This document shows positions 1 through 64,000 of a DNA stretch of 64,000 nt, in pieces. The first letter of the stretch is position 1. The number at the start of each line of letters is the position of its first letter. The DNA comes from Oxalobacteraceae bacterium. Its GTDB lineage: Bacteria; Pseudomonadota; Gammaproteobacteria; Burkholderiales; Burkholderiaceae_D. The DNA lies in contig JAUYNR010000022.1 of assembly GCA_030698225.1 (NCBI GenBank), forward strand, positions 62,001 through 126,000, given 5' to 3'. Under the pieces are notes generated by a model. The model searched no databases, was not told the DNA's origin, and saw nothing but the letters and a program-made list of their open reading frames with translations. The position numbers and the translations under genes were made by a program.

Positions 1-192
1 TTGAATGACAGCAGTTACCAGGTTGCGCCAGAGTTGCAGTACGCAGGCGTGAACAACCTCGAACTGCGGCTAAGGTTGTTCCTGCTCGGTGGCGGATCCG
101 GCACCGACTTCGGCGAGAAACAGCTTTCTCGAAAGTTCGAATTTTATGCCCGATATTACTTTTGAAGATGCCTGGTCCATACTTCATAAACT

Positions 193-268
193 AAGGAGTA
201 TGTATAAAAAACATGCATTTACCGCAATGTTTAATTTCGACTTTAAAAATACACATTAGTATATATAA
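193..268 (+). repeat. AT-rich dispersed repeat, copy A (with mini-ORF)
   Basis: AAGGAGTATGTATAAAAAACATGCATTTACCGCA...; aligns without gaps to 9155-9215 and 41769-41845. Confidence 0.65.
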
Positions 269-1001
269 GGATGGAAATTCATCCGGATGCAGCGCCGAAC
301 GCCGGCAGCGCCACGTCGACCCGCACCCCGCCCAGTGCGCCTTTCGGCGCGGCCGCCATGCCGTCGCCCTCGATCCGGCAGCGCAACAGCCGGCGCTGAT
401 CTGGGACTTGCCGACCAGGGTCTTCCACTGGTCGCTCGCGCTGTCTTTCCTGGGCGCATGACTGACTGCGGAAAGCGAACGCCGGCAGCTCTGGCACATC
501 AGCTTCGGCTATTCGATGGCGCTGCTGGTCGCATTCCGCCTGGTCTGGGGCCTGGTCGGCACCCGCTACGCCCGCTTCAGCCAGTTCGTCCGGGGGCCGG
601 GCGCGGCGCTCGGATACTTGCGCTCCTGGCTGCAGTTGCGGCCCAGCCATTATGCCGGCCACAATCCGGCCGGCGCGCTGGCGATTCTGGCGATTCTGGC
701 AATCCTGGCCCTGGCCCTGGTGCTGGTAGCCAGCGGCTATGCCGGTTACGAAGAAATCGGCGGCGACTGGCTGTCCGAAATCCATGAAGCATTGGCCAGC
801 CTGCTGATGGCGATCGTCGTGCTGCACATCGCGGCGGTGGTGCTGACTTCGCTGGCGCACAAAGAGAATCTGGTGCGCGCGATGGTCACCGGCAAGAAGA
901 TCGTGGCCGCCGGCGAAGAAATCCGCTCGGCCAGGCCGGTTTTCGCGCTGATTCTGGCGCTCTTGATGGCCGGCTTGTGGTGGCTGATGTTTTTGGGCTG
1001 A
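213..1001 (+). pseudogene. cytochrome b561-family protein, interrupted by in-frame TGA at 459-461
   Basis: ORFs 213..461 and 516..1001 are in the same frame; LIWDLPTRVFHWSLALSFLGA-*-LTAESERRQLWHISFGYSMALLVAFRLVWGLVGTRYARF reads as one cytochrome b561 protein with TGA where Trp is expected. 5' start not clear. Confidence 0.75.
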
Positions 1002-1427
1002 TGCCGAACAGGCGGTCAATCGGTACATGTTTTAAGCCGGCAACCCGCCCAAGCCGACCGCATACGACCCTATACGGGATATCAAAGCGGACTCAACATT
1101 TGAGTTAAGGCTTTTTCTCTGCCGGTTAGCGCACAGATCAGGTGCAAATTCCCTTATACGCTCAGCGTCAGGAATTACCCGCCACCGTTGACTTGCTCAA
1201 GCGGCTCCAACTGGACAACAGTTTGGCTTTACGCAAGGAGCTGGCTCAAGAACTCCTTTACACAGGTGATATGGACGATTCAGCGTCGATGAACATTGGG
1301 CTGCACCGGCAAGTCATGCACCGGCTGGCGGCTAACGGCGGCAAAGTGCCGGCGGACCTAAAAGCTTAAAACCCGCAACAAAACCACGCGGCCCTCTGCG
1401 GTCGCGATTTTTACCGAGGAAATTAAT

Positions 1428-1976
1428 ATGAAAACGCTTAAAGAGTTGATGAGCCCGGATGTACAAGTGATCAGTGCAGATGAAACGATCGAGCAAGCCG
1501 CGCAGCAAATGCGCGAAGGCAACTTCGGCATGCTGCCGGTGGCGGAAAACGACCGGATGATCGGCGCCATATCGGACCGCGATATAGCAATCCGCGCCAT
1601 CGCCGACGGCAAGGACCCGAGCACCAAGGTGCGCGACGTGATGTCCGAAGGGATTGTCTGGGCTTACAAGGATGATTCGGTGGAGCATGCGGCCGAGCTC
1701 ATGAGCGAGCACCAGATCCGGCGCTTGCCGATCGTGAATGCAGAGAAACGGCTGGTCGGGATCTTGGCGCTCGGCGATTTCAAAGCCTTCCTGATCTGCG
1801 TTGAGCCGGACAAACACGGAGCGCTCGAAACAAAGCGCTCTGTCGCGTCCGTCTCTGCTGCCGCTTGCCGCAACAGGCTCTGTCGCGACTGGCCGTTATT
1901 TCTTCGCAAGAGCGTAACCAGCATTGCCGGATGCGGCAATCGGAACGAACGCCAAGACCGTTACCTCAGGCATTGA
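1428..1976 (+). CDS. CBS-domain protein (C-terminal ~55 aa may be read-through or frameshifted)
   Basis: Two CBS motifs (MSPDVQVISADETIEQAAQQM...; VRDVMSEGIVWAYKDDSVEHAAELMSEHQIRRLPIVN). Confidence 0.8.
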   Translation: MKTLKELMSPDVQVISADETIEQAAQQMREGNFGMLPVAENDRMIGAISDRDIAIRAIADGKDPSTKVRDVMSEGIVWAYKDDSVEHAAELMSEHQIRRLPIVNAEKRLVGILALGDFKAFLICVEPDKHGALETKRSVASVSAAACRNRLCRDWPLFLRKSVTSIAGCGNRNERQDRYLRH

Positions 1977-2787
1977 ACATCGCGCTGATTTCCTGATAGC
2001 TGACCGCTTCATTTGCGAAATCGAAAGTGCCGTGCTGCTGCATCTCGCGGGCAGCGCGAAGAAAGGCGCCCAGTGCAGCGCGGGAGAGCGCACTGCCGAC
2101 GCTGATGCGCTTGACGCCGATATCCGACAGCGCCGCAACACTCAGTTGAACGCCTTGCAACCCCATCACGACATTCAGCGGCCGGTCAACAGAGCTGACC
2201 ACTGCGGCAATGTCATCCTTGCTTGTAAGGCCGGGCGCATAGAGGACATCGGCGCCCGCCTCCTGATAGGCCTGAAGCCGCTTGATCGTGTCTTTCAGAT
2301 CGGGGCGGCCGACCAGGTAATTTTCCGCCCGGCCGGTCAACATGAAGGGAAACTGAAGTCCGCGCGCCGCCTCCGACGCGGCACGGATCCGCTCAACGGC
2401 AAGTTCGTGCCGATAAATCGGCTCGTCCGGGCGATTGGTCGCGTCTTCGATCGAGCCGCCGACCAGGCCGGCCGCCGCCGCAAGGCTGATGGTTTGCGCT
2501 ACCGTTTCAGGAGCATCGCCGAAGCCGTTCTCAAGATCGGCGCTTACCGGCAGATCCGTGGCTGACACGATAGCGGCCACATGCGCGATCATTGCATCCC
2601 GGCCAATCGTACTGTCGCGCTGCCCGACAGAAAACGCATAGCCGGCGCTGGTGGTTGCCAGCGCCTTGAAGCCGAGATGCGCAAGCAATCGCGCGGTACC
2701 GACGTCCCATGGATTGGGAATGATGAACGCGCCATCTTGTTCATGCAGCGCACGAAAAGCGTTGCCTTTTTCCGACTGAGTCAACAT
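1966..2787 (-). CDS. isocitrate lyase/PEP mutase family protein
   Basis: 273 aa; IPNPWDVGTARLLAHLGFKALATTSAG, SADLENGFGDAPETVAQTI, GGSIEDAT motifs. Confidence 0.85.
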   Translation of the reverse strand: MLTQSEKGNAFRALHEQDGAFIIPNPWDVGTARLLAHLGFKALATTSAGYAFSVGQRDSTIGRDAMIAHVAAIVSATDLPVSADLENGFGDAPETVAQTISLAAAAGLVGGSIEDATNRPDEPIYRHELAVERIRAASEAARGLQFPFMLTGRAENYLVGRPDLKDTIKRLQAYQEAGADVLYAPGLTSKDDIAAVVSSVDRPLNVVMGLQGVQLSVAALSDIGVKRISVGSALSRAALGAFLRAAREMQQHGTFDFANEAVSYQEISAMFNA

Positions 2788-3131
2788 TTGACAAATCCCC
2801 CGAGCCCGGACGTGCGCTTCACATCTTTGAGCACACGTTTAAATGCTTTCAGATCACGCGTTGCGAACAGCTGATTGCGGCCTAGCGCGCTACTTGGTTT
2901 GAGCTTGCCATCATGCAGATACCGCCGGAATGTGGATATCGAAATTTCCAGGTATTCGGCAGCTTCCTGAGCGGTAAATTCAGCGTTGGCCAGGTGCCCG
3001 AATACTTGCTCATGGCTCAGGTTTTCATCACCAAATACATTGATGGCCAGCAGCGTGAAAAAGCGGGTGCGCTCGTTCGCGGGCATCGTTTTTAGATCTT
3101 GGAAAAGTTCTTCTGCTGTAATTGTGCTCAT
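2781..3131 (-). CDS. HTH (excisionase-like) antitoxin-type protein
   Basis: FTAQEAAEYLEISISTFRRYLHDGKLKP helix-turn-helix; directly downstream of RelE-like ORF. Confidence 0.6.
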   Translation of the reverse strand: MSTITAEELFQDLKTMPANERTRFFTLLAINVFGDENLSHEQVFGHLANAEFTAQEAAEYLEISISTFRRYLHDGKLKPSSALGRNQLFATRDLKAFKRVLKDVKRTSGLGGFVKC

Positions 3132-3135
3132 ATCG

Positions 3136-3456
3136 TTATCCTTCCGACTTCAAATACCGCTTGAGGTCATCATAAAAATTCTCATGCGCCCCCAATTGAT
3201 AAAAATCGATCATCAGTAATTCGACCTTTAAATTCTGGTAGCGCTGTTCGTTCGTTGGCGGCCGGTAAGCCACCAGATATTCCTGGCGATTGAATCTGAA
3301 CTTATGGACCCATATTCCCGCCAGATCGCCTGTCTTCGCCTCACCTATGTCCGGATTGGCGCATACGTCCTCGACTGCATCTTCAATCGCGAGTTGCAAC
3401 GGTTTATGTGCTTTTTTGACATATTGGCTAAATGGTCGTTTGTAATTTGGCTGCAT
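3136..3456 (-). CDS. RelE/ParE-family toxin-like protein
   Basis: 106 aa; DLAGIWVHKFRFNRQEYLVAYRP...LLMIDFYQLGAHENFYDDLKRYL typical of RelE-type toxins. Confidence 0.65.
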   Translation of the reverse strand: MQPNYKRPFSQYVKKAHKPLQLAIEDAVEDVCANPDIGEAKTGDLAGIWVHKFRFNRQEYLVAYRPPTNEQRYQNLKVELLMIDFYQLGAHENFYDDLKRYLKSEG

Positions 3457-3680
3457 GAGTCAATATTAATTCAAATATGAGTTGAAATCAATTCAAAATA
3501 ATGAAATTGCCGGTAACCAGCAATGTGCGCTGCGACGCCAGTTTCCTGATAGCAAAACCGCACCATTTGTAAAAATTCTCGACAAGCCCGGCTCGGCTAC
3601 ACTATCGGCTTTGCGATTCAGGTTTGAATTGCGCCTGATTCGCGCCCTGCTTCGCTCACACTTCCCGACCCTATTTAACT

Positions 3681-4715
3681 ATGCAATCACTCTGGATGCT
3701 GTGCGCCAGTTTCCTGTTCGCCATCATGGGCGTGTGCGTCAAGCTCGCGTCCGACTTGTATCTGACTTCCGAAATCGTGATGTTTCGCGGCCTGATCGGG
3801 GTGCTGTGCATGCTGGCGCTGGTGCGCTGGAAGCGCGGCACGCTGCGCACCGCATTCGCGCGCGAACATCTGTGGCGCGGCGTGGTCGGGGTGGTCGCGC
3901 TGTGGTGCTGGTTTTATTCGTTCAGCAAGCTGCCGCTGGCGATGTCGGTCACGCTCAATTACACCTCGCCGATCTGGATCGCGGTGATCCTGTTTGCGAT
4001 CGGCTGGTGGCGCGGCAAGAATCATCTGGAGGGGGGCTTTGCGCTGGCAATTGCGGCCAGCTTTGCCGGCGTGGCGCTGCTGCTGCAGCCCAGCATCCAT
4101 GCCGACCAATGGGTCGGCGGCGTGTTTGCGCTGGGTTCCGGCATGCTCTCGGCGCTGGCCTATCTGCAGGTGCGCCGGCTGGGGCTGATGGGCGAACCCG
4201 AATACCGGGTCGTGTTTTACTTCTCGCTGGTCGGCCTGTGCGCCGGACTGGCCGGCACGCTCATCAGCAGCCCGGCGGCGCTGCTGCATGCGCATAGCGG
4301 CAACGGAATTGCGTTGCTGCTGGGTGCAGGCATCAGCGCCACCGCCGCCCAGGTCGCGATGACGCGCGCCTACCGGCTCGGCAATCCGCTGGTCACCGCC
4401 AACCTGCAGTACAGCGGCATCGTGTTTTCCAGCCTGTGGGGCATCCTGATCTGGGGCGATGTGCTGGTCTGGAACAGCTGGGTCGGCATCGCGGTGATCA
4501 TGCTCAGCGGCATCAGCGCCACCTATTACAATCACCGCAATGCGCGCAATGCCATACTGGCGGCTGACGCCGGTGCCCTGCCAAACAACCCTCCCTTGCA
4601 GGGCGCACATTCGCTTGCAAGCGAATGTCGTTCAGCAGGCGGGCAGCATGCTGCCCGAAACCCCTGCCTCACCCCCCAGCCCCTGTCCCGCTTGCGGGAG
4701 AGGGGAGCAAAGTGA
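3681..4715 (+). CDS. EamA/DMT-family transporter
   Basis: Ten-TM DMT pattern: MQSLWMLCASFLFAIMGVCVKLASDLYLTSEIVMFRGLIG...; C-terminus is encoded by a palindromic repeat. Confidence 0.85.
   Translation: MQSLWMLCASFLFAIMGVCVKLASDLYLTSEIVMFRGLIGVLCMLALVRWKRGTLRTAFAREHLWRGVVGVVALWCWFYSFSKLPLAMSVTLNYTSPIWIAVILFAIGWWRGKNHLEGGFALAIAASFAGVALLLQPSIHADQWVGGVFALGSGMLSALAYLQVRRLGLMGEPEYRVVFYFSLVGLCAGLAGTLISSPAALLHAHSGNGIALLLGAGISATAAQVAMTRAYRLGNPLVTANLQYSGIVFSSLWGILIWGDVLVWNSWVGIAVIMLSGISATYYNHRNARNAILAADAGALPNNPPLQGAHSLASECRSAGGQHAARNPCLTPQPLSRLRERGAK
4595..4667. repeat. dispersed palindromic (REP-like) repeat, copy 1
   Basis: CTTGCAGGGCGCACATTCGCTTGCAAGCGAATGTCGTTCAGCAGGCGGGCAGCATGCTGCCCGAAACCCCTGC. 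Confidence 0.85.
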
Positions 4716-4763
4716 GTCGCTACGCGACTTCCCCGTTAAACCCATCACACCAAGGAGCGCCTG

Positions 4764-5636
4764 ATGCCGCTTTCTACCCCGTTGACTACCCTGATCAGCG
4801 CCGCCGAACTGGCGCAACGCTTGGCGCAGCCCGACGCCAGCTGGGTCGTGCTGGATTGCCGCCACGACCTGGCCAACCCGGATGCCGGTCGCAGCGCCTA
4901 TGCGGCCGGCCATCTGCCGCAGGCACAGTTCGCGCATCTGGACCACGACCTGTCGGGTCCGAAAATCAGTCCGGACGGACAGTTCCGCGGCCGCCACCCG
5001 CTGCCCGAGCGCGAAACATTCCTGCAGACGCTGCGCAACTGGGGCATCGACGACGACACCCAGGTCATCGCTTACGACGCCAGCGGCGGCATGTTCGCGG
5101 CCCGGCTGTGGTGGATGCTGCGCTGGGTCGGGCACGACGCGGTGGCGGTGCTCGACGGCGGCCTGCCGGCCTGGCTGCAGGCCGGCCAGCCGCTCACCAC
5201 CGCCGTGCCGGCACCGCGCCGCGGCACGCTGACCGGGCGCGCCGCGCTAAGTGCCAGCGTCGACGCCGACGCGCTGCTGGCCAATCTGGCAAAGCCGGTA
5301 CGCACGGTGCTGGACGCCCGCGCGCCGGACCGCTTCCGCGGCGAAAACGAAACCCTGGACGCGGTCGGCGGCCATATTCCCGGCGCCAGAAACCGCTTTT
5401 TCAAAGACAACCTGGATGCCGACGGCCGCTTCAAGCCGGCGGCCCAGTTGCGGGCCGAATACGCCGCTGTCGTCAGCGACCCGAAAACCACGATTTCCCA
5501 GTGCGGCTCGGGCGTCACCGCCTGCCACAACCTGCTGGCGATGGAAATCGCCGGCCTGCCGGGCGCAGCGCTGTATCCGGGCTCCTGGAGCGAATGGTGC
5601 GCCGATCCGGAGCGCCCGGTAGCCACTGGCGGATAA
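4764..5636 (+). CDS. sseA: sulfurtransferase (3-mercaptopyruvate/thiosulfate sulfurtransferase, SseA-like)
   Basis: Two rhodanese domains, active-site CGSGVTA. Confidence 0.85.
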   Translation: MPLSTPLTTLISAAELAQRLAQPDASWVVLDCRHDLANPDAGRSAYAAGHLPQAQFAHLDHDLSGPKISPDGQFRGRHPLPERETFLQTLRNWGIDDDTQVIAYDASGGMFAARLWWMLRWVGHDAVAVLDGGLPAWLQAGQPLTTAVPAPRRGTLTGRAALSASVDADALLANLAKPVRTVLDARAPDRFRGENETLDAVGGHIPGARNRFFKDNLDADGRFKPAAQLRAEYAAVVSDPKTTISQCGSGVTACHNLLAMEIAGLPGAALYPGSWSEWCADPERPVATGG

Positions 5637-5922
5637 ATATACCGCCAGTTGTATTTTTAATGTCGCCTGCATCATATGCGGGAGATAATGCATTTATGCA
5701 TATACTCCCGTTTTTTAATAGATGCATCACAAGGGTTGATCAACCAAAAGAAACACGCATCGGTCGTGCATGGAAACGCCAGGCGCGTACACTCAAGCGG
5801 GATTGCAACGATCGAATGCATCAAAATGTGTGGTTTTTTGGCGACAGGATGTTTGCCGGGCCCGGATACACCATACTATCTTGCCCTCGCACAATAACCG
5901 TCACCGAAATTTAGATTCAACT

Positions 5923-8900
5923 ATGCATATGCGGGTAAAGAAATCATTCTATTTTTGGTTCAAGACAGCTGTGGCAGTCACATTGTTGACTGCCATCGCA
6001 GTCATCGGGCTGCTAGTGGCCCAGGAGATGCGCACCTCAGCCTATCAGGCGCGCTTTTTTACCAAACTTGCCAGCCAGATGACGTATGCGGTCGGACCCG
6101 GCCCCAGTGCGTCGATCCGTTTTCCGCAAATCACCCCATACGACCAGCGCCTCGGCTATTCCGCATTGCCGGGCTTTATCGACAAATTGCAAAAACGCGA
6201 GTTCGAGATCACGCAGCAAGCGCGCATATCGCCGCGCATGGCGCAACTGGTCGATGACGGCTACTTTCCTCCATATCAAGAGAAAATCCAGAGCGGCCTG
6301 ACGATTCTCGACTGCCGCAACGAGCGCCTGTTTGCCGAGCGTTATCCGCAGCGGGTCTTCAAGGATTTTGACGATCTGCCGCCGGCCCTGATCGACAGCC
6401 TGCTGTTCATCGAGAACCGCGAACTGCTGGACCCGCTCCATCCGAAGCGCAACCCGGCGGTGGAGTGGGACCGGCTGGCGATAGCAGCGCTCAACCAGGG
6501 GCTGCAGAAAGTCGGTGGCACCGGCAGAGCCGGCGGCGGCAGCACGCTGGCGACCCAGATCGAAAAATACCGCCACTCCCCGGAAGGGCGCACCGCCTCG
6601 ATCGAGGACAAGCTGCGCCAGATGGCGTCGGCCTCATTGCGCGCCTATGCGCAGGGCGAAGACACCAGCGCGGTGCGGCGCCAGATAGTGCTCAATTACA
6701 TGAATACGATGCCGCTCTCGGCCCGGCCCGGCTTCGGCGAGGTGCACGGCATCGGCGACGGCCTGTGGGTCTGGTACGGGCGTGACTTCGCCGACGTGCA
6801 GCGGATCCTGAAATCCGGCCCGAACGGCGACTTGGCCGAACTGGCGCTGCTGTACAAGCAGGCACTGAGCCTGCTGATCTCGCAGCGCCGGCCATCCTAC
6901 TATTTCAACGGCAAGGAGACCGGACTGGAGCAGTTGACCGACAGTTACCTGCGCTTGCTGGGCAATGCCGGCATGATCACGCCAATGCTGCAGGATGCGG
7001 CGCTGAAGGCGAAGCTGAACCGGCATGCGATCCGCGCTGAAGCACCGGCGCAATCCTTCATCGCGCGCAAGGCGGCCAACTCCGTGCGTACGCATCTGGC
7101 CGGCTTGCTCGGCAGCAGCCTGTACGATCTGGACCGGCTCGATCTGAGCGCGGCCAGCACGCTGGACACTCCGGTGCAGGCGGCGGTCACCGACCTGTTG
7201 CGCGGCTTGCGCCTGCCGGCCAACGCGGCAGCGGCCGGACTCGACAGCGAGCATTTGCTGGGGCGCGGCAATCCGGCCAATGTGGTGTACAGCTTCACCC
7301 TGTACGAGCGCGGCTTGAACGCCAATCTGCTGCGGGTCCAGACCGATAATTTCGACCAGCCGCTGAACATCAACGAAGGCACCAAGCTCGACCTCGGCTC
7401 GACTGCCAAACTGCGCACGCTGCTGACCTACCTCGACATCATCGCCAACCTGCAGCAGCGCCTGGCGCCGCTGGACGATGCCCAGTTGCGCGCGCAGGAA
7501 GTGGACCAAAAAGACGTTCTGACGCGCTGGGCGGTCGATTACCTGGTCGGCGCGCAAGACAAGAGCCTGAGCGCTATGCTGGAAGCGGCGCTGGAGCGGC
7601 GCTATTCGGCCAGCCCGGCGGAAGGGTTTTATACCGGCGGCGGCCTGCACCATTTCGACAATTTCCAGCGTTCCGACGACAGCAAGGTGCTGTCGGTGCG
7701 CGACGGCTTGCGCAATTCGGTCAACCTGGTGTTCATCCGCCTGATGCGCGACGTGGTGCACCACTATATGTTCCAGATCCCCGGCTCCACCGCCAAACTG
7801 CTGCGGGACGCCGACGATCCGCGCCGGGCCGAGTATCTGGCCCGCTTCGCCGACCGCGAGGGGCAGGTATTCATGCGCCGCTTCCTGGTCAAATACCAGG
7901 GCAAGACAGCGCAGCAAGCCGAGGATTTACTGCTGGAAAACGTGCGTCCGACCGTGTCGCGGCTGGCCGCGATCTTCCGCACCATTTTGCCGGAGGCGCC
8001 GGCCGGGGAATTTGCCGCGTTCCTGAAGCTCCATCTGCCCGAGACCGAATTGGACGAAAAAAGACTCGCCGCGCTCTACCAGCAATACGCGCCGCAGAAC
8101 ATGTCGCTGGCCGATCGCGGCTATCTGGCCAGAATTCACCCGCTGGAATTGTGGCTGGTCGGCTATCTGCGCAAGCATCCGGGCGCGACCCAGACCCAGG
8201 TCATGCAAGCCAGCGCACAGCAGCGCCAGGACGTATATTCATGGCTGTTCAAGACCCGGCGCAAGAACAAGCAGGACACGCGGATTCTGAACCTGCTCGA
8301 AGGCGAGGGCTTCCTGGAAGTCCATCGGCAATGGGCGCGCGTCGGCTATCCGTTCGATGCGATGGTGCCGTCCTACGCCTCGGCGCTGGGAGCCTCTGCC
8401 GACCGTCCGGCAGCGCTGGCGGAATTGATGGGGATCATCGTCAACGATGGCGTCAGAAAGCCGGATCTGCGCATCAAGTCGCTGCACTTCGCCGCCGCAA
8501 CGCCGTATGAAACCCTGCTGCAGCACAGGCCCAAGACTGCGGAACAGGTGCTGGCGCCGGAAGTGGCGCAAGCGGCGCGCAGCGCATTGCGGCTGGTAGT
8601 GGAAGACGGCACCGCGAGACGGGTCAAGCAAGCGTTTATCCGGCCCGACGGCAGCAGCATCCCGGTCGGCGGCAAGACCGGCACCGGCGACCACCGTTTC
8701 GACACCTACGGCGCAGGCGGCCAGCTGATTGCATCGCGGGTGGTGAACCGCACCGCCACCTTCGTCTTCAACATCGATGAACGCTTCTTCGGCACCATCA
8801 TCGCCTACGTGGCCGGCCCGCAAGCGGCCGACTACGACTTCACCAGCGGCCTGCCGGTGCAATTACTGAAAGTGCTGGCGCCGCGCCTGCTGCCGCTGAT

Positions 8901-8940
8901 CAATGCGGTACCCGATGGGGTCCACGCTTGCGTAAACTGA
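5923..8940 (+). CDS. class A penicillin-binding protein-like / GT51 transglycosylase protein
   Basis: LLFIENRELLDP..., GRAGGGSTLATQIEKYRHSPEGR (GT51), STAKLRTL (SxxK) and GGKTGTGDH (KTG). Confidence 0.75.
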   Translation: MHMRVKKSFYFWFKTAVAVTLLTAIAVIGLLVAQEMRTSAYQARFFTKLASQMTYAVGPGPSASIRFPQITPYDQRLGYSALPGFIDKLQKREFEITQQARISPRMAQLVDDGYFPPYQEKIQSGLTILDCRNERLFAERYPQRVFKDFDDLPPALIDSLLFIENRELLDPLHPKRNPAVEWDRLAIAALNQGLQKVGGTGRAGGGSTLATQIEKYRHSPEGRTASIEDKLRQMASASLRAYAQGEDTSAVRRQIVLNYMNTMPLSARPGFGEVHGIGDGLWVWYGRDFADVQRILKSGPNGDLAELALLYKQALSLLISQRRPSYYFNGKETGLEQLTDSYLRLLGNAGMITPMLQDAALKAKLNRHAIRAEAPAQSFIARKAANSVRTHLAGLLGSSLYDLDRLDLSAASTLDTPVQAAVTDLLRGLRLPANAAAAGLDSEHLLGRGNPANVVYSFTLYERGLNANLLRVQTDNFDQPLNINEGTKLDLGSTAKLRTLLTYLDIIANLQQRLAPLDDAQLRAQEVDQKDVLTRWAVDYLVGAQDKSLSAMLEAALERRYSASPAEGFYTGGGLHHFDNFQRSDDSKVLSVRDGLRNSVNLVFIRLMRDVVHHYMFQIPGSTAKLLRDADDPRRAEYLARFADREGQVFMRRFLVKYQGKTAQQAEDLLLENVRPTVSRLAAIFRTILPEAPAGEFAAFLKLHLPETELDEKRLAALYQQYAPQNMSLADRGYLARIHPLELWLVGYLRKHPGATQTQVMQASAQQRQDVYSWLFKTRRKNKQDTRILNLLEGEGFLEVHRQWARVGYPFDAMVPSYASALGASADRPAALAELMGIIVNDGVRKPDLRIKSLHFAAATPYETLLQHRPKTAEQVLAPEVAQAARSALRLVVEDGTARRVKQAFIRPDGSSIPVGGKTGTGDHRFDTYGAGGQLIASRVVNRTATFVFNIDERFFGTIIAYVAGPQAADYDFTSGLPVQLLKVLAPRLLPLINAVPDGVHACVN

Positions 8941-9009
8941 GGTCAATTCCCGCAGTTCGTAAATACCCGGTTCAAAATCAGCCCTTTTTCACGTTGAGAC
9001 AATAGCGCC

Positions 9010-9079
9010 GTAGGTGCGAATTTATTCGCACGCTTAATTATTCCCTGCAAAAAACTGGTGCGAATGAATTCGCACCTAC
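9010..9079. repeat. REP-like inverted repeat pair (GTAGGTGCGAATTTATTCGCAC / GTGCGAATGAATTCGCACCTAC)
   Basis: 22-bp arms 9010-9031 and 9058-9079, one mismatch. Confidence 0.85.
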
Positions 9080-9154
9080 AAGCTAATCACTTTCCAGCCA
9101 GAATGTTGGGCTGATGAAACGTTGGCCAAACCTACGCATTCAAGCAACATTCAT

Positions 9155-9215
9155 GGGGTATGGCAAAAAACATTCAATTTACCGCATATATATAGTGCGC
9201 TATTAAAAATACTGC
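9155..9215 (+). repeat. AT-rich dispersed repeat, copy B
   Basis: GGGGTATGGCAAAAAACATTCAATTTACCGCATATATATAG...ATTAAAAATACT. Confidence 0.6.
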
Positions 9216-9527
9216 GCAGGCTATAACCGAGTGCAGCGGAGTCCGTGCGCGCAGAATCTCGGGCCGATAAAGCGTTAGCCCAAGCTGCGCGACCCCAGGC
9301 ATTGCTCTCTGGGCCTGATCGCGAATTTACCTTCAGGCAGATGTCAAAATATTACTTTACATCATGTACATCTGGACATTTCCGCGCCATTATCGACGAG
9401 TAGATTCCAGTAGGAAACTATTTTGGCGACATGTTTCACAAGCTAGCATGCTGAAAAGCGACTCCAATCGTAAGTCCAATGTCAGCCTCTAACTGACCCC
9501 TGTGCCCTTATTTAAAATAATTCATCT

Positions 9528-12500
9528 TTGCCCCTTATGCCGGCCGGAGAACCCATGGAAACCACGCAGCGCATGAATAATAAATTGGGGTGGTTTTCCT
9601 GGCTATTTCTGAGGGCCGGCTTGCTGGCTGCCGCCATTGTGTACTGGCAGGGCAGTGCAATGGTGGAGCGGGAGTTATCGTCGCAACTCGATTTTCGGGC
9701 GCGCGAGGCGCAATACAATATTGAACGCCAGGTAAGTGTCTATACAGAGATATTGCGCGGATTGCAGGCGCAATTTGTCGCCAATCCCGATCTTTCGCGC
9801 CGTGCCTTCCAGCAGGTGGCGGCTACGCTCGATCTGAATCATCGCTTGCCCGGCGTGCAGGCTGCGGCATTTACCCGCAAGTATGCAGCGTCGGAACGGG
9901 AGCAGATCGCCGCATCCCAGCAGACGGAGCTGCTTAAAAATAATCCTGGCTATCCGGCCTTTACGATGCCTCCGGCCACTTCCCTGCCTGATATTTTCAT
10001 CGTGCAGTACATTGAGCCGATCGCGAAAAATCAGGGCGGAGCCTGGTTCGAACAGGGGACGGAACCGAAGCGCCGCATCGCCATCGAGCGCGCGCGCGAC
10101 AGCGGCGAATGGTCGGTCAGCGGGCGGGTGCGCCTGTTCGTCGCGCCGGGCAACGTCGATGGCATCGTTTTCTTCCTGCCGCTCTATCGCGGCGGCGAGG
10201 TGCCCGCCAGCGTGGAGCAACGCCGCGAAAAATTCCATGGCACGGTTCTGCTGGCGGTACGGGTCGACGATATGCTGCGCAGCGTATTTGGCCCAAAACT
10301 ACTCGACGATCTCGATATCCGGATCGTCGAACAATCCGGAACGCAGCCGCAAGCTGCGGCCGACAATCTGATATTCAACAGCGCCAATTACCGCGACACC
10401 GCGATGCTGCCGGCAAGTAATGACAGCTTGCCGCTCACGCGCCGGCTTACGGTCGCGCATGGCGGCAATGCCTGGGAGGTGATCGTTACCGCACTGCCGA
10501 AATTCTCCAACACTTCGCAGCAATGGTTGCCATCAATCGCAGCCTTCGCCGCCGTGGTATTGAGCCTGCTGGTGTTCTTCTTCATGCGCACGCTCGACTA
10601 TTCGCGCCAGGTGGCAGATGCGCGTACCCGTGAGATCGCGCGCTCGCTCGATTCCCGCGAGAAGCAGCTTAACGGGATTGTCGAATCTATCGATCAGGTG
10701 CTCTGGACGTTTGAAATGCCTGCAGGAACACTCAACTACGTCAGTCCGGCAGTCGAACGGGTATACGGGCATCCAGCCGACGCATTTTATGCAAATGCGC
10801 GGCTGTGGCTCGAATGCATTCATCCGGACGATCGCAGCAGTGTGCGCGCCGGTTCAAAGGCGATTGTCGAAACCGGCTCCAAGACCATCCACTACCGGAT
10901 TGTCCGGCTCGATGGCGAAATACGCTGGATGCGTTACGACGCGCATTTCATTGCCGGTACAGTACCCGGCAGCGGCCGTATCGACAGCGTCGGCAGCGAC
11001 ATCACCGAGCAACATCGGCTGGAACAGTCATTGCAGCGCAGCAATCGCGCATTGCGTGCGATACATGAGTGCAAAGCAGTGATTGTCGGCAGCAAGCTTG
11101 AGAATGCGCTGCTGCAGGGTATTTGCGAGGTTATCGCGCAATCCGGGTATCGGATGGCGTGGGCCGGAATCTGCTGCGCCGACGGCAGTGCAGCCATTGC
11201 GCCGGTTGCGGCGGCCGGATTGCATCACGATTACGTCGGCTGCATCAGCGCAGCGCTGGAAGCGGGTGTACGCGGCGACAGCTTGATAGGAAGCGCGCTG
11301 CGCAGCCGCATGCCATCGGTGGCAAACCGTTTCGACAGCGACCCGCGGCTAATGCACTGCCGCACGGAAGCATTGTGCCGCGGCTTCAATTCGATGATTG
11401 CGCTGCCGCTGCTGCATGAGGATGAGATGCTGGGCATATTGAACGTCTATGCGGCGGAACAGGATGCATTCGATGCCGGAGAGGTCGATTTGCTTACCGG
11501 CCTGGTGCAGAGCATAAGCGATGCGATTGCAGCGCTGCGCCATCGCAGCCGGCATCAGGCAACCAAGATCGAACTGCGTCTATTCAAGCGCGCCATTGAA
11601 GCCAGTGCCAATGCAATTGTGATTACCAGCGCGGTTGCGCCGGATTATCCGGTGACATACGTCAACCCTGCGTTCGAGCGGATGACCGGCTATCCGGCAG
11701 ATGAAATGATTGGGCGCAGCTTACGCGTGTTGCAACGCAACGACGCGCAACAGCCCGGCCTGCAGGAAATCCGTGCCACGCTGCGGGAACGCGGCACAGG
11801 TCAGGCGGTGGTACGCAATTACCGCAAGGACGGCACGCTGTTCTGGAGCGAAGTATTCATTGCGCCGGTCAAGGACGATGCCGGCACGGTAAGTCATTTT
11901 GTAGCCGCCAAATACGACATTACCGAAACCAGGCACTATCAAACCGAGCTGGAGTTTCAGGCCAACCACGATGGACTCACTGCACTGGCCAATCGCAACC
12001 TGCTGCACGACCGCCTGCGCCAAGCCATCGGGCACGCCGGGCACGATGATGATCCGGTATGGGTGGTATTCATTGATCTCGACCGTTTCAAGTTCGTCAA
12101 CGACACGCTTGGCCATCAGGCCGGCGATGCGCTGCTGAAACTGGTTGCCAAGCGCTTGATGGACTCGGTCCGGGTCACCGATACCGTGGCACGGCTGGGC
12201 GGCGATGAATTTGTACTGGTCTTATCGGAGCGCAATGCCGATCGCCCAAGCACCGGCGTGGTGCAGCGGATCATGAATGCGATTGCGCAACCGTTCGTGA
12301 TCGAAGAACATGAGTTCTTCCTGACTTCCAGTATCGGTATCGCGGTGTATCCAAACGATGGCAAGGATTCGGATACGCTCATCAAGCATGCCGACGTTGC
12401 GATGTACCGCGCCAAGGATCTTGGGCGCAATAATTTTCAGTTTTACACGGCCGAGATGAACCAGCGCGCGCTGGAGCGATTGCGCATCGAGGGCGACTTG

Positions 12501-13313
12501 CGCCTGGCGCTGGAGCGCGGCGAATTCCTGCTGCACTATCAGCCCCAGGTAGATCTGCACAGCGGCTGCATGGTCGGGATGGAAGCATTGATACGCTGGA
12601 ATCACCCGACACGCGGCCTGGTGCCGCCGGCAAGCTTCATCAATCTGGCCGAGGAAACTGGTCTGATCGTGCCGATCGGGCATTGGGTGATCCGCACCGC
12701 ATGCGCGCAAAACAAGACATGGCAGCGCGCCGGCCATGCGCCGTTGCGGGTGGCCGTAAACCTGTCGGCGGCACAGTTCGCCCAGCACGATCTGGTGCAG
12801 CTGATCACGGCCGCGCTTGACGACGCACAGCTTGAACCGCGCTATCTTGAAATTGAACTCACTGAAAGTCTGGTGATGACCGATGTCGCCCGCACCATCG
12901 GCATCTTGCGCGAACTCAAGGCGCTTGGCGTGCATGTGTCGATTGACGATTTTGGTACCGGCTATTCGAGCCTGTCATACCTGAAGCGCTTTCCGATCGA
13001 TGTATTAAAAATTGACCAGTCATTCGTGCGCGATATCACGGTCAATCCCGACGACGCGGCGATTGTCGCATCGATCATCTCGCTGGCGCACAGCCTGCGG
13101 CTCAATGTGATCGCCGAAGGGGTTGAAAATGAAGAACAATTAATGTTCCTGCGGGACAAAGGTTGCGACCAGATCCAGGGCTATTACTTCAGCCGGCCAG
13201 TGCCAGGCGAGGCCATCGACATCCTGCTGCAGCAAGGCAAGAAGCTGCAAATGGAACAATTAGGACTTACGCAAAAAGCAAGCGTTAGCCGAACTTGCGC
13301 GCCAGCTACTTGA
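9528..13313 (+). CDS. CHASE-PAS-GAF-PAS-GGDEF-EAL cyclic-di-GMP signalling protein
   Basis: CHASE-like N-terminus; PAS motifs; RVTDTVARLGGDEF (GGDEF plus RxxD I-site); EALIRW, ELTES, IDDFGTGYSSLSYLKRFP (EAL). Confidence 0.9.
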   Translation: MPLMPAGEPMETTQRMNNKLGWFSWLFLRAGLLAAAIVYWQGSAMVERELSSQLDFRAREAQYNIERQVSVYTEILRGLQAQFVANPDLSRRAFQQVAATLDLNHRLPGVQAAAFTRKYAASEREQIAASQQTELLKNNPGYPAFTMPPATSLPDIFIVQYIEPIAKNQGGAWFEQGTEPKRRIAIERARDSGEWSVSGRVRLFVAPGNVDGIVFFLPLYRGGEVPASVEQRREKFHGTVLLAVRVDDMLRSVFGPKLLDDLDIRIVEQSGTQPQAAADNLIFNSANYRDTAMLPASNDSLPLTRRLTVAHGGNAWEVIVTALPKFSNTSQQWLPSIAAFAAVVLSLLVFFFMRTLDYSRQVADARTREIARSLDSREKQLNGIVESIDQVLWTFEMPAGTLNYVSPAVERVYGHPADAFYANARLWLECIHPDDRSSVRAGSKAIVETGSKTIHYRIVRLDGEIRWMRYDAHFIAGTVPGSGRIDSVGSDITEQHRLEQSLQRSNRALRAIHECKAVIVGSKLENALLQGICEVIAQSGYRMAWAGICCADGSAAIAPVAAAGLHHDYVGCISAALEAGVRGDSLIGSALRSRMPSVANRFDSDPRLMHCRTEALCRGFNSMIALPLLHEDEMLGILNVYAAEQDAFDAGEVDLLTGLVQSISDAIAALRHRSRHQATKIELRLFKRAIEASANAIVITSAVAPDYPVTYVNPAFERMTGYPADEMIGRSLRVLQRNDAQQPGLQEIRATLRERGTGQAVVRNYRKDGTLFWSEVFIAPVKDDAGTVSHFVAAKYDITETRHYQTELEFQANHDGLTALANRNLLHDRLRQAIGHAGHDDDPVWVVFIDLDRFKFVNDTLGHQAGDALLKLVAKRLMDSVRVTDTVARLGGDEFVLVLSERNADRPSTGVVQRIMNAIAQPFVIEEHEFFLTSSIGIAVYPNDGKDSDTLIKHADVAMYRAKDLGRNNFQFYTAEMNQRALERLRIEGDLRLALERGEFLLHYQPQVDLHSGCMVGMEALIRWNHPTRGLVPPASFINLAEETGLIVPIGHWVIRTACAQNKTWQRAGHAPLRVAVNLSAAQFAQHDLVQLITAALDDAQLEPRYLEIELTESLVMTDVARTIGILRELKALGVHVSIDDFGTGYSSLSYLKRFPIDVLKIDQSFVRDITVNPDDAAIVASIISLAHSLRLNVIAEGVENEEQLMFLRDKGCDQIQGYYFSRPVPGEAIDILLQQGKKLQMEQLGLTQKASVSRTCAPAT

Positions 13314-14058
13314 TCCGCTCGATACGCTGCAGCGTTTGTTCTATGAAGTCGCTGTCGGCATCGGAAAAGCGCAGCCGCACCGGATACCAGTGGCGCGCGG
13401 GCGCCAGCCAGATGTCGAGTTGCTGCTCCTTTGAATCGGGCGGCGGGGCTTTGCGCAGATGGATCGCTTGCAACCTGCCGAGCGGCGTATCGATGGTTTT
13501 CTTGCCGATTACCTTGAAGCTCCAGGTTTGCGCATCGCGCTGCCCGGCGACGAAAAACTGCCAGTGCGAACCGGCCTTGAACTTGTTCGGTGCGCCGCGC
13601 GCGACCGCTACCAATTGCCAGATTGCGCTGGTGCGGTCCTGTTCGCCGCCCAGCAACGGGTAACTGCGGTCGGATCCGGTAAAGCGGATGACCTTGCCCT
13701 GACGGTCGAAACTGGTGCTGGCGAGCGGTTTGCGCAAGCGTTTTTCGGTCGATTCCAGCGGCGCCAGGCCAAATGCGTCAATCGCACCGGTGCTGCCGGC
13801 GTCCAGAATCCGCCCCAGCAGCATCGCCTCGGTCTGGGTGTTGATGCTGTATTGACGGCCGCTGGCGCGCCATTCGATCTTGGCCTTGCCGTTCAGCGAC
13901 AAGCCGCTCTGTCTGGCTTGAATGGTGTAGAACAAATCTGCGGACGGTGCCGGATCGGTCGCATAGCGCTTGACCGGATGTTCGGGCAACGGCGCAGCGG
14001 CTGCGCTGGCGCTGCACAGGCAAAGTGCCAGGAAACGGGATAAGGTACTGCGCAACAT
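13306..14058 (-). CDS. DUF3108-domain protein
   Basis: Signal peptide; GKAKIEWRASGRQYSI, LAPARHWYPVRLRFSD; paralog of next ORF. Confidence 0.7.
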   Translation of the reverse strand: MLRSTLSRFLALCLCSASAAAAPLPEHPVKRYATDPAPSADLFYTIQARQSGLSLNGKAKIEWRASGRQYSINTQTEAMLLGRILDAGSTGAIDAFGLAPLESTEKRLRKPLASTSFDRQGKVIRFTGSDRSYPLLGGEQDRTSAIWQLVAVARGAPNKFKAGSHWQFFVAGQRDAQTWSFKVIGKKTIDTPLGRLQAIHLRKAPPPDSKEQQLDIWLAPARHWYPVRLRFSDADSDFIEQTLQRIERIK

Positions 14059-14060
14059 AT

Positions 14061-15230
14061 TTATTGCTCCTGCAAACTGATGGAAGATGGCGCGCCCGGC
14101 TCGATGACCGAGGCGGCCATGTCGAGATAATCGCCATTATGATCGGTGTAGCGCAGCCGCACCGGATACCACTGCTGCTGCGGCGCCAGCCAGATGTCTA
14201 TGGTCTGGTCGAACGAGGCGGCGCGCGGTTGCCGCACCAGATGCCATGCCTGCATGTCCCCGGCCGGAATTTTAATCTGTTCCAGTCCGATCACGCGGAT
14301 GCGCCAGGTTTCCGCATCGCGCACGCCGGCCACCATCACCTCGATCTGCGCGCCGGGCGCGAACCGGCTGCTGTCGCCGCGCCCCAGCGCGGCCAGTTGC
14401 CAGCTGATGCTGGCCCTGTCCTGCTCGCCGCCCTGGCGCGGATAGGTCAGGGTGGAAGCGGAAAAGCTGAGCATCTGCGGTTCGCGCCGGAAGTGCGTAT
14501 TGGTGGCCGGCTTGCGCAAGCGTTTTTCGGTGTACAACAGCGGCGCCACACCGAAGCGATCGATCGCGCCCTCGCTGCGAAATTCCAGCACGTTGAAAAA
14601 CAGCACGCTGGCTTCGCCATTGACGGTATACGCGTTGCCATCGGTGTGCCAGGCGATCTTGCCGCTGCCGTAGACGGCCTTGCCATCCTTGCTCGACTGC
14701 ACCTCGTATTTCAGCAGTGCCGGCGGCGGCGGGTCGATCGCCTGCTGCAGCGCGCCGCCAGCCGCGCGCTCAGCGGCAGATTCAACGTCGGAATCGGCAT
14801 CGGGCCCGGCCTGCGCGGCGGGCAGCTGGTCCGGCGCCAGCACGATGGCGGGCTCGATGCTGCTGCCCGGCACTTCCATGCCTTCCATCTGGTCCGCATA
14901 CGCTGCGGTCTCAAGCGGGGTCGCCGCGCTGATTGCCGGCGCACTGAGGGCGGGGGCAACGGGCTTGGGGGTCGGGCGCGGCTTTGGTTTGGCTGCCGGC
15001 CGTTGCACTGGACGCGGCGGCGCCGGGGCCGCAGCCGGCTGCGGCAACTGGCGCAAGCGCAATTGCGCGCTGACGACGCGCTGCGACGGCGGTTCCGGTG
15101 CCGGCGCGGGAATGCCGATCTGCCAGCCGGCCAGGTTCAAGACCGTCCCATGCAGCAGCGCGGATGCGAGCAGCAGCGCAAGCCAGCGTCTTGGCTGGCC
15201 CGGTGGTGCTGATTGGCTGGATCTACTCAT
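14061..15230 (-). CDS. DUF3108-domain protein with proline-rich N-terminal linker
   Basis: Membrane anchor plus PKPRPTPKPVAP linker; IWLAPQQQWYPVRLRYTDHNGDYLDM. Confidence 0.7.
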   Translation of the reverse strand: MSRSSQSAPPGQPRRWLALLLASALLHGTVLNLAGWQIGIPAPAPEPPSQRVVSAQLRLRQLPQPAAAPAPPRPVQRPAAKPKPRPTPKPVAPALSAPAISAATPLETAAYADQMEGMEVPGSSIEPAIVLAPDQLPAAQAGPDADSDVESAAERAAGGALQQAIDPPPPALLKYEVQSSKDGKAVYGSGKIAWHTDGNAYTVNGEASVLFFNVLEFRSEGAIDRFGVAPLLYTEKRLRKPATNTHFRREPQMLSFSASTLTYPRQGGEQDRASISWQLAALGRGDSSRFAPGAQIEVMVAGVRDAETWRIRVIGLEQIKIPAGDMQAWHLVRQPRAASFDQTIDIWLAPQQQWYPVRLRYTDHNGDYLDMAASVIEPGAPSSISLQEQ

Positions 15231-15421
15231 CCCGCAAGTGTATATGCTGGCGGCCGCAACTGCTGTGCCGGGTGATCGGGAACGGCATCGGGATCGTCGG
15301 CGATCTGCGGCGTCACGCGCCCAACCGGACGACGCCAGGCAAGGGCAAACATGCGCCGCCTGCCCCTGTCGCGGCGCGCTTTTATCTGCTACGCTGACAA
15401 TTCACACAATGGAGAGCGATC

Positions 15422-16114
15422 ATGACCCAGGGGAATACATACGGCGCAGGCCCGATGAGCGACACGCTCGATTTCGTCAAGAAGCTATGGGGCGGCATGA
15501 GCGTTCCCGGCATGCCGGCGATGGTAGCGCCGACCTTGTCGATCGAAGAGCTGGAGCAGAAAATAACCGATCTGAAGGCGGTCGAATCCTGGCTCAACGT
15601 CAACATGAGCATGCTGCGCAATACGATCCAGGCGATGGAAGTGCAACGCGCCACCATCGGCACGCTGCAATCGATGAGCGCCGCCTTCCAGTCTGCAGTC
15701 GATAGCAGCACGGAGCAAAAATTCGATGCCGCCACATTCTGGTCGTCGCTGCGGCCCGAGAATGCGGCTGCGGCTGCGGCTGCGGCTGCGGCTGCGGCCA
15801 GCGCCAAGGCAGCCGAGCCCGAACCGGTCAGCGCGCCGCCGGCGCCCAAGGCGACGGTCAGCGAGCCGACCGAACTGGCGGCCCAGATGGCCAGCCCGAC
15901 CGCATGGTGGGACATCCTGCAGAACCAGTTCAAGCAGGCAGTCAGCAACGCGATCGCCGAACCCGACACCAAAACTGCCGGCGGCACTGCCGCCAAAACA
16001 CCGGCCGCGGCAGGCAAACCCGTCGCAAAACCCGCTGCCAAATCAGCGCCAAAACCGGCGGCGGCAAAAGCGCCAACCGCAGCACGCAAGCGCAAGCCGG
16101 CACCCAAAGCCTGA
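15422..16114 (+). CDS. phaM: PhaM-like polyhydroxyalkanoate granule regulatory protein
   Basis: LDFVKKLWGGMSVPG...TLSIEELEQKITDLKAVESWLNVNMSMLRNTIQAMEVQRATI; Lys/Ala/Pro-rich tail. Confidence 0.75.
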   Translation: MTQGNTYGAGPMSDTLDFVKKLWGGMSVPGMPAMVAPTLSIEELEQKITDLKAVESWLNVNMSMLRNTIQAMEVQRATIGTLQSMSAAFQSAVDSSTEQKFDAATFWSSLRPENAAAAAAAAAAAASAKAAEPEPVSAPPAPKATVSEPTELAAQMASPTAWWDILQNQFKQAVSNAIAEPDTKTAGGTAAKTPAAAGKPVAKPAAKSAPKPAAAKAPTAARKRKPAPKA

Positions 16115-16347
16115 AGCAGCCGGGCTGTGTTTGCCGATTTTGCGGCATAGGATATACAGGAATATGTATTTTCTGTGCCGCGATGAAATAAAGCGGGAAT
16201 GACATGTATTTTAGCGATACCCCCGCTAATTAAAGCTTACCAGCAACTATATTCAGCCCACTATGCGGTTGAGATTCAAGGGACAGCTTTTATTTTATTG
16301 GCCGTTGTATTGACGTTGCTTTTGACGTTAAGCCGCTGGGGACGCAG

Positions 16348-16518
16348 CCGTTTGTGTGCTGCAGAAAATGGATCAGAAATGAAGGCTGTCTGAGGTATAG
16401 CAGGGGTTTCGCGGGGCACTGCCCCGCGCCTGCGTTACGGTATCCGCTTGCAAGCGGATATGCGCCCTGCAAGGGTAGCGAGTTCCTTCATTTCCCATTT
16501 TTTGCAGCACACAAACGG
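16348..16518. repeat. palindromic repeat block flanked by ~35-bp imperfect inverted repeats
   Basis: CCGTTTGTGTGCTGCAGAAAATGGATCAGAAATGAAGG (16348-16385) vs inverse of CCTTCATTTCCCATTTTTTGCAGCACACAAACGG (16485-16518); two hairpins between them. Confidence 0.7.
16400..16473. repeat. dispersed palindromic (REP-like) repeat, copy 2
   Basis: GCAGGGGTTTCGCGGGGCACTGCCCCGCGCCTGCGTTACGGTATCCGCTTGCAAGCGGATATGCGCCCTGCAAG. Confidence 0.85.
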
Positions 16519-16742
16519 GAACCCCGAAGGGGCAAGTCTGCGGTCGCCTTTCTTTTGCTTACTTTTCTTTGGCGAAGCAAAGAAAAGGGAGTAGCTGTCG
16601 GGCTACCCCCGACAAAGCTTCCACGAAGGGCACAGCAATTAATTAAGCCATCGACTTTACGGACGCCGCGCAAACACTTGCCGCAACGCATCTGGCCGAT
16701 CTGCAGTAAGATTACTGACCGAATAGTCACTAATCCAGGATC

Positions 16743-17975
16743 ATGCATTCACCCGTAGCACAACCCGCCTCACCGCCCCGCATCATCAACGAACGGCTAT
16801 TCCTGTTCACCCTTGCCGGCATCCAGTTCACCCACATCCTCGACTTCATGATCATGATGCCGCTGGGGCCGCAATTGATCCGGGTGCTGGGTCTGAGCAC
16901 GCCTGAATTCGGGCTGCTGCTGTCGTCCTACACCTTCACCGCAGCCGCCTCGGGCCTGTTCGCGGCCACCTATATCGACCGCTTCGACCGCCGCAAGCTG
17001 CTGCTGTCGCTGTATGTACTGTTCATCGTTGCCACGCTGTTTTGCGGCCTGGCTTCCAGCTATTCGACGCTGCTGGTCGCGCGCGCGATGGCCGGCGCGT
17101 TCGGCGGCGTGCTGGGCGCGATGATCCAGACCATGGTGGCCGACGTGATCCCGTTCGAGCGGCGCGGACAGGCGATGGGTACCGTGATGACCGCGTTTTC
17201 GCTCGCGACCGTGGCCGGCATACCGCTTGGCTTGTTCCTGGCCAATCACATTCCGGCGCTCGGATGGCGTGCGCCGTTCTTCTTCATCGTGCTGCTGTCG
17301 TGCGGTTTTCTGGCGATCGCCTACCGCCTGCTGCCGAACCTGACCGCCCACTTGGAGCGCGTGCGGACCGGCAATATCTTCGTCCAAATCTACCGGGTCG
17401 CGAAGGAGCCCAATCACCTGCGGGCATTCGGCTTCGTGGCGCTGCTGATGATGGCCGGCTTCACGGTGATTCCGTACATCGCGCTGTACGTCACGGCCAA
17501 CGTCGGCATGCCGGAAAGTTTCATCACCGTCATCTACCTGTGCGGCGGCGCAGCCACTTTTTTCACTTCACGCGCGATCGGGACGCTGGCCGACCGCCAC
17601 GGCAAAATCACGCTGTTCAGGTGGGTCGCGCTGGCATCCTTCATCCCGCTGCTGATCACCACCCATATGACACCGGTGGCCTGGTGGCTGGTTCTGATCA
17701 ATTCGACCGTTTTCTTCATCCTGGTACCGGGCCGCATGATTCCCGCCATGGCGCTGGTCAGCGCCGCCGCGCATCCGCAAGTGCGCGGCACCTTCATGAG
17801 CCTGGTGTCGTCGGTGCAGATGTTCTCGTCGGGCCTGGCGTCGTTGCTGGCCGGGCTGATCATCACGCGCACCGCCAGCGGGCAGATCGCGCATTACGAT
17901 CTGGTCGGCTATCTGGCTGTTGCCTGCGGCCTGCTGGCAATCTGGCTCGCGCATCGGCTGAAAGTGGCCGGATAG
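16743..17975 (+). CDS. MFS transporter
   Basis: 12-TM pattern; FTHILDFMIMMPLGPQL, DRFDRRKLLL, FERRGQAMGTVMTAFSLATVAGIPLG. Confidence 0.85.
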   Translation: MHSPVAQPASPPRIINERLFLFTLAGIQFTHILDFMIMMPLGPQLIRVLGLSTPEFGLLLSSYTFTAAASGLFAATYIDRFDRRKLLLSLYVLFIVATLFCGLASSYSTLLVARAMAGAFGGVLGAMIQTMVADVIPFERRGQAMGTVMTAFSLATVAGIPLGLFLANHIPALGWRAPFFFIVLLSCGFLAIAYRLLPNLTAHLERVRTGNIFVQIYRVAKEPNHLRAFGFVALLMMAGFTVIPYIALYVTANVGMPESFITVIYLCGGAATFFTSRAIGTLADRHGKITLFRWVALASFIPLLITTHMTPVAWWLVLINSTVFFILVPGRMIPAMALVSAAAHPQVRGTFMSLVSSVQMFSSGLASLLAGLIITRTASGQIAHYDLVGYLAVACGLLAIWLAHRLKVAG

Positions 17976-18106
17976 CATCCCGGCGGTTTTTCAAAAAAAA
18001 TATGTGAATGTCATCGATACGACTGCGCGCACCTCGCTGCTTCGACTACCATGGCCGGATACCGGATGCACATCCACACACCACCGGATAGGGAGCACAG
18101 CGCACC

Positions 18107-19402
18107 ATGTCAGTCCAGGACCTCTACCAAAAAAAACGCGGCAGCGCAGAAGATGCGATCGCTCAGATCAAAAACGGCGACTTCATCATTGTCCCGACCG
18201 GCGTCGGCGAGCCGCCAACCCTGCTGACGGCGCTGTCGGAACAGCGGCGCCGCTTCCATGATGTGAAGGTGGCGCAGATCCTGGCGGTGCGCAAATACGG
18301 CTACATCGACCCGGAAACGGTCGAGCATGTGCGCCATGTCGCGTTCTTCTTCGGCGGCGCCTCGCGCGCCGGCGGCCAGGAAGGCTGGATCGATTTCATT
18401 CCAAGTTACTTTTCAGAAATGCCGGGCATGATCGAGCGTGGCCAGATTCCGGCCGACGTGGTGTTTTCGATGGCTTCGACCATGGACAGTCACGGCTATT
18501 TTTCGCTCAGCCTGGGTGCCGACTACACGATGGCGGCGATCGCCCGTGCGCGCGCGGTGGTGCTCGAAGTCAACCCGAACGTGCCGTTTGCCAACGGCAA
18601 CTGCCATATCCACATCTCGCAAGTGACGGCGCTGATCGAGAGCAGCGAACCGGTGCTGGAGGTGGGCTTGCCGAAAATCGGCCCGGTGCAGCAAGCGATC
18701 GGCAAATATGTGGCCGACATGATCGAGGACGGTTCGACGCTGCAGATCGGCTACGGCGGCATCCCGGATGCGGTGGTGATGCAGCTGACCAGCAAGCACG
18801 ACCTCGGCATCCATACCGAGATGATCGGCGACGGCATCCTGACGCTGCTTGAAAGCGGCGCCGTCACCAACAAAAAGAAAACCTTCATGCCGGGCAAGAT
18901 GGTCGCCACCTTTGCGCTCGGCTCGAAAAAACTGTACCAGTTCATGGAACGCAATCCGGCGCTCGAAATCCATCCGGTCGACTTCACCAACGATCCGTAC
19001 ATCGCGGCGCAAAACGACAAGCTGGTGGCGATCAATGCGACGCTGCAGATCGACCTGCTGGGCCAGTGCGGCTCCGAAAGCCTGGGCCACCTGCCGTATT
19101 CCGGCACCGGCGGCCAGGCCGATTTCGTGCGCGCCGCCAACCGCTCACGCGGCGGCAAGGCCTTCATCGTGCTGCCGTCGACCGCGAAAAACGACAGCAT
19201 CAGCCGCATCGTGCCGGCGCTTGCGCCCGGCACCCACGTCAGCACCGGCAAGAACGACATCAACTACGTGGTCACCGAATTCGGCGTCGCGCAGCTGCGC
19301 GGCAAGAGCGCGAAGCAACGCGCCCAGGAAATGATCGCGATCGCCGATCCGGATTTCCGCGCCGAACTGACTGCAGCGGCCAGACAGATGCATCTGCTGT
19401 AA
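18107..19402 (+). CDS. acetyl-CoA hydrolase/transferase family protein
   Basis: 431 aa; EVNPNVPFANGNCHIHISQV, QIGYGGIPDAVV, GQCGSESLGHLPYSGTGGQADFVRAA. Confidence 0.85.
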   Translation: MSVQDLYQKKRGSAEDAIAQIKNGDFIIVPTGVGEPPTLLTALSEQRRRFHDVKVAQILAVRKYGYIDPETVEHVRHVAFFFGGASRAGGQEGWIDFIPSYFSEMPGMIERGQIPADVVFSMASTMDSHGYFSLSLGADYTMAAIARARAVVLEVNPNVPFANGNCHIHISQVTALIESSEPVLEVGLPKIGPVQQAIGKYVADMIEDGSTLQIGYGGIPDAVVMQLTSKHDLGIHTEMIGDGILTLLESGAVTNKKKTFMPGKMVATFALGSKKLYQFMERNPALEIHPVDFTNDPYIAAQNDKLVAINATLQIDLLGQCGSESLGHLPYSGTGGQADFVRAANRSRGGKAFIVLPSTAKNDSISRIVPALAPGTHVSTGKNDINYVVTEFGVAQLRGKSAKQRAQEMIAIADPDFRAELTAAARQMHLL

Positions 19403-19409
19403 CGGCTCG

Positions 19410-19429
19410 CTTGCAGGTATGCCTGCAAG
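19410..19429. terminator. stem-loop after CoA-transferase CDS
   Basis: CTTGCAGGTATGCCTGCAAG, 8-bp stem and 4-nt loop; no U-tract. Confidence 0.35.
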
Positions 19430-19539
19430 GTCAGGAGCAACGGCCCCGTACGCGATGGCCTTTGTACAGAAATGACAGGTGGACGCTAAAGCATAGCTGA
19501 CGGGCGTGCCCCCGAACAAGAATACTGGACCCGAATTTT

Positions 19540-20388
19540 TTACCGTGGAACAGGACTCATGGCGCCCGCCGGGAGGTGCTGCGCCAGGAAGCGCCCCAGT
19601 GCCTCGCGCGATGCCTCACGCGTGAACAGAAAGCCGTCGTTATGGCCACCGGCCAGCTCCAAAAACGCTTTCGGCCCGTTGACGGCGGCAAACAGCCGCT
19701 CGCCGTGGCGAAACGGCACGATCTCGTCCTGACGGCTATGGGCGATAAGCACCGGGCTCGAGACGCGCCCGATGGCCTCCAGCGCATCGTAGCGGTAGCG
19801 CGCGAGCCACCGCGCCGGCAGCCAGGGATAGAGCTCCGCCGCCAGCTCCGGCACTGAGACGAAGCAAGAGGAGAGCACCAGCGCCCCGGGGCGCTCGGCC
19901 GCGGCGAGCCGGGCAACGACGGCACCGCCCAGGGACTCGCCCACCAGCACGATGCGCTCGGGCGGGAATCCGCGCTCCGCCACGAGGTGGCGCCAGGCAG
20001 CGCGGGCATCGGCGTAGGTACCCTCCTCGCTCGGCTTGCCTTCGCTGCGGCCGTAGCCGCGGTATTCGAGCAGCAGCAGCGAGTAGCCGAGGCGGTGGAA
20101 CATCAGGGCGTAGTCCACCCGGTGGGAGATGTTGCCGGCGTTGCCGTGGGCGAGCAGCGCCGCCCCGCGCGCCGCCGGCGCGGGGACATACCAGGCCTCG
20201 ATCCGGACCCCGTCTTCCGTCGTCAACCACACCGCCTCGTAGTCGAGCCCGGCGTCCTTTGGCGTCAGCAGAATCTGCCGCCCCACGTCCGGGAAGTAGA
20301 TGAGGTTGCCCTGCAGCACGAACACGATACCCATCAGCGCGGCAAACGCCGCGCCGCCCACGGTCAGCATTTTCAGCAAGACTTCCAT
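19540..20388 (-). CDS. alpha/beta hydrolase
   Basis: VLVGESLGGAVVARLAA (GxSxG), LIAHSRQDEIVPF, ELAGGHNDGF. Confidence 0.85.
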   Translation of the reverse strand: MEVLLKMLTVGGAAFAALMGIVFVLQGNLIYFPDVGRQILLTPKDAGLDYEAVWLTTEDGVRIEAWYVPAPAARGAALLAHGNAGNISHRVDYALMFHRLGYSLLLLEYRGYGRSEGKPSEEGTYADARAAWRHLVAERGFPPERIVLVGESLGGAVVARLAAAERPGALVLSSCFVSVPELAAELYPWLPARWLARYRYDALEAIGRVSSPVLIAHSRQDEIVPFRHGERLFAAVNGPKAFLELAGGHNDGFLFTREASREALGRFLAQHLPAGAMSPVPR

Positions 20389-20710
20389 CGCCCGGACCGA
20401 AAAATAGGTTCAGTCTGCATTGAACTTGACCCCCACCTAACAAACAAATTGCGTCCGACCCCACTTATCGTCTCGTCGGCTGCGGAAATGCTGGATGAGC
20501 GTACTGACCCATGTATTCAGAGGGCTAATGTGGAGTGCCCAACGGACACCAAAGCGCCACGATCGTGCAAGATGCAGCGATCGCGACGGCAATACCGAAT
20601 GGAACGGCCGCTCAGAGAGAGCATGCAAATTTTGAAGATGTCCGCCATGGAGCGGCTTCAGGGTTTCCATTTCAAGTTTTTTCGCTGAGCTCATCGCGTG
20701 TATCCTCAAG

Positions 20711-20797
20711 GGGCTAACGAATAGCGTTTATCCGCCGCGCCGGAAACGCAAAAATAAAACCCGCGAAGTGCCAGCGGCGGATAAACGTTGTTGGACT
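20711..20797 (-). other. attC-like hairpin (candidate integron recombination site)
   Basis: Minus strand: GTCCAAC-AAC-GTTTATCCGCCGC...GCGGCGGATAAAC-GCTATTC-GTTAGCC; 13-bp perfect stem, RYYYAAC start, near-consensus GTTRRRY end. Confidence 0.4.
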
Positions 20798-21039
20798 GAA
20801 CCGCCACCACAGGCGGTCAATAAGGGGATTGTAAGCGAGCCCTTGGCATTATTGGCAAAATATGCCGGCAAGGATGCCGTCAATGGGGGCATCCCCCGTT
20901 GATGCGATGCAATCAGCCTCTTGCCTGCCTGCGAAAATACCCCGACCACAAGTCATTTTTGGCCGCAAAGACAGCCCTGTTCCTGACCCGGATTGGCGCC
21001 CTGTGAACACGTGCGGTTGATGCCATTGCGCCTGTCCCA

Positions 21040-22212
21040 TCATGGCGGTGGTCCGGTTTTTTGTGGCATGAACGATCGCCTGGGTGCAATCGTGTCAATC
21101 ACACGCATGACCCCTGCCGCACAATGCGTACAGCGTGTCATGTCAATGTGCGCCACGCGCTGCATGAAAGCATCGACGGTTTCGATCACCGCCGTGACAG
21201 GTTCCGGCACCTGCAGCGCAAGCCGACATGCCGCAAGCTTCTCGCGCTTGTGGCAACTTGCCAGCAAGCCGTAGTGCCGAATTCGCTTGAATCCCTGCGG
21301 CAGCACGTGTTGCAGGAAGCGTGCAATGAACGTCTCGGCCGACAACTGTTCCACCCGTTTCTTTCCGGTGTTGGCGTTGTCGCGCACGCGAAACGCGACC
21401 ACCCCGTTGTACAGGCCAACCAGCCGTTCATTGGAAATGGCCACCCGGTGCGTGTAGCGCGCCAGATAGTCCAGCACCTGGGCCGGACCACCGATCGGTT
21501 GTTTCGCATACACCACCCAGTCGTGTCGGCGTAGTGCGATGAGCAGATTGCGCCACCGATCGTCACTGATGATCTCCCCCAAGCGCTTATCGATTCGCGC
21601 CTGTTTCAGTGCATCGATGAACTTTCCGCGAAATACGGTCGACAAGGCTTTGACCGGAAACAAGAAGCCGCGTTTGCCATGGAGCCATTGCCCATCACTG
21701 CCCAGCGCACCGCTGGCCACCAGCGCATGCACATGCAAGTGGCGCAGCAGATTCTGCGACCACGTATGCAACACCAGCGAGAACGCCAACGTGCCGCCCA
21801 GCCAGCGCGGGTTGGCGCCGAATTCGATCAGCGTGCGGGAAGCCGCCTCGAACAGGATGTCGGTGATGAGGCGAAAGTGACCACCGGCCAAACCATTCAA
21901 TGCATGCGGAATGGTGAATACCAGGTGGGTGTACGGTACCGGCAACAGTTCGCGGTTGCGTGCTGTGATCCAGGCTTCCTTGGCACGCGTCTGGCACTTC
22001 GGACAATGGCGGTTGCGGCAGGAGTGGTAGACATGCCTGGTGGCGCCGCAGTCCGTGCATTGCTCGACATGCCCGCCCAGCGCTTCGGTGCGGCACGCAA
22101 CAATGGCGCGCCATGCCTTGGTTTGGCTGCGGGCCAGTAAATGCGAAGCCAGATACGCCTCGCCATGGATGCGGAAAATATCGGCCAGTTCAACCCGGCC
22201 GCGAACGGCCAT
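21040..22212 (-). CDS. IS91-family transposase
   Basis: CTDCGATRHVYHSCRNRHCPKCQTRAKEAW zinc motif; PYTHLVFTIPHALN; ARYTHRVAISNERL. Confidence 0.9.
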   Translation of the reverse strand: MAVRGRVELADIFRIHGEAYLASHLLARSQTKAWRAIVACRTEALGGHVEQCTDCGATRHVYHSCRNRHCPKCQTRAKEAWITARNRELLPVPYTHLVFTIPHALNGLAGGHFRLITDILFEAASRTLIEFGANPRWLGGTLAFSLVLHTWSQNLLRHLHVHALVASGALGSDGQWLHGKRGFLFPVKALSTVFRGKFIDALKQARIDKRLGEIISDDRWRNLLIALRRHDWVVYAKQPIGGPAQVLDYLARYTHRVAISNERLVGLYNGVVAFRVRDNANTGKKRVEQLSAETFIARFLQHVLPQGFKRIRHYGLLASCHKREKLAACRLALQVPEPVTAVIETVDAFMQRVAHIDMTRCTHCAAGVMRVIDTIAPRRSFMPQKTGPPP

Positions 22213-22215
22213 TGC

Positions 22216-23079
22216 CTAGCGCCGGGTTGGCAGCGCGGACAGCAAGTCGAGCGGCGAATCGGTCTTGGCAACCTGCTGCCGCAGATGCAGATAGCGGGCC
22301 GTAGTGGTGATGTTGTCGTGACCCATCAGGCGGCCGATGGTGGGGATATCGACGCCGGCTTCCAGCAGATGCGTGGCGAAGGCATGCCGCAACGCATGAA
22401 TGCCGCCTTGCTTCACCACGCCGGCGCGGCGCTTGGCGGCGTAGTAGATCTTTTGGACTTGGGATGCATCGATTGCCCGCTTGTCATCGGTCTTCGGAAA
22501 CAGCCAAAGTGCCGGATGGGCGGCGCGCCAGTACAAGCGCAAGGTATCGAGCAAGGATGGCGACAGCAGGGTATAGCGGTCTTTGCCGCCCTTGCCGCTG
22601 TCGACGCGCAGCATCATGCGTTCGCTGTCGATGTCCGACACCTTCAACGCACAGGTTTCGGACACCCGCAATCCGGACGCGTAGGTCGCCGTCAGCAAGG
22701 CACGATGCTTGAGGTTGAGGCAACTGGCCAGAATGCGGTCAACTTCTTCCCGGGAAAGTATCTCCGGCAATTGCGCGGGCGCCTTGCGGCTGGGAATGAC
22801 AAATGTCGCGGCTGGCTGCTTGAGCGTCACGTGAAAGAGAAAACGTAAGGCGCAAGCGGCTTGGTTGGTGCTGGACCAGGCCAGCTTGCGTTCTTCAATC
22901 AGGTGTAGCAGGTACTGTTGGATTTCGTCTTGCGACAATTGATCGGGGGAGCGGTGGTAGTACCGCGCAACGCCGAGGACTGCGGCGATGTAGGATTCTT
23001 GCGTGCGCTCTGCCAGGCCGCGCAACACCATATCGGACTGCATCTGTTGACGTAACGGACTCATGATCGTTTCCTTCAC
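22216..23079 (-). CDS. tyrosine recombinase/integrase
   Basis: TYASGLRVSETCALKVSDID, GGIHALRHAFATHLLEAGVDIPTIGRLMGHDNITTTARYLH (R-H-R-H-Y). Confidence 0.9.
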   Translation of the reverse strand: MKETIMSPLRQQMQSDMVLRGLAERTQESYIAAVLGVARYYHRSPDQLSQDEIQQYLLHLIEERKLAWSSTNQAACALRFLFHVTLKQPAATFVIPSRKAPAQLPEILSREEVDRILASCLNLKHRALLTATYASGLRVSETCALKVSDIDSERMMLRVDSGKGGKDRYTLLSPSLLDTLRLYWRAAHPALWLFPKTDDKRAIDASQVQKIYYAAKRRAGVVKQGGIHALRHAFATHLLEAGVDIPTIGRLMGHDNITTTARYLHLRQQVAKTDSPLDLLSALPTRR

Positions 23080-23313
23080 TGGAGCGGGAACATTCCCGAA
23101 CTCAGTGTAGAAAACCGACTGTCTATTCCTTACTCATCCTGCTCGTCACCTTGTTCGTGCTTGGGTTTCTACCCACCGCGCAGCGGTTTAGTTCAACGTA
23201 ATGTATACCGCAGAATCTGCAGTATAAAAAGGTGACTGAGGCACACATCAGCCATAAAAATCCTTCAAAAATGGCTTGCATGCCTGCTGTATGGTGCATT
23301 TTATTCAGACAGA

Positions 23314-23490
23314 ATGAAAGCCATGAAACCCCGCAAACCTCTGTTGCAACCTACCCGCTTGCTTGATCAGGTGCGGGAGCGGATTCGCTGTCTGGATTAT
23401 AGCCAGAGCACCGGGAAGGTCTATCTTCATTAGCTGATGCCGGCGCTGTTCCCGAATCGCACTGCCGAGCTTGCTCAGACCAGTGCCCAA
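23314..23490 (+). pseudogene. integron-integrase (IntI)-like N-terminal remnant
   Basis: MKAMKPRKPLLQPTRLLDQVRERIRCLDYSQSTGKVYLH*LMPALFPNRTAELAQ resembles IntI N-terminus (LDQxRERIRYLHYSxxTExxYVxW); TAG at 23431-23433 at expected Trp. Confidence 0.6.
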
Positions 23491-23710
23491 TAGTATGCGC
23501 CGCAATAGATGTACACGAAATGCCTCAAAAAAGACCAGCTGCTCCAATCTGGCGCACTCGTTCAGGCGGCGCTGAAGGCTGAACGGCGCTTGTTGGACTC
23601 CATCGCAGCGTAAATCTGCATCGACTGCATGATTTCAGCGCACCCGCTCGCAAGTAGGTACGGTCCTTGCCTCTTCACTGCACTATTGAAGAGCAATAAC
23701 GGAGGACCCG

Positions 23711-25171
23711 ATGCCGCAATCCTGTACTGTGCCGCAGCCGCAACGCAAAATGGGCGGACGGCTCACCCTGCATACCCGCATCAGCCTGCTGCTGACCGCC
23801 GTGGTGGCGAGTCTGATGCTGGCGCTGGGCGGGCTGTGGCTGAGCAATACGCGCGACAGCATCCGCGAGGAAGTCGAGGCCGCTACCCGGGTCTGCGAAC
23901 AGTGGCTCAACGTGCTGGCGGGGGAAGTGCGCGCCGCGCCGTCCGCCTCCGCCGACGAGCGGCTGCTGGCCGACATCAAGGCGGTCGGACGGATTCGCGC
24001 CAATGCGCTCGAAGTGATCGACAGCGCGGGCCAGCGCGTGTACCTGTCGCCGCAGCCGACTTACAAGGCGGGCCGTGCTTCCCCGGCCTGGTTTGCGCGG
24101 ATTACCGAACCGGCTTTTGCGCAGCGCCGCATTGCCGCCGGCAGCCTGACCTTGATTCTCAATTCCGATCCTTCACGCGCCGGCCTGGATGCCTGGGACA
24201 GCCTGTCTGCGATGACGGCCTGGGCCTGCGCGCTGCTGGCCGGCCTGTTCATCGCGGCCCGCTGGGCGCTGAACCGGGCCTTGCATCCGCTCGACCAGAT
24301 CAAGGCCGCGCTCGAATGCACCGGCCGGGGCCGTTTCGATACCCGCTTGCCGCTCTACGCCAGCGGCGACCTGAACCGGCTGGCCACGGCGTTCAACGGC
24401 ATGGCGGATCGCCTCAACGAAGCGGTCAACGACAATGTCCGGCTCGATAGCGAACGCGAACTGTCGCGCCTGCTGCAGGCCCGCCTCGAAGCGGAACGAC
24501 TCAACATCTCCCGCGAACTGCACGACGAGCTGGCGCAAGGGATCACTGCGGTGCGCGCGCTGTCCGGTGCGATCGTCCAGCGCACTACCGACCAACCGGC
24601 CTTGCACGGTCACGCGCAGAGCATCATCGCGGTCACCAACCAGATCCAGGAAGGGATACGCCGCATCCTGCAGCGGTTGCGTCCGCTCGGCGACAATGCG
24701 CACTCCGATCTGGAACAGGCGCTGCAGCACTATCTGGAACTCTGGCAACAGCATTACCCGGAGCTGGCGCTGCATACTGACATCCGTGCCGGGACGATGC
24801 AGGTCGGCGACGAACTGGCGCTGGCCGTGCTGCGCATTATTCAGGAAGGCTTGACCAACGTGGTGCGCCACGCTGGCGCCGCGCAGGTGCAGCTGACGCT
24901 GCATGCGGTGCAGCAGGCCGACGGCATATGGCTGGAACTGACGCTGGCCGACAACGGGCGCGGCCTGTCCGGGACCAGCGGCAACGCAGGCTGCGGCTTC
25001 GGCCTGACCGGCATGCGCGAACGAGTCGATGCGCTGCAGGGCGAACTATCGGTCGCCAGCATGGCCGGCGGCGGCACATGCCTGCGCGCGCGCCTGCCGG
25101 CGAGCCGGGTGCCAGTAGTGCAGGCCTCCGTGCCTGCAACGGGTTGCAGGCACGGAGGCCTGCACTACTAA
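23711..25171 (+). CDS. sensor histidine kinase (NarX/MoxY type, HisKA_3)
   Basis: HAMP; ERLNISRELHDELAQGITAVRAL; LTNVVRHAGAAQV; GFGLTGMRERV. Confidence 0.85.
   Translation: MPQSCTVPQPQRKMGGRLTLHTRISLLLTAVVASLMLALGGLWLSNTRDSIREEVEAATRVCEQWLNVLAGEVRAAPSASADERLLADIKAVGRIRANALEVIDSAGQRVYLSPQPTYKAGRASPAWFARITEPAFAQRRIAAGSLTLILNSDPSRAGLDAWDSLSAMTAWACALLAGLFIAARWALNRALHPLDQIKAALECTGRGRFDTRLPLYASGDLNRLATAFNGMADRLNEAVNDNVRLDSERELSRLLQARLEAERLNISRELHDELAQGITAVRALSGAIVQRTTDQPALHGHAQSIIAVTNQIQEGIRRILQRLRPLGDNAHSDLEQALQHYLELWQQHYPELALHTDIRAGTMQVGDELALAVLRIIQEGLTNVVRHAGAAQVQLTLHAVQQADGIWLELTLADNGRGLSGTSGNAGCGFGLTGMRERVDALQGELSVASMAGGGTCLRARLPASRVPVVQASVPATGCRHGGLHY
25114..25169. repeat. perfect 27-bp inverted repeat (2-nt centre) at 3' end of kinase ORF
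   Basis: AGTAGTGCAGGCCTCCGTGCCTGCAAC-GG-GTTGCAGGCACGGAGGCCTGCACTACT. Confidence 0.95.
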
Positions 25172-25205
25172 TAATATTTTGTACATCTTCAATGGAGCAC
25201 TTGCG

Positions 25206-25853
25206 ATGAACACTGTCCTGAACAATCTGACCGTATTGGTGGCCGACGATCACGCGATCGTTCGCATGGGTTTTCGGCTGCTGCTGGAAGGTGCCGGCGC
25301 CGCCCAAGTGATCGAAGCCGATAGCGGCGAGGCGGCGCTCAGCCGCTATGCCGAGGCGCAGCCGGATGTGCTGGTGATGGATATTTCGATGCCCGGCATG
25401 GGCGGACTGGCAGCGCTGATGCGCCTGCGCAGCCACCATCCGGCGGCGCGCGTGCTGATGCTGTCGGCGCACCACGACGCGATTACTCCGGTGCGCGCGC
25501 TGAAAGCCGGCGCGCTGGGCTATCTGAGCAAGCGCTGCCCGCCGGAAGAACTGGTCAAGGCGGTGCACCAGGTCAGCCGCGACCAGCGCTATCTCGACCC
25601 GGAACTGGCGCAGTCGGTGGCGCTCGCGCATCTGACCGGCGACGCCGATCCGGCCGGCACGCTGACCGACAAGGAATTGCTGGTCTTTTTGCAACTGGCG
25701 CAGGGCCGCTCGGTCAATCAAGTCGCGCACGACTTCCATCTCAGCCCGAGCACCGTCGGCACCCATCTGTACCACATCAAACAGAAACTCAATATCAGCA
25801 ACGTGGCCGAAATGACGATGGTCGCACTGCGCAGCGGTTTGATCGAGGCCTGA
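25206..25853 (+). CDS. LuxR-family response regulator
   Basis: VLVADDHAIVRMGFRLLLEG receiver; C-terminal HTH SVNQVAHDFHLSPSTVGTHLYHIKQKL. Confidence 0.85.
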   Translation: MNTVLNNLTVLVADDHAIVRMGFRLLLEGAGAAQVIEADSGEAALSRYAEAQPDVLVMDISMPGMGGLAALMRLRSHHPAARVLMLSAHHDAITPVRALKAGALGYLSKRCPPEELVKAVHQVSRDQRYLDPELAQSVALAHLTGDADPAGTLTDKELLVFLQLAQGRSVNQVAHDFHLSPSTVGTHLYHIKQKLNISNVAEMTMVALRSGLIEA

Positions 25854-25933
25854 GCGAGGGCTGCCGGCCATTCGATTGCACAATCAATCGCGAACGCGAA
25901 GCGAAGTCGGCAAAGTGCACGGTGGCGATGGAA

Positions 25934-26242
25934 TCAAACGTGCAGCCAACCCTTGTCCTGTGCCAGGTCGATGAATGCCTGCGTGCCGCGGCTGATTTCC
26001 TCGCCGTTGCCGGGGAATGCCGCCTGCAGATCATCGATGATGGCGGCGACATCGCGCTGGCCGTCGCAACGCTTGAGAATTTCACCGGCCGAACCGTTGA
26101 GCTTGATCAAGCCTTCCGGATACAGCAGGATATAGGCCGTCTGGCTTTCTTCCCAGCGAAACACATAGTGAGGCGACAGCCGGGGCACGACGTTGGCGGA
26201 CAGTGTCATTTCGATCTCGCAGGCTCGGGGTAAAAAACGCAA
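25934..26242 (-). CDS. pqqD: PqqD-like PQQ peptide chaperone
   Basis: VPRLSPHYVFRWEESQTAYILLYPEGLIKLNGSAGEILKRCDGQRDVAAII. Confidence 0.85.
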   Translation of the reverse strand: MRFLPRACEIEMTLSANVVPRLSPHYVFRWEESQTAYILLYPEGLIKLNGSAGEILKRCDGQRDVAAIIDDLQAAFPGNGEEISRGTQAFIDLAQDKGWLHV

Positions 26243-26278
26243 GGGGGCAGAAGCGGCAACGCGCCGCTTCCGGCATAT

Positions 26279-26353
26279 TTAGCGCGTATAAACGTAAGCG
26301 GTTACTTCAAAGCCGAGACGGATTTCGCAGTAAGCAGGGTTTTCCCAGGTCAT
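26279..26353 (-). CDS. pqqA: PqqA precursor peptide (24 aa; absent from ORF track)
   Basis: MTWENPAYCEIRLGFEVTAYVYTR with ExxxY crosslink pair (FEVTAY), directly upstream of pqqD. Confidence 0.85.
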   Translation of the reverse strand: MTWENPAYCEIRLGFEVTAYVYTR

Positions 26354-26476
26354 GATTTTTATCTCCTAAATTATGGTGCGGCGATATGCTGCACCTGTAC
26401 CGAGTATTCGCTGATCGGGCGGCGCCCGCCAGCGGGCATTATCCAAAAACATCTCGTGAAAATCATGAGCCGCGAT

Positions 26477-27229
26477 TCAATCCGGCATCATCCCGGCCAG
26501 CAGTGGCGGCAGGCAGGCGCTGCCCTGTTCGGCGAAAATGCTATGCACCTGAATCCCGCCCGCACCGGCGTCCAGCGCGGCCCTTACATCGGCGCTGCTG
26601 CGAATGCCGCCGACTGCTATCAGTTGCGCGGCAGCGCCGATATGCTGCGCCCATGCCCGCAGCCAGTCGAGACGCTCAGGCCGTTGTGGCAGCACTGCGA
26701 TCACCGCATCGAAACCGGCCGCGACCGCCATCTGCGCCGCTGCGGACAGCGACTGCCCATCCAGCGGCAGCTTCAGCGCCAGCGCGATGCGGCGCCGGCC
26801 GCCGCTTGCCAGCCATTCGCGCTGGTTGGAAATCCTGGCCAGCGCCTGGGTCAGCAGCGCCGCATGTTGCGGCGCCAGCAGGGGCCGGTTGGCAGCAGCG
26901 CTCAAATTGAAACTCAGGTAATCGGCCACCGGCGCTGCCGCCTGCAGCCCGGCCAGCCAGTGCGCGCCCAATGCAGCCGGCGCCGCGCCCTGGCCCAAGC
27001 CCAGGCCGATGCCGATCAGCGCGTTGTTCCGGGTATCCGGCGCGTGTGGAGCAAGTGCGGCCAGCCGCTGCACCAGCAGCGCGACGCTGGAATGGCAGCC
27101 CGGCTGCGCGTCAGGCGTGACGGTGCCGAACTCGACGCTGCCGAAACCGGCCGCCAGCAATTCGGCGGCGCGGCTGCCGTCGCGGTCGATTCCGCCGGCC
27201 AGCCCCAGGCGCGGCAGGGAAGGCTTCAT
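26477..27229 (-). CDS. dihydroorotate dehydrogenase-like flavoprotein
   Basis: GFGSVEFGTVTPDAQPG, YLSFNLSAAANRP, LIAVGGIRSSADVRAALDAGAGGIQVHS. Confidence 0.7.
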   Translation of the reverse strand: MKPSLPRLGLAGGIDRDGSRAAELLAAGFGSVEFGTVTPDAQPGCHSSVALLVQRLAALAPHAPDTRNNALIGIGLGLGQGAAPAALGAHWLAGLQAAAPVADYLSFNLSAAANRPLLAPQHAALLTQALARISNQREWLASGGRRRIALALKLPLDGQSLSAAAQMAVAAGFDAVIAVLPQRPERLDWLRAWAQHIGAAAQLIAVGGIRSSADVRAALDAGAGGIQVHSIFAEQGSACLPPLLAGMMPD

Positions 27230-28308
27230 CCGTAGCGCCGCGCAAAGTCGGCCATGCAGGCAGTCAGCGCCGCCACGCCGGCTTCCGGCATCGCGTTATA
27301 CAGGCTGGCGCGTAGCCCGCCGATCTGGCTGTGGCCGCGCAAATTGTGCAGGCCGCGCTGTTCTGCCGCTGCAAGGAATGCCTCGGTCAGCGCCTCGTTG
27401 GCCAGGTGAAAGCGGACATTGCTGGTCGAGCGATGGCCGATAGCCACCGGCGCATGGTAAAAACCGCCGCTGGCGTCGATCGCCGCATACAGCTGCGCCG
27501 CCTTGCGCCGGTTGCGTTCGCCGATCGCGGCCAGCCCGCCGTTGTCGGCGATCCAGTCGAACACCATGCCGGCCAGATGGATCGCGACGGTCGGCGGCGT
27601 GTTGACGCAACTGTGCTGATCGGCCTGGACCCGGTAACAAAACGGTGCCGGCGCCAGCGGCGCCGGCCGCTGCAGCAAATCCTCGCGCACGATCACCAGC
27701 GTCATGCCGGCGATGCCGATGTTTTTTTGCGCTGCGGCGTAGATCAGCCCGAAGCGCGCCACGTCCAGCGGTGCGGTCAGCAGGCACGAAGTCGCGTCGG
27801 CCACCAGCGGGATGCTGCCGCAGTCGGGCAGCGCCGGATAGGCGACACCGTCGACCGTTTCATTGGGCGTGATGTGGCAATACGCACTGTCGGCCGGCAG
27901 TTGCCAGCCATCCAGCGACGGCGCGGCCAACGGCATGTCGCCGGCGAATTGCGCGGCCAGCGTCACTTCAGTGTAGCGCGCGGCCTCGGCCATTGCGCGC
28001 CGCGACCAGTAGCCGGAATCCGCATAGGCGGCGCGGCGCGAATCGCCCAGCAAATTGAGCGGCACCATCGAGAATTGGTGCATTGCACCGCCGGCCAAAA
28101 ACAGGATCCGGTAATTGTCCGGCAGCGCCAGCAGTTCGGCCAGCCGCTGGCGTGCGTGCGCCAGCGTGGCGCGAAACGCGGCGCCGGTAAACGTCCGTTC
28201 GGCAGCACTGGCACCATCGGGGCCGCGCACCAGCAATTCCTGTTGCGCACGCGCCAGCACCGCGTCCGGCAGGCGGGCCGGACCGGATGAAAAGTTGAAA
28301 ATAGTCAT
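27226..28308 (-). CDS. SerC-like phosphoserine aminotransferase (divergent)
   Basis: FNFSSGPARLPDAVL, AAAQKNIGIAGMTLVIVREDLL, VNTPPTVAIHLAGMVFDWI, STSNVRFHL. Confidence 0.8.
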   Translation of the reverse strand: MTIFNFSSGPARLPDAVLARAQQELLVRGPDGASAAERTFTGAAFRATLAHARQRLAELLALPDNYRILFLAGGAMHQFSMVPLNLLGDSRRAAYADSGYWSRRAMAEAARYTEVTLAAQFAGDMPLAAPSLDGWQLPADSAYCHITPNETVDGVAYPALPDCGSIPLVADATSCLLTAPLDVARFGLIYAAAQKNIGIAGMTLVIVREDLLQRPAPLAPAPFCYRVQADQHSCVNTPPTVAIHLAGMVFDWIADNGGLAAIGERNRRKAAQLYAAIDASGGFYHAPVAIGHRSTSNVRFHLANEALTEAFLAAAEQRGLHNLRGHSQIGGLRASLYNAMPEAGVAALTACMADFARRYG

Positions 28309-28814
28309 TTGAACAGGTAAGCACCGCCGTGCGCGCCGGCCGCCATGAAGAACAGCAGCGGCACCGACAGCATGGTGTTGGTGCGCGACGACAAATGGCT
28401 GATGCGCGAGCAGCGCAGCCGCTCAGGGATGGTGGCAGGCACCAGCCCCAGCACCTTCTGCTGGTGCGGCCACAGCACGAACCAGACGTTGAGCATCATC
28501 AGCGTGCCGATATACAGGCCGATGCCGATCGGCGCCAGCGCCCCGGACAGGCTCAGCGCACCGCCCAGCGTGCCGCGCTGCCACAGCATCAGCAAGCCGA
28601 CGCTCCAGGTCACCACCGCCGCCCAGCGGAACACCCCGTGCTCGCGATTGAGCAGCGCCTGAAAGCGCGGGCTGTCGTCGCTGCTCAAGTCCTCGGCACA
28701 TAGCGGCCGGTAGGTCGGCCGCTGCACCACGCTGGAATAGTTATGGCCGACCCAGATCACGCCGGCCATGAAGTGCGCCCAGCGCAGCAGCAGATCTAAA
28801 ATCGCGGCATCCAT
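28305..28814 (-). CDS. PuuD (urate hydroxylase N-terminal)-like membrane protein
   Basis: LLRWAHFMAGVIWVGHNYSSVVQRP, GLYIGTLMMLNVWFVLWPHQQKVLG, SSRTNTMLSVPLLFFMAAGAHG. Confidence 0.6.
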   Translation of the reverse strand: MDAAILDLLLRWAHFMAGVIWVGHNYSSVVQRPTYRPLCAEDLSSDDSPRFQALLNREHGVFRWAAVVTWSVGLLMLWQRGTLGGALSLSGALAPIGIGLYIGTLMMLNVWFVLWPHQQKVLGLVPATIPERLRCSRISHLSSRTNTMLSVPLLFFMAAGAHGGAYLFK

Positions 28815-28821
28815 CGCAACC

Positions 28822-28917
28822 TCACAGAATCACAAAATGCAGCAGTGCCAGCAGCAATGCGGTCAGCAGCACGCCCAGCAGTACGGTGCCGGCTGCGGTG
28901 TCGTAGGGATGGCGCAT
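28822..28917 (-). CDS. 31-aa putative single-TM small protein
   Basis: MRHPYDTAAGTVLLGVLLTALLLALLHFVIL*; ATG abuts pqqE stop (TGAATG); followed by next CDS after 7 nt. Confidence 0.6.
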   Translation of the reverse strand: MRHPYDTAAGTVLLGVLLTALLLALLHFVIL

Positions 28918-30087
28918 TCATTCCTCCATGAAGGCGGTCGACATCACGCCGTTGGCGCGCCTGACCAGCGGCTTATGAAAGCGGATCGGCTGCGCGGCGG
29001 CTTGCACCGCCGCCTGGATCAGATGATGGTGCGGCGATTTGCTGCAGGCCGGATCGGTATTGCCGGCGTCGCCGGTGAGCAGGAAAGCCTGGCAGCGGCA
29101 GCCGCCGAAATCCTTCTCGCGCTCGTCGCAGCTGCGGCAGGTTTCCGGCAGCCAGTCCAGTCCGCGGTATTTGCGAAACAGCGGCGACTCGTGCCAGATC
29201 CAGTCCAGCGGCCGGTCGCGCACCGACACGAACTCCAGGCCCGGAATCATGCGCGACTCCTGGCACGGCATCGCCACGCCGTCCGGCGCGACGGTCAGAT
29301 GGATCGCGCCCCAGCCGTTCATGCAAGCCTTCGGGCGGTCTTCGTAGTAATCGGGAATCACGTAGTAGATCGCCATTTTCTTGCCCAGCTGTGCACGCTT
29401 GTCCTGCACCACCGCTTCCGCCGCGCGCACCTGTTCCAGGCTCGGCATCAGTTCTTCGCGATTGATCAGCGCCCAGTTGTAATACTGCAGATTGGCCAGC
29501 TCCAGGTATTCGGCCCCGAGCCCGGCCGCATAGTCGATCATCGCGCCGACCTGGGCGATGTTCTGGCGCCCGACCGGCATGTTCAGCACCATCGGGAAGC
29601 CGTGCGCCTTGATCAACCGCGCCGCTTCCAGTTTCAGCAGATGCGCCTTGGCGCCGACCAGCTCGTCGGTCAGTGCGGCTTCGGTCGATTGCATCGACAG
29701 CTGGATCTGCTTTAAGCCGGCCTTTTTCAGCGCGATCAGGCGTTCTTCGCTGAGGCCGATGCCGGAAGTGATCAGGTTGCTGTACAGGCCGATTTCCTCC
29801 GCGTATGCGACCAGCTGTTCCAGATCCCTGCGCTGTAACGGTTCGCCGCCGGTGAAGCCGACCTGCAGCGCACCCAGCGCGCGCGCTTCGCGCATCACGC
29901 GCCGCCATTCGTCGGTCGACAGTTCGAGCGCAGCGTAATCCTCGAAATCGAGCGGGTTGCTGCACCACGAACATTTCAGCGGACAGCGGTAAGTCAATTC
30001 CAGCGCCAGCCACAGCGGCTTGCCCTGGCCGTCCAGACTCACTCCGGTAGATTCCTTGGGCATGGCGACATCCTTTCCGAGATTCAA
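28918..30087 (-). CDS. pqqE: PqqE radical-SAM PQQ synthase
   Basis: LALELTYRCPLKCSWCSNPLDF; LQVGFTGGEPLQRRDLEQLVAYA; SPYPASM-type CxxC...GCRCQAFLLTGDAGNTDPACSKSPHH. Confidence 0.95.
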   Translation of the reverse strand: MNLGKDVAMPKESTGVSLDGQGKPLWLALELTYRCPLKCSWCSNPLDFEDYAALELSTDEWRRVMREARALGALQVGFTGGEPLQRRDLEQLVAYAEEIGLYSNLITSGIGLSEERLIALKKAGLKQIQLSMQSTEAALTDELVGAKAHLLKLEAARLIKAHGFPMVLNMPVGRQNIAQVGAMIDYAAGLGAEYLELANLQYYNWALINREELMPSLEQVRAAEAVVQDKRAQLGKKMAIYYVIPDYYEDRPKACMNGWGAIHLTVAPDGVAMPCQESRMIPGLEFVSVRDRPLDWIWHESPLFRKYRGLDWLPETCRSCDEREKDFGGCRCQAFLLTGDAGNTDPACSKSPHHHLIQAAVQAAAQPIRFHKPLVRRANGVMSTAFMEE

Positions 30088-30235
30088 ACGATAGACAGAC
30101 GATCCGGAACATCCGGAACATACGAACCATTATCGGATGACAATCGGAATGAAAAACACCAGAAAGGCGGGAACCGGGCATCGCGAACGGCTGGAGCCGG
30201 GCCTAGCGATTTTCTGTAGCGGCCGGGATTTGGCT

Positions 30236-30880
30236 TCAGGCCTCAGTTCGCTGGATTGTCACCAGGCCGTGGCGGGCAGCCAGTTGGAGCAGTTTGAAAT
30301 CATTATCGGCATCGAGCTTTTGCCGGATCAGCGTCAGATAGTTGAGTACCGTTTTCGGACTGAGCTTCATCGAACTGGCAATCTCGGTGGCCGATTCCCC
30401 ATGGACGCGCATGCGCAGCACTTCAAACTCCCTTGGGGTCAGATGGGCGAATGCACCCTCGCCGTCGACGGCTTCCTGGGCAAGAATTTGCGCGATTTCC
30501 GGCGAGAACACGCGCTTGCCGGCGGCGATGCGCCGGATGCCGTCGATCACGTCCTCCGGCTCGCAATGTTTGGTCAGATAGCCAATGGCGCCACTGCGCA
30601 ACGCCTGGGTGATGTGCCCCGCGTCCTCGTGCATCGAGAGGACCAGGACTTTCAGCTCGGGGCGGCGCGCCAGCATGCCGCGAATCGCCTCGATGCCGCT
30701 GCTGCCCCTGAGGCTGAGGTCAACCAGCGCCACATCGGGGGCCGTGCGCAGCACGAGAGCGTTGGCTTCATCGGCCCTGGCGGCTTCGCCCACCACCTGC
30801 AGGCCCGGCTCGGCATCGAGCAGCCGGCGATAGCCGGTTCTTACGATGGCGTGGTCGTCGACCAGAATAATGCGGATCAT
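30236..30880 (-). CDS. LuxR-family response regulator
   Basis: MIRIILVDDHAIVRTGYRRLLDAEPGLQVV; HTH HGESATEIASSMKLSPKTVLNYLTLIRQKL; start moved to 30880. Confidence 0.85.
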   Translation of the reverse strand: MIRIILVDDHAIVRTGYRRLLDAEPGLQVVGEAARADEANALVLRTAPDVALVDLSLRGSSGIEAIRGMLARRPELKVLVLSMHEDAGHITQALRSGAIGYLTKHCEPEDVIDGIRRIAAGKRVFSPEIAQILAQEAVDGEGAFAHLTPREFEVLRMRVHGESATEIASSMKLSPKTVLNYLTLIRQKLDADNDFKLLQLAARHGLVTIQRTEA

Positions 30881-32187
30881 ATTTCCTCCTGTTGTTCTGT
30901 TGCGGTCAGCGGCAGGCTGATCCGAAGCTGCAGGCCGTTCGCTGGCCCCGGCCCGAGCTCCAGACTCCCGTCCACCATGTGCAATCTTTCCTCGATACCA
31001 AGCAGGCCGCCGCCGCGAGGCGGGCCGTCCGGAGCCAGTCCGCAACCGTCGTCCTCGACCAGTAGCCTCAGCATCCCGACCTTCGCTTCGATCTTCACCC
31101 GGCACTGCGTTGCGCCGCTATGCCGCACGACATTGGTCAGCGCCTCCTGCACCACCCGATACAGCACCAGCCCGGTATCTTCATCGAGCGGTGGCAGTCT
31201 GGCCGGCATATCGAGCTGGAAGCTGATTCCCGATGCACGCTGTTGCCAGCTGGCAAACAGTTCGCGCATGGCGCTGGCCAGTCCCAGTGCATCCAGGCCG
31301 TGCGGCCGCAGGCGCTTGAGCATGTCGCGCAACTGCTCGCCGCTGGTACGGACATCGCGGCGCAGATCCTGAGCGCATTCGACGATGTGCGTGGCGTCGA
31401 GCTGTTCGGCATTGCGTTCGAGATAGGCGGCTGTCACGCCGATCGCGGTCAGTGTCTGTCCCATCTCGTCGTGCAATTCCCTTGCCAGAGCCCGGCGTTC
31501 GTCCTCCTGCACCCGGATCAGCTGGCGCGACAGCTGCCGTTGCGCTTCCTGCGAGGTCGACAGCGCAGAGGCGAGTTTGTCGATAGCGCCTGCGACCTGC
31601 CTGAATTCACGCAGCGCGAAAGCGGGCAGCGCGGCATCTGTTTCGCCCCTGGCCATGCGTTGCAAGCCGGCCTCCAACTCGCGGAACGGTGCCAGTGCAC
31701 GGTCGGCCGACCAACGGGCGACCAGCAAGGTTGCTCCAGAAAAGAGCAACAGGGTGATGCAAAGACGAACAATGTCTTCCAGTCCCTCCTCGATTTCCGA
31801 GTTTGGGTTGGGTGCAATGCGCAGGGTCTGGTCGCCGAGCCGGATCAGCTGACCGGCGCCGCTTGCCGGTTCGACGCCGAGTATGGCGGCCAGCCAGCTT
31901 GTTACGGAAGCACTGCGTTCAGCGGGAGGTGCGGCGCCGATGCTGACGGAGAGGTGGCGTAGCGGGCCGCTATTAAGGATCGCGTCCAGACGGGCAGCGG
32001 CCTCGGCCGGCGGCAGTTCGGGCTCGATCCGGCCGGCATCGAGCAGCACCCTGACCAACTGCTCCGAGGCGACCACCTCGGCGGTGACGTCATTGCGCAG
32101 CGAATACAAGTTGATCAGTACGGTCACGAGCAACAGCCCTAGCAGCATTGCCCCGAGATAGCCGACCAACCGTCGTCTGAGATCCAT
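30877..32187 (-). CDS. sensor histidine kinase (MoxY type)
   Basis: MDLRRRLVGYLGAMLLGLLLVTVLI; ALARELHDEMGQTLTAIG; start reset from ORF-track 33108; 4-nt overlap with regulator. Confidence 0.85.
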   Translation of the reverse strand: MDLRRRLVGYLGAMLLGLLLVTVLINLYSLRNDVTAEVVASEQLVRVLLDAGRIEPELPPAEAAARLDAILNSGPLRHLSVSIGAAPPAERSASVTSWLAAILGVEPASGAGQLIRLGDQTLRIAPNPNSEIEEGLEDIVRLCITLLLFSGATLLVARWSADRALAPFRELEAGLQRMARGETDAALPAFALREFRQVAGAIDKLASALSTSQEAQRQLSRQLIRVQEDERRALARELHDEMGQTLTAIGVTAAYLERNAEQLDATHIVECAQDLRRDVRTSGEQLRDMLKRLRPHGLDALGLASAMRELFASWQQRASGISFQLDMPARLPPLDEDTGLVLYRVVQEALTNVVRHSGATQCRVKIEAKVGMLRLLVEDDGCGLAPDGPPRGGGLLGIEERLHMVDGSLELGPGPANGLQLRISLPLTATEQQEEI

Positions 32188-32403
32188 CGTCTGCCCCAAG
32201 TCCAAATAGTCAACCTGCGCAGCAGGTTCCGTACCAGGCGATGAACGGGCAAATGGATACCGGGAATTTTTCCTGCTTTTGCAATGAGTAAGTCCCGAGA
32301 CTTGCGGCAGAGCCGCTCTCATACTTGCCTCGCCTATCGGAATGGATGGGTCCACCCGGTGTTTCGGGAATATAACGACGCAAAATACAGGAGACACAAA
32401 ACA

Positions 32404-34278
32404 ATGGAATCGATCCGGCTCAATTCTCGCCAGACCTTGCTCGCGGCCCTCGTGGCCGCCACCCTTTGCACTCCGGCGATGGCCGCCGGCAGCAAGGTGA
32501 GCTGGGATGACATTCTCAACGACGACAAAACCACCGGTGATGTGCTGACTTACGGCCTTGGTCTCAAGGCACAGCGCCATAGCACCATGGAAACGATCAA
32601 CACCGCTAACGTTGCCAATCTTGTGCCGGCCTGGAGTTTTTCCTTCGGCGGTGAAAAACAGCGCGGCCAGGAAGGACAGGCGCTGGTGCACGACGGCGTA
32701 ATCTATGCGACCGCCTCCTACTCCCGCATCTTTGCCATTGATGCCCGCAGCGGCAAACGCCTGTGGGAATACCAGCACCGCTTGCCGGAAGGCATTCTGC
32801 CATGCTGCGATGTGGTCAACCGCGGTCCTGCCATTTATGGCGACAAGATATTCTTCGGCACGCTGGATGCCGGCATCGTCGCGCTCAACAAGGATACCGG
32901 GAAGGTAGTCTGGAAGAAGATGTTCGCCGACTATAAGGTGGGTTACACGATGACCGGCGCGCCATTCGTCGTCAAGGACAAGAAGAGCGGCAAGGTACTG
33001 CTGGTGCATGGCTCCTCCGGCGATGAGTTCGGCGTAGTCGGCTGGCTGTATGCGCGCGACCCGGATACCGGCGAAGAAGTCTGGGCACGGCCGCTGGTCG
33101 AAGGTCACATGGGCCGCCTGGATGGCAAGGATAGCGTCACCACCGGCGACGCCAAAGCGCCGTCATGGCCGCGCGACAAGGATGGCAAGCTGGTGGAAGC
33201 CTGGAGCCATGGCGGCGGCGCACCGTGGCAGACCGCCAGTTTCGACGTTGACACCAATACCGTGGTCATAGGCGCCGGCAACCCGGCGCCGTGGAACACC
33301 TGGAAGCGCACCAAGGAAGGCGACGACCCGAAAAACTGGGACAGTCTGTTTACCTCCGGCCAGGCGTATGTCGACGCCGGCAGCGGCGAACTGAAAGGTT
33401 TCTTCCAGCACACACCGAACGATGCCTGGGATTTCTCCGGCAACAACTCGGTGGTCCTGTTCGAGTACAAGGATCCGAAGACCGGCAAGCAGATCAAGGC
33501 CTCGGCGCACGCCGACCGCAACGGCTTCTTCTTCGTCACCGACCGTGAAAAGCTCGCCACCGGCGCCGGCTACCCGAACAAGCCGACCTCGCTGATCGGC
33601 GCCTGGCCGTTCGTCGACGGCATTACCTGGGCTTCCGGCTTCGACCTGAAGACCGGCAGGCCGATCGAGAAGGGCAACCGTCCACCGGCGGTCAAGCCTG
33701 GTGCGGATAAGGGCGATACCATCTTCGTCTCGCCGCCTTTCCTCGGCGGTACCAACTGGCACCCGATGTCATACAGCCCGAAAACCGGCCTGTTCTATAT
33801 TCCGGCCAACCACTGGGGCATGGACTACTGGACCGAACACCTGACCTACAAGCCCGGCTCCGCCTACCTCGGCCAGGGCTTCCGCATCAAGAAGCTGTTT
33901 AACGACCATGTCGGCATCCTGCGCGCGATCGATCCGAAGACCGGCAAAATCGCCTGGGAACACAAGGAGAAATTACCGCTCTGGGCCGGCACGCTGACCA
34001 CCGCCGGCAACCTGCTCTTCACCGGCACCTCCGATGGATTCCTCAAGGCGTTCGATGCCAAGAACGGCAAGGAGCTGTGGAAGTTCCAGACCGGCTCCGG
34101 CATAGTGTCCGTGCCGGTCACCTGGGAGATGGATGGCGAACAGTATGTCGGCATCGAATCCGGCTATGGCGGCGCGGTGCCGTTGTGGGGCGGCGATATG
34201 GCCGAACTGACCAAGCCGGTGTCGCAGGGCGGCTCGATGTGGGTATTCAAGCTGCCCAAGCAACTGGCGCAACGCTGA
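32404..34278 (+). CDS. exaA: PQQ-dependent alcohol dehydrogenase, ExaA/PedE type
   Basis: Signal peptide; vicinal cysteines ILPCCDVVNRG; FFQHTPNDAWDFSGNNSVVLFEYK; propeller W-motifs. Confidence 0.9.
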   Translation: MESIRLNSRQTLLAALVAATLCTPAMAAGSKVSWDDILNDDKTTGDVLTYGLGLKAQRHSTMETINTANVANLVPAWSFSFGGEKQRGQEGQALVHDGVIYATASYSRIFAIDARSGKRLWEYQHRLPEGILPCCDVVNRGPAIYGDKIFFGTLDAGIVALNKDTGKVVWKKMFADYKVGYTMTGAPFVVKDKKSGKVLLVHGSSGDEFGVVGWLYARDPDTGEEVWARPLVEGHMGRLDGKDSVTTGDAKAPSWPRDKDGKLVEAWSHGGGAPWQTASFDVDTNTVVIGAGNPAPWNTWKRTKEGDDPKNWDSLFTSGQAYVDAGSGELKGFFQHTPNDAWDFSGNNSVVLFEYKDPKTGKQIKASAHADRNGFFFVTDREKLATGAGYPNKPTSLIGAWPFVDGITWASGFDLKTGRPIEKGNRPPAVKPGADKGDTIFVSPPFLGGTNWHPMSYSPKTGLFYIPANHWGMDYWTEHLTYKPGSAYLGQGFRIKKLFNDHVGILRAIDPKTGKIAWEHKEKLPLWAGTLTTAGNLLFTGTSDGFLKAFDAKNGKELWKFQTGSGIVSVPVTWEMDGEQYVGIESGYGGAVPLWGGDMAELTKPVSQGGSMWVFKLPKQLAQR

Positions 34279-34283
34279 TCCAG

Positions 34284-34319
34284 CGCTGCCGGGGGAGCGG
34301 GAACGCTACCCCGGCAGCG
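34284..34319. terminator. stem-loop downstream of exaA
   Basis: CGCTGCCGGGG ... CCCCGGCAGCG, 11-bp perfect stem. Confidence 0.45.
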
Positions 34320-34345
34320 GCCGAGTCTAACTACCGAGTCTACTC

Positions 34346-34873
34346 ATGAAGCCTTCTACCCCATTTTTCCTCGCGACCTTGCTGCTGGCAACAGCGGCAG
34401 CAGCCCAGCCGGTTGCGGTCGAGCCGCTGGTCATCAATGGCTGCGGCATCTGGCCCCACGCCCGGTGCCGGGGCGCAGATCTGCGCCATGCGAATCTGGC
34501 CGGCAAGAACCTGGCCGGCGCCGACCTCACCGGCGCCAAGCTGGCACGGGCCGACCTGCGCGGGGCGAATCTGGCCGGGGCGGTACTCGACGGCGCCGAC
34601 CTGACGGCCGCCCGCCTCAACAAGGTGAGCGCGCCGGCGGCTAGCTTCAAGGGGGCGCGACTGGTCGGCGCCGACCTCACGGCCGCCAACCTGGAAGCGG
34701 CCCGGGCCAATTTCGCCTGGTTTGTCGGGGCGCGGCTGACCAACGCCAATCTGCAGGAAACCAAGTTTGTCACGGTGAATCTGAAGGATGCCAATCTGGA
34801 AGGCGCCTTCCTCCGCTACACCATTTTTCCGGATGCCTTTTTCGAAGGCTGCACCGGCTGCCCTACGCACTGA
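34346..34873 (+). CDS. secreted pentapeptide-repeat protein
   Basis: A(D/N)LxGA repeats: GADLRHANLAGKNLAGADLTGAKLARADLRGANLAGAVLDGADL. Confidence 0.85.
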   Translation: MKPSTPFFLATLLLATAAAAQPVAVEPLVINGCGIWPHARCRGADLRHANLAGKNLAGADLTGAKLARADLRGANLAGAVLDGADLTAARLNKVSAPAASFKGARLVGADLTAANLEAARANFAWFVGARLTNANLQETKFVTVNLKDANLEGAFLRYTIFPDAFFEGCTGCPTH

Positions 34874-35358
34874 TGAATATGAATCTCAGCTTAATTATCC
34901 GCAACAGCATCGGCCTCTTTGCGATGAGCCTGGCGCTGGCCGCATCGGCAACCGAGGTCGCTGTGGCGCCGGTGCTTGACCGTTCCGGCCTTCCGTCGCT
35001 TGGCGAAACATGGCTCAATGGCAATCCTTATCGCGGCAATCCGCGCGCGGTGGAGGTCGGGCAATCGGCCTACAAGCAGTCCTGTGCCCGTTGCCATGGG
35101 GACGATGCCGGCTCCGCTGGCGGCGCGCCGGCGCCCGATCTGCGCCAGCTGAACCGCTATTGCCGCAGCATTGCCAACCCTGTACTGCAAGCCGCCTGCA
35201 TGGCAGACAACGACCAGTATTTCAAGAAAACAGTATTGCAGGGCAAGACCGTGGTTGGCGTGGTGCACATGCCGCCCTGGAAGGATGTTTTAATTCAGGA
35301 GGACGTCTGGGCGATCCAGACTTTCATCGAATCCCGGATCGGCGGGAGCGGCCGGTGA
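34873..35358 (+). CDS. cytochrome c-550 PedF-like
   Basis: Signal peptide; QSCARCHGDDAGSAGGAPAPDLRQLNRYC; VGVVHMPPWKDVL. Confidence 0.8.
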   Translation: MNMNLSLIIRNSIGLFAMSLALAASATEVAVAPVLDRSGLPSLGETWLNGNPYRGNPRAVEVGQSAYKQSCARCHGDDAGSAGGAPAPDLRQLNRYCRSIANPVLQAACMADNDQYFKKTVLQGKTVVGVVHMPPWKDVLIQEDVWAIQTFIESRIGGSGR

Positions 35359-35803
35359 AAAACACGGTTGCCGTGAAGAAAAAACGCTACGAGCGCGCCA
35401 AAGTCCGTGCCTCAAGGAAAAAATCGGCCCGTTTCAAGACCCTAAGAGAGACAGTTGCCGATCAGAATTTTTACAGCCTGAGCAGCTACACTGAGCTATC
35501 TGAGCTAGTTCGCGCCGCTGGCGACGCCGCCATCAGCCGGTGGTGGCGTCGCGTTCCTTGCTGCAGGCGACTGTGCCCGTTCCGGCAAGTTTAAGCTGCC
35601 CCGTGCGCAGCAAACGGGAAACCGATCTTAATGGATGGCGTTTGGCGGCTGTATCCGCTGCTTTTGCCTAGAATATACTAGACAATGTATTTTATGTATC
35701 GGCCATATTAATTGCGTGAATTGCCATTTTTATGGCATACCCAACGATTAATGGGATATTGGGGGGGGAAGGCTGCGTCATCGGATGCAGGGGTGCCGGC
35801 TTA

Positions 35804-35950
35804 AAATCTGGGCGCGCTCTCGCCTTCCTTGACGACATCGAAATGATGGTAAAAGGTCGCCACTTCATACACTTCGGTTTGGGACAAAAGCATCTGTTGC
35901 GCCAGCGCAGCAGGCTTGACCCGGCGCCCATGCGGCGCCTGGAGCTTGCT
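35804..35950 (-). pseudogene. partial duplicate of fdsG segment
   Basis: AQQMLLSQTEVYEVATFYHHFDVVKEGESAP repeats residues of 38772..40514 almost exactly; nucleotide near-identity over ~85 bp. Confidence 0.8.
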
Positions 35951-38771
35951 TAGCTTGACAGCTTTCCCAGCGCTTGCCCGCCGCCGTAACTGCCTTGCAG
36001 CGGCGCCGTCCCGCCCAGCGAAACGCGAATTGCACAATACTTGAATTCCGGAATTTTCGCGTATGGATCCAGCGCCGGATTGGTCAGCTTGTTGATCGCC
36101 GCTTCGTAATAGCAGAACGGCACGAACACCGCGCCGCGCGGCGAGCTGTCATCGGCGCGCGCATACAGCGACACCCGGCCGCGCCGCGATTCGATGGTCA
36201 CGATATCGCCCGGCTTGCCGCCGAGTGCGGCCAGATCCAGCGGGTGCACCGATGCCACCGGATCGGGTTCGATCGCATCCAGCGCTGCGGTGCGGCGCGT
36301 CATGCTGCCGGTGTGCCAGTGTTCCAGCTGGCGCCCGGTGATCAGCACCACCGGATACGCGGCATCGGGACGTTCATCGGCCGGGATGATGTCGGCCGGC
36401 ACGAAACGCGCGCGCCCTGTTTCTGTGGGGAATGCATCGGTAAACACCACCGACTGGCCCGGATCGCCTTCATTGCGGCACGGGTAGGTCACCGCGTGCT
36501 CGCGCTGCAGCCGGTCCCAGGTGATGCCGGCGATGCTGGGCATCGTATGCCGCATCTCGTCGAACACTTCCGACTCCTGAGCGTAATGCCAATCCAGCCC
36601 GAGCTGCCGTGCGATCTGCTGGATGATCCACAAGTCCTGTCGGGCGTCGCCCGGCGGATCGATGGCCTGGCGGCCGATTTGCACCATGCGGTCGGTATTG
36701 GTGAAGCTGCCGGTTTTCTCCGGGAAAGCGCTGGCAGGCAGGATCACGTCGGCCAGATACGCGGTCTCGGTCAGGAAGATATCCTGCACCACCAGATGCT
36801 CGAGTGCGGCCAACGATTCGCGCGCATGGTTGGCATCGGGGTCCGACATCGCAGGATTCTCGCCCATGATGTACATGCCGCGAATCTCGCCCCTCTTGAT
36901 AGCGTGCATCACCTCGACCACCGTCAGGCCGGGCTTCGGATCGAGCGTGCCGGACGGCAGCTTCCAGCTTTGTTCGAAGCTGGCTTGCACCTGCGGATCG
37001 GTCACATGCTGGTAATCCGGATACATCATCGGAATCAGGCCGGCGTCGGATGCGCCCTGCACGTTGTTCTGGCCGCGCAGCGGATGCAGGCCGGTGCCGG
37101 GCCGGCCGATCTGCCCGGTCATCAAGGCCAGCGCGATCAGGCAGCGCGCATTGTCGGTGCCGTGGATGTGCTGCGAAATCCCCATGCCCCACAGGATCAT
37201 CGCGGCTTTCGCGCCGGCATACAGCCGTGCCACATATCTGATGGTGTCGGCGTCGATGCCGCAGATCGGCGCCATCAGCTCGGGGCTGTAGCCCTCGACG
37301 TTCTGCTTCAATTCCTCGTAGCCTATGGTGCGGCTGTCGATGAATTCCTGATTGACCAGGTTCTCGTGCACGATCACGTGCATCATCGCGTTCAGCAGCG
37401 CGACGTCGGTGTCCGGCTTGAACTGCAGGAAGCGGTGCGCGAGCCTGGCCAAGTCGGAGCGGCGCGGGTCCAGCACCACCAGCTTGGTGCCGTTCTGCAC
37501 CGCATTCTTGATCCAGGTCGCCGCCACCGGGTGATTCTGGGCCGGGTTGGCGCCGATGACGACGACCACTTCCGCTTTCGTCACATCCATCACCGGGTTC
37601 GATACCGCGCCGGAGCCGATGCCTTCCAGCAGCGCGACCACCGACGATGCATGGCACAACCGGGTGCAGTGATCGACGTTGTTGCTGCCAAAGCCGATCC
37701 GCACCAGCTTCTGGAACAAATACGCTTCTTCGTTGCTGCCCTTGGCCGAACCGAATCCGGCCAACGATCTGTTGCCGTGCGTGTCGCGGATTTTGGCCAG
37801 CGTGCCGCCGGCAAACGCCAGCGCCTCCTCCCAGCTGGCTGCGCGGAACACATCCATCACCCGATCGGGGTCCATCGTGAAATCGCCGCGCTTGGGCGCA
37901 TCGGTGCGCCGGATCAGCGGCACGGTCAGGCGCTGCGGGTGGTGCGCATAGTCGAAGCCGTAGCGCCCCTTGACGCACAGGCGGCGGTGATTGGCCGGGC
38001 CGTCGCGCCCTTCCACGGTGAGAATCCGGTTGTCCTTGATGTTGTAGGTCAGCTGGCAACCTACGCCGCAATACGGGCAGACCGAAGCGACTTGCCTGTC
38101 CGGCAGCGTCAAACCGACATCGCGGGCCGGCATCAGCGCGCCGGTCGGGCAAGCCTGCACGCATTCGCCGCATGCCACGCAGGTCGATGCGCCCATCGGG
38201 TCGTCCATGTCGAACACGATTTTCGCCTGATCGCCGCGGAAGGCCAGGCCGATCACGTCGTTGACCTGCTCGTCGCGGCAGGCGCGCACGCAGCGGGTGC
38301 ACTGGATGCAGGCGTCCAGGTTGACGGTGATGGCTGCATGCGACGCGTCCTGCCTGACTTGCATGCGCGCATCGAAACGGGGCTTGGACAGCGACAGTTT
38401 GCCGGCCCAAAGGTCGACTTCGTTGTTGCGTGTGTAGACGGTTTCCGGCATGTCGGACTGCAGCAGTTCCAGCACCATTTTTTGCGCCGCAACTGCGCGC
38501 GCACTGTTGGAACTGACTTCCATGCCGGCGACCGGATGGCGGCAGCAGGACGGCGCCAATACCCGCTCGCCGTTGATCTCGACCATACAGACGCGGCAAT
38601 TGCCGACCGCTTCCATCCCCTGCCTGTAGCACAGGTGCGGTATCTCGATACCCTCGCGCTGTGCGACCTGGATGATGGTTTCGCTCGCCTTGCCTGTCAC
38701 CTCGCGGCCATTCAGTTTGAAGGTGACTTGCGGCGCTGCCAGTTGCGCCATTTCACTGCGGGCAATCGGGT

Positions 38772-38775
<4 letters not shown>
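35950..38775 (-). CDS. fdsA: formate dehydrogenase alpha subunit (NAD-dependent type)
   Basis: 2Fe-2S and 4Fe-4S N-terminus; VCPYCGVGCQLTY; DHCTRLCHASSVVALLEGIGSGAVSNP; start at MNPIARSEM (38775). Confidence 0.9.
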
Positions 38776-40514
<1,739 letters not shown>

Positions 40515-40536
40515 TTCTAATTATGTATCAATCAGA

Positions 40537-41739
40537 TCAGACCCGCTCGATCACAATCGCAATGCCCTGGCCGACGCCGATGCACATGGTGCACAAGGCG
40601 TAGCGCCCGCCGCTACGCTGCAGCTGATACATCGCGGTCGTCACCAGCCGCGCGCCGCTCATGCCGAGCGGATGGCCCAATGCGATCGCGCCGCCGTTCG
40701 GATTCACGCGCGGGTCGTTGTCCTGCAAGCCCAGCATGCGCAGCACCGCCAGCCCCTGGGCGGCGAATGCCTCGTTCAATTCGATCACATCGATCTGGCC
40801 CAGCGTCATGCCCAATTGCTGCAGCAGCTTCTGGCTCGCCGGCGCCGGGCCGATGCCCATCACGCGCGGCGCGACGCCGGCGCTTGCCATGCCGACGATG
40901 CGCGCTTGCGGCGTCAGGCCGTGCCGTTTGGCGGCGGCCTCGCTGGCCAGCAACAGCGCGCAGGCGCCGTCGTTGATGCCCGATGCATTGCCTGCGGTCA
41001 CGCTGCCGTCCGGGCGCACCACGCCTTTCAGCTTCGCCAGCGTTTCTATGCTGGTGGCGCGCGGATGCTCGTCATGCATTACCGTAACTGGCTCGCCTTT
41101 TTTTTGCGGAATGACGACCGGCGTAATCTCTTGCGCGAAGATGCCGCTCTGTTGCGCGGCAGCAGCCTTGTTCTGGCTGGCGACCGCAAACAAGTCCTGA
41201 TCCTCGCGGCTGATGCGGAACTCGGTGGCGACGTTCTCGGCCGTCTGCGGCATCGACTCGACACCGTACTGCGCCTGCATCAGCGGATTGACGAAACGCC
41301 AGCCCATCGTGCTGTCGAAAATTTCGGCCTTGCGTGAAAATGCGCTGTCGGCCTTGCCCATCACGAACGGCGCGCGCGTCATCGATTCGACGCCGCCGGC
41401 GATCATCAGATCGGTGTCGCCGCAGCGGATCGCACGCGCGGCGCTGCCGACCGCATCCATGCCCGAGCCGCACAGGCGATTGATGGTGGCGCCCGGCACT
41501 TCCTGCGGCAGGCCGGCCAGCAAGACCGACATGCGCGCCACGTTGCGATTGTCTTCACCCGACTGGTTGGCGCAACCGTAAATCACGTCCTGCAGCGCGG
41601 CCCAATCCAGCTTCGGATGACGCGCCATCAACGCGCGCAGCGGGATTGCGCCGAGGTCGTCGGCGCGCAGATCCTTCAGCGCGCCTGCATAGCGGCCGAT
41701 CGGGGTGCGCAGGGCGTCGCAAATATAAGCTTGGCTCAT
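40537..41739 (-). CDS. pcaF: 3-oxoadipyl-CoA/acetyl-CoA thiolase (PcaF/PaaJ-like)
   Basis: [60 protein letters not shown]. Confidence 0.9.
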
Positions 41740-41768
41740 AGGGTATCCACATCAATAGTAATAAAAAA

Positions 41769-41845
41769 CAAGGAGTATGTATAAAAACATGCCATTTACC
41801 GCATATATTTATTGGCACTTTAATATATACATATTTCAGTATATT
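41769..41845 (+). repeat. AT-rich dispersed repeat, copy C
   Basis: AAGGAGTATGTATAAAAACATGCCATTTACCGCATATATTTATTGGCACTTTAATATATAC. Confidence 0.65.
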
Positions 41846-42288
41846 TTGGCTGGCTGCGGCAGCCTGAACAAGCTGGTCGCCTCCAGATCCAGCACCTCCG
41901 CACCATGCTGATTGTGCATGATCCACTGCCAGCGGATGATGCCCAGCCCGGGTTTGGACGCGGAGATGCGCGACTCGTGGACCAGTACGTGCAGGGTCAG
42001 CAGATCTCCAGGGCGCACCGGGTGCGGCCACTTTACGTAGTCCAGGCCGGGCGACGCATACGATTCGGAACCGTTCAGGATGGCGCTGCTGACCAGCCCC
42101 ATCGCCATCGCGCAGGTGTGCCAGCCGCTGGCGATCAGGCCGCCCCACGGCCCCTGTTCGGCCAGCATCGGGTCGGCATGAAACCACTGCGCATCGTACT
42201 TGCGGGCGAAGGCAAGCACTTCATCGGCATCGACTTCCAGCGGGCCCAGCGTGATCCGCTTGCCGCTGCTCAGGTCTGCGAATTTCAT
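41836..42288 (-). CDS. MaoC-family acyl dehydratase
   Basis: DEVLAFARKYDAQWFHADP...GGLIASGWHTCAMAMGLV. Confidence 0.85.
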   Translation of the reverse strand: MKFADLSSGKRITLGPLEVDADEVLAFARKYDAQWFHADPMLAEQGPWGGLIASGWHTCAMAMGLVSSAILNGSESYASPGLDYVKWPHPVRPGDLLTLHVLVHESRISASKPGLGIIRWQWIMHNQHGAEVLDLEATSLFRLPQPAKIY

Positions 42289-42339
42289 GAGGCCACCTGT
42301 TGAGTTTTACATAATTCGCGACAGCGAATTATGTCTGTT

Positions 42340-42450
42340 CTCACCCTCTCCCTTGGGAGAGGGCCGGGGGTGAAGCAGGGGTTTCGGATGGCATGCCATC
42401 CGCCTGCGTAACGGTATCCGCCTGCAAGCGGATACGCGCACTGCAAGTGA
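42340..42450. repeat. dispersed palindromic (REP-like) repeat, copy 3
   Basis: GCAGGGGTTTCGGATGGCATGCCATCCGCCTGCGTAACGGTATCCGCCTGCAAGCGGATACGCGCACTGCAAG; matches 16400-16473 and inverse of 4595-4667. Confidence 0.85.
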
Positions 42451-42488
42451 GGGATTGAGCGTTCCAATTGTCATCCTTTATGTAACGC

Positions 42489-43289
42489 TCAACGATTGAA
42501 TTGCGGCATACGTTTTTCCTTGATGGCGGCCAGCCCTTCGCGGGCGTCGGCCTGGCCAAAGCCCATGATCTCGGCGTTCAGCGATGCCTCGAAAGCCGGC
42601 CAGGCGGCGCGCAGCCAATGGTTGAGCGAGCGCTTGGTATGCGCCAGCGCGCTCTGGCTGCCTGCCGCCAGCCGCTGCGCAATCTGCAATGCCTGCTCTT
42701 GCAATTGCCCAGCATCGACCGCCAGGCTGACCAGGCCGATCCGTTCCGCCTCCTCGCCGCTGACCGTTTCGCACAGCAACAGATAATATTTCGCCTTGGC
42801 CATGCTGCACAGCAGCGGCCAGATCAGCGCCGCATGGTCGCCGGCGGCCACCCCCAGCTTGGTGTGGCCGTCGATCAGTTTGGCGCTGCGCGACGCCACC
42901 GAGATGTCGGCCAGCAATGCCACCGCCAGCCCGGCGCCGACCGCCGCGCCGTGGATCGCGGACACGATCGGCTTGTCGCAGTCGATCATGCCCTGCACCA
43001 GTTCGCGCGCCTCGCGCAACACGCGCATCCGCGCCTGCTCCGAATCCAGCATGTCTTGCACCATGTCCAGCGCGCCGCCGGCGCAAAACGCCTTGCCCTC
43101 GCTGCGCACCAGCACCACCTTGACCTGCGGATGCGCATGCAGCGTGCGCCAGATCGAAGCCAGCGCGCCGTGGCCTTGCGCATCGGTGACCGGCATGCCG
43201 CCTGGCGGCTGGAATATCAGGTGCGCAATGCCGTCATGGTCGATCTCGACCCGGAAATTGATCGTATCGACAGGAATGGAAATGTTCAT
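42489..43289 (-). CDS. enoyl-CoA hydratase/isomerase
   Basis: [53 protein letters not shown]; start set at [12 protein letters not shown]. Confidence 0.85.
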
Positions 43290-44839
43290 GTTGCCTGCCT
43301 TTCGGTCCAGTGGCGCTGTTGCAGCCAGGGGCTGACGCGGTAGCGTTCGCTGCGGTAAGCGGCAAATAAGTTGTCGAGCAGGGCGACGGTGTAATCGACG
43401 CCGACCTGCTGCAGCCACTCAAACGGCCCGGCCGGATAGTTGGTGCCCAGCTTCATCGCCAGATTGGCGCTGGCCGCGTCGCATACGCCCTGATGCACCG
43501 CATCGGCGCCCTCATTGATCAGCATCGCGATCGTGCGGGCAACCAAAAGACCCGGCACATCGCGCATCACGATCGCCTGCAGGCCGCAGGCGGCCAGCAT
43601 GGCCGCGACGCCGGCCTGCGCTTCATTTGAGACGCCGGGAGCGTATGCAATGCCGATCGCGTCGCTGCGCTCGGACAGCAGCGGCAAATCGATGACCGCA
43701 AGTTGCCGCATGTTGCGTTCACAGGCGAGTTGCGCGGCGCTGCGGCCATCGCTCAGATGCAATTCCAGCGCGCCGATCCGCAAGCCATTCCAGTCGCTGT
43801 CGGCTGCACGGGAAAAGCTGATCTGCTTGCCATCGAGCCAGTGCGCCAGCCTTTGCACGATGGCGGTATTTCCCATCAGTTCAATCTGCGACACTGGATT
43901 GCCGGCCGGCAAATCCGGCACGGAGGACGGTGCGCCCTCGTAAAAGCCCTTGCCCACCTTGCGCCCGAGGCGGCCGCCGTCGACCAGCGCCTTCTGCACC
44001 AGCGACGGCTGATAGCGGCGGTCGCCGTAATTGGCATCGAACACCGAAACCGTCACCGCGTAGTTGATGTCGTGCCCGATCAGGTCCATCAGCTCGCACG
44101 GCCCCATCCGGAAGCCGGCGCTGCGCGCAGCGCGGTCGAGCTGGGCCGGCGTCGCGGCCTGTTCCTGCAGCAAGGCCAGCGCTTCCGCATAGAACGGGCG
44201 CGCAATCCGGTTGACGATAAAGCCCGGCGTCGATCTTGCATGCACCGCCGTCTTGCCCCAGCGGCCGGACAGATCGAATACGGCAGCCGCGGCGCTGGCG
44301 GCAGTCTCGGCGCCGGAAACCACTTCGACCAGCTTCATCAAAGGCACCGGATTGAAGAAATGCATGCCGACCACCCGCTCGGGATGGCGCATGCCGTTGG
44401 CCAGAGCGGTGACCGAAATCGACGAAGTATTCGACGCCAGGATAGCATCGCGGCCGACGTGATTTTCCAGTTCGCGCAGCAGGTTTTGCTTAGCTTGCAG
44501 CTGCTCGACGATCACCTCGACCACCAGTGCGGCATCGGCCAGATCGGCCAACGCATCAACCGGCACGATGCGCGCCAGGATCGCGTCGCGCTCCGGCTCT
44601 GACATGCGTCCCTTGCCGACCAAGCTGGACAGTGCGGCAGCGATATTCTCACGGGCTGCGCGCGCCGCATCCGGGCGCGCATCCATCAGGCGCACCGGAT
44701 GCCCTGCGGCTGCGGCGACTTGCGCGATGCCGGCGCCCATGGTGCCGGCGCCGATCACGCCCACCAGTTGCTGGCTGGCCGGCTGGGTATGGATTAAATA
44801 TTCAGATGGCATCGGGGCAGTCTCTTTCGGCTCGCTCAT
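43286..44839 (-). CDS. 3-hydroxyacyl-CoA dehydrogenase (PaaH-like, two-domain)
   Basis: [52 protein letters not shown]. Confidence 0.9.
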
Positions 44840-45639
44840 GACTTCACCCAGGCGGCCGGCCGCTTGGCCAGGAATGCGGCAAATCCTTCGCGCGCTTCCG
44901 GTGTCGAGCGGACCCGCGCAATGGTCTGGGCAGTCAGTTCACGCACCGCATCATCCACTTCGGCGACAGCCAACCGGCCGAACAGCCGCTTGATCTCGCC
45001 CAAGGCTGCAGGGCCGTTGGCCAGCAGTTGCACTATGGACTTTTCAATCGCGGCGTCGAGCCGATCCGCCTCCACCACTTCGTGCACCAGGCCGATCTCC
45101 GCGGCGCGCGCCGCGTCGATCAGTTCGGCCGTCAATGCCAGCCGCAGCGCCTGGCGCTTGCCGACCGCATTGTTCAGGTAGGGGCCGATCACCGACGGCA
45201 GGATGCCGAACTTCGCCTCGCTGACAGCAAAGCGCGCCTGCGGCACCGCGAACACGATGTCGCACGCGCAGCACAGGCCGACGCCGCCGCCATACGCTGC
45301 GCCCTGCACCCGTGCGATCACCGGCTTGGCGCAAGACTGGAGCAGCTGCATCATGCGGGCAAAGCGCCGCGCATCGGCCAGATTGGCCTGCTGCGAATTA
45401 TTGCTGGCGCGCTCCATCCAGCGCAGGTCGGCGCCGGCGCTGAACGCGCGGCCTTCGGCGGCCAGCACCACCACCCGGGTATCGTCAGAATTGCCGAGCA
45501 CTTCAAATACGGCGCTCAATTCAGCGATCATCGTTTCGTCGAACGCATTCAGCGTTTCCGGCTTGGCGAGCGTCAGATGCGAGACGCCGCGTCCGTCGGT
45601 CGCCAGTTTGAGCGTGGTGTAATTTGTATCGGCCAACAT
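44836..45639 (-). CDS. enoyl-CoA hydratase/isomerase
   Basis: KPVIARVQGAAYGGGVGLCCACDIVFAVPQARFAVSEAKFGILPSVIGPYL. Confidence 0.85.
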   Translation of the reverse strand: MLADTNYTTLKLATDGRGVSHLTLAKPETLNAFDETMIAELSAVFEVLGNSDDTRVVVLAAEGRAFSAGADLRWMERASNNSQQANLADARRFARMMQLLQSCAKPVIARVQGAAYGGGVGLCCACDIVFAVPQARFAVSEAKFGILPSVIGPYLNNAVGKRQALRLALTAELIDAARAAEIGLVHEVVEADRLDAAIEKSIVQLLANGPAALGEIKRLFGRLAVAEVDDAVRELTAQTIARVRSTPEAREGFAAFLAKRPAAWVKS

Positions 45640-45699
45640 GACTCCTGCTAATAGTTAATGTAACTGATGTTACGTACAAAAAATTCACAATGCTTTTCA

Positions 45700-46944
45700 T
45701 CAGTAAGTTTCGACGTGGAAACGCCCTTCCCTGACCATCTTGGCGTGCAGCGTCGGCCAGTCCATGCCGACCGCGCTGCAACTCTCGCGCAGCGCTTCCA
45801 TCACGCCGGTCTCCATGCCTTTCAGGCCGCAGATATAGATGTAGCTGTCGCCATTGAGCAAATCGGTCACGGTCTTGCCGGCGTCGCGTATCTTGTCCTG
45901 CACATAGGCGCGCGGCTGGTTTTCAACCCGCGAGAAAGCCAGATGCATGTCGATGAAGCTGGACGGAAGTTTGAGCAGAGGGCCGAAATACGGCAATTCC
46001 TCCGGCCGGCGCGCGCCGAAAAACAGCATCAGCTTGCCGCCTTTCGATTGCCCTTTTACCATCAGGCGGCGCCGGTGCTCGGTCATGGCGCGCATCGGCG
46101 CCGAACCGGTGCCGGTGCAAATCATCAGGATATTCGAGCCGGGTTGATTCGGCATCAGGTAATTGGCGCCGAACGGGCCGGCGACCTGCACGCTGTCGCC
46201 TTTTTGCAGATCGCACAGGTAATTCGAGCCCACCCCGCGCACCGGCTGGCCCTGATGGTCTTCGGTCACGCGCTTGACGGTCAGCGCCAGGTTGTTGTAG
46301 CCGTCGCGCTCGCCCTCGCGCGGGCTGGCGACCGAATACATGCGCAGGTAATGCGGCTTGCCATTGGCATCGACGCCGGGCGGAATGATGCCGATCGACT
46401 GCCCTTCCAGGATCGGGAAGAACTGGGTGCCGAAGTCGAGCACGATATGATGGATATCGCTTTGCGTATCCGGCCCGGTGAGGCGGTAATTGCCGGCCAC
46501 CGTTGCCGTCACCGGATTTTTCAGCGTGTACAGATTGACGTAGGGATGCGCTGCCGACCACGGCGCCATGGTGGAAGACGGCGAAGTGGCTGCGTTGACC
46601 TGCAACCCCTCTATCGCTGCTTCCGTCTCTTCGTCCCGTGCAGAACCGACCAGCGCATCGTCCGGCATTTCCTTTTGCGCCGGCAACTCGTCCCAGCCGA
46701 ACTGCTCTGCCAGCGAATACGCAGCATGTTTCGGCACGGTCAGCCAGTGATCGATGGAACCGGTCGGGCACGGCGAAATGCATGCCATGCAGGCATTGCA
46801 GATGTCGACATTGACGACATAGTTGCGGCTGTCGTGCGTGATGGCATCGACCGGGCAGGTTTCTTCGCAGGTATTGCAGCGAATGCAGACCTCAGGATCA
46901 ATCAAGTGTTGCCGTATCAATACGATCGGTTCGGGAGCGTTCAT
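45700..46944 (-). CDS. boxA: benzoyl-CoA 2,3-epoxidase reductase subunit BoxA
   Basis: [35 protein letters not shown] ferredoxin motifs plus FNR-like domain; adjacent boxB. Confidence 0.92.
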
Positions 46945-47070
46945 GGCGGGTCATCCATAGGGTGCGAACATGGTGAAAATGCGGTCGGCTGGGAAACGCT
47001 CAGCCGGCCTTTTGCTGCTTTTACGTTACTATTCAGCCCCTTCAAGAGGCTTCCAAACCGAAGTGGTTCT

Positions 47071-47145
47071 TTGTAGGAGCGCACCCGGGCGCGACCAACG
47101 GTTGCAGTCTGGCGACTGCTTTCGCGCCCGGGTGCGCTCCTACAA
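47071..47145. repeat. 24-bp perfect inverted repeat with nested hairpin, boxA-boxB intergenic
   Basis: TTGTAGGAGCGCACCCGGGCGCGA (47071-47094) / TCGCGCCCGGGTGCGCTCCTACAA (47122-47145); inner GCAGTC-TGGC-GACTGC. Confidence 0.9.
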
Positions 47146-47214
47146 AATCGCACTAGTTTGTACTTAATTGTTGCCTTGATTGCAATGCCGGCTGAATCGT
47201 AACCTTTTTACTAC

Positions 47215-48642
47215 CTAGTTGAAGCGGACGTACTCGAAGTCGATCGGCTGGCGATTGATGCCCACCGGCGGTGGCGCGATCCAGTTGGCAAATTTGCCCG
47301 GCTCGATCACACGCCCCATCAGCGATGCCACGTAGGCGCGGTCTTCCTCGCTGGGCAGCCAGTTGCGTACATTGGCTTGCCACTGCGCCTCGGAAATCAC
47401 CCTGCCGTCCGGCGAGATGCGAATTCCAGCGAACGCACCGATATGACGGTTGAACGCCTTGTGCGGAGCTGTCAGCCGGAAACTCAATCCTGCCTTCTCG
47501 ATCACCCGATTCCAGCGTCCGATGCCGGCCACCGCGTCCCGGATGTAATCGTCGCGCAGCACTTCATTGAGCGCATTGAGCAGCGGGACTTCGCGCTCCA
47601 CCAGTGCGCCGTTGGCAATTTCAAGAATGTGGTAATGGCCGTCCTTCAACTGATGGTCATCATCGCGCTTGGTTTCTTCGTAGCGGCCTTTCAGGCCGGC
47701 ACTGTAGAAAGTCGCCGCATTCGAGGACTGGTCGGCGCCGAACAAATCGATCGTGACGCTGAAATGGAAGTTCAGGTAACGCTGCAGGGTCGGCAGATCG
47801 ATCACCCCCTTGGCGCGCACTTGCACCGGATCTTCGATGCCGAACTCTTTCATGACAGCGCAAGTACGGGCGACCACACGTGAAATGCCGGATTCGCCGA
47901 CGAACATGTGATGCGCTTCTTCGGTCAGCATGAAGCGGCAAGTGCGCGCCAACGGATCGAAACCGGATTCGGCCAATGCGCACAACTGGAACTTGCCGTC
48001 GCGGTCGGTGAAATAGGTGAACATGTAGAACGCCAGCCAGTCCGGCGTCTCTTCATTGAATGCGGCGAGGATGCGCGGCTTCTCTGCGTCACCGGAATTG
48101 CGCTGCAGCAGTGCTTCCGCTTCTTCGCGGCCGTCGCGGCCAAAATATTTATGCAGCAGATACACCATCGCCCATAAATGGCGGCCTTCTTCCACGTTGA
48201 CCTGAAACAGATTGCGCAGATCGTATTGCGATGGCGCAGTCAGGCCCAGATGGCGTTGTTGCTCGACCGACGCCGGTTCCGTATCGCCTTGCGTGACGAT
48301 CATGCGGCGCAGATTGGCGCGGTGCTCACCAGGCACGTCCTGCCAGGCATCCATGCCCTTGTTCTCGCCGAAATTGACTTTGCGGCCCTCCTCGGCTTGC
48401 GCCAGAAAGATGCCCCAGCGGTAGTCCGGCATCTTCACATGCCCGAAACTGGCCCAGCCTTCCGGCGTGACGTTGATGGCGGTACGCAAATACACGTCAT
48501 GACTGCTAGAGTTATCCGGCCCCATATCGCGCCACCAGTTCAGGTAGTTGGGCTGCCAATGTTCCAGCGCACGCTGCAATGTCTTGTCTTCGGACAGATT
48601 GACGTTGTTTGGAATTGTTTCACTGTAATCAATTGTGCTCAC
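47215..48642 (-). CDS. boxB: benzoyl-CoA 2,3-epoxidase subunit BoxB
   Basis: ALEHWQPNYLNWWRDMGP; diiron motifs VNVEEGRHLWAMVY and LTEEAHHMFVGESG. Confidence 0.95.
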   Translation of the reverse strand: MSTIDYSETIPNNVNLSEDKTLQRALEHWQPNYLNWWRDMGPDNSSSHDVYLRTAINVTPEGWASFGHVKMPDYRWGIFLAQAEEGRKVNFGENKGMDAWQDVPGEHRANLRRMIVTQGDTEPASVEQQRHLGLTAPSQYDLRNLFQVNVEEGRHLWAMVYLLHKYFGRDGREEAEALLQRNSGDAEKPRILAAFNEETPDWLAFYMFTYFTDRDGKFQLCALAESGFDPLARTCRFMLTEEAHHMFVGESGISRVVARTCAVMKEFGIEDPVQVRAKGVIDLPTLQRYLNFHFSVTIDLFGADQSSNAATFYSAGLKGRYEETKRDDDHQLKDGHYHILEIANGALVEREVPLLNALNEVLRDDYIRDAVAGIGRWNRVIEKAGLSFRLTAPHKAFNRHIGAFAGIRISPDGRVISEAQWQANVRNWLPSEEDRAYVASLMGRVIEPGKFANWIAPPPVGINRQPIDFEYVRFN

Positions 48643-48691
48643 GGTAAATTCCTTTAAATAGGGTTAATGCAAGAATTGTCAGGGTCAGTTT

Positions 48692-50350
48692 TTAAACGCG
48701 GCTCATATCGAATTGGGCCTTGTTGCCGCTGCCATACACTTTCAGCGCACCCAATTCACCCACCGCATTCGGCCGGATGAAAATCCAGTTTTGCCAGGCA
48801 GTCAAACGTCCGAAAATGCGTGTCTCCATGGTTTCCTTGCCATTGAAGCGCAGATTGGCTTCCAGGCCGGTCAGCGCATCTGGCGACATGCTGGCGCGCT
48901 CTTCCAGCACCATGCGGGTTTCATCGGCCCAATCCAGATCATCCGGATCCGCAGTAATCATGCCCAGCGCAAGGGCTTGGCCGGCATCCAGCGATTGCCC
49001 GACGGTGTTGCGCACCGCGGCGATCTCGGTTTCGTCTTCATAGAAGCGGCGCGCGATGCGCGATTGCGCGGTGACCATCGGCAAGATGCCGAAATTCAGT
49101 TCGGACACCGCGATCCGCGGCGCCCGCTGCGGTGTCGATGGCAGGGCCAGCATGTAGCTGCGGTCGGCCGCCAGGGCGATTTCAAGCAAGCTGCCGGCAA
49201 AGCAGGAGCCTTCGTCGATCAGCGCAAACAGCGAGCGCGACGATACATCGAGCCGGGCCAGCGTGCGGCGCAGCAAGCCGATGGTTTCGCGTACCAGCCA
49301 GTGCGATTTATGCGCCAGCAGCGTGGCGTCGCTGGCAAGAACTGCCTGCGCATCGCCGCGGGTTTTCAGGATCCAGGTGCCGATCTCGAGTTCATTGGTG
49401 CGCAGGTGCAAAATCGCGTCATCCAGTTCGCGCGCCATTTGCAGCGGCCACCATTGCACGCCTGCGGCTTCGATGCCGGCGATACCGGTCGGCTGCGGCG
49501 CAGTTGGCGCCTTTACAGTCAGGGTCGCATTGCGCGCGGCACGATCAATTGCGATGCTGACAAATTCATAGACTATCGTGGTGTCGGTCTGGGTCTTGTT
49601 TAACGGTGTCAGCTTGACGCCCTTGCCGTCTGCCGGACGGTCGCTGTTGGCAGCCAGCGCCAGCGCATGGTCACGTACGGTTTGCTGGAACTGTGTCGGT
49701 GTTGCGATCTCATCCACCAGACGCCAGTCCTTGGCACGCTGTCCTCGCACGCCTTCGGAAGTGGTGCAGAAAATATCGGCAAGATCATGACGCACATGGC
49801 GCTTGTCGGTCAGGCGCGTCAGCCCGCCGGTGCCGGGCAACACGCCCAGCAGAGGCACTTCCGGCAAGCTGACGGAAGATGCGCGGTCGTCGACCAGGAT
49901 GATTTCGTCGCAGGCGGCGGCCAGCTCGTAGCCGCCGCCGGCGCAGGCGCCATTGACTGCGGCGATGAATTTCAATCCGGAATGGCGGCTGGAATCTTCC
50001 AGCCCGTTGCGCGTTTCATTGGTGAATTTGCAAAAATTGACTTTCCACGAATGGGTCGATTTGCCCAGCATGAAGATGTTGGCGCCCGAACAGAAAATCC
50101 TATCCTTGCTGCTGGTGAGAATCACCGTACGCACTTCCGGATGTTCAAAGCGAATCCGCTGTATGGCGTCATTGAGTTCGATGTCGACCCCGAGGTCATA
50201 GGAATTGAGCTTGAGCTTATAGCCTTCCTTTATCCCGCCATCCTCATTGATATTCATGGTGAGGGTCGCGATCGGGCCGTCGCAGGCAAGAGTCCAGTGC
50301 CGGTAGCGATCGGGTGCGGTTTCGTAGTTAACTTGTGGAACGATAGTCAT
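48692..50350 (-). CDS. boxC: benzoyl-CoA-dihydrodiol lyase BoxC
   Basis: Crotonase-fold 550 aa protein between boxB and boxR; start at MTIVPQVNYETAP with GAGGAG RBS. Confidence 0.92.
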   Translation of the reverse strand: MTIVPQVNYETAPDRYRHWTLACDGPIATLTMNINEDGGIKEGYKLKLNSYDLGVDIELNDAIQRIRFEHPEVRTVILTSSKDRIFCSGANIFMLGKSTHSWKVNFCKFTNETRNGLEDSSRHSGLKFIAAVNGACAGGGYELAAACDEIILVDDRASSVSLPEVPLLGVLPGTGGLTRLTDKRHVRHDLADIFCTTSEGVRGQRAKDWRLVDEIATPTQFQQTVRDHALALAANSDRPADGKGVKLTPLNKTQTDTTIVYEFVSIAIDRAARNATLTVKAPTAPQPTGIAGIEAAGVQWWPLQMARELDDAILHLRTNELEIGTWILKTRGDAQAVLASDATLLAHKSHWLVRETIGLLRRTLARLDVSSRSLFALIDEGSCFAGSLLEIALAADRSYMLALPSTPQRAPRIAVSELNFGILPMVTAQSRIARRFYEDETEIAAVRNTVGQSLDAGQALALGMITADPDDLDWADETRMVLEERASMSPDALTGLEANLRFNGKETMETRIFGRLTAWQNWIFIRPNAVGELGALKVYGSGNKAQFDMSRV

Positions 50351-50372
50351 AGCACTCCTCATGGAAATATTG

Positions 50373-50490
50373 TGCATATTTCATATGCATGTAAGAACTA
50401 TATTTCACACATAAATACATGTCAAGCATTAAATTGCTTCTTTTTGTATTGAGGTGCACTTTTATGCATTACCGCAGCGAGAGAGGTGCA
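50373..50490. promoter_or_regulatory. candidate BoxR operator region upstream of boxC
   Basis: Five TGCA motifs (50373, 50386, 50455, 50465, 50487), including TGCA-N6-TGCA at 50455-50468 and palindrome TGCATAT-TTC-ATATGCA. Confidence 0.5.
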
Positions 50491-50731
50491 TTCAGGTTTC
50501 CGTTGAGGCAAGAATGCAGAGGCGCTTCCAAGGGGGATGCAATTATCCCGGAAGCCGCATTTGACCGGTCGAAAGCATCAATAAGCACCTGACTTTGTTA
50601 GGGTTTTTTGCGTTTAAGCGGCGCACCATTTAGGTCAGGATCATGCGTCCGACTTGGGCATCAATAAAACACGGCAAGGACAACGGTCAGATAAACAATA
50701 CGCCTTTTTACCAACCGTTGCCGGCGATTCC

Positions 50732-51631
50732 TTATGAAAACGCCTTGTCCTGGGACAGGACCGTACCGCGCAACTGATCCACCAGATTCATGAATGCAGC
50801 TTCCTGCGTTATATCGCTGGTATCGAATATTTCATCTGCCTGGGAATAGAATGGAGCGCGGATTTCAATGAGGTTTTTTAAATCTGCCATCGCTTCGCGG
50901 TTATCGGCTCTCAGTCGCGAATCGAATTGGGACAACCCGCGCTCCATATATTCTTCCGGGGCCGCCTGCAACCAGACGGTATAGCAGTGCGAAAGCAATG
51001 AATCGAATGTTCCCGGGTCAGAAACGATGCCGCCTGGCGTCGCAATCACTGCGCGCGGAAAGCGGCGAATTATTTCCTCCAGCGCCCGACATTCGTAGCG
51101 CCGGTAAGCGGCCGAGCCATACAGCGCGTGAATTTCCGGAATGCTGCAACCCGCCACCTTTTCGATCTGCCGTTCCAGCTCGATGAAAGGCACCATCCAG
51201 TTATCGGCCAGCATCTGCCCGAGAGTGGATTTGCCGGCGCCGCGCAAACCGATAAAAGCGACCCGCTGCCGCCGCGCCGACTCGCTGGAAGGCTTTTCAA
51301 AAGTATCGATCAGCGCCGCGCTCGCCTGCGCCAGCTCCGCCTCCGTACGGCCGCGCAGGATTTCCCGAATTTTGAGCCATTCGACAGAAGAAATGGATTC
51401 ATCTCCTATCATCTCGACCAGCCGGCAGTTCAGGACCTGGCTCAGCTGGCGCAGGAACTGGATTGATGCATTTCCACTGCCCAACTCGATGTTCTGCAAA
51501 TGGCGCTCCGAAACATCAGCCCTGCGCGCCAACGCTTTGCGCGACAGACCGTGACGCGACCGCAGAGCCGTCACGCGCTCACCGAGCGCGATCAGAAATG
51601 GATCTTTGTGCTGCTCGGAATTGTCGATCAT
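50732..51631 (-). CDS. boxR: BoxR/BzdR-type regulator (XRE HTH fused to shikimate-kinase-like domain)
   Basis: ALGERVTALRSRHGLSRKALARRADVSERHLQNIELGSGN; VAFIGLRGAGKSTLGQMLADN. Confidence 0.93.
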   Translation of the reverse strand: MIDNSEQHKDPFLIALGERVTALRSRHGLSRKALARRADVSERHLQNIELGSGNASIQFLRQLSQVLNCRLVEMIGDESISSVEWLKIREILRGRTEAELAQASAALIDTFEKPSSESARRQRVAFIGLRGAGKSTLGQMLADNWMVPFIELERQIEKVAGCSIPEIHALYGSAAYRRYECRALEEIIRRFPRAVIATPGGIVSDPGTFDSLLSHCYTVWLQAAPEEYMERGLSQFDSRLRADNREAMADLKNLIEIRAPFYSQADEIFDTSDITQEAAFMNLVDQLRGTVLSQDKAFS

Positions 51632-51676
51632 AAATATTTCCCTCTTGAATTCTTATCTCGGTCACGACACCCAATC

Positions 51677-51690
51677 TGCACCGGGATGCA
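51677..51690. promoter_or_regulatory. candidate BoxR operator in boxR/DUF4863 divergent intergenic region
   Basis: TGCA-CCGGGA-TGCA direct repeat. Confidence 0.4.
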
Positions 51691-51837
51691 ACGTGCGATG
51701 AAATATATTATCGTTCATCGCCTTGACTTAAGCAAGATATTGCTTCTATACTTAATTCAATAGGCACTATAAAACATTAACAAGCACCTGCTATCGCATT
51801 ATAGTACGCCGCCAGATGCCCCCAAGGAGAGCTAAAC

Positions 51838-52311
51838 ATGAATGTGAATGAATTCGAAGTATTAATTGCCCGCCTGACCGAAGAGATTGCCGGCGTTCCG
51901 CTGGGGTCGGCGCTGGAAGCGCACCTGAATGCGGAGCACGGCCCCAAGAGCGATCTGTTCGAAGCGATTTTCGATGCCTGCAAGATGGGCGTCAAGGATG
52001 GCTGGATGTGCAATCGGGAAGGCGGCGGCATCCGTTACGGCCGGGTTCTGAAGCCGACTGAAGCGACCCATGGTTTCAGCGTCGATGTGGTCGAGATGGA
52101 GAATGTTGCCGGTCCTTACCATGTCCATCCAAACGGCGAGATCGATTTGATCATGCCGCTGACGCCGGGCGCACGCTTTGATGCAAATCCGGCCGGCTGG
52201 TGCGTCTATGAACCCGGCAGCGGACACCGCCCGACCGTCACCAATGGCAGCGCGCTGGTGTTGTATCTGTTGCCACAAGGCGCGATCGACTTTACGCCTG
52301 CAGCGGCGTAA
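51838..52311 (+). CDS. DUF4863-family protein of box cluster
   Basis: VDVVEMENVAGPYHVHPNGEIDLIMPLTPGARFD; between boxR and boxD. Confidence 0.7.
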   Translation: MNVNEFEVLIARLTEEIAGVPLGSALEAHLNAEHGPKSDLFEAIFDACKMGVKDGWMCNREGGGIRYGRVLKPTEATHGFSVDVVEMENVAGPYHVHPNGEIDLIMPLTPGARFDANPAGWCVYEPGSGHRPTVTNGSALVLYLLPQGAIDFTPAAA

Positions 52312-52362
52312 TCCCATCATCCGATCCGGCTGGCCGATTCCCCATTTTCTGATTGCATACAC

Positions 52363-53931
52363 ATGATCCATCTACCCAATTATTTGAGCGGCGTCTGGCA
52401 AGCTGAATCCGGTCGCAATGCTACCCTGCTCGATCCTGTCACCGGCCAGCCGCTGGCCACCGCGGGCGGGCCTGCCGCAGGACTGGATGCAGGATTCGCT
52501 TTTGCCCGCGCGCAAGGTGCGGCCGGACTGCAGGCGATGTCGTACGGCCAGCGTGCCGGCATGCTGGGCGAAATAGTAAAAGTGCTGCAAGCCAACCGCG
52601 ACGCCTACTACGACATCTCGCTGGCCAACTCGGGCACGACCAAGGCCGATTCCGCAGTCGATATCGAAGGTGCGTCATTTACGCTGGGTTATTACGCCAA
52701 AATCGGCGCCGTGCTGGGTGACGCAAAAACCTTGCTGGACGGCAGCGCGGCTGTCCTGTCGAAAGATCAGCTGTTCCGGTCGCAACACATCCTGACACCG
52801 GTGCGCGGCCTCGCGCTGTTCATCAATGCATTCAATTTCCCGGCCTGGGGCTTGTGGGAAAAAGCCGCGCCGGCCTTGCTGTCAGGCGTTCCGGTCGTGA
52901 TCAAGCCGGCGACCGTCACCGCATGGCTGACCCACCGGATGGTGGCCGACGTGATCGCCGCCGGCATCTTGCCGGCCGGTGCGCTGTCCATCGTCTGCGG
53001 CAGTTCCGGCGGCCTGCTCGACGCCTTGCAACCGTTCGATGTGCTGTCGTTTACCGGCTCGGCCGATACCGCTGCGCTGATCCGTTCGCACGCTGCCATC
53101 TCGCGCCATTCGGTGCGCGCCAATATCGAGGCCGACAGCCTGAATTCGTCGATTCTCGGTTTGGACGCGGCACCGGGAACCGCAGCGTTCGAGCTCTACG
53201 TCAATGAGCTGGTGCGCGAAATGACCACCAAGAGCGGGCAGCGCTGCACCGCGATTCGCCGCGCGCTGGTTCCCGCACAGTTTTTCGATGCGGTGGCCGA
53301 GGCGGTCGGCGCCAAACTGGCGCAAGTCAGCGTCGGCAATCCGCGCAATCCCGAAGTGCGGATGGGCTCGCTGGTCAGCCGCGAACAGTTTGACAGCGTA
53401 CAGGCAGGCATTGCCAGACTGTCCAGTGAAGCCGCCATCCTGCACGACGGCGGCAAGCAGGCGCTGATCGACGCCGACCCGTCGATATCCGCATGCGTTG
53501 CGCCCACCTTGCTGGGCGTGCGCGATGCAGATCAGGCTGCGCTGGTGCATGACCATGAAGTATTCGGTCCGGTATCGACCTTGCTGGGCTATCGCGATAC
53601 CGGCCATGCGCTGGCGCTGGCCGGTCGCGGTCTGGGGTCGCTGGTCGCCTCCGTGTTCAGTGACGACCATGCATGGATGGCGCAGGTCGGACGCGACCTG
53701 GCCGGCACCCATGGCCGGGTTCACATGGTCAGTTCCGATGTCGGCAAGACCCAGACCGGCCACGGCAATGTGATGCCGGCCTCGGTCCACGGCGGGCCGG
53801 GACGCGCCGGCGGCGGCGAAGAGCTGGGCGGCTTGCGCGCACTGGGTTTTTACCACCGTCGCGCCGCACTGCAGGGATCGTCGGTCACGCTGCAGCAGCT
53901 GGCGCCTACGGCAGCACACTGGAACGCTTGA
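52363..53931 (+). CDS. boxD: 3,4-dehydroadipyl-CoA semialdehyde dehydrogenase
   Basis: Aldehyde dehydrogenase fold: INAFNFPAWGLWEKAAPALLSGVPVVIKPAT, FTGSADTA, KSGQRCTAIRRALVP. Confidence 0.9.
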   Translation: MIHLPNYLSGVWQAESGRNATLLDPVTGQPLATAGGPAAGLDAGFAFARAQGAAGLQAMSYGQRAGMLGEIVKVLQANRDAYYDISLANSGTTKADSAVDIEGASFTLGYYAKIGAVLGDAKTLLDGSAAVLSKDQLFRSQHILTPVRGLALFINAFNFPAWGLWEKAAPALLSGVPVVIKPATVTAWLTHRMVADVIAAGILPAGALSIVCGSSGGLLDALQPFDVLSFTGSADTAALIRSHAAISRHSVRANIEADSLNSSILGLDAAPGTAAFELYVNELVREMTTKSGQRCTAIRRALVPAQFFDAVAEAVGAKLAQVSVGNPRNPEVRMGSLVSREQFDSVQAGIARLSSEAAILHDGGKQALIDADPSISACVAPTLLGVRDADQAALVHDHEVFGPVSTLLGYRDTGHALALAGRGLGSLVASVFSDDHAWMAQVGRDLAGTHGRVHMVSSDVGKTQTGHGNVMPASVHGGPGRAGGGEELGGLRALGFYHRRAALQGSSVTLQQLAPTAAHWNA

Positions 53932-54021
53932 GATGACAGTGCCGGGGCCACTTGGCACGAGTTGATTTGTTCATTGATGCAGTCTAAGCGCACAACATGG
54001 TGCGCAACAATAGGAGACGAA

Positions 54022-55608
54022 ATGCCCGATTTATCCACTGCCGACCATAGCGTGAGCCCGCCAGTCATCGATATTCCGCGTTGCTACAACGCGGCGCATG
54101 ACCTGATCGAACGCAATCTGCGGGCAGGCAGGAAAGACAAGCCTGCCTTCATCGACGATGACGGCGTGTACACCTATGCCGCAGTTGCGCAGAGAACTTC
54201 GGCCTTCGCGAATGTGCTCAAGGGGCTGGGCGTTGCGCCCGAGCAGCGCATTCTGATGTGCGTCCATGACACGATCGATTTTCCGACGGTCTTTCTGGGT
54301 GCGATCAAGGCCGGCGTGGTGCCGATCGCGGTCAATACCCTGCTGACCCAGGGCGATTACGAATACATGCTGACTGACAGCGCGGCCCGGATCGCGGTGG
54401 TTTCAGAAGCGCTGCTGCCGCTGTTCCAGCCGCTGCTGGGCAAGGTGGCAACCCTGGAGCGGATCCTGGTCGCCGGCAGCACGCGAGGCCCGGATGGACT
54501 CACGCCGTTGCTGGAACAGGCCAGCGGCGACTTCGAGGTGGTGGCGACTTCAAGCGACACCCCCTGCTTCTGGCTCTATTCGTCCGGCTCCACCGGTGCG
54601 CCCAAGGGTACCGTGCATGTCCACTCGAGCCTGATCCAGACCGCGGAACTGTATGCGCGGCCCATCCTCGGCATCAACCAGAACGACGTCATCTTCTCGG
54701 CCGCCAAGCTGTTCTTTGCCTACGGGCTCGGCAACGGCCTGACGTTTCCGATGGCGGTCGGCGCCACGGCGGTGCTGATGGCGGAACGCCCGACCCCGGC
54801 AGCGGTCTTCAAACGCCTGCAGCAGCATCAACCCAGCATCTTCTGCGGCGTACCCACCCTGTACGCCTCGATGCTGGCCAATCCGGAGCTGCCGGCCCGC
54901 GACGCACTCAAGCTGCGCCGCTGCATTTCCGCCGGCGAAGCGCTGCCGGTAGAAATCGGCAAACGCTGGTCGCAGCACTTCGGGCTGGATATCCTCGATG
55001 GCATCGGTTCCACCGAAATGCTCCACATCTTTCTGTCCAACCGCATCGGAGAAGTCCATTACGGCACCACCGGCAAGCCGGTTCCCGGCTATGCGGTACG
55101 CCTGGTCGACGAAGAAGGCCAGCCGGTGGCGCGCGGCGAAGCGGGCGAACTGCAGATTTCCGGCCCGACCAGCGCCGCTTTCTACTGGAACAACCGTGAA
55201 AAAACACGCCACACCTTTCTCGGCGAATGGACCCGCAGCGGTGACAAATACCATGAGGACGAGGACGGCTATTTCGTCTATGCCGGCCGCAGCGACGACA
55301 TGCTCAAGGTCAGCGGCATTTACGTCTCGCCGATCGAAGTCGAATCGGCACTGATAGATCATCCCTGCGTGCTCGAAGCGGCGGTGGTAGGCAAGGAAGA
55401 CGTCGACAAGCTGATCAAGCCGATCGCCTATATCGTACTGAAACCGGGCATTCAGGCTTCGCCCGAGCTGGAGGCCGAACTCAAGGCGCACGTCAAGAGT
55501 TGCCTGGCGCCCTACAAGTATCCGCGCTGGATGGAATTCGTCGATGAACTGCCAAAGACTGCGACCGGAAAAATACAGCGCTTCAAGCTGCGCAACCGGC
55601 GCGCATGA
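54022..55608 (+). CDS. bclA: benzoate-CoA ligase
   Basis: CFWLYSSGSTGAPKGTVHVHSSL, DGIGSTEMLHIFLSN, YVSPIEVESALI; start at MPDLSTADH. Confidence 0.9.
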   Translation: MPDLSTADHSVSPPVIDIPRCYNAAHDLIERNLRAGRKDKPAFIDDDGVYTYAAVAQRTSAFANVLKGLGVAPEQRILMCVHDTIDFPTVFLGAIKAGVVPIAVNTLLTQGDYEYMLTDSAARIAVVSEALLPLFQPLLGKVATLERILVAGSTRGPDGLTPLLEQASGDFEVVATSSDTPCFWLYSSGSTGAPKGTVHVHSSLIQTAELYARPILGINQNDVIFSAAKLFFAYGLGNGLTFPMAVGATAVLMAERPTPAAVFKRLQQHQPSIFCGVPTLYASMLANPELPARDALKLRRCISAGEALPVEIGKRWSQHFGLDILDGIGSTEMLHIFLSNRIGEVHYGTTGKPVPGYAVRLVDEEGQPVARGEAGELQISGPTSAAFYWNNREKTRHTFLGEWTRSGDKYHEDEDGYFVYAGRSDDMLKVSGIYVSPIEVESALIDHPCVLEAAVVGKEDVDKLIKPIAYIVLKPGIQASPELEAELKAHVKSCLAPYKYPRWMEFVDELPKTATGKIQRFKLRNRRA

Positions 55609-55646
55609 AAAATCCGATGCCCAACAATTAACCTGGTACCGAGTCA

Positions 55647-56135
55647 ATGAATACTGCCATTTCCATCCTCTGCGATGAACATCGTTCGATTACAGCAGTT
55701 CTGAAGGGTCTGCAGGACCGCGTTGCACGGGTCAAGGACGGCACGGAAGCGCCGGATTTCGCGCTCTTCCTGTCGATGTTCGATTACATCGAAACCTTGC
55801 CCGAGAAAATCCACCATCCGAAAGAAAACGACTATCTGTTCCGTTTCCTGCGCATGCGCGACCCTGAGTCGGCCGCCATTCTGGATATTCTCGAAGCCCA
55901 GCACGAAACCGGCAGCGTGTTGCTGGAGGATCTGCGCCAGAAACTTGCCGCCTATCGCGATACAGGCAAGCTGGAACCTTTCGAACAAGCTCTGAGCGCT
56001 TATGCGGAGTTCAATTGGGATCACATGAGAAAGGAAGAAAGCATAGTCCTTCCCAGAGCCGAAAAATACTTGACGCAGGCAGACTGGCAAATCATCGGCG
56101 CCGCTTTCGCCGCCAATCGCAACTATGCCTGGTAA
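55647..56135 (+). CDS. hemerythrin-domain protein
   Basis: DEHRSI, YIETLPEKIHHPKENDYLF, EFNWDHMRKEESIVLP histidine/acid pattern. Confidence 0.85.
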   Translation: MNTAISILCDEHRSITAVLKGLQDRVARVKDGTEAPDFALFLSMFDYIETLPEKIHHPKENDYLFRFLRMRDPESAAILDILEAQHETGSVLLEDLRQKLAAYRDTGKLEPFEQALSAYAEFNWDHMRKEESIVLPRAEKYLTQADWQIIGAAFAANRNYAW

Positions 56136-56167
56136 CCCTGCATCGCACCTTGAAAGGAGCAGCGGCA

Positions 56168-56974
56168 ATGCGTTCAGATATGCACGATAGCGGCGTCCAG
56201 TTTGCCGATATGCAATGGCAAAACAGGCCGCTCAGGCTGGAGTATCAATGGGTCGGCGCCAAGCGCTCCGAGCACCCGGTGCTCGTGTTTCTGCACGAGG
56301 GCCTGGGTTCGATCGCGCTCTGGAAAGATTTTCCCGAGACTTTTTGCCGTGCTCACGGCATTACCGGGCTGGTGTTTTCACGCTACGGCTACGGGCACTC
56401 CAGCCCCAGACCGGCAGCAGAAAAGTGGCCGGTCAGCTTCATGCACGAGCAGGCGCATCAGGTGCTGCCGGCCTTTTTTTCGCAGCTCGGCATAAGCAAA
56501 CCCTGGCTGTTCGGCCATAGCGACGGCGCCTCGATCGCCCTGCTGTACGCGTCGCGTTTTTCGGAACATCTGAGCGGGATTGTCGTCGCCGCCCCGCACA
56601 TTTTTGTCGAAGACATCACCGTCGAGAGCATCCGCCTTGCCCGCGACGTCTATCTGACGAAAAATTTGCGTGCCAGGCTGGCGCAATACCATGCCGACGT
56701 CGATTCGGCATTCTGGGGCTGGAACGATATCTGGCTAGCCCCCGCATTCCGTGCCTGGAATATCGAACAAGAGCTGGCCACCATTAGCTGCCCGGTGCTG
56801 GCGATCCAGGGGGAAGACGACGAATACGGCACTCTCGAACAAGTCTATGGAATTCAAAGAAAAATTCCGGCTGCACAGATTGTCGTATTGCCGCAATGCG
56901 GCCACTCGCCGCATCGCGACCAGGCACCAGCACTCAGTCAGGAAGTTGCGCATTTTATTATTCACAGAGTTTAA
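56168..56974 (+). CDS. alpha/beta hydrolase of box cluster
   Basis: VFLHEGLGSIALWKDFP, LFGHSDGASIALLYA, LPQCGHSPHRDQ. Confidence 0.85.
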   Translation: MRSDMHDSGVQFADMQWQNRPLRLEYQWVGAKRSEHPVLVFLHEGLGSIALWKDFPETFCRAHGITGLVFSRYGYGHSSPRPAAEKWPVSFMHEQAHQVLPAFFSQLGISKPWLFGHSDGASIALLYASRFSEHLSGIVVAAPHIFVEDITVESIRLARDVYLTKNLRARLAQYHADVDSAFWGWNDIWLAPAFRAWNIEQELATISCPVLAIQGEDDEYGTLEQVYGIQRKIPAAQIVVLPQCGHSPHRDQAPALSQEVAHFIIHRV

Positions 56975-56999
56975 AAAAACCACACCAGCAGGAGACACC

Positions 57000-58169
57000 A
57001 TGCAATTCAATTTCAAACCTACCCGATTCGCCGTTGCAGCCGCAACATTATTTCTGGCCAGCCAGGTTCATGCGCAAACCGCGCCGGTCAAGGTCGGCCT
57101 GATGCTGCCGGCGACCGGCACCTATGCCAATCTCGGCACGATGATCGAAAACGGCTTCAAGCTGTATGTCACCGAACAAGGCGGCAAGCTGGCCGGGCGG
57201 GAAATTCAGTATTTCAAGGTCGACGATGAATCCGCGCCGGCAAAAGCCATCGATAACGTCAACAAGCTGATCAAGCGCGATCAGGTCGATGTGCTGGTCG
57301 GCACCGTGCATTCCGGTGTTGCGCTGGGCATGGCCAAGGTTGCCAAGGAAACCGGAACGCTGCTGATTGTGCCGAATGCCGGCGCCAATGCGATCACCGG
57401 CGCCATGTGCGCAAAAAATATCTTCCGCAGCTCGTTTTCCAGCTGGCAGTCCGGCTTTGCAATGGGCAAGGTTGCAGCGGAGCGCGGACACAAGAAAATC
57501 ATGACGATTACCTGGAATTACGCGTTCGGCAATGAGTCGGTGCAAGCCTTCACCGAGGGCTTCGAGAAGGCAGGCGGCAAAGTGACGCAAAACATGACGC
57601 TGCCATTTCCGAATGTGGAGTTCCAGGCTTTGCTGACGCAGATTGCCGCGCAGAAGCCGGATGCGGTGTATGCATTTTTTGCCGGTGGCGGCGCAGTCAA
57701 GTTCGTCAAGGACTATGCTGCGGCCGGCCTGAACAAAACGATTCCCCTATACGGCCCCGGCTTCCTGACCGATGGCACGCTGGAAGCGCAAGGCGACGCC
57801 GCCCAAGGCATGTTTACCACCCTGCACTATTCGGACAATCTGAATACGCCGCGCGACAATGCATTTCGCCTCAGCTTTGCGAAGGCCTACAAGGTCAATG
57901 CCGATGTGTATGCAGTACAGGGCTACGATGCCGCACAAATGCTGGCAGCTGGTCTGAAAGCGGCAGGCGGCGATATCAAGCAACAGGACAAGGTCATCGC
58001 CGGCATGGCGGCGGCACAGATCGATAGCCCGCGCGGCAAATTCACCATGTCGGCTGCGCATAACCCGGTACAGGATATCTATCTGCGCCAGGTAAAAGGC
58101 AACCATAACGAAGTCAAGGGGATTGCGACCAAGGCACTGGCTGATCCGGCCAAGGGCTGCAGAATGTAA
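57000..58169 (+). CDS. ABC transporter substrate-binding protein (Liv-type, likely aromatic acid)
   Basis: Signal peptide; APVKVGLMLPATGTYANLG..., FRSSFSSWQSGFAMGKVAAERGHKKI. Confidence 0.88.
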   Translation: MQFNFKPTRFAVAAATLFLASQVHAQTAPVKVGLMLPATGTYANLGTMIENGFKLYVTEQGGKLAGREIQYFKVDDESAPAKAIDNVNKLIKRDQVDVLVGTVHSGVALGMAKVAKETGTLLIVPNAGANAITGAMCAKNIFRSSFSSWQSGFAMGKVAAERGHKKIMTITWNYAFGNESVQAFTEGFEKAGGKVTQNMTLPFPNVEFQALLTQIAAQKPDAVYAFFAGGGAVKFVKDYAAAGLNKTIPLYGPGFLTDGTLEAQGDAAQGMFTTLHYSDNLNTPRDNAFRLSFAKAYKVNADVYAVQGYDAAQMLAAGLKAAGGDIKQQDKVIAGMAAAQIDSPRGKFTMSAAHNPVQDIYLRQVKGNHNEVKGIATKALADPAKGCRM

Positions 58170-58273
58170 AGCCTTGGCAGCACGGGCATGGCTGGCAGCG
58201 GTGCCGCCATCCATGCCTATCTCGCGACCGCGCACAGCTGTTCGGATCGCCCCATTTGCTACCTGGAACCACC

Positions 58274-59146
58274 ATGGATATCTCTACGTTTCTGGCGCAG
58301 TGTTTGAATGCTGTGCAATATGGCTTGCTGCTGTTCCTGGTGGCGAGCGGTCTGACCCTGATTTTCGGCATCATGGGCGTGATCAATCTGGCCCACGGCA
58401 GCTTTTACATGATAGGCGCCTACATGGCATTCGGGCTGGCGCCTTTTTTCGGCGATCAGTTCCTGCTGCAACTGCTGGCCGGTGTGGTGCTGGCGGCCTT
58501 GTTCGGCTTCGTACTGGAATGGCTGTTTTTCAGTTACCTGTATCAGCGCGATCACCTGCAGCAGGTGCTGATGACGTATTCGCTGATTCTGGTGTTCGAG
58601 GAAGCGCGCAGCCTGCTGGTCGGCAACGAGGTGCACGGCGTCAAAGTCCCCGCGTGGCTGTCCGGCAGCATCCAGTTCGGCGATCTGATGAGCTACCCGG
58701 TATACAGCCTGTTCGCTTCGGCGGCCTGTCTGGTGGTGGCAATCGGCCTGTATTTTGTGGTCAACCGCACCCGGCTGGGCATGATGATCCGGGCCGGTGC
58801 CAGCAACCGCGACATGGTGCGCGGTCTCGGCATCAATATCAAACTGTTGTACCGGATTGTGTTTGCTGCCGGGGTGGCGCTGGCGGCACTGGCCGGCATG
58901 ATTGCAGCACCCATGACTTCGGTCTATCCGGGCATGGGCGGGCAGATCCTGATCATCTGTTTCGTGGTGGTGGTGATCGGCGGCATCGGCTCCATTTCAG
59001 GCGCCCTGATCGCGTCATTGCTGGTGGGTTTTGTCGATACCTTCGGCAAAGTCTTTTTCGCCTCGTTCAGCGGCCTCAGCGTGTACCTGCTGATGGCGCT
59101 GATTCTGATCTGGCGCCCCGAAGGCTTGAAAAGCAAAGGATACTAA
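58274..59146 (+). CDS. branched-chain-type ABC permease (LivH-like)
   Basis: GLTLIFGIMGVINLAHGSFYMIGAY; start at MDISTFLAQ. Confidence 0.9.
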   Translation: MDISTFLAQCLNAVQYGLLLFLVASGLTLIFGIMGVINLAHGSFYMIGAYMAFGLAPFFGDQFLLQLLAGVVLAALFGFVLEWLFFSYLYQRDHLQQVLMTYSLILVFEEARSLLVGNEVHGVKVPAWLSGSIQFGDLMSYPVYSLFASAACLVVAIGLYFVVNRTRLGMMIRAGASNRDMVRGLGINIKLLYRIVFAAGVALAALAGMIAAPMTSVYPGMGGQILIICFVVVVIGGIGSISGALIASLLVGFVDTFGKVFFASFSGLSVYLLMALILIWRPEGLKSKGY

Positions 59147-59149
59147 ATC

Positions 59150-60214
59150 ATGGCCATATCATCGCTCTCAAGCCCGGCCATCGGGCGTACCCGCAGCGGC
59201 ATCCGGCACTGGCTGCTGCCGCTGGCGGTCGCCGTCGTGCTCGCCGCGCTGCCGATGTTTTTGTCGTCCTATCTGCAGGACCTGGTGCTGAAGATCGTGA
59301 TTTATGCAATCTTCGCGCTCAGCCTTGAACTGCTGGTCGGCACCACCGGCCTGATCAGTCTCGGCCATGCCGCATTCTTTGGCATTGCCGCATACATCAC
59401 GGTGCTGGCATCGTCCGATTCGTCGGCTTCCTCGATCTTCTGGCTGCTGCCGCTGGCGATGCTCGGCGCCGGCGCGTATGCGCTGTTCGTCGGCGCGCTC
59501 AGCCTGCGCACCAAAGGCGTGTACTTCATCATGGTGACGCTGGCGTTTGCGCAGATGGCTTATTTCGTGTTTCACGATACGGCTCTCGGCGGCGGCAGCG
59601 ATGGCATTTTCCTGTATTTCCGGCCGGGACTGCGGATCGGCGACTTCACTCTGCTTGACATGGAACAGCCGCTGCACATGTATTTTTTTGCGATCGGCGC
59701 TCTGGCGGCAAGCTACGCGTTGCTGGCGATGGTGCAGCGTTCCCGCTTCGGCCATGCGCTGGCCGGCATCCGCGCCAACGAGCAGCGCATGCGCGCCACC
59801 GGTTACAACACGTATATCTACAAACTGGCGGCGTTCGTCATCGCTGCCATGCTGGCAGGCCTGTCGGGGTTCCTGATGGTGACGAAAAACGGCATCGTCA
59901 ATCCGGAGCTGTTGTCATGGCATGAATCCGGCGCGGTGCTGCTGATGATTATCCTGGGCGGCTTGGGCAGCTTGCGCGGCGCCATCATCGGCGCTGCGGC
60001 CTTCATCCTGCTGAAAGAATTTTATTCATCCGAAGCGATCTTCGGCCAGCTCGCGCATAGCTGGCAAATGACGCTGGGCCTGACGATGATATTTTTTGTC
60101 GCCGTCATGCCAAACGGCCTGATCGGTCTGGCCGCGCAATGGAAGCGCAGCAGAGCCGGCAAGAGCCTTTCGACGCCCCGCCTGCCCAAAGATAAGGAGA
60201 CCCGTCATGACTAA
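59150..60214 (+). CDS. branched-chain-type ABC permease (LivM-like)
   Basis: ELLVGTTGLISLGHAAFFGIAAY; LLMIILGGLGSLRGAIIGA. Confidence 0.9.
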   Translation: MAISSLSSPAIGRTRSGIRHWLLPLAVAVVLAALPMFLSSYLQDLVLKIVIYAIFALSLELLVGTTGLISLGHAAFFGIAAYITVLASSDSSASSIFWLLPLAMLGAGAYALFVGALSLRTKGVYFIMVTLAFAQMAYFVFHDTALGGGSDGIFLYFRPGLRIGDFTLLDMEQPLHMYFFAIGALAASYALLAMVQRSRFGHALAGIRANEQRMRATGYNTYIYKLAAFVIAAMLAGLSGFLMVTKNGIVNPELLSWHESGAVLLMIILGGLGSLRGAIIGAAAFILLKEFYSSEAIFGQLAHSWQMTLGLTMIFFVAVMPNGLIGLAAQWKRSRAGKSLSTPRLPKDKETRHD

Positions 60215-60989
60215 CGCAAGCTCTGCAGCCTCTGCAGCAGCGCCGCTGTTGCAAGCGACAGCGCTCACGCGGCGCTTCGGCGGCCTGGCTGCCGTCAACA
60301 ATGTTTCGGTAGACTTGCACATCGGCGAAGTGCATGCGGTGATCGGCACCAACGGCGCCGGCAAATCGACCCTGATCAACATGCTGTCGGGCGAGATTGC
60401 TGCATCGAGCGGCGCAATCACATTGAGCGGAACCGATATTACCGGATGGCCGCAGGCGCGCCGGGCGCGCGCCGGCATCGGCCGCAGCTACCAGCGCACC
60501 ACCATATTTCCCAAGTTCACTGCGCTGGAGAACTGCCGCCTGGCAGCGCAAGCGGCAGCGCAGCGACCCTGGATGCTATGGGAGGCGGCAGCAAGCTGCC
60601 CGCATAGCGTGGAGACCGCATGGCATGCGCTGGAAGCCGCCGGCCTGCACGACTCCGCGCTTCTGATCGCCGGCACCATCAGCCACGGCCAGCAGCGCCA
60701 GCTGGAAATCGCCATGTGTCTTGCCACCAGTCCCAAGGTATTGCTGCTCGATGAGCCGCTTGCAGGCATGGGCGCGGAAGAGACCGATCGCATGCTTTCC
60801 ATGCTTGAAAGGCTGAAAACCGCGCATGCGATTTTGCTGGTCGAGCACGACATGGATGCGGTGTTCCGGGTAGCCGACCGCATCACCGTGATGGTCAACG
60901 GACAAGTCATTGCGACTGACGTGCCGGACAATATCCGCAACAACAACGACGTCAAAGTAGCCTACCTGGGCGAAACGCATTCAGCTTGA
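60207..60989 (+). CDS. ABC ATP-binding protein (LivG-like)
   Basis: GTNGAGKSTLINMLSGE Walker A; SHGQQRQLEIAMCLATSPKVLLLDEP. Confidence 0.92.
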   Translation: MTNASSAASAAAPLLQATALTRRFGGLAAVNNVSVDLHIGEVHAVIGTNGAGKSTLINMLSGEIAASSGAITLSGTDITGWPQARRARAGIGRSYQRTTIFPKFTALENCRLAAQAAAQRPWMLWEAAASCPHSVETAWHALEAAGLHDSALLIAGTISHGQQRQLEIAMCLATSPKVLLLDEPLAGMGAEETDRMLSMLERLKTAHAILLVEHDMDAVFRVADRITVMVNGQVIATDVPDNIRNNNDVKVAYLGETHSA

Positions 60990-60996
60990 GCCAACC

Positions 60997-61698
60997 ATGC
61001 TAAAAATCAGATCACTCAACACCTATTACGGCGACAGCCATATCCTGCATGGCGTCGATCTGGATATTCCCGAAGGCAAGGCAGTCGGACTGCTGGGGCG
61101 CAACGGGATGGGAAAGACCACGCTGATCCGCAGCCTGATGGGCTTCGTGCCGGCGGCCTCAGGACACGTATTTTGGCGCGGCAAGGATGTCACCGGCTAC
61201 ACCCCCGAACGCATGGCGCGCCTGGGCATAGGCTACGTCCCGGAAGGTCGCGGGATATTCCCCAATCTTTCGGTCCGAGAAAATCTGCTGATGAGTGCGC
61301 GGCCCGGGGCTACAGGCAGACGCGACTGGACCTACCAGCGCGTGCTGGAGACTTTTCCCAGACTGACCGAGCGACTCGACCACGGCGGCCAACAGCTATC
61401 CGGCGGAGAACAGCAAATGCTGTCAATAGGCCGGGCCCTGATGACCAACCCCGATCTGCTGATTCTGGACGAGGCCACCGAAGGATTGGCGCCGCTGATC
61501 GTTCAGGAAATCTGGCGCGTGATCAGCCAAATAAGTCAGACCGGCATCAGCACGCTGATCGTGGACCGCAACTATCAATCCGTTCTCAGGCATACCGATG
61601 TGGCAGTCATCCTGGAAAAAGGAGAAATCGCGCTGACGGGCGAATCGACAACCTTGTTGAATTCCCCCGACAAGCTGTCGCGTTATCTTGGCGTATAG
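60997..61698 (+). CDS. ABC ATP-binding protein (LivF-like)
   Basis: GRNGMGKTTLIRSLMG; LSGGEQQMLSIGRALMTNPDLLILDEATEGLAP. Confidence 0.92.
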   Translation: MLKIRSLNTYYGDSHILHGVDLDIPEGKAVGLLGRNGMGKTTLIRSLMGFVPAASGHVFWRGKDVTGYTPERMARLGIGYVPEGRGIFPNLSVRENLLMSARPGATGRRDWTYQRVLETFPRLTERLDHGGQQLSGGEQQMLSIGRALMTNPDLLILDEATEGLAPLIVQEIWRVISQISQTGISTLIVDRNYQSVLRHTDVAVILEKGEIALTGESTTLLNSPDKLSRYLGV

Positions 61699-61776
61699 GC
61701 GCGCATCTTCGTGCGCCAGCTGGCGCCAACTATTTTCAGAGCAATCCGGGCAATCTGATTTTCAAAGGAATCTTTT

Positions 61777-62373
61777 ATGCGTGTTTCATCCAATCATATT
61801 GCGATACGTGTCATCCAGGACGAGCACGATCGATTGTCGGCTGTGATCCATGGCATGCAGTATTTCGTGCGTGCCATCAACAAGACAGCGAAAGCGCCGG
61901 AGCCCAAGGTATTCCGGGCCATGATGCTTTACATCAGCGAGTACCCGGAGAAAGTGCATCATCCGAAAGAAGATCAATACCTGTTTTCGCGATTACGCCT
62001 GCGCACCGATCAGGTCAATCAGACCCTGGATGAACTGGAGTCCCAACATGCGCAAGGCGAGTCGCAGGCGCATGCACTGGAATGCGCCCTTACGCACTAT
62101 GAACTTGAAGGCGCCGCAGCATTCCAGCCATTTTTCGACATGGTGGAAGCCTATGCAAAATTCTATTTCAGTCATATGGGCATGGAAGAAGATGCAGTTC
62201 TTCCTGCTGCCGTTAAATTCCTGACGCCGGACGACTGGGCCGTGATCGATGCGCAGTTTGCTGCCAATGCGGACCCGCTTGCCGGCGGCGAATACAAGGA
62301 GAGCTTCGACAAGCTGTTTTCGCTGATTGTAAACATCACCCCTGCGCCGCTAGGGTTGGGGCCGGCAATCTAG
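61777..62373 (+). CDS. hemerythrin-domain protein (paralog of 55647..56135)
   Basis: DEHDRL, MMLYISEYPEKVHHPKEDQYLFSRL, YFSHMGMEEDAVLP. Confidence 0.85.
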   Translation: MRVSSNHIAIRVIQDEHDRLSAVIHGMQYFVRAINKTAKAPEPKVFRAMMLYISEYPEKVHHPKEDQYLFSRLRLRTDQVNQTLDELESQHAQGESQAHALECALTHYELEGAAAFQPFFDMVEAYAKFYFSHMGMEEDAVLPAAVKFLTPDDWAVIDAQFAANADPLAGGEYKESFDKLFSLIVNITPAPLGLGPAI

Positions 62374-62921
62374 CCTGAAGATTGCGCAAGAAGGGCAAGG
62401 ATTACCATAAGTGATTGATAAAATTAGAGTTATCTAAAAACGCATTCGTCGACACAAACAGCACCTTGCGTCCAACCGGTGCCGAGAATAGCCCTTCCCC
62501 CCTTCCATTGTCTGCCCAGCACGAGTGACGACTACCCCCACTTCGCATGGGGTGGGGCAAACTTCGCCCAATACAACTTAATGTCGCCGATTGGGCCGAC
62601 AGTCGATCAGATTCCCGGCATCAACCAATTTCATGAAATATTCAGGCTAGTTTCAGGTTAGTAATTGCGCCATCAGTTGCCCCTCAATATTTCCTCCCCC
62701 ATCATTACTTCACTATGCCAATGCGCCCATTTCCGCAAAGATCGGGCATTGCCGGTTTGGGTTAACCCATCGCCATTTCCCGTTGACAGAGTTAAAACCG
62801 CAATATAAAATCAAAACATGCAAGATAATTCATGCAATACTCTTCTTCATGTACTATGATACATATATTGAAGTGGCCGCGCTGACAGGCGCAGGCTCAG
62901 ATCCGGGGGATGGTTGCACTA

Positions 62922-64000
62922 ATGGATACGAAAACTCAAACGATTACCTGGTGGAAATCAGGCAAACCTGCGGCAGCCGCATTGTTCGGCCCGCTGGTCG
63001 AAATCACGATCGACGGCAACAGCGTGTCCGCCCCTGCCGGCAGTTCAGTGCTGTCGGCGGCCACCGCGGCCGGCATTTACATACCGGCGCTGTGCGCGCA
63101 TCCCGATCTGCCGCCATCCTGCCAGCGCGGTGACAAAGACGGCGGCTGCGGCTTGTGTCTGGTTGAGGTTGCCGGTGAAGACGGAGCGCAAAAATCGTGT
63201 TCGATGGCGGTCGAGGCCGGCATGTCGATCAGCACCACCACGGCGGAAATCCAGCAGATGCGCGCGGCCGCAATTGCCAAAACGCTCGGCACCCATCCGC
63301 ATGTCTGCCTGACCTGCCCGCAGCGCGATGGCTGCAGCCGCACCACCTGCTCGTACGGCAATCCGGTCGAGACGCGCTGCTGCTCGATCTTCAATAGCTG
63401 CGAACTGCGCAAGGTGTCCGACTACATCGGCATCCCGAATACCACTCCGCCCTACAAACCGGCACGCCTGCCGGTGGTGCTGGACGAACCGTTTTACGAC
63501 CGCGACTACAACCTGTGCATCGATTGCCGGCGCTGCCTGTTGGCCTGCAACGACGTGCGCGGTGTCGGCTGCCTCGAAGTCAAGGAAGAAGCCGATGGCC
63601 GCAAATGGATCGGCACCATCAAGCCGACGCTGCTCGAATCGGGCTGCAAATTCTGCAGCGCCTGCGTCGAAGTGTGCCCGACCGGCGCACTGATGGACCG
63701 CACGCTCGACGTCTCGCACAAGGAAGCATCGCAGGTGCCGTGCAAGGCTGCCTGCCCGGCCGGGATCGACGTGCCGCGCTACGTGCAGCTGGTTGGTCTT
63801 GGCAAGTACAGCGAAGCGACTGCGGTGGTGCGCGAAAAGCTGCCGTTCCCCGGCATCCTGGGCCGCGCCTGCTTTTCCCCGTGCGAATCGGCTTGCCGCC
63901 GCAAGCATCTGGATCAACCGCTGTCGATCCGCAGCCTGAAACGACTGGCCGCCGACAACGACACCGGCCTGTGGCGTGCGCTGTCCAAGCAATTGCCGGC
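62922..64000 (+). CDS. Fe-S/FAD oxidoreductase, NuoG-like N-terminus plus GltD-like domain (3' truncated by window)
   Basis: Open frame from ATG 62922 (or 62910) to window end: CQRGDKDGGCGLCLVEV, HPHVCLTCPQRDGCSRTTC, CIDCRRCLLACN, CKFCSACVEVCPTGAL, VPCKAACPAGIDVPRYVQL, GRACFSPCESACRR. Confidence 0.8.
   Translation, partial: MDTKTQTITWWKSGKPAAAALFGPLVEITIDGNSVSAPAGSSVLSAATAAGIYIPALCAHPDLPPSCQRGDKDGGCGLCLVEVAGEDGAQKSCSMAVEAGMSISTTTAEIQQMRAAAIAKTLGTHPHVCLTCPQRDGCSRTTCSYGNPVETRCCSIFNSCELRKVSDYIGIPNTTPPYKPARLPVVLDEPFYDRDYNLCIDCRRCLLACNDVRGVGCLEVKEEADGRKWIGTIKPTLLESGCKFCSACVEVCPTGALMDRTLDVSHKEASQVPCKAACPAGIDVPRYVQLVGLGKYSEATAVVREKLPFPGILGRACFSPCESACRRKHLDQPLSIRSLKRLAADNDTGLWRALSKQLP

Follow-up and report, generated by a model that had tools for sequence, protein, structure and literature searches.

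A conserved PQQ module without local pqqB and pqqC in an Oxalobacteraceae genome and its possible role in oxygen-independent PQQ synthesis

Operon layout and neighbouring genes

The window, that is, the whole 64,000-nucleotide stretch of an Oxalobacteraceae contig analysed here, contains a seven-gene operon on its minus strand at 25934-30063, identified from ORF translations and family profile matches. The genes are, in order, pqqE, a gene for a 31-aa transmembrane (TM) peptide, genes for PuuD-like, SerC-like and DHOD-like proteins, pqqA and pqqD, all found in the content, order and orientation proposed earlier from the sequence alone (hereafter the sequence-only reading). That reading also described tight packing with 4-nt overlaps, which is true of the PuuD/SerC and SerC/DHOD junctions (4 nt each) but not of the 3' part, where gaps of 123 nt and 69 nt separate DHOD from pqqA and pqqA from pqqD; pqqE abuts the TM peptide gene. 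The two-component genes that it placed on both flanks are present as NarL-type regulators on each side. The start of PqqE was corrected from 30087 to a conserved MPKE at 30063, and that of PqqD was set by homologues at 26209. The features are as follows.

28918..30063, minus strand: pqqE, 381-aa radical SAM/SPASM enzyme of the module type (TIGR02109, 488 bits, above cut-off; own clade)
28822..28917, minus strand: TM31, 31-aa single-TM peptide, partner of the PuuD-like protein (conservation ahead of the PuuD-like gene)
28305..28814, minus strand: PuuD-like membrane protein, 169 aa (PF06181, 5.5e-11 over 72 residues; alignments; helical model)
27226..28308, minus strand: SerC-like PLP enzyme, 360 aa (family matches, residue comparison)
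26477..27229, minus strand: DHOD-like FMN TIM-barrel protein, 250 aa (family matches, alignment, model)
26279..26353, minus strand: pqqA precursor peptide, MTWENPAYCEIRLGFEVTAYVYTR (TIGR02107 and PF08042, above cut-offs)
25934..26209, minus strand: pqqD, chaperone for the peptide, of 91 aa with the conserved start or 102 aa with a start at 26242 (TIGR03859, 95 bits, above cut-off)
32401..34275, plus strand: PQQ-dependent methanol/ethanol-type dehydrogenase (TIGR03075, 707 bits, above cut-off)
30236..31105, minus strand: NarL-type response regulator upstream of the operon, with the gene start inside the ORF (ORF translation)
25179..25853, plus strand: NarL-type response regulator downstream, convergent (ORF translation)

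The dehydrogenase at 32401..34275 is likely the consumer of PQQ, and locus L129 likewise has a PQQ dehydrogenase after the module. Consensus sigma-70 promoters were looked for and none were found, while terminator-like sites occur at chance frequency. A regulator resembling the downstream NarL-type protein sits between pqqE and pqqB in locus L052.

The core proteins PqqE, PqqA and PqqD

As in canonical pqqABCDE clusters, PqqE, PqqA and PqqD exceed their family cut-offs (488 bits against 381, 37 against 20 and 95 against 46, respectively), and the E16/Y20 cross-link pair of PqqA is kept. The differences from the canonical type are a locus without pqqB or pqqC, four extra genes, a separate PqqE clade and an altered precursor. 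Module PqqE sequences form one clade apart from canonical PqqE with support of 100/100 (15 module versus 8 canonical sequences), and all module PqqA sequences carry Cys9 and EVTAYVY where canonical PqqA has Ser/Thr and TMY.

The four additional proteins

No PyrD profile gives the DHOD-like protein more than 86 bits, with cut-offs of at least 200. Its alignment with PyrD retains the FMN motifs; the quinone domain at the N-terminus, SSPNT and the loops INRMGFNN and GGLSG are missing or replaced, and with them the class 2 PyrD landmarks, which include the catalytic Ser and the orotate-binding loops. Its structural model (pLDDT 90) finds E. coli PyrD (1f76) as best PDB match (E 7e-15, TM 0.80). 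These comparisons indicate an FMN site that is kept and an orotate pocket that is lost. The SerC-like protein falls below the TIGR01364 cut-off (379 bits versus 443.6) and above the looser one of PRK05355 (422.8 versus 253). Equivalents of Lys198, Asp174, Asn239, Thr240 and Arg335 (yardstick numbering) are kept together with the PLP-phosphate residues, while His41-Arg42, the phosphate/side-chain pocket of SerC, gives way to Phe followed by Thr, Ser or Gly in 15/15 module sequences. By residue comparison, the PLP site is thus predicted to be kept and the phosphoserine pocket lost. The suggestion that the extra genes resemble tailoring enzymes rather than housekeeping copies agrees with these lost pockets and with a normal serC in the genome.

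The two remaining proteins appear to form a membrane pair. TM31, which had no family match in profile searches, is conserved ahead of the PuuD-like gene in 14/15 module loci, and the same arrangement occurs in a widespread paralogous pair; it is a near-constant, largely unannotated partner in the module. The PuuD-like protein matches only Urate_ox_N, has five invariant histidines within the Burkholderiales module set, and is predicted to be helical with four long helices (pLDDT 85); comparison with PDB structures gave no significant relative. It shares membrane Urate_ox_N/DUF989 homology over those 72 residues with the cytochrome c urate oxidase PuuD (Doniselli et al. 2015, PMC4562309). Unlike that enzyme, it is half-size, with four predicted long helices versus eight TM helices, is paired with a TM peptide and has no cytochrome c domain (neither CXXCH, a C-terminal cytochrome c nor the 8-TM DUF989 domain was found), and no purine genes were noticed nearby.

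Distribution and genomic context

The module occurs in 15 loci (13 genomes and two plasmids), spread over no fewer than 10 genera within the beta-, gamma- and alphaproteobacteria. Because its gene order recurs in many genomes, the arrangement is not due to chance, and the operon is, as the sequence-only reading held, non-canonical and conserved as a unit. The window operon is the Herminiimonas/Glaciimonas-lineage form of this conserved PQQ module, which joins pqqA, pqqD and pqqE to TM31 and the PuuD-like, SerC-like and DHOD-like genes. A genome contig search with the DHOD-like protein alone yielded just two close relatives, one being Herminiimonas sp. CN and the other a Glaciimonas MAG.

In most loci (e.g. 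those of G208, G449, G183, G692 and the plasmids), pqqADE accompany the module but pqqBC do not, and in most module genomes these pqqADE genes are an additional set next to a canonical cluster that is complete. Genomes G127, G253 and G497 carry module-type pqqA beside pqqB-pqqC, and their only detected pqqE is module-type; the module product is therefore most likely PQQ. The pqqB-pqqC-pqqA-pqqD genes of G127 are divergent and adjoin the module. A module genome without pqqC was sought among the 13 genomes and none was found (pqqC in 13/13).

Genes of anaerobic metabolism recur near the module, including nrdD/nrdG (L087 and L130), ubiU/ubiV (L131), napG/napH (L089), and genes for NnrS and heme-d1-domain proteins (L087 and L089). 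Perfect FNR boxes lie upstream of pqqA in L131, L132 and L139; none was found ahead of the operon in the window and its close relatives. The nitrate reductase marker narG is enriched, being present in 10/13 module genomes versus 20/67 others, and is absent from G497, G253 and G663.

The window genome itself (G000) encodes narG (2167 bits). The locus had been described as lacking pqqB and pqqC, which is correct locally, but a genome-wide search found three pqqB, three pqqC, two further pqqE and a normal serC, so genome-wide loss of pqqB/pqqC is rejected. These pqq genes group as two canonical clusters (contigs C94 and C117) and an orphan pqqBC (C64). Of the observations that the sequence-only reading had named as speaking against it, a complete canonical pqqABCDE cluster elsewhere does exist, and a SerC-like gene that is the sole serC in a strain-unique order clearly does not, given a canonical serC with the HR pair and an order that recurs in many genomes. 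As a check on contamination as a possible source of these additional clusters, GC is 0.544 for C94, 0.572 for C117 and 0.604 for C64 against 0.609 for the window, C94 departing furthest. A phylogenetic pairing of the C64 pqqBC with the window operon found no support in the tree, where this pqqBC is a long branch that falls apart from the pqqBC of G127, G253 and G497.

Relation to described systems

The locus had been put forward as an undescribed system, whereas a study of June 2025 describes this cluster type as 'pqqAED-puuD-serC-pyrD' in denitrifiers and proposes O2-independent PQQ synthesis (Li et al. 2025, PMC12423496). Its reported hosts are Hyphomicrobium denitrificans, H. nitrativorans, Halomonas sulfidovorans, Stutzerimonas stutzeri, Methylophaga nitratireducenticrescens and Azoarcus sp. 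DN11, and the pqq genes of the H. denitrificans cluster adjoin fatty-acid, anaerobic-ubiquinone and denitrification genes and drop with them in regulator mutants (PMC12423496). Shared with our module are the gene content, the PuuD-SerC-PyrD order after pqqADE, the second copy beside canonical pqqABCDE and the denitrifying context; the window genome combines the linked gene set with a complete classical PQQ set elsewhere and narG. The window lineage differs in having pqqE first and pqqA-pqqD last, G127, G253 and G497 differ in holding one merged set of module-type pqqA/pqqE with pqqBC, and TM31 is unmentioned in the text of that study (PMC12423496). To the published cluster we add the 15 loci, the PqqE clade, the PqqA signature, the predicted loss of pockets, the TM31 partner, the anaerobic neighbour genes and the FNR/narG context.

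Role of the module

The mycofactocin cluster MftABCD likewise combines a precursor peptide, a chaperone, a radical SAM enzyme and an FMN barrel enzyme, of which the last, MftD, deaminates the cross-linked dipeptide. This likeness, the distinct PqqA signature and PqqE clade, the usual position as a second set beside a complete canonical cluster, and FMN and PLP enzymes that resemble tailoring steps all suit a module that makes another PqqA-derived redox cofactor. We nevertheless regard such a product as improbable, given the module-type PqqA beside pqqB-pqqC, with only module-type pqqE detected, in three genomes, and the PQQ dehydrogenase that lies next to the module both in the window and in L129. 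The module differs from mycofactocin in several respects: the precursor is a PqqA with EXXXY, the FMN protein is DHOD-like rather than a lactate-dehydrogenase-type MftD (no match to that family), a PLP enzyme and membrane pair are added, profiles assign no protein to the MftA, B, C or D families, and PqqE scores 488 bits as PqqE versus 93 as MftC. A more specific version, in which the FMN barrel, PLP enzyme and membrane pair tailor an anoxic non-PQQ cofactor from the PqqA variant and the pqqBC-sharing lineages make both products, also strikes us as quite unlikely.

That pqqC is universal among the module genomes, that G127 places pqqB-pqqC-pqqA-pqqD divergently beside the module, and that the window copy has two-component systems and a PQQ dehydrogenase as neighbours and no FNR boxes could instead mean that the extra genes are accessories to aerobic synthesis, acting jointly with PqqB and PqqC when oxygen is low (for example an oxygen-sparing side step, repair of an intermediate, or electron removal from PqqE). 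Most loci, however, look as if B and C had been swapped out, and the anaerobic gene context is strong, so we consider an accessory role rather unlikely. It is exceedingly improbable that the SerC-like and PyrD-like proteins are housekeeping paralogues trapped by chance and serving serine or pyrimidine synthesis: both match those families, but the order is kept in 15 loci, the phosphoserine and orotate pockets appear lost and a canonical serC is present, which refutes the idea as far as sequence can.

We hypothesize, with moderate confidence, that the module finishes PQQ without oxygen, its extra genes replacing the O2-requiring PqqB/PqqC steps, and supplies the adjacent alcohol dehydrogenase during nitrate respiration. 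The anaerobic neighbours, FNR boxes, narG enrichment and spread of the module count in favour of this reading, as do the PqqE clade, the PqqA signature, the altered SerC-like and DHOD-like sites, the three genomes whose module-type precursor feeds PQQ, and the gene context and regulator-mutant response of the H. denitrificans cluster. Against it count pqqC in all 13 genomes, the missing FNR box in the window and close relatives, the three genomes without narG, the two further canonical clusters in the window genome, and the incomplete proof that PuuD itself employs cytochrome c in place of O2 (PMC4562309).

Under oxygen-independent synthesis, family membership and conserved residues suggest that PqqD would present PqqA and PqqE would join Glu16 and Tyr20 by a cross-link, just as the standard pathway does, and a protease encoded outside the operon would presumably free the cross-linked residues. 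With oxygen, PqqB would hydroxylate and PqqC would cyclise and oxidise the intermediate, using the copies elsewhere in the genome; without it, these steps would most likely fall to the extra genes. By analogy with PuuD and cytochrome c, the PuuD-like/TM31 pair may draw oxygen from water, attach it to the tyrosine ring and hand electrons on to the respiratory chain, while the FMN-binding DHOD-like and PLP-dependent SerC-like proteins may carry out dehydrogenation and ring closure. The PQQ formed in this way would then serve the neighbouring quinoprotein alcohol dehydrogenase while the cell respires nitrate.

The PqqC step in the synthesis of PQQ, a vitamin-like cofactor, is generally considered to depend on molecular oxygen, yet PQQ dehydrogenases are in use in denitrifying methylotrophs. 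Recent work on anaerobic methylotrophs still states that PQQ enzyme use under strict anoxia is limited owing to this O2 need (PMC11102522). Whether the module works without oxygen can be tested directly by way of its conserved residues, the TM peptide that had been overlooked and the genomes with a single set. If our hypothesis is true, new FMN, PLP and membrane chemistry would be revealed, and the module would resolve how PQQ dehydrogenases serve denitrifying methylotrophs, in parallel to HemF/HemN and UbiIH/UbiUV.

Organization and distribution of the module

The module forms an operon in the window, with a PQQ-dependent alcohol dehydrogenase gene nearby:

30063 to 25934, minus strand: PQQ module operon, in the order PqqE, 31-aa single-helix peptide (TM31), PuuD-like, SerC-like, DHOD-like, PqqA, PqqD
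32401-34275: PQQ-dependent alcohol dehydrogenase

The starts of PqqE (30063) and PqqD (26209) were both set by homologues, and the middle membrane gene encodes a 169-aa PuuD-like protein. The first five genes are joined by two 4-nt overlaps, one abutting junction and one 7-nt gap; gaps of 123 and 69 nt precede pqqA and pqqD, and NarL-type two-component genes border the operon on both sides. The pqqA/pqqD intergenic region (26210-26280) holds an inverted repeat, GAAGCGGC...GCCGCTTC, perhaps an attenuator keeping the pqqA transcript in excess. A possible mobile-element boundary lies at 21040-23079, where a tyrosine recombinase and a zinc-ribbon transposase of the IS91 type sit near the two-component genes on the downstream side. 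The dehydrogenase is probably of the calcium, ExaA-like type, since it reads WDFSGNN where lanthanide-type PQQ alcohol dehydrogenases have WDYDG.

The non-canonical operon noticed in the sequence-only reading proved to be a conserved module, which recurs in another genus of the same family (G127), in four further genera of the order (G497/G253, G208, G449, and G183) and four of the class (G692, G663, G870, and G650), in Herminiimonas sp. CN and a Glaciimonas MAG, and on plasmids of two Alphaproteobacteria, Methylovirgula sp. HY1 and Acidibrevibacterium fodinaquatile. The commonest order is pqqA-pqqD-pqqE-TM31-PuuD-SerC-DHOD, with pqqA-pqqD instead at the module end in the window lineage. In G208, G449, G183, and G692, the module pqqADE is a second set alongside a full canonical cluster. 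In Herminiimonas sp. CN, canonical pqqA-pqqB-pqqC lies near a contig end and is followed by a stop-containing pqqE fragment (L121:5636-7705); canonical pqqD and pqqE may have been lost or misassembled, leaving the module pqqE as the sole one. The Methylovirgula plasmid also carries, near its module, a second radical-SAM peptide pair annotated cbpA/cbpB (L138:6980-8559).

The absence of pqqB and pqqC holds for the window locus but not for the genome (G000), which has three of each on contigs C117, C94, and C64. C94 and C117 each bear a canonical pqqA-B-C-D-E cluster, with one pqqE apiece in addition to that of the window, and C64 has an orphan pqqB-pqqC pair; exact copy number is uncertain because the assembly is a draft (123 contigs, 2% estimated contamination) and C94 deviates in composition (GC 0.544 vs 0.609 for the window). 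The orphan pair (locus L017) sits on a long branch, and a sigma54-type regulator lies near each canonical cluster (L018 on C94, L019 on C117).

Divergence of the module proteins

In the PqqE tree, a single branch with 100/100 support splits 15 module from 8 canonical sequences. All module-type PqqA share the signature W..P.[YFW]C[DE][ILV]RLGFEVTAYVY[VT]R; in all canonical PqqA, Ser/Thr replaces the Cys and Met replaces the Ala preceding Tyr. The best evidence that the module precursor would be made into PQQ is genomic arrangement: in G127, G253, and G497, module-type pqqA adjoins pqqB-pqqC, and each genome has one pqqC and one detected pqqE, of the module type.

That the SerC-like gene is not the housekeeping copy is indicated by a separate canonical serC on contig C97 (530 bits) and by replacement of a His-Arg pair with Phe plus Thr/Ser/Gly in all 15 module sequences. 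In phosphoserine aminotransferase, this pair binds the side chain of the substrate. The PLP lysine, aspartate, phosphate-binding residues, and carboxylate-binding arginine are retained, and among the positions invariant across the 13 genome copies only two, one of them Phe40, differ from both canonical references. DHOD-like proteins retain FMN motifs and lack the class-2 N-terminal quinone domain, the orotate-binding loops, and the catalytic serine region; the predicted structure is a high-confidence barrel whose nearest match is E. coli PyrD. In two genera, related small CXXCH proteins with no Pfam match are encoded on the other strand, adjacent to the DHOD-like gene (L087:11842-12387 and L089:6689-7243), and are a possible electron acceptor.

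TM31 occurs in 14 of 15 module loci, the search between pqqE and puuD of the HY1 plasmid module having found none, and it lacks annotation in L139, the sole annotated record containing it. PuuD-like proteins of the Burkholderiales module set have five invariant histidines, of which His 24, 59, and 117 are missing from a widespread paralogous TM-peptide/PuuD-like pair without pqq neighbours; a fold search of the PDB with the module's PuuD-like protein gave no significant match. The pqq-free pair (L090-L096, e.g. L096:8811-9392 and L092:8400-8990) combines a TM31-like peptide with a PuuD-like protein of four helices (identity about 45%). Across the order, the PuuD-like protein was present in about 100 genomes out of 399.

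Anaerobic context and proposed function

Neighbours of the module include the anaerobic ribonucleotide reductase genes nrdD/nrdG (L087 and L130), the O2-independent ubiquinone genes ubiU/ubiV (L131), and napG/napH (L089), all scoring above the named equivalog cut-off except NapG, which passes a broader MauM/NapG model. NnrS and heme-d1-domain proteins are encoded in L087 and L089. In L131, L132, and L139, pqqA is preceded at a distance of 108-189 nt by perfect FNR boxes (TTGAT-N4-ATCAA), and one with a single mismatch occurs in L087 (chance expectation below 0.2 per 400 nt even at two mismatches, calculated over 13 genome loci); a Crp/Fnr gene adjoins the HY1 module. The window operon and its close relatives have no convincing FNR box, and control in this lineage more likely runs through the flanking two-component systems. 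The nitrate reductase gene narG is present in 10/13 module genomes vs 20/67 others (Fisher p = 0.002), or 8/10 vs 20/60 by genus (p = 0.008), values that are only indicative because the genomes used for comparison were chosen by hand within the same family and order. Within genus g23, narG is present in the single module genome and absent from six module-free genomes; G012, of the window's genus, has narG without the module.

In standard PQQ synthesis, hydroxylation by PqqB requires O2. The eight-electron oxidation by PqqC likewise requires O2, according to work cited in PMC12423496. An O2-independent ring hydroxylation could reasonably be assigned to the PuuD-like/TM31 pair, because PuuD urate oxidase is thought to send substrate electrons to cytochrome c instead of O2 (PMC4562309), and the FMN and PLP enzymes (DHOD-like and SerC-like) would carry out dehydrogenation and ring closure. 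Replacement of PqqB and PqqC by the module stays a proposal, its main weakness being that all 13 module genomes examined keep pqqC.

Relation to published clusters

The suggestion of an undescribed system gives way to Li et al. 2025 (PMC12423496), whose section on the subject describes 'pqqAED-puuD-serC-pyrD' clusters in Hyphomicrobium, Halomonas, Stutzerimonas, Methylophaga, and Azoarcus; the window operon belongs to this same recently described kind. According to that section, every host denitrifies and regulator mutants lower the cluster pqq genes along with denitrification and anaerobic ubiquinone genes. It speculates that the cluster carries out the final PQQ steps without oxygen and reports no biochemical test, and the literature searched held no further paper on the cluster. 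Our analysis adds that module PqqE forms a clade of its own and that module PqqA carries a signature; it also adds the TM peptide, the loss of the housekeeping pockets, a wider distribution that includes plasmid copies, and genomes whose only detected pqqE is of the module type.
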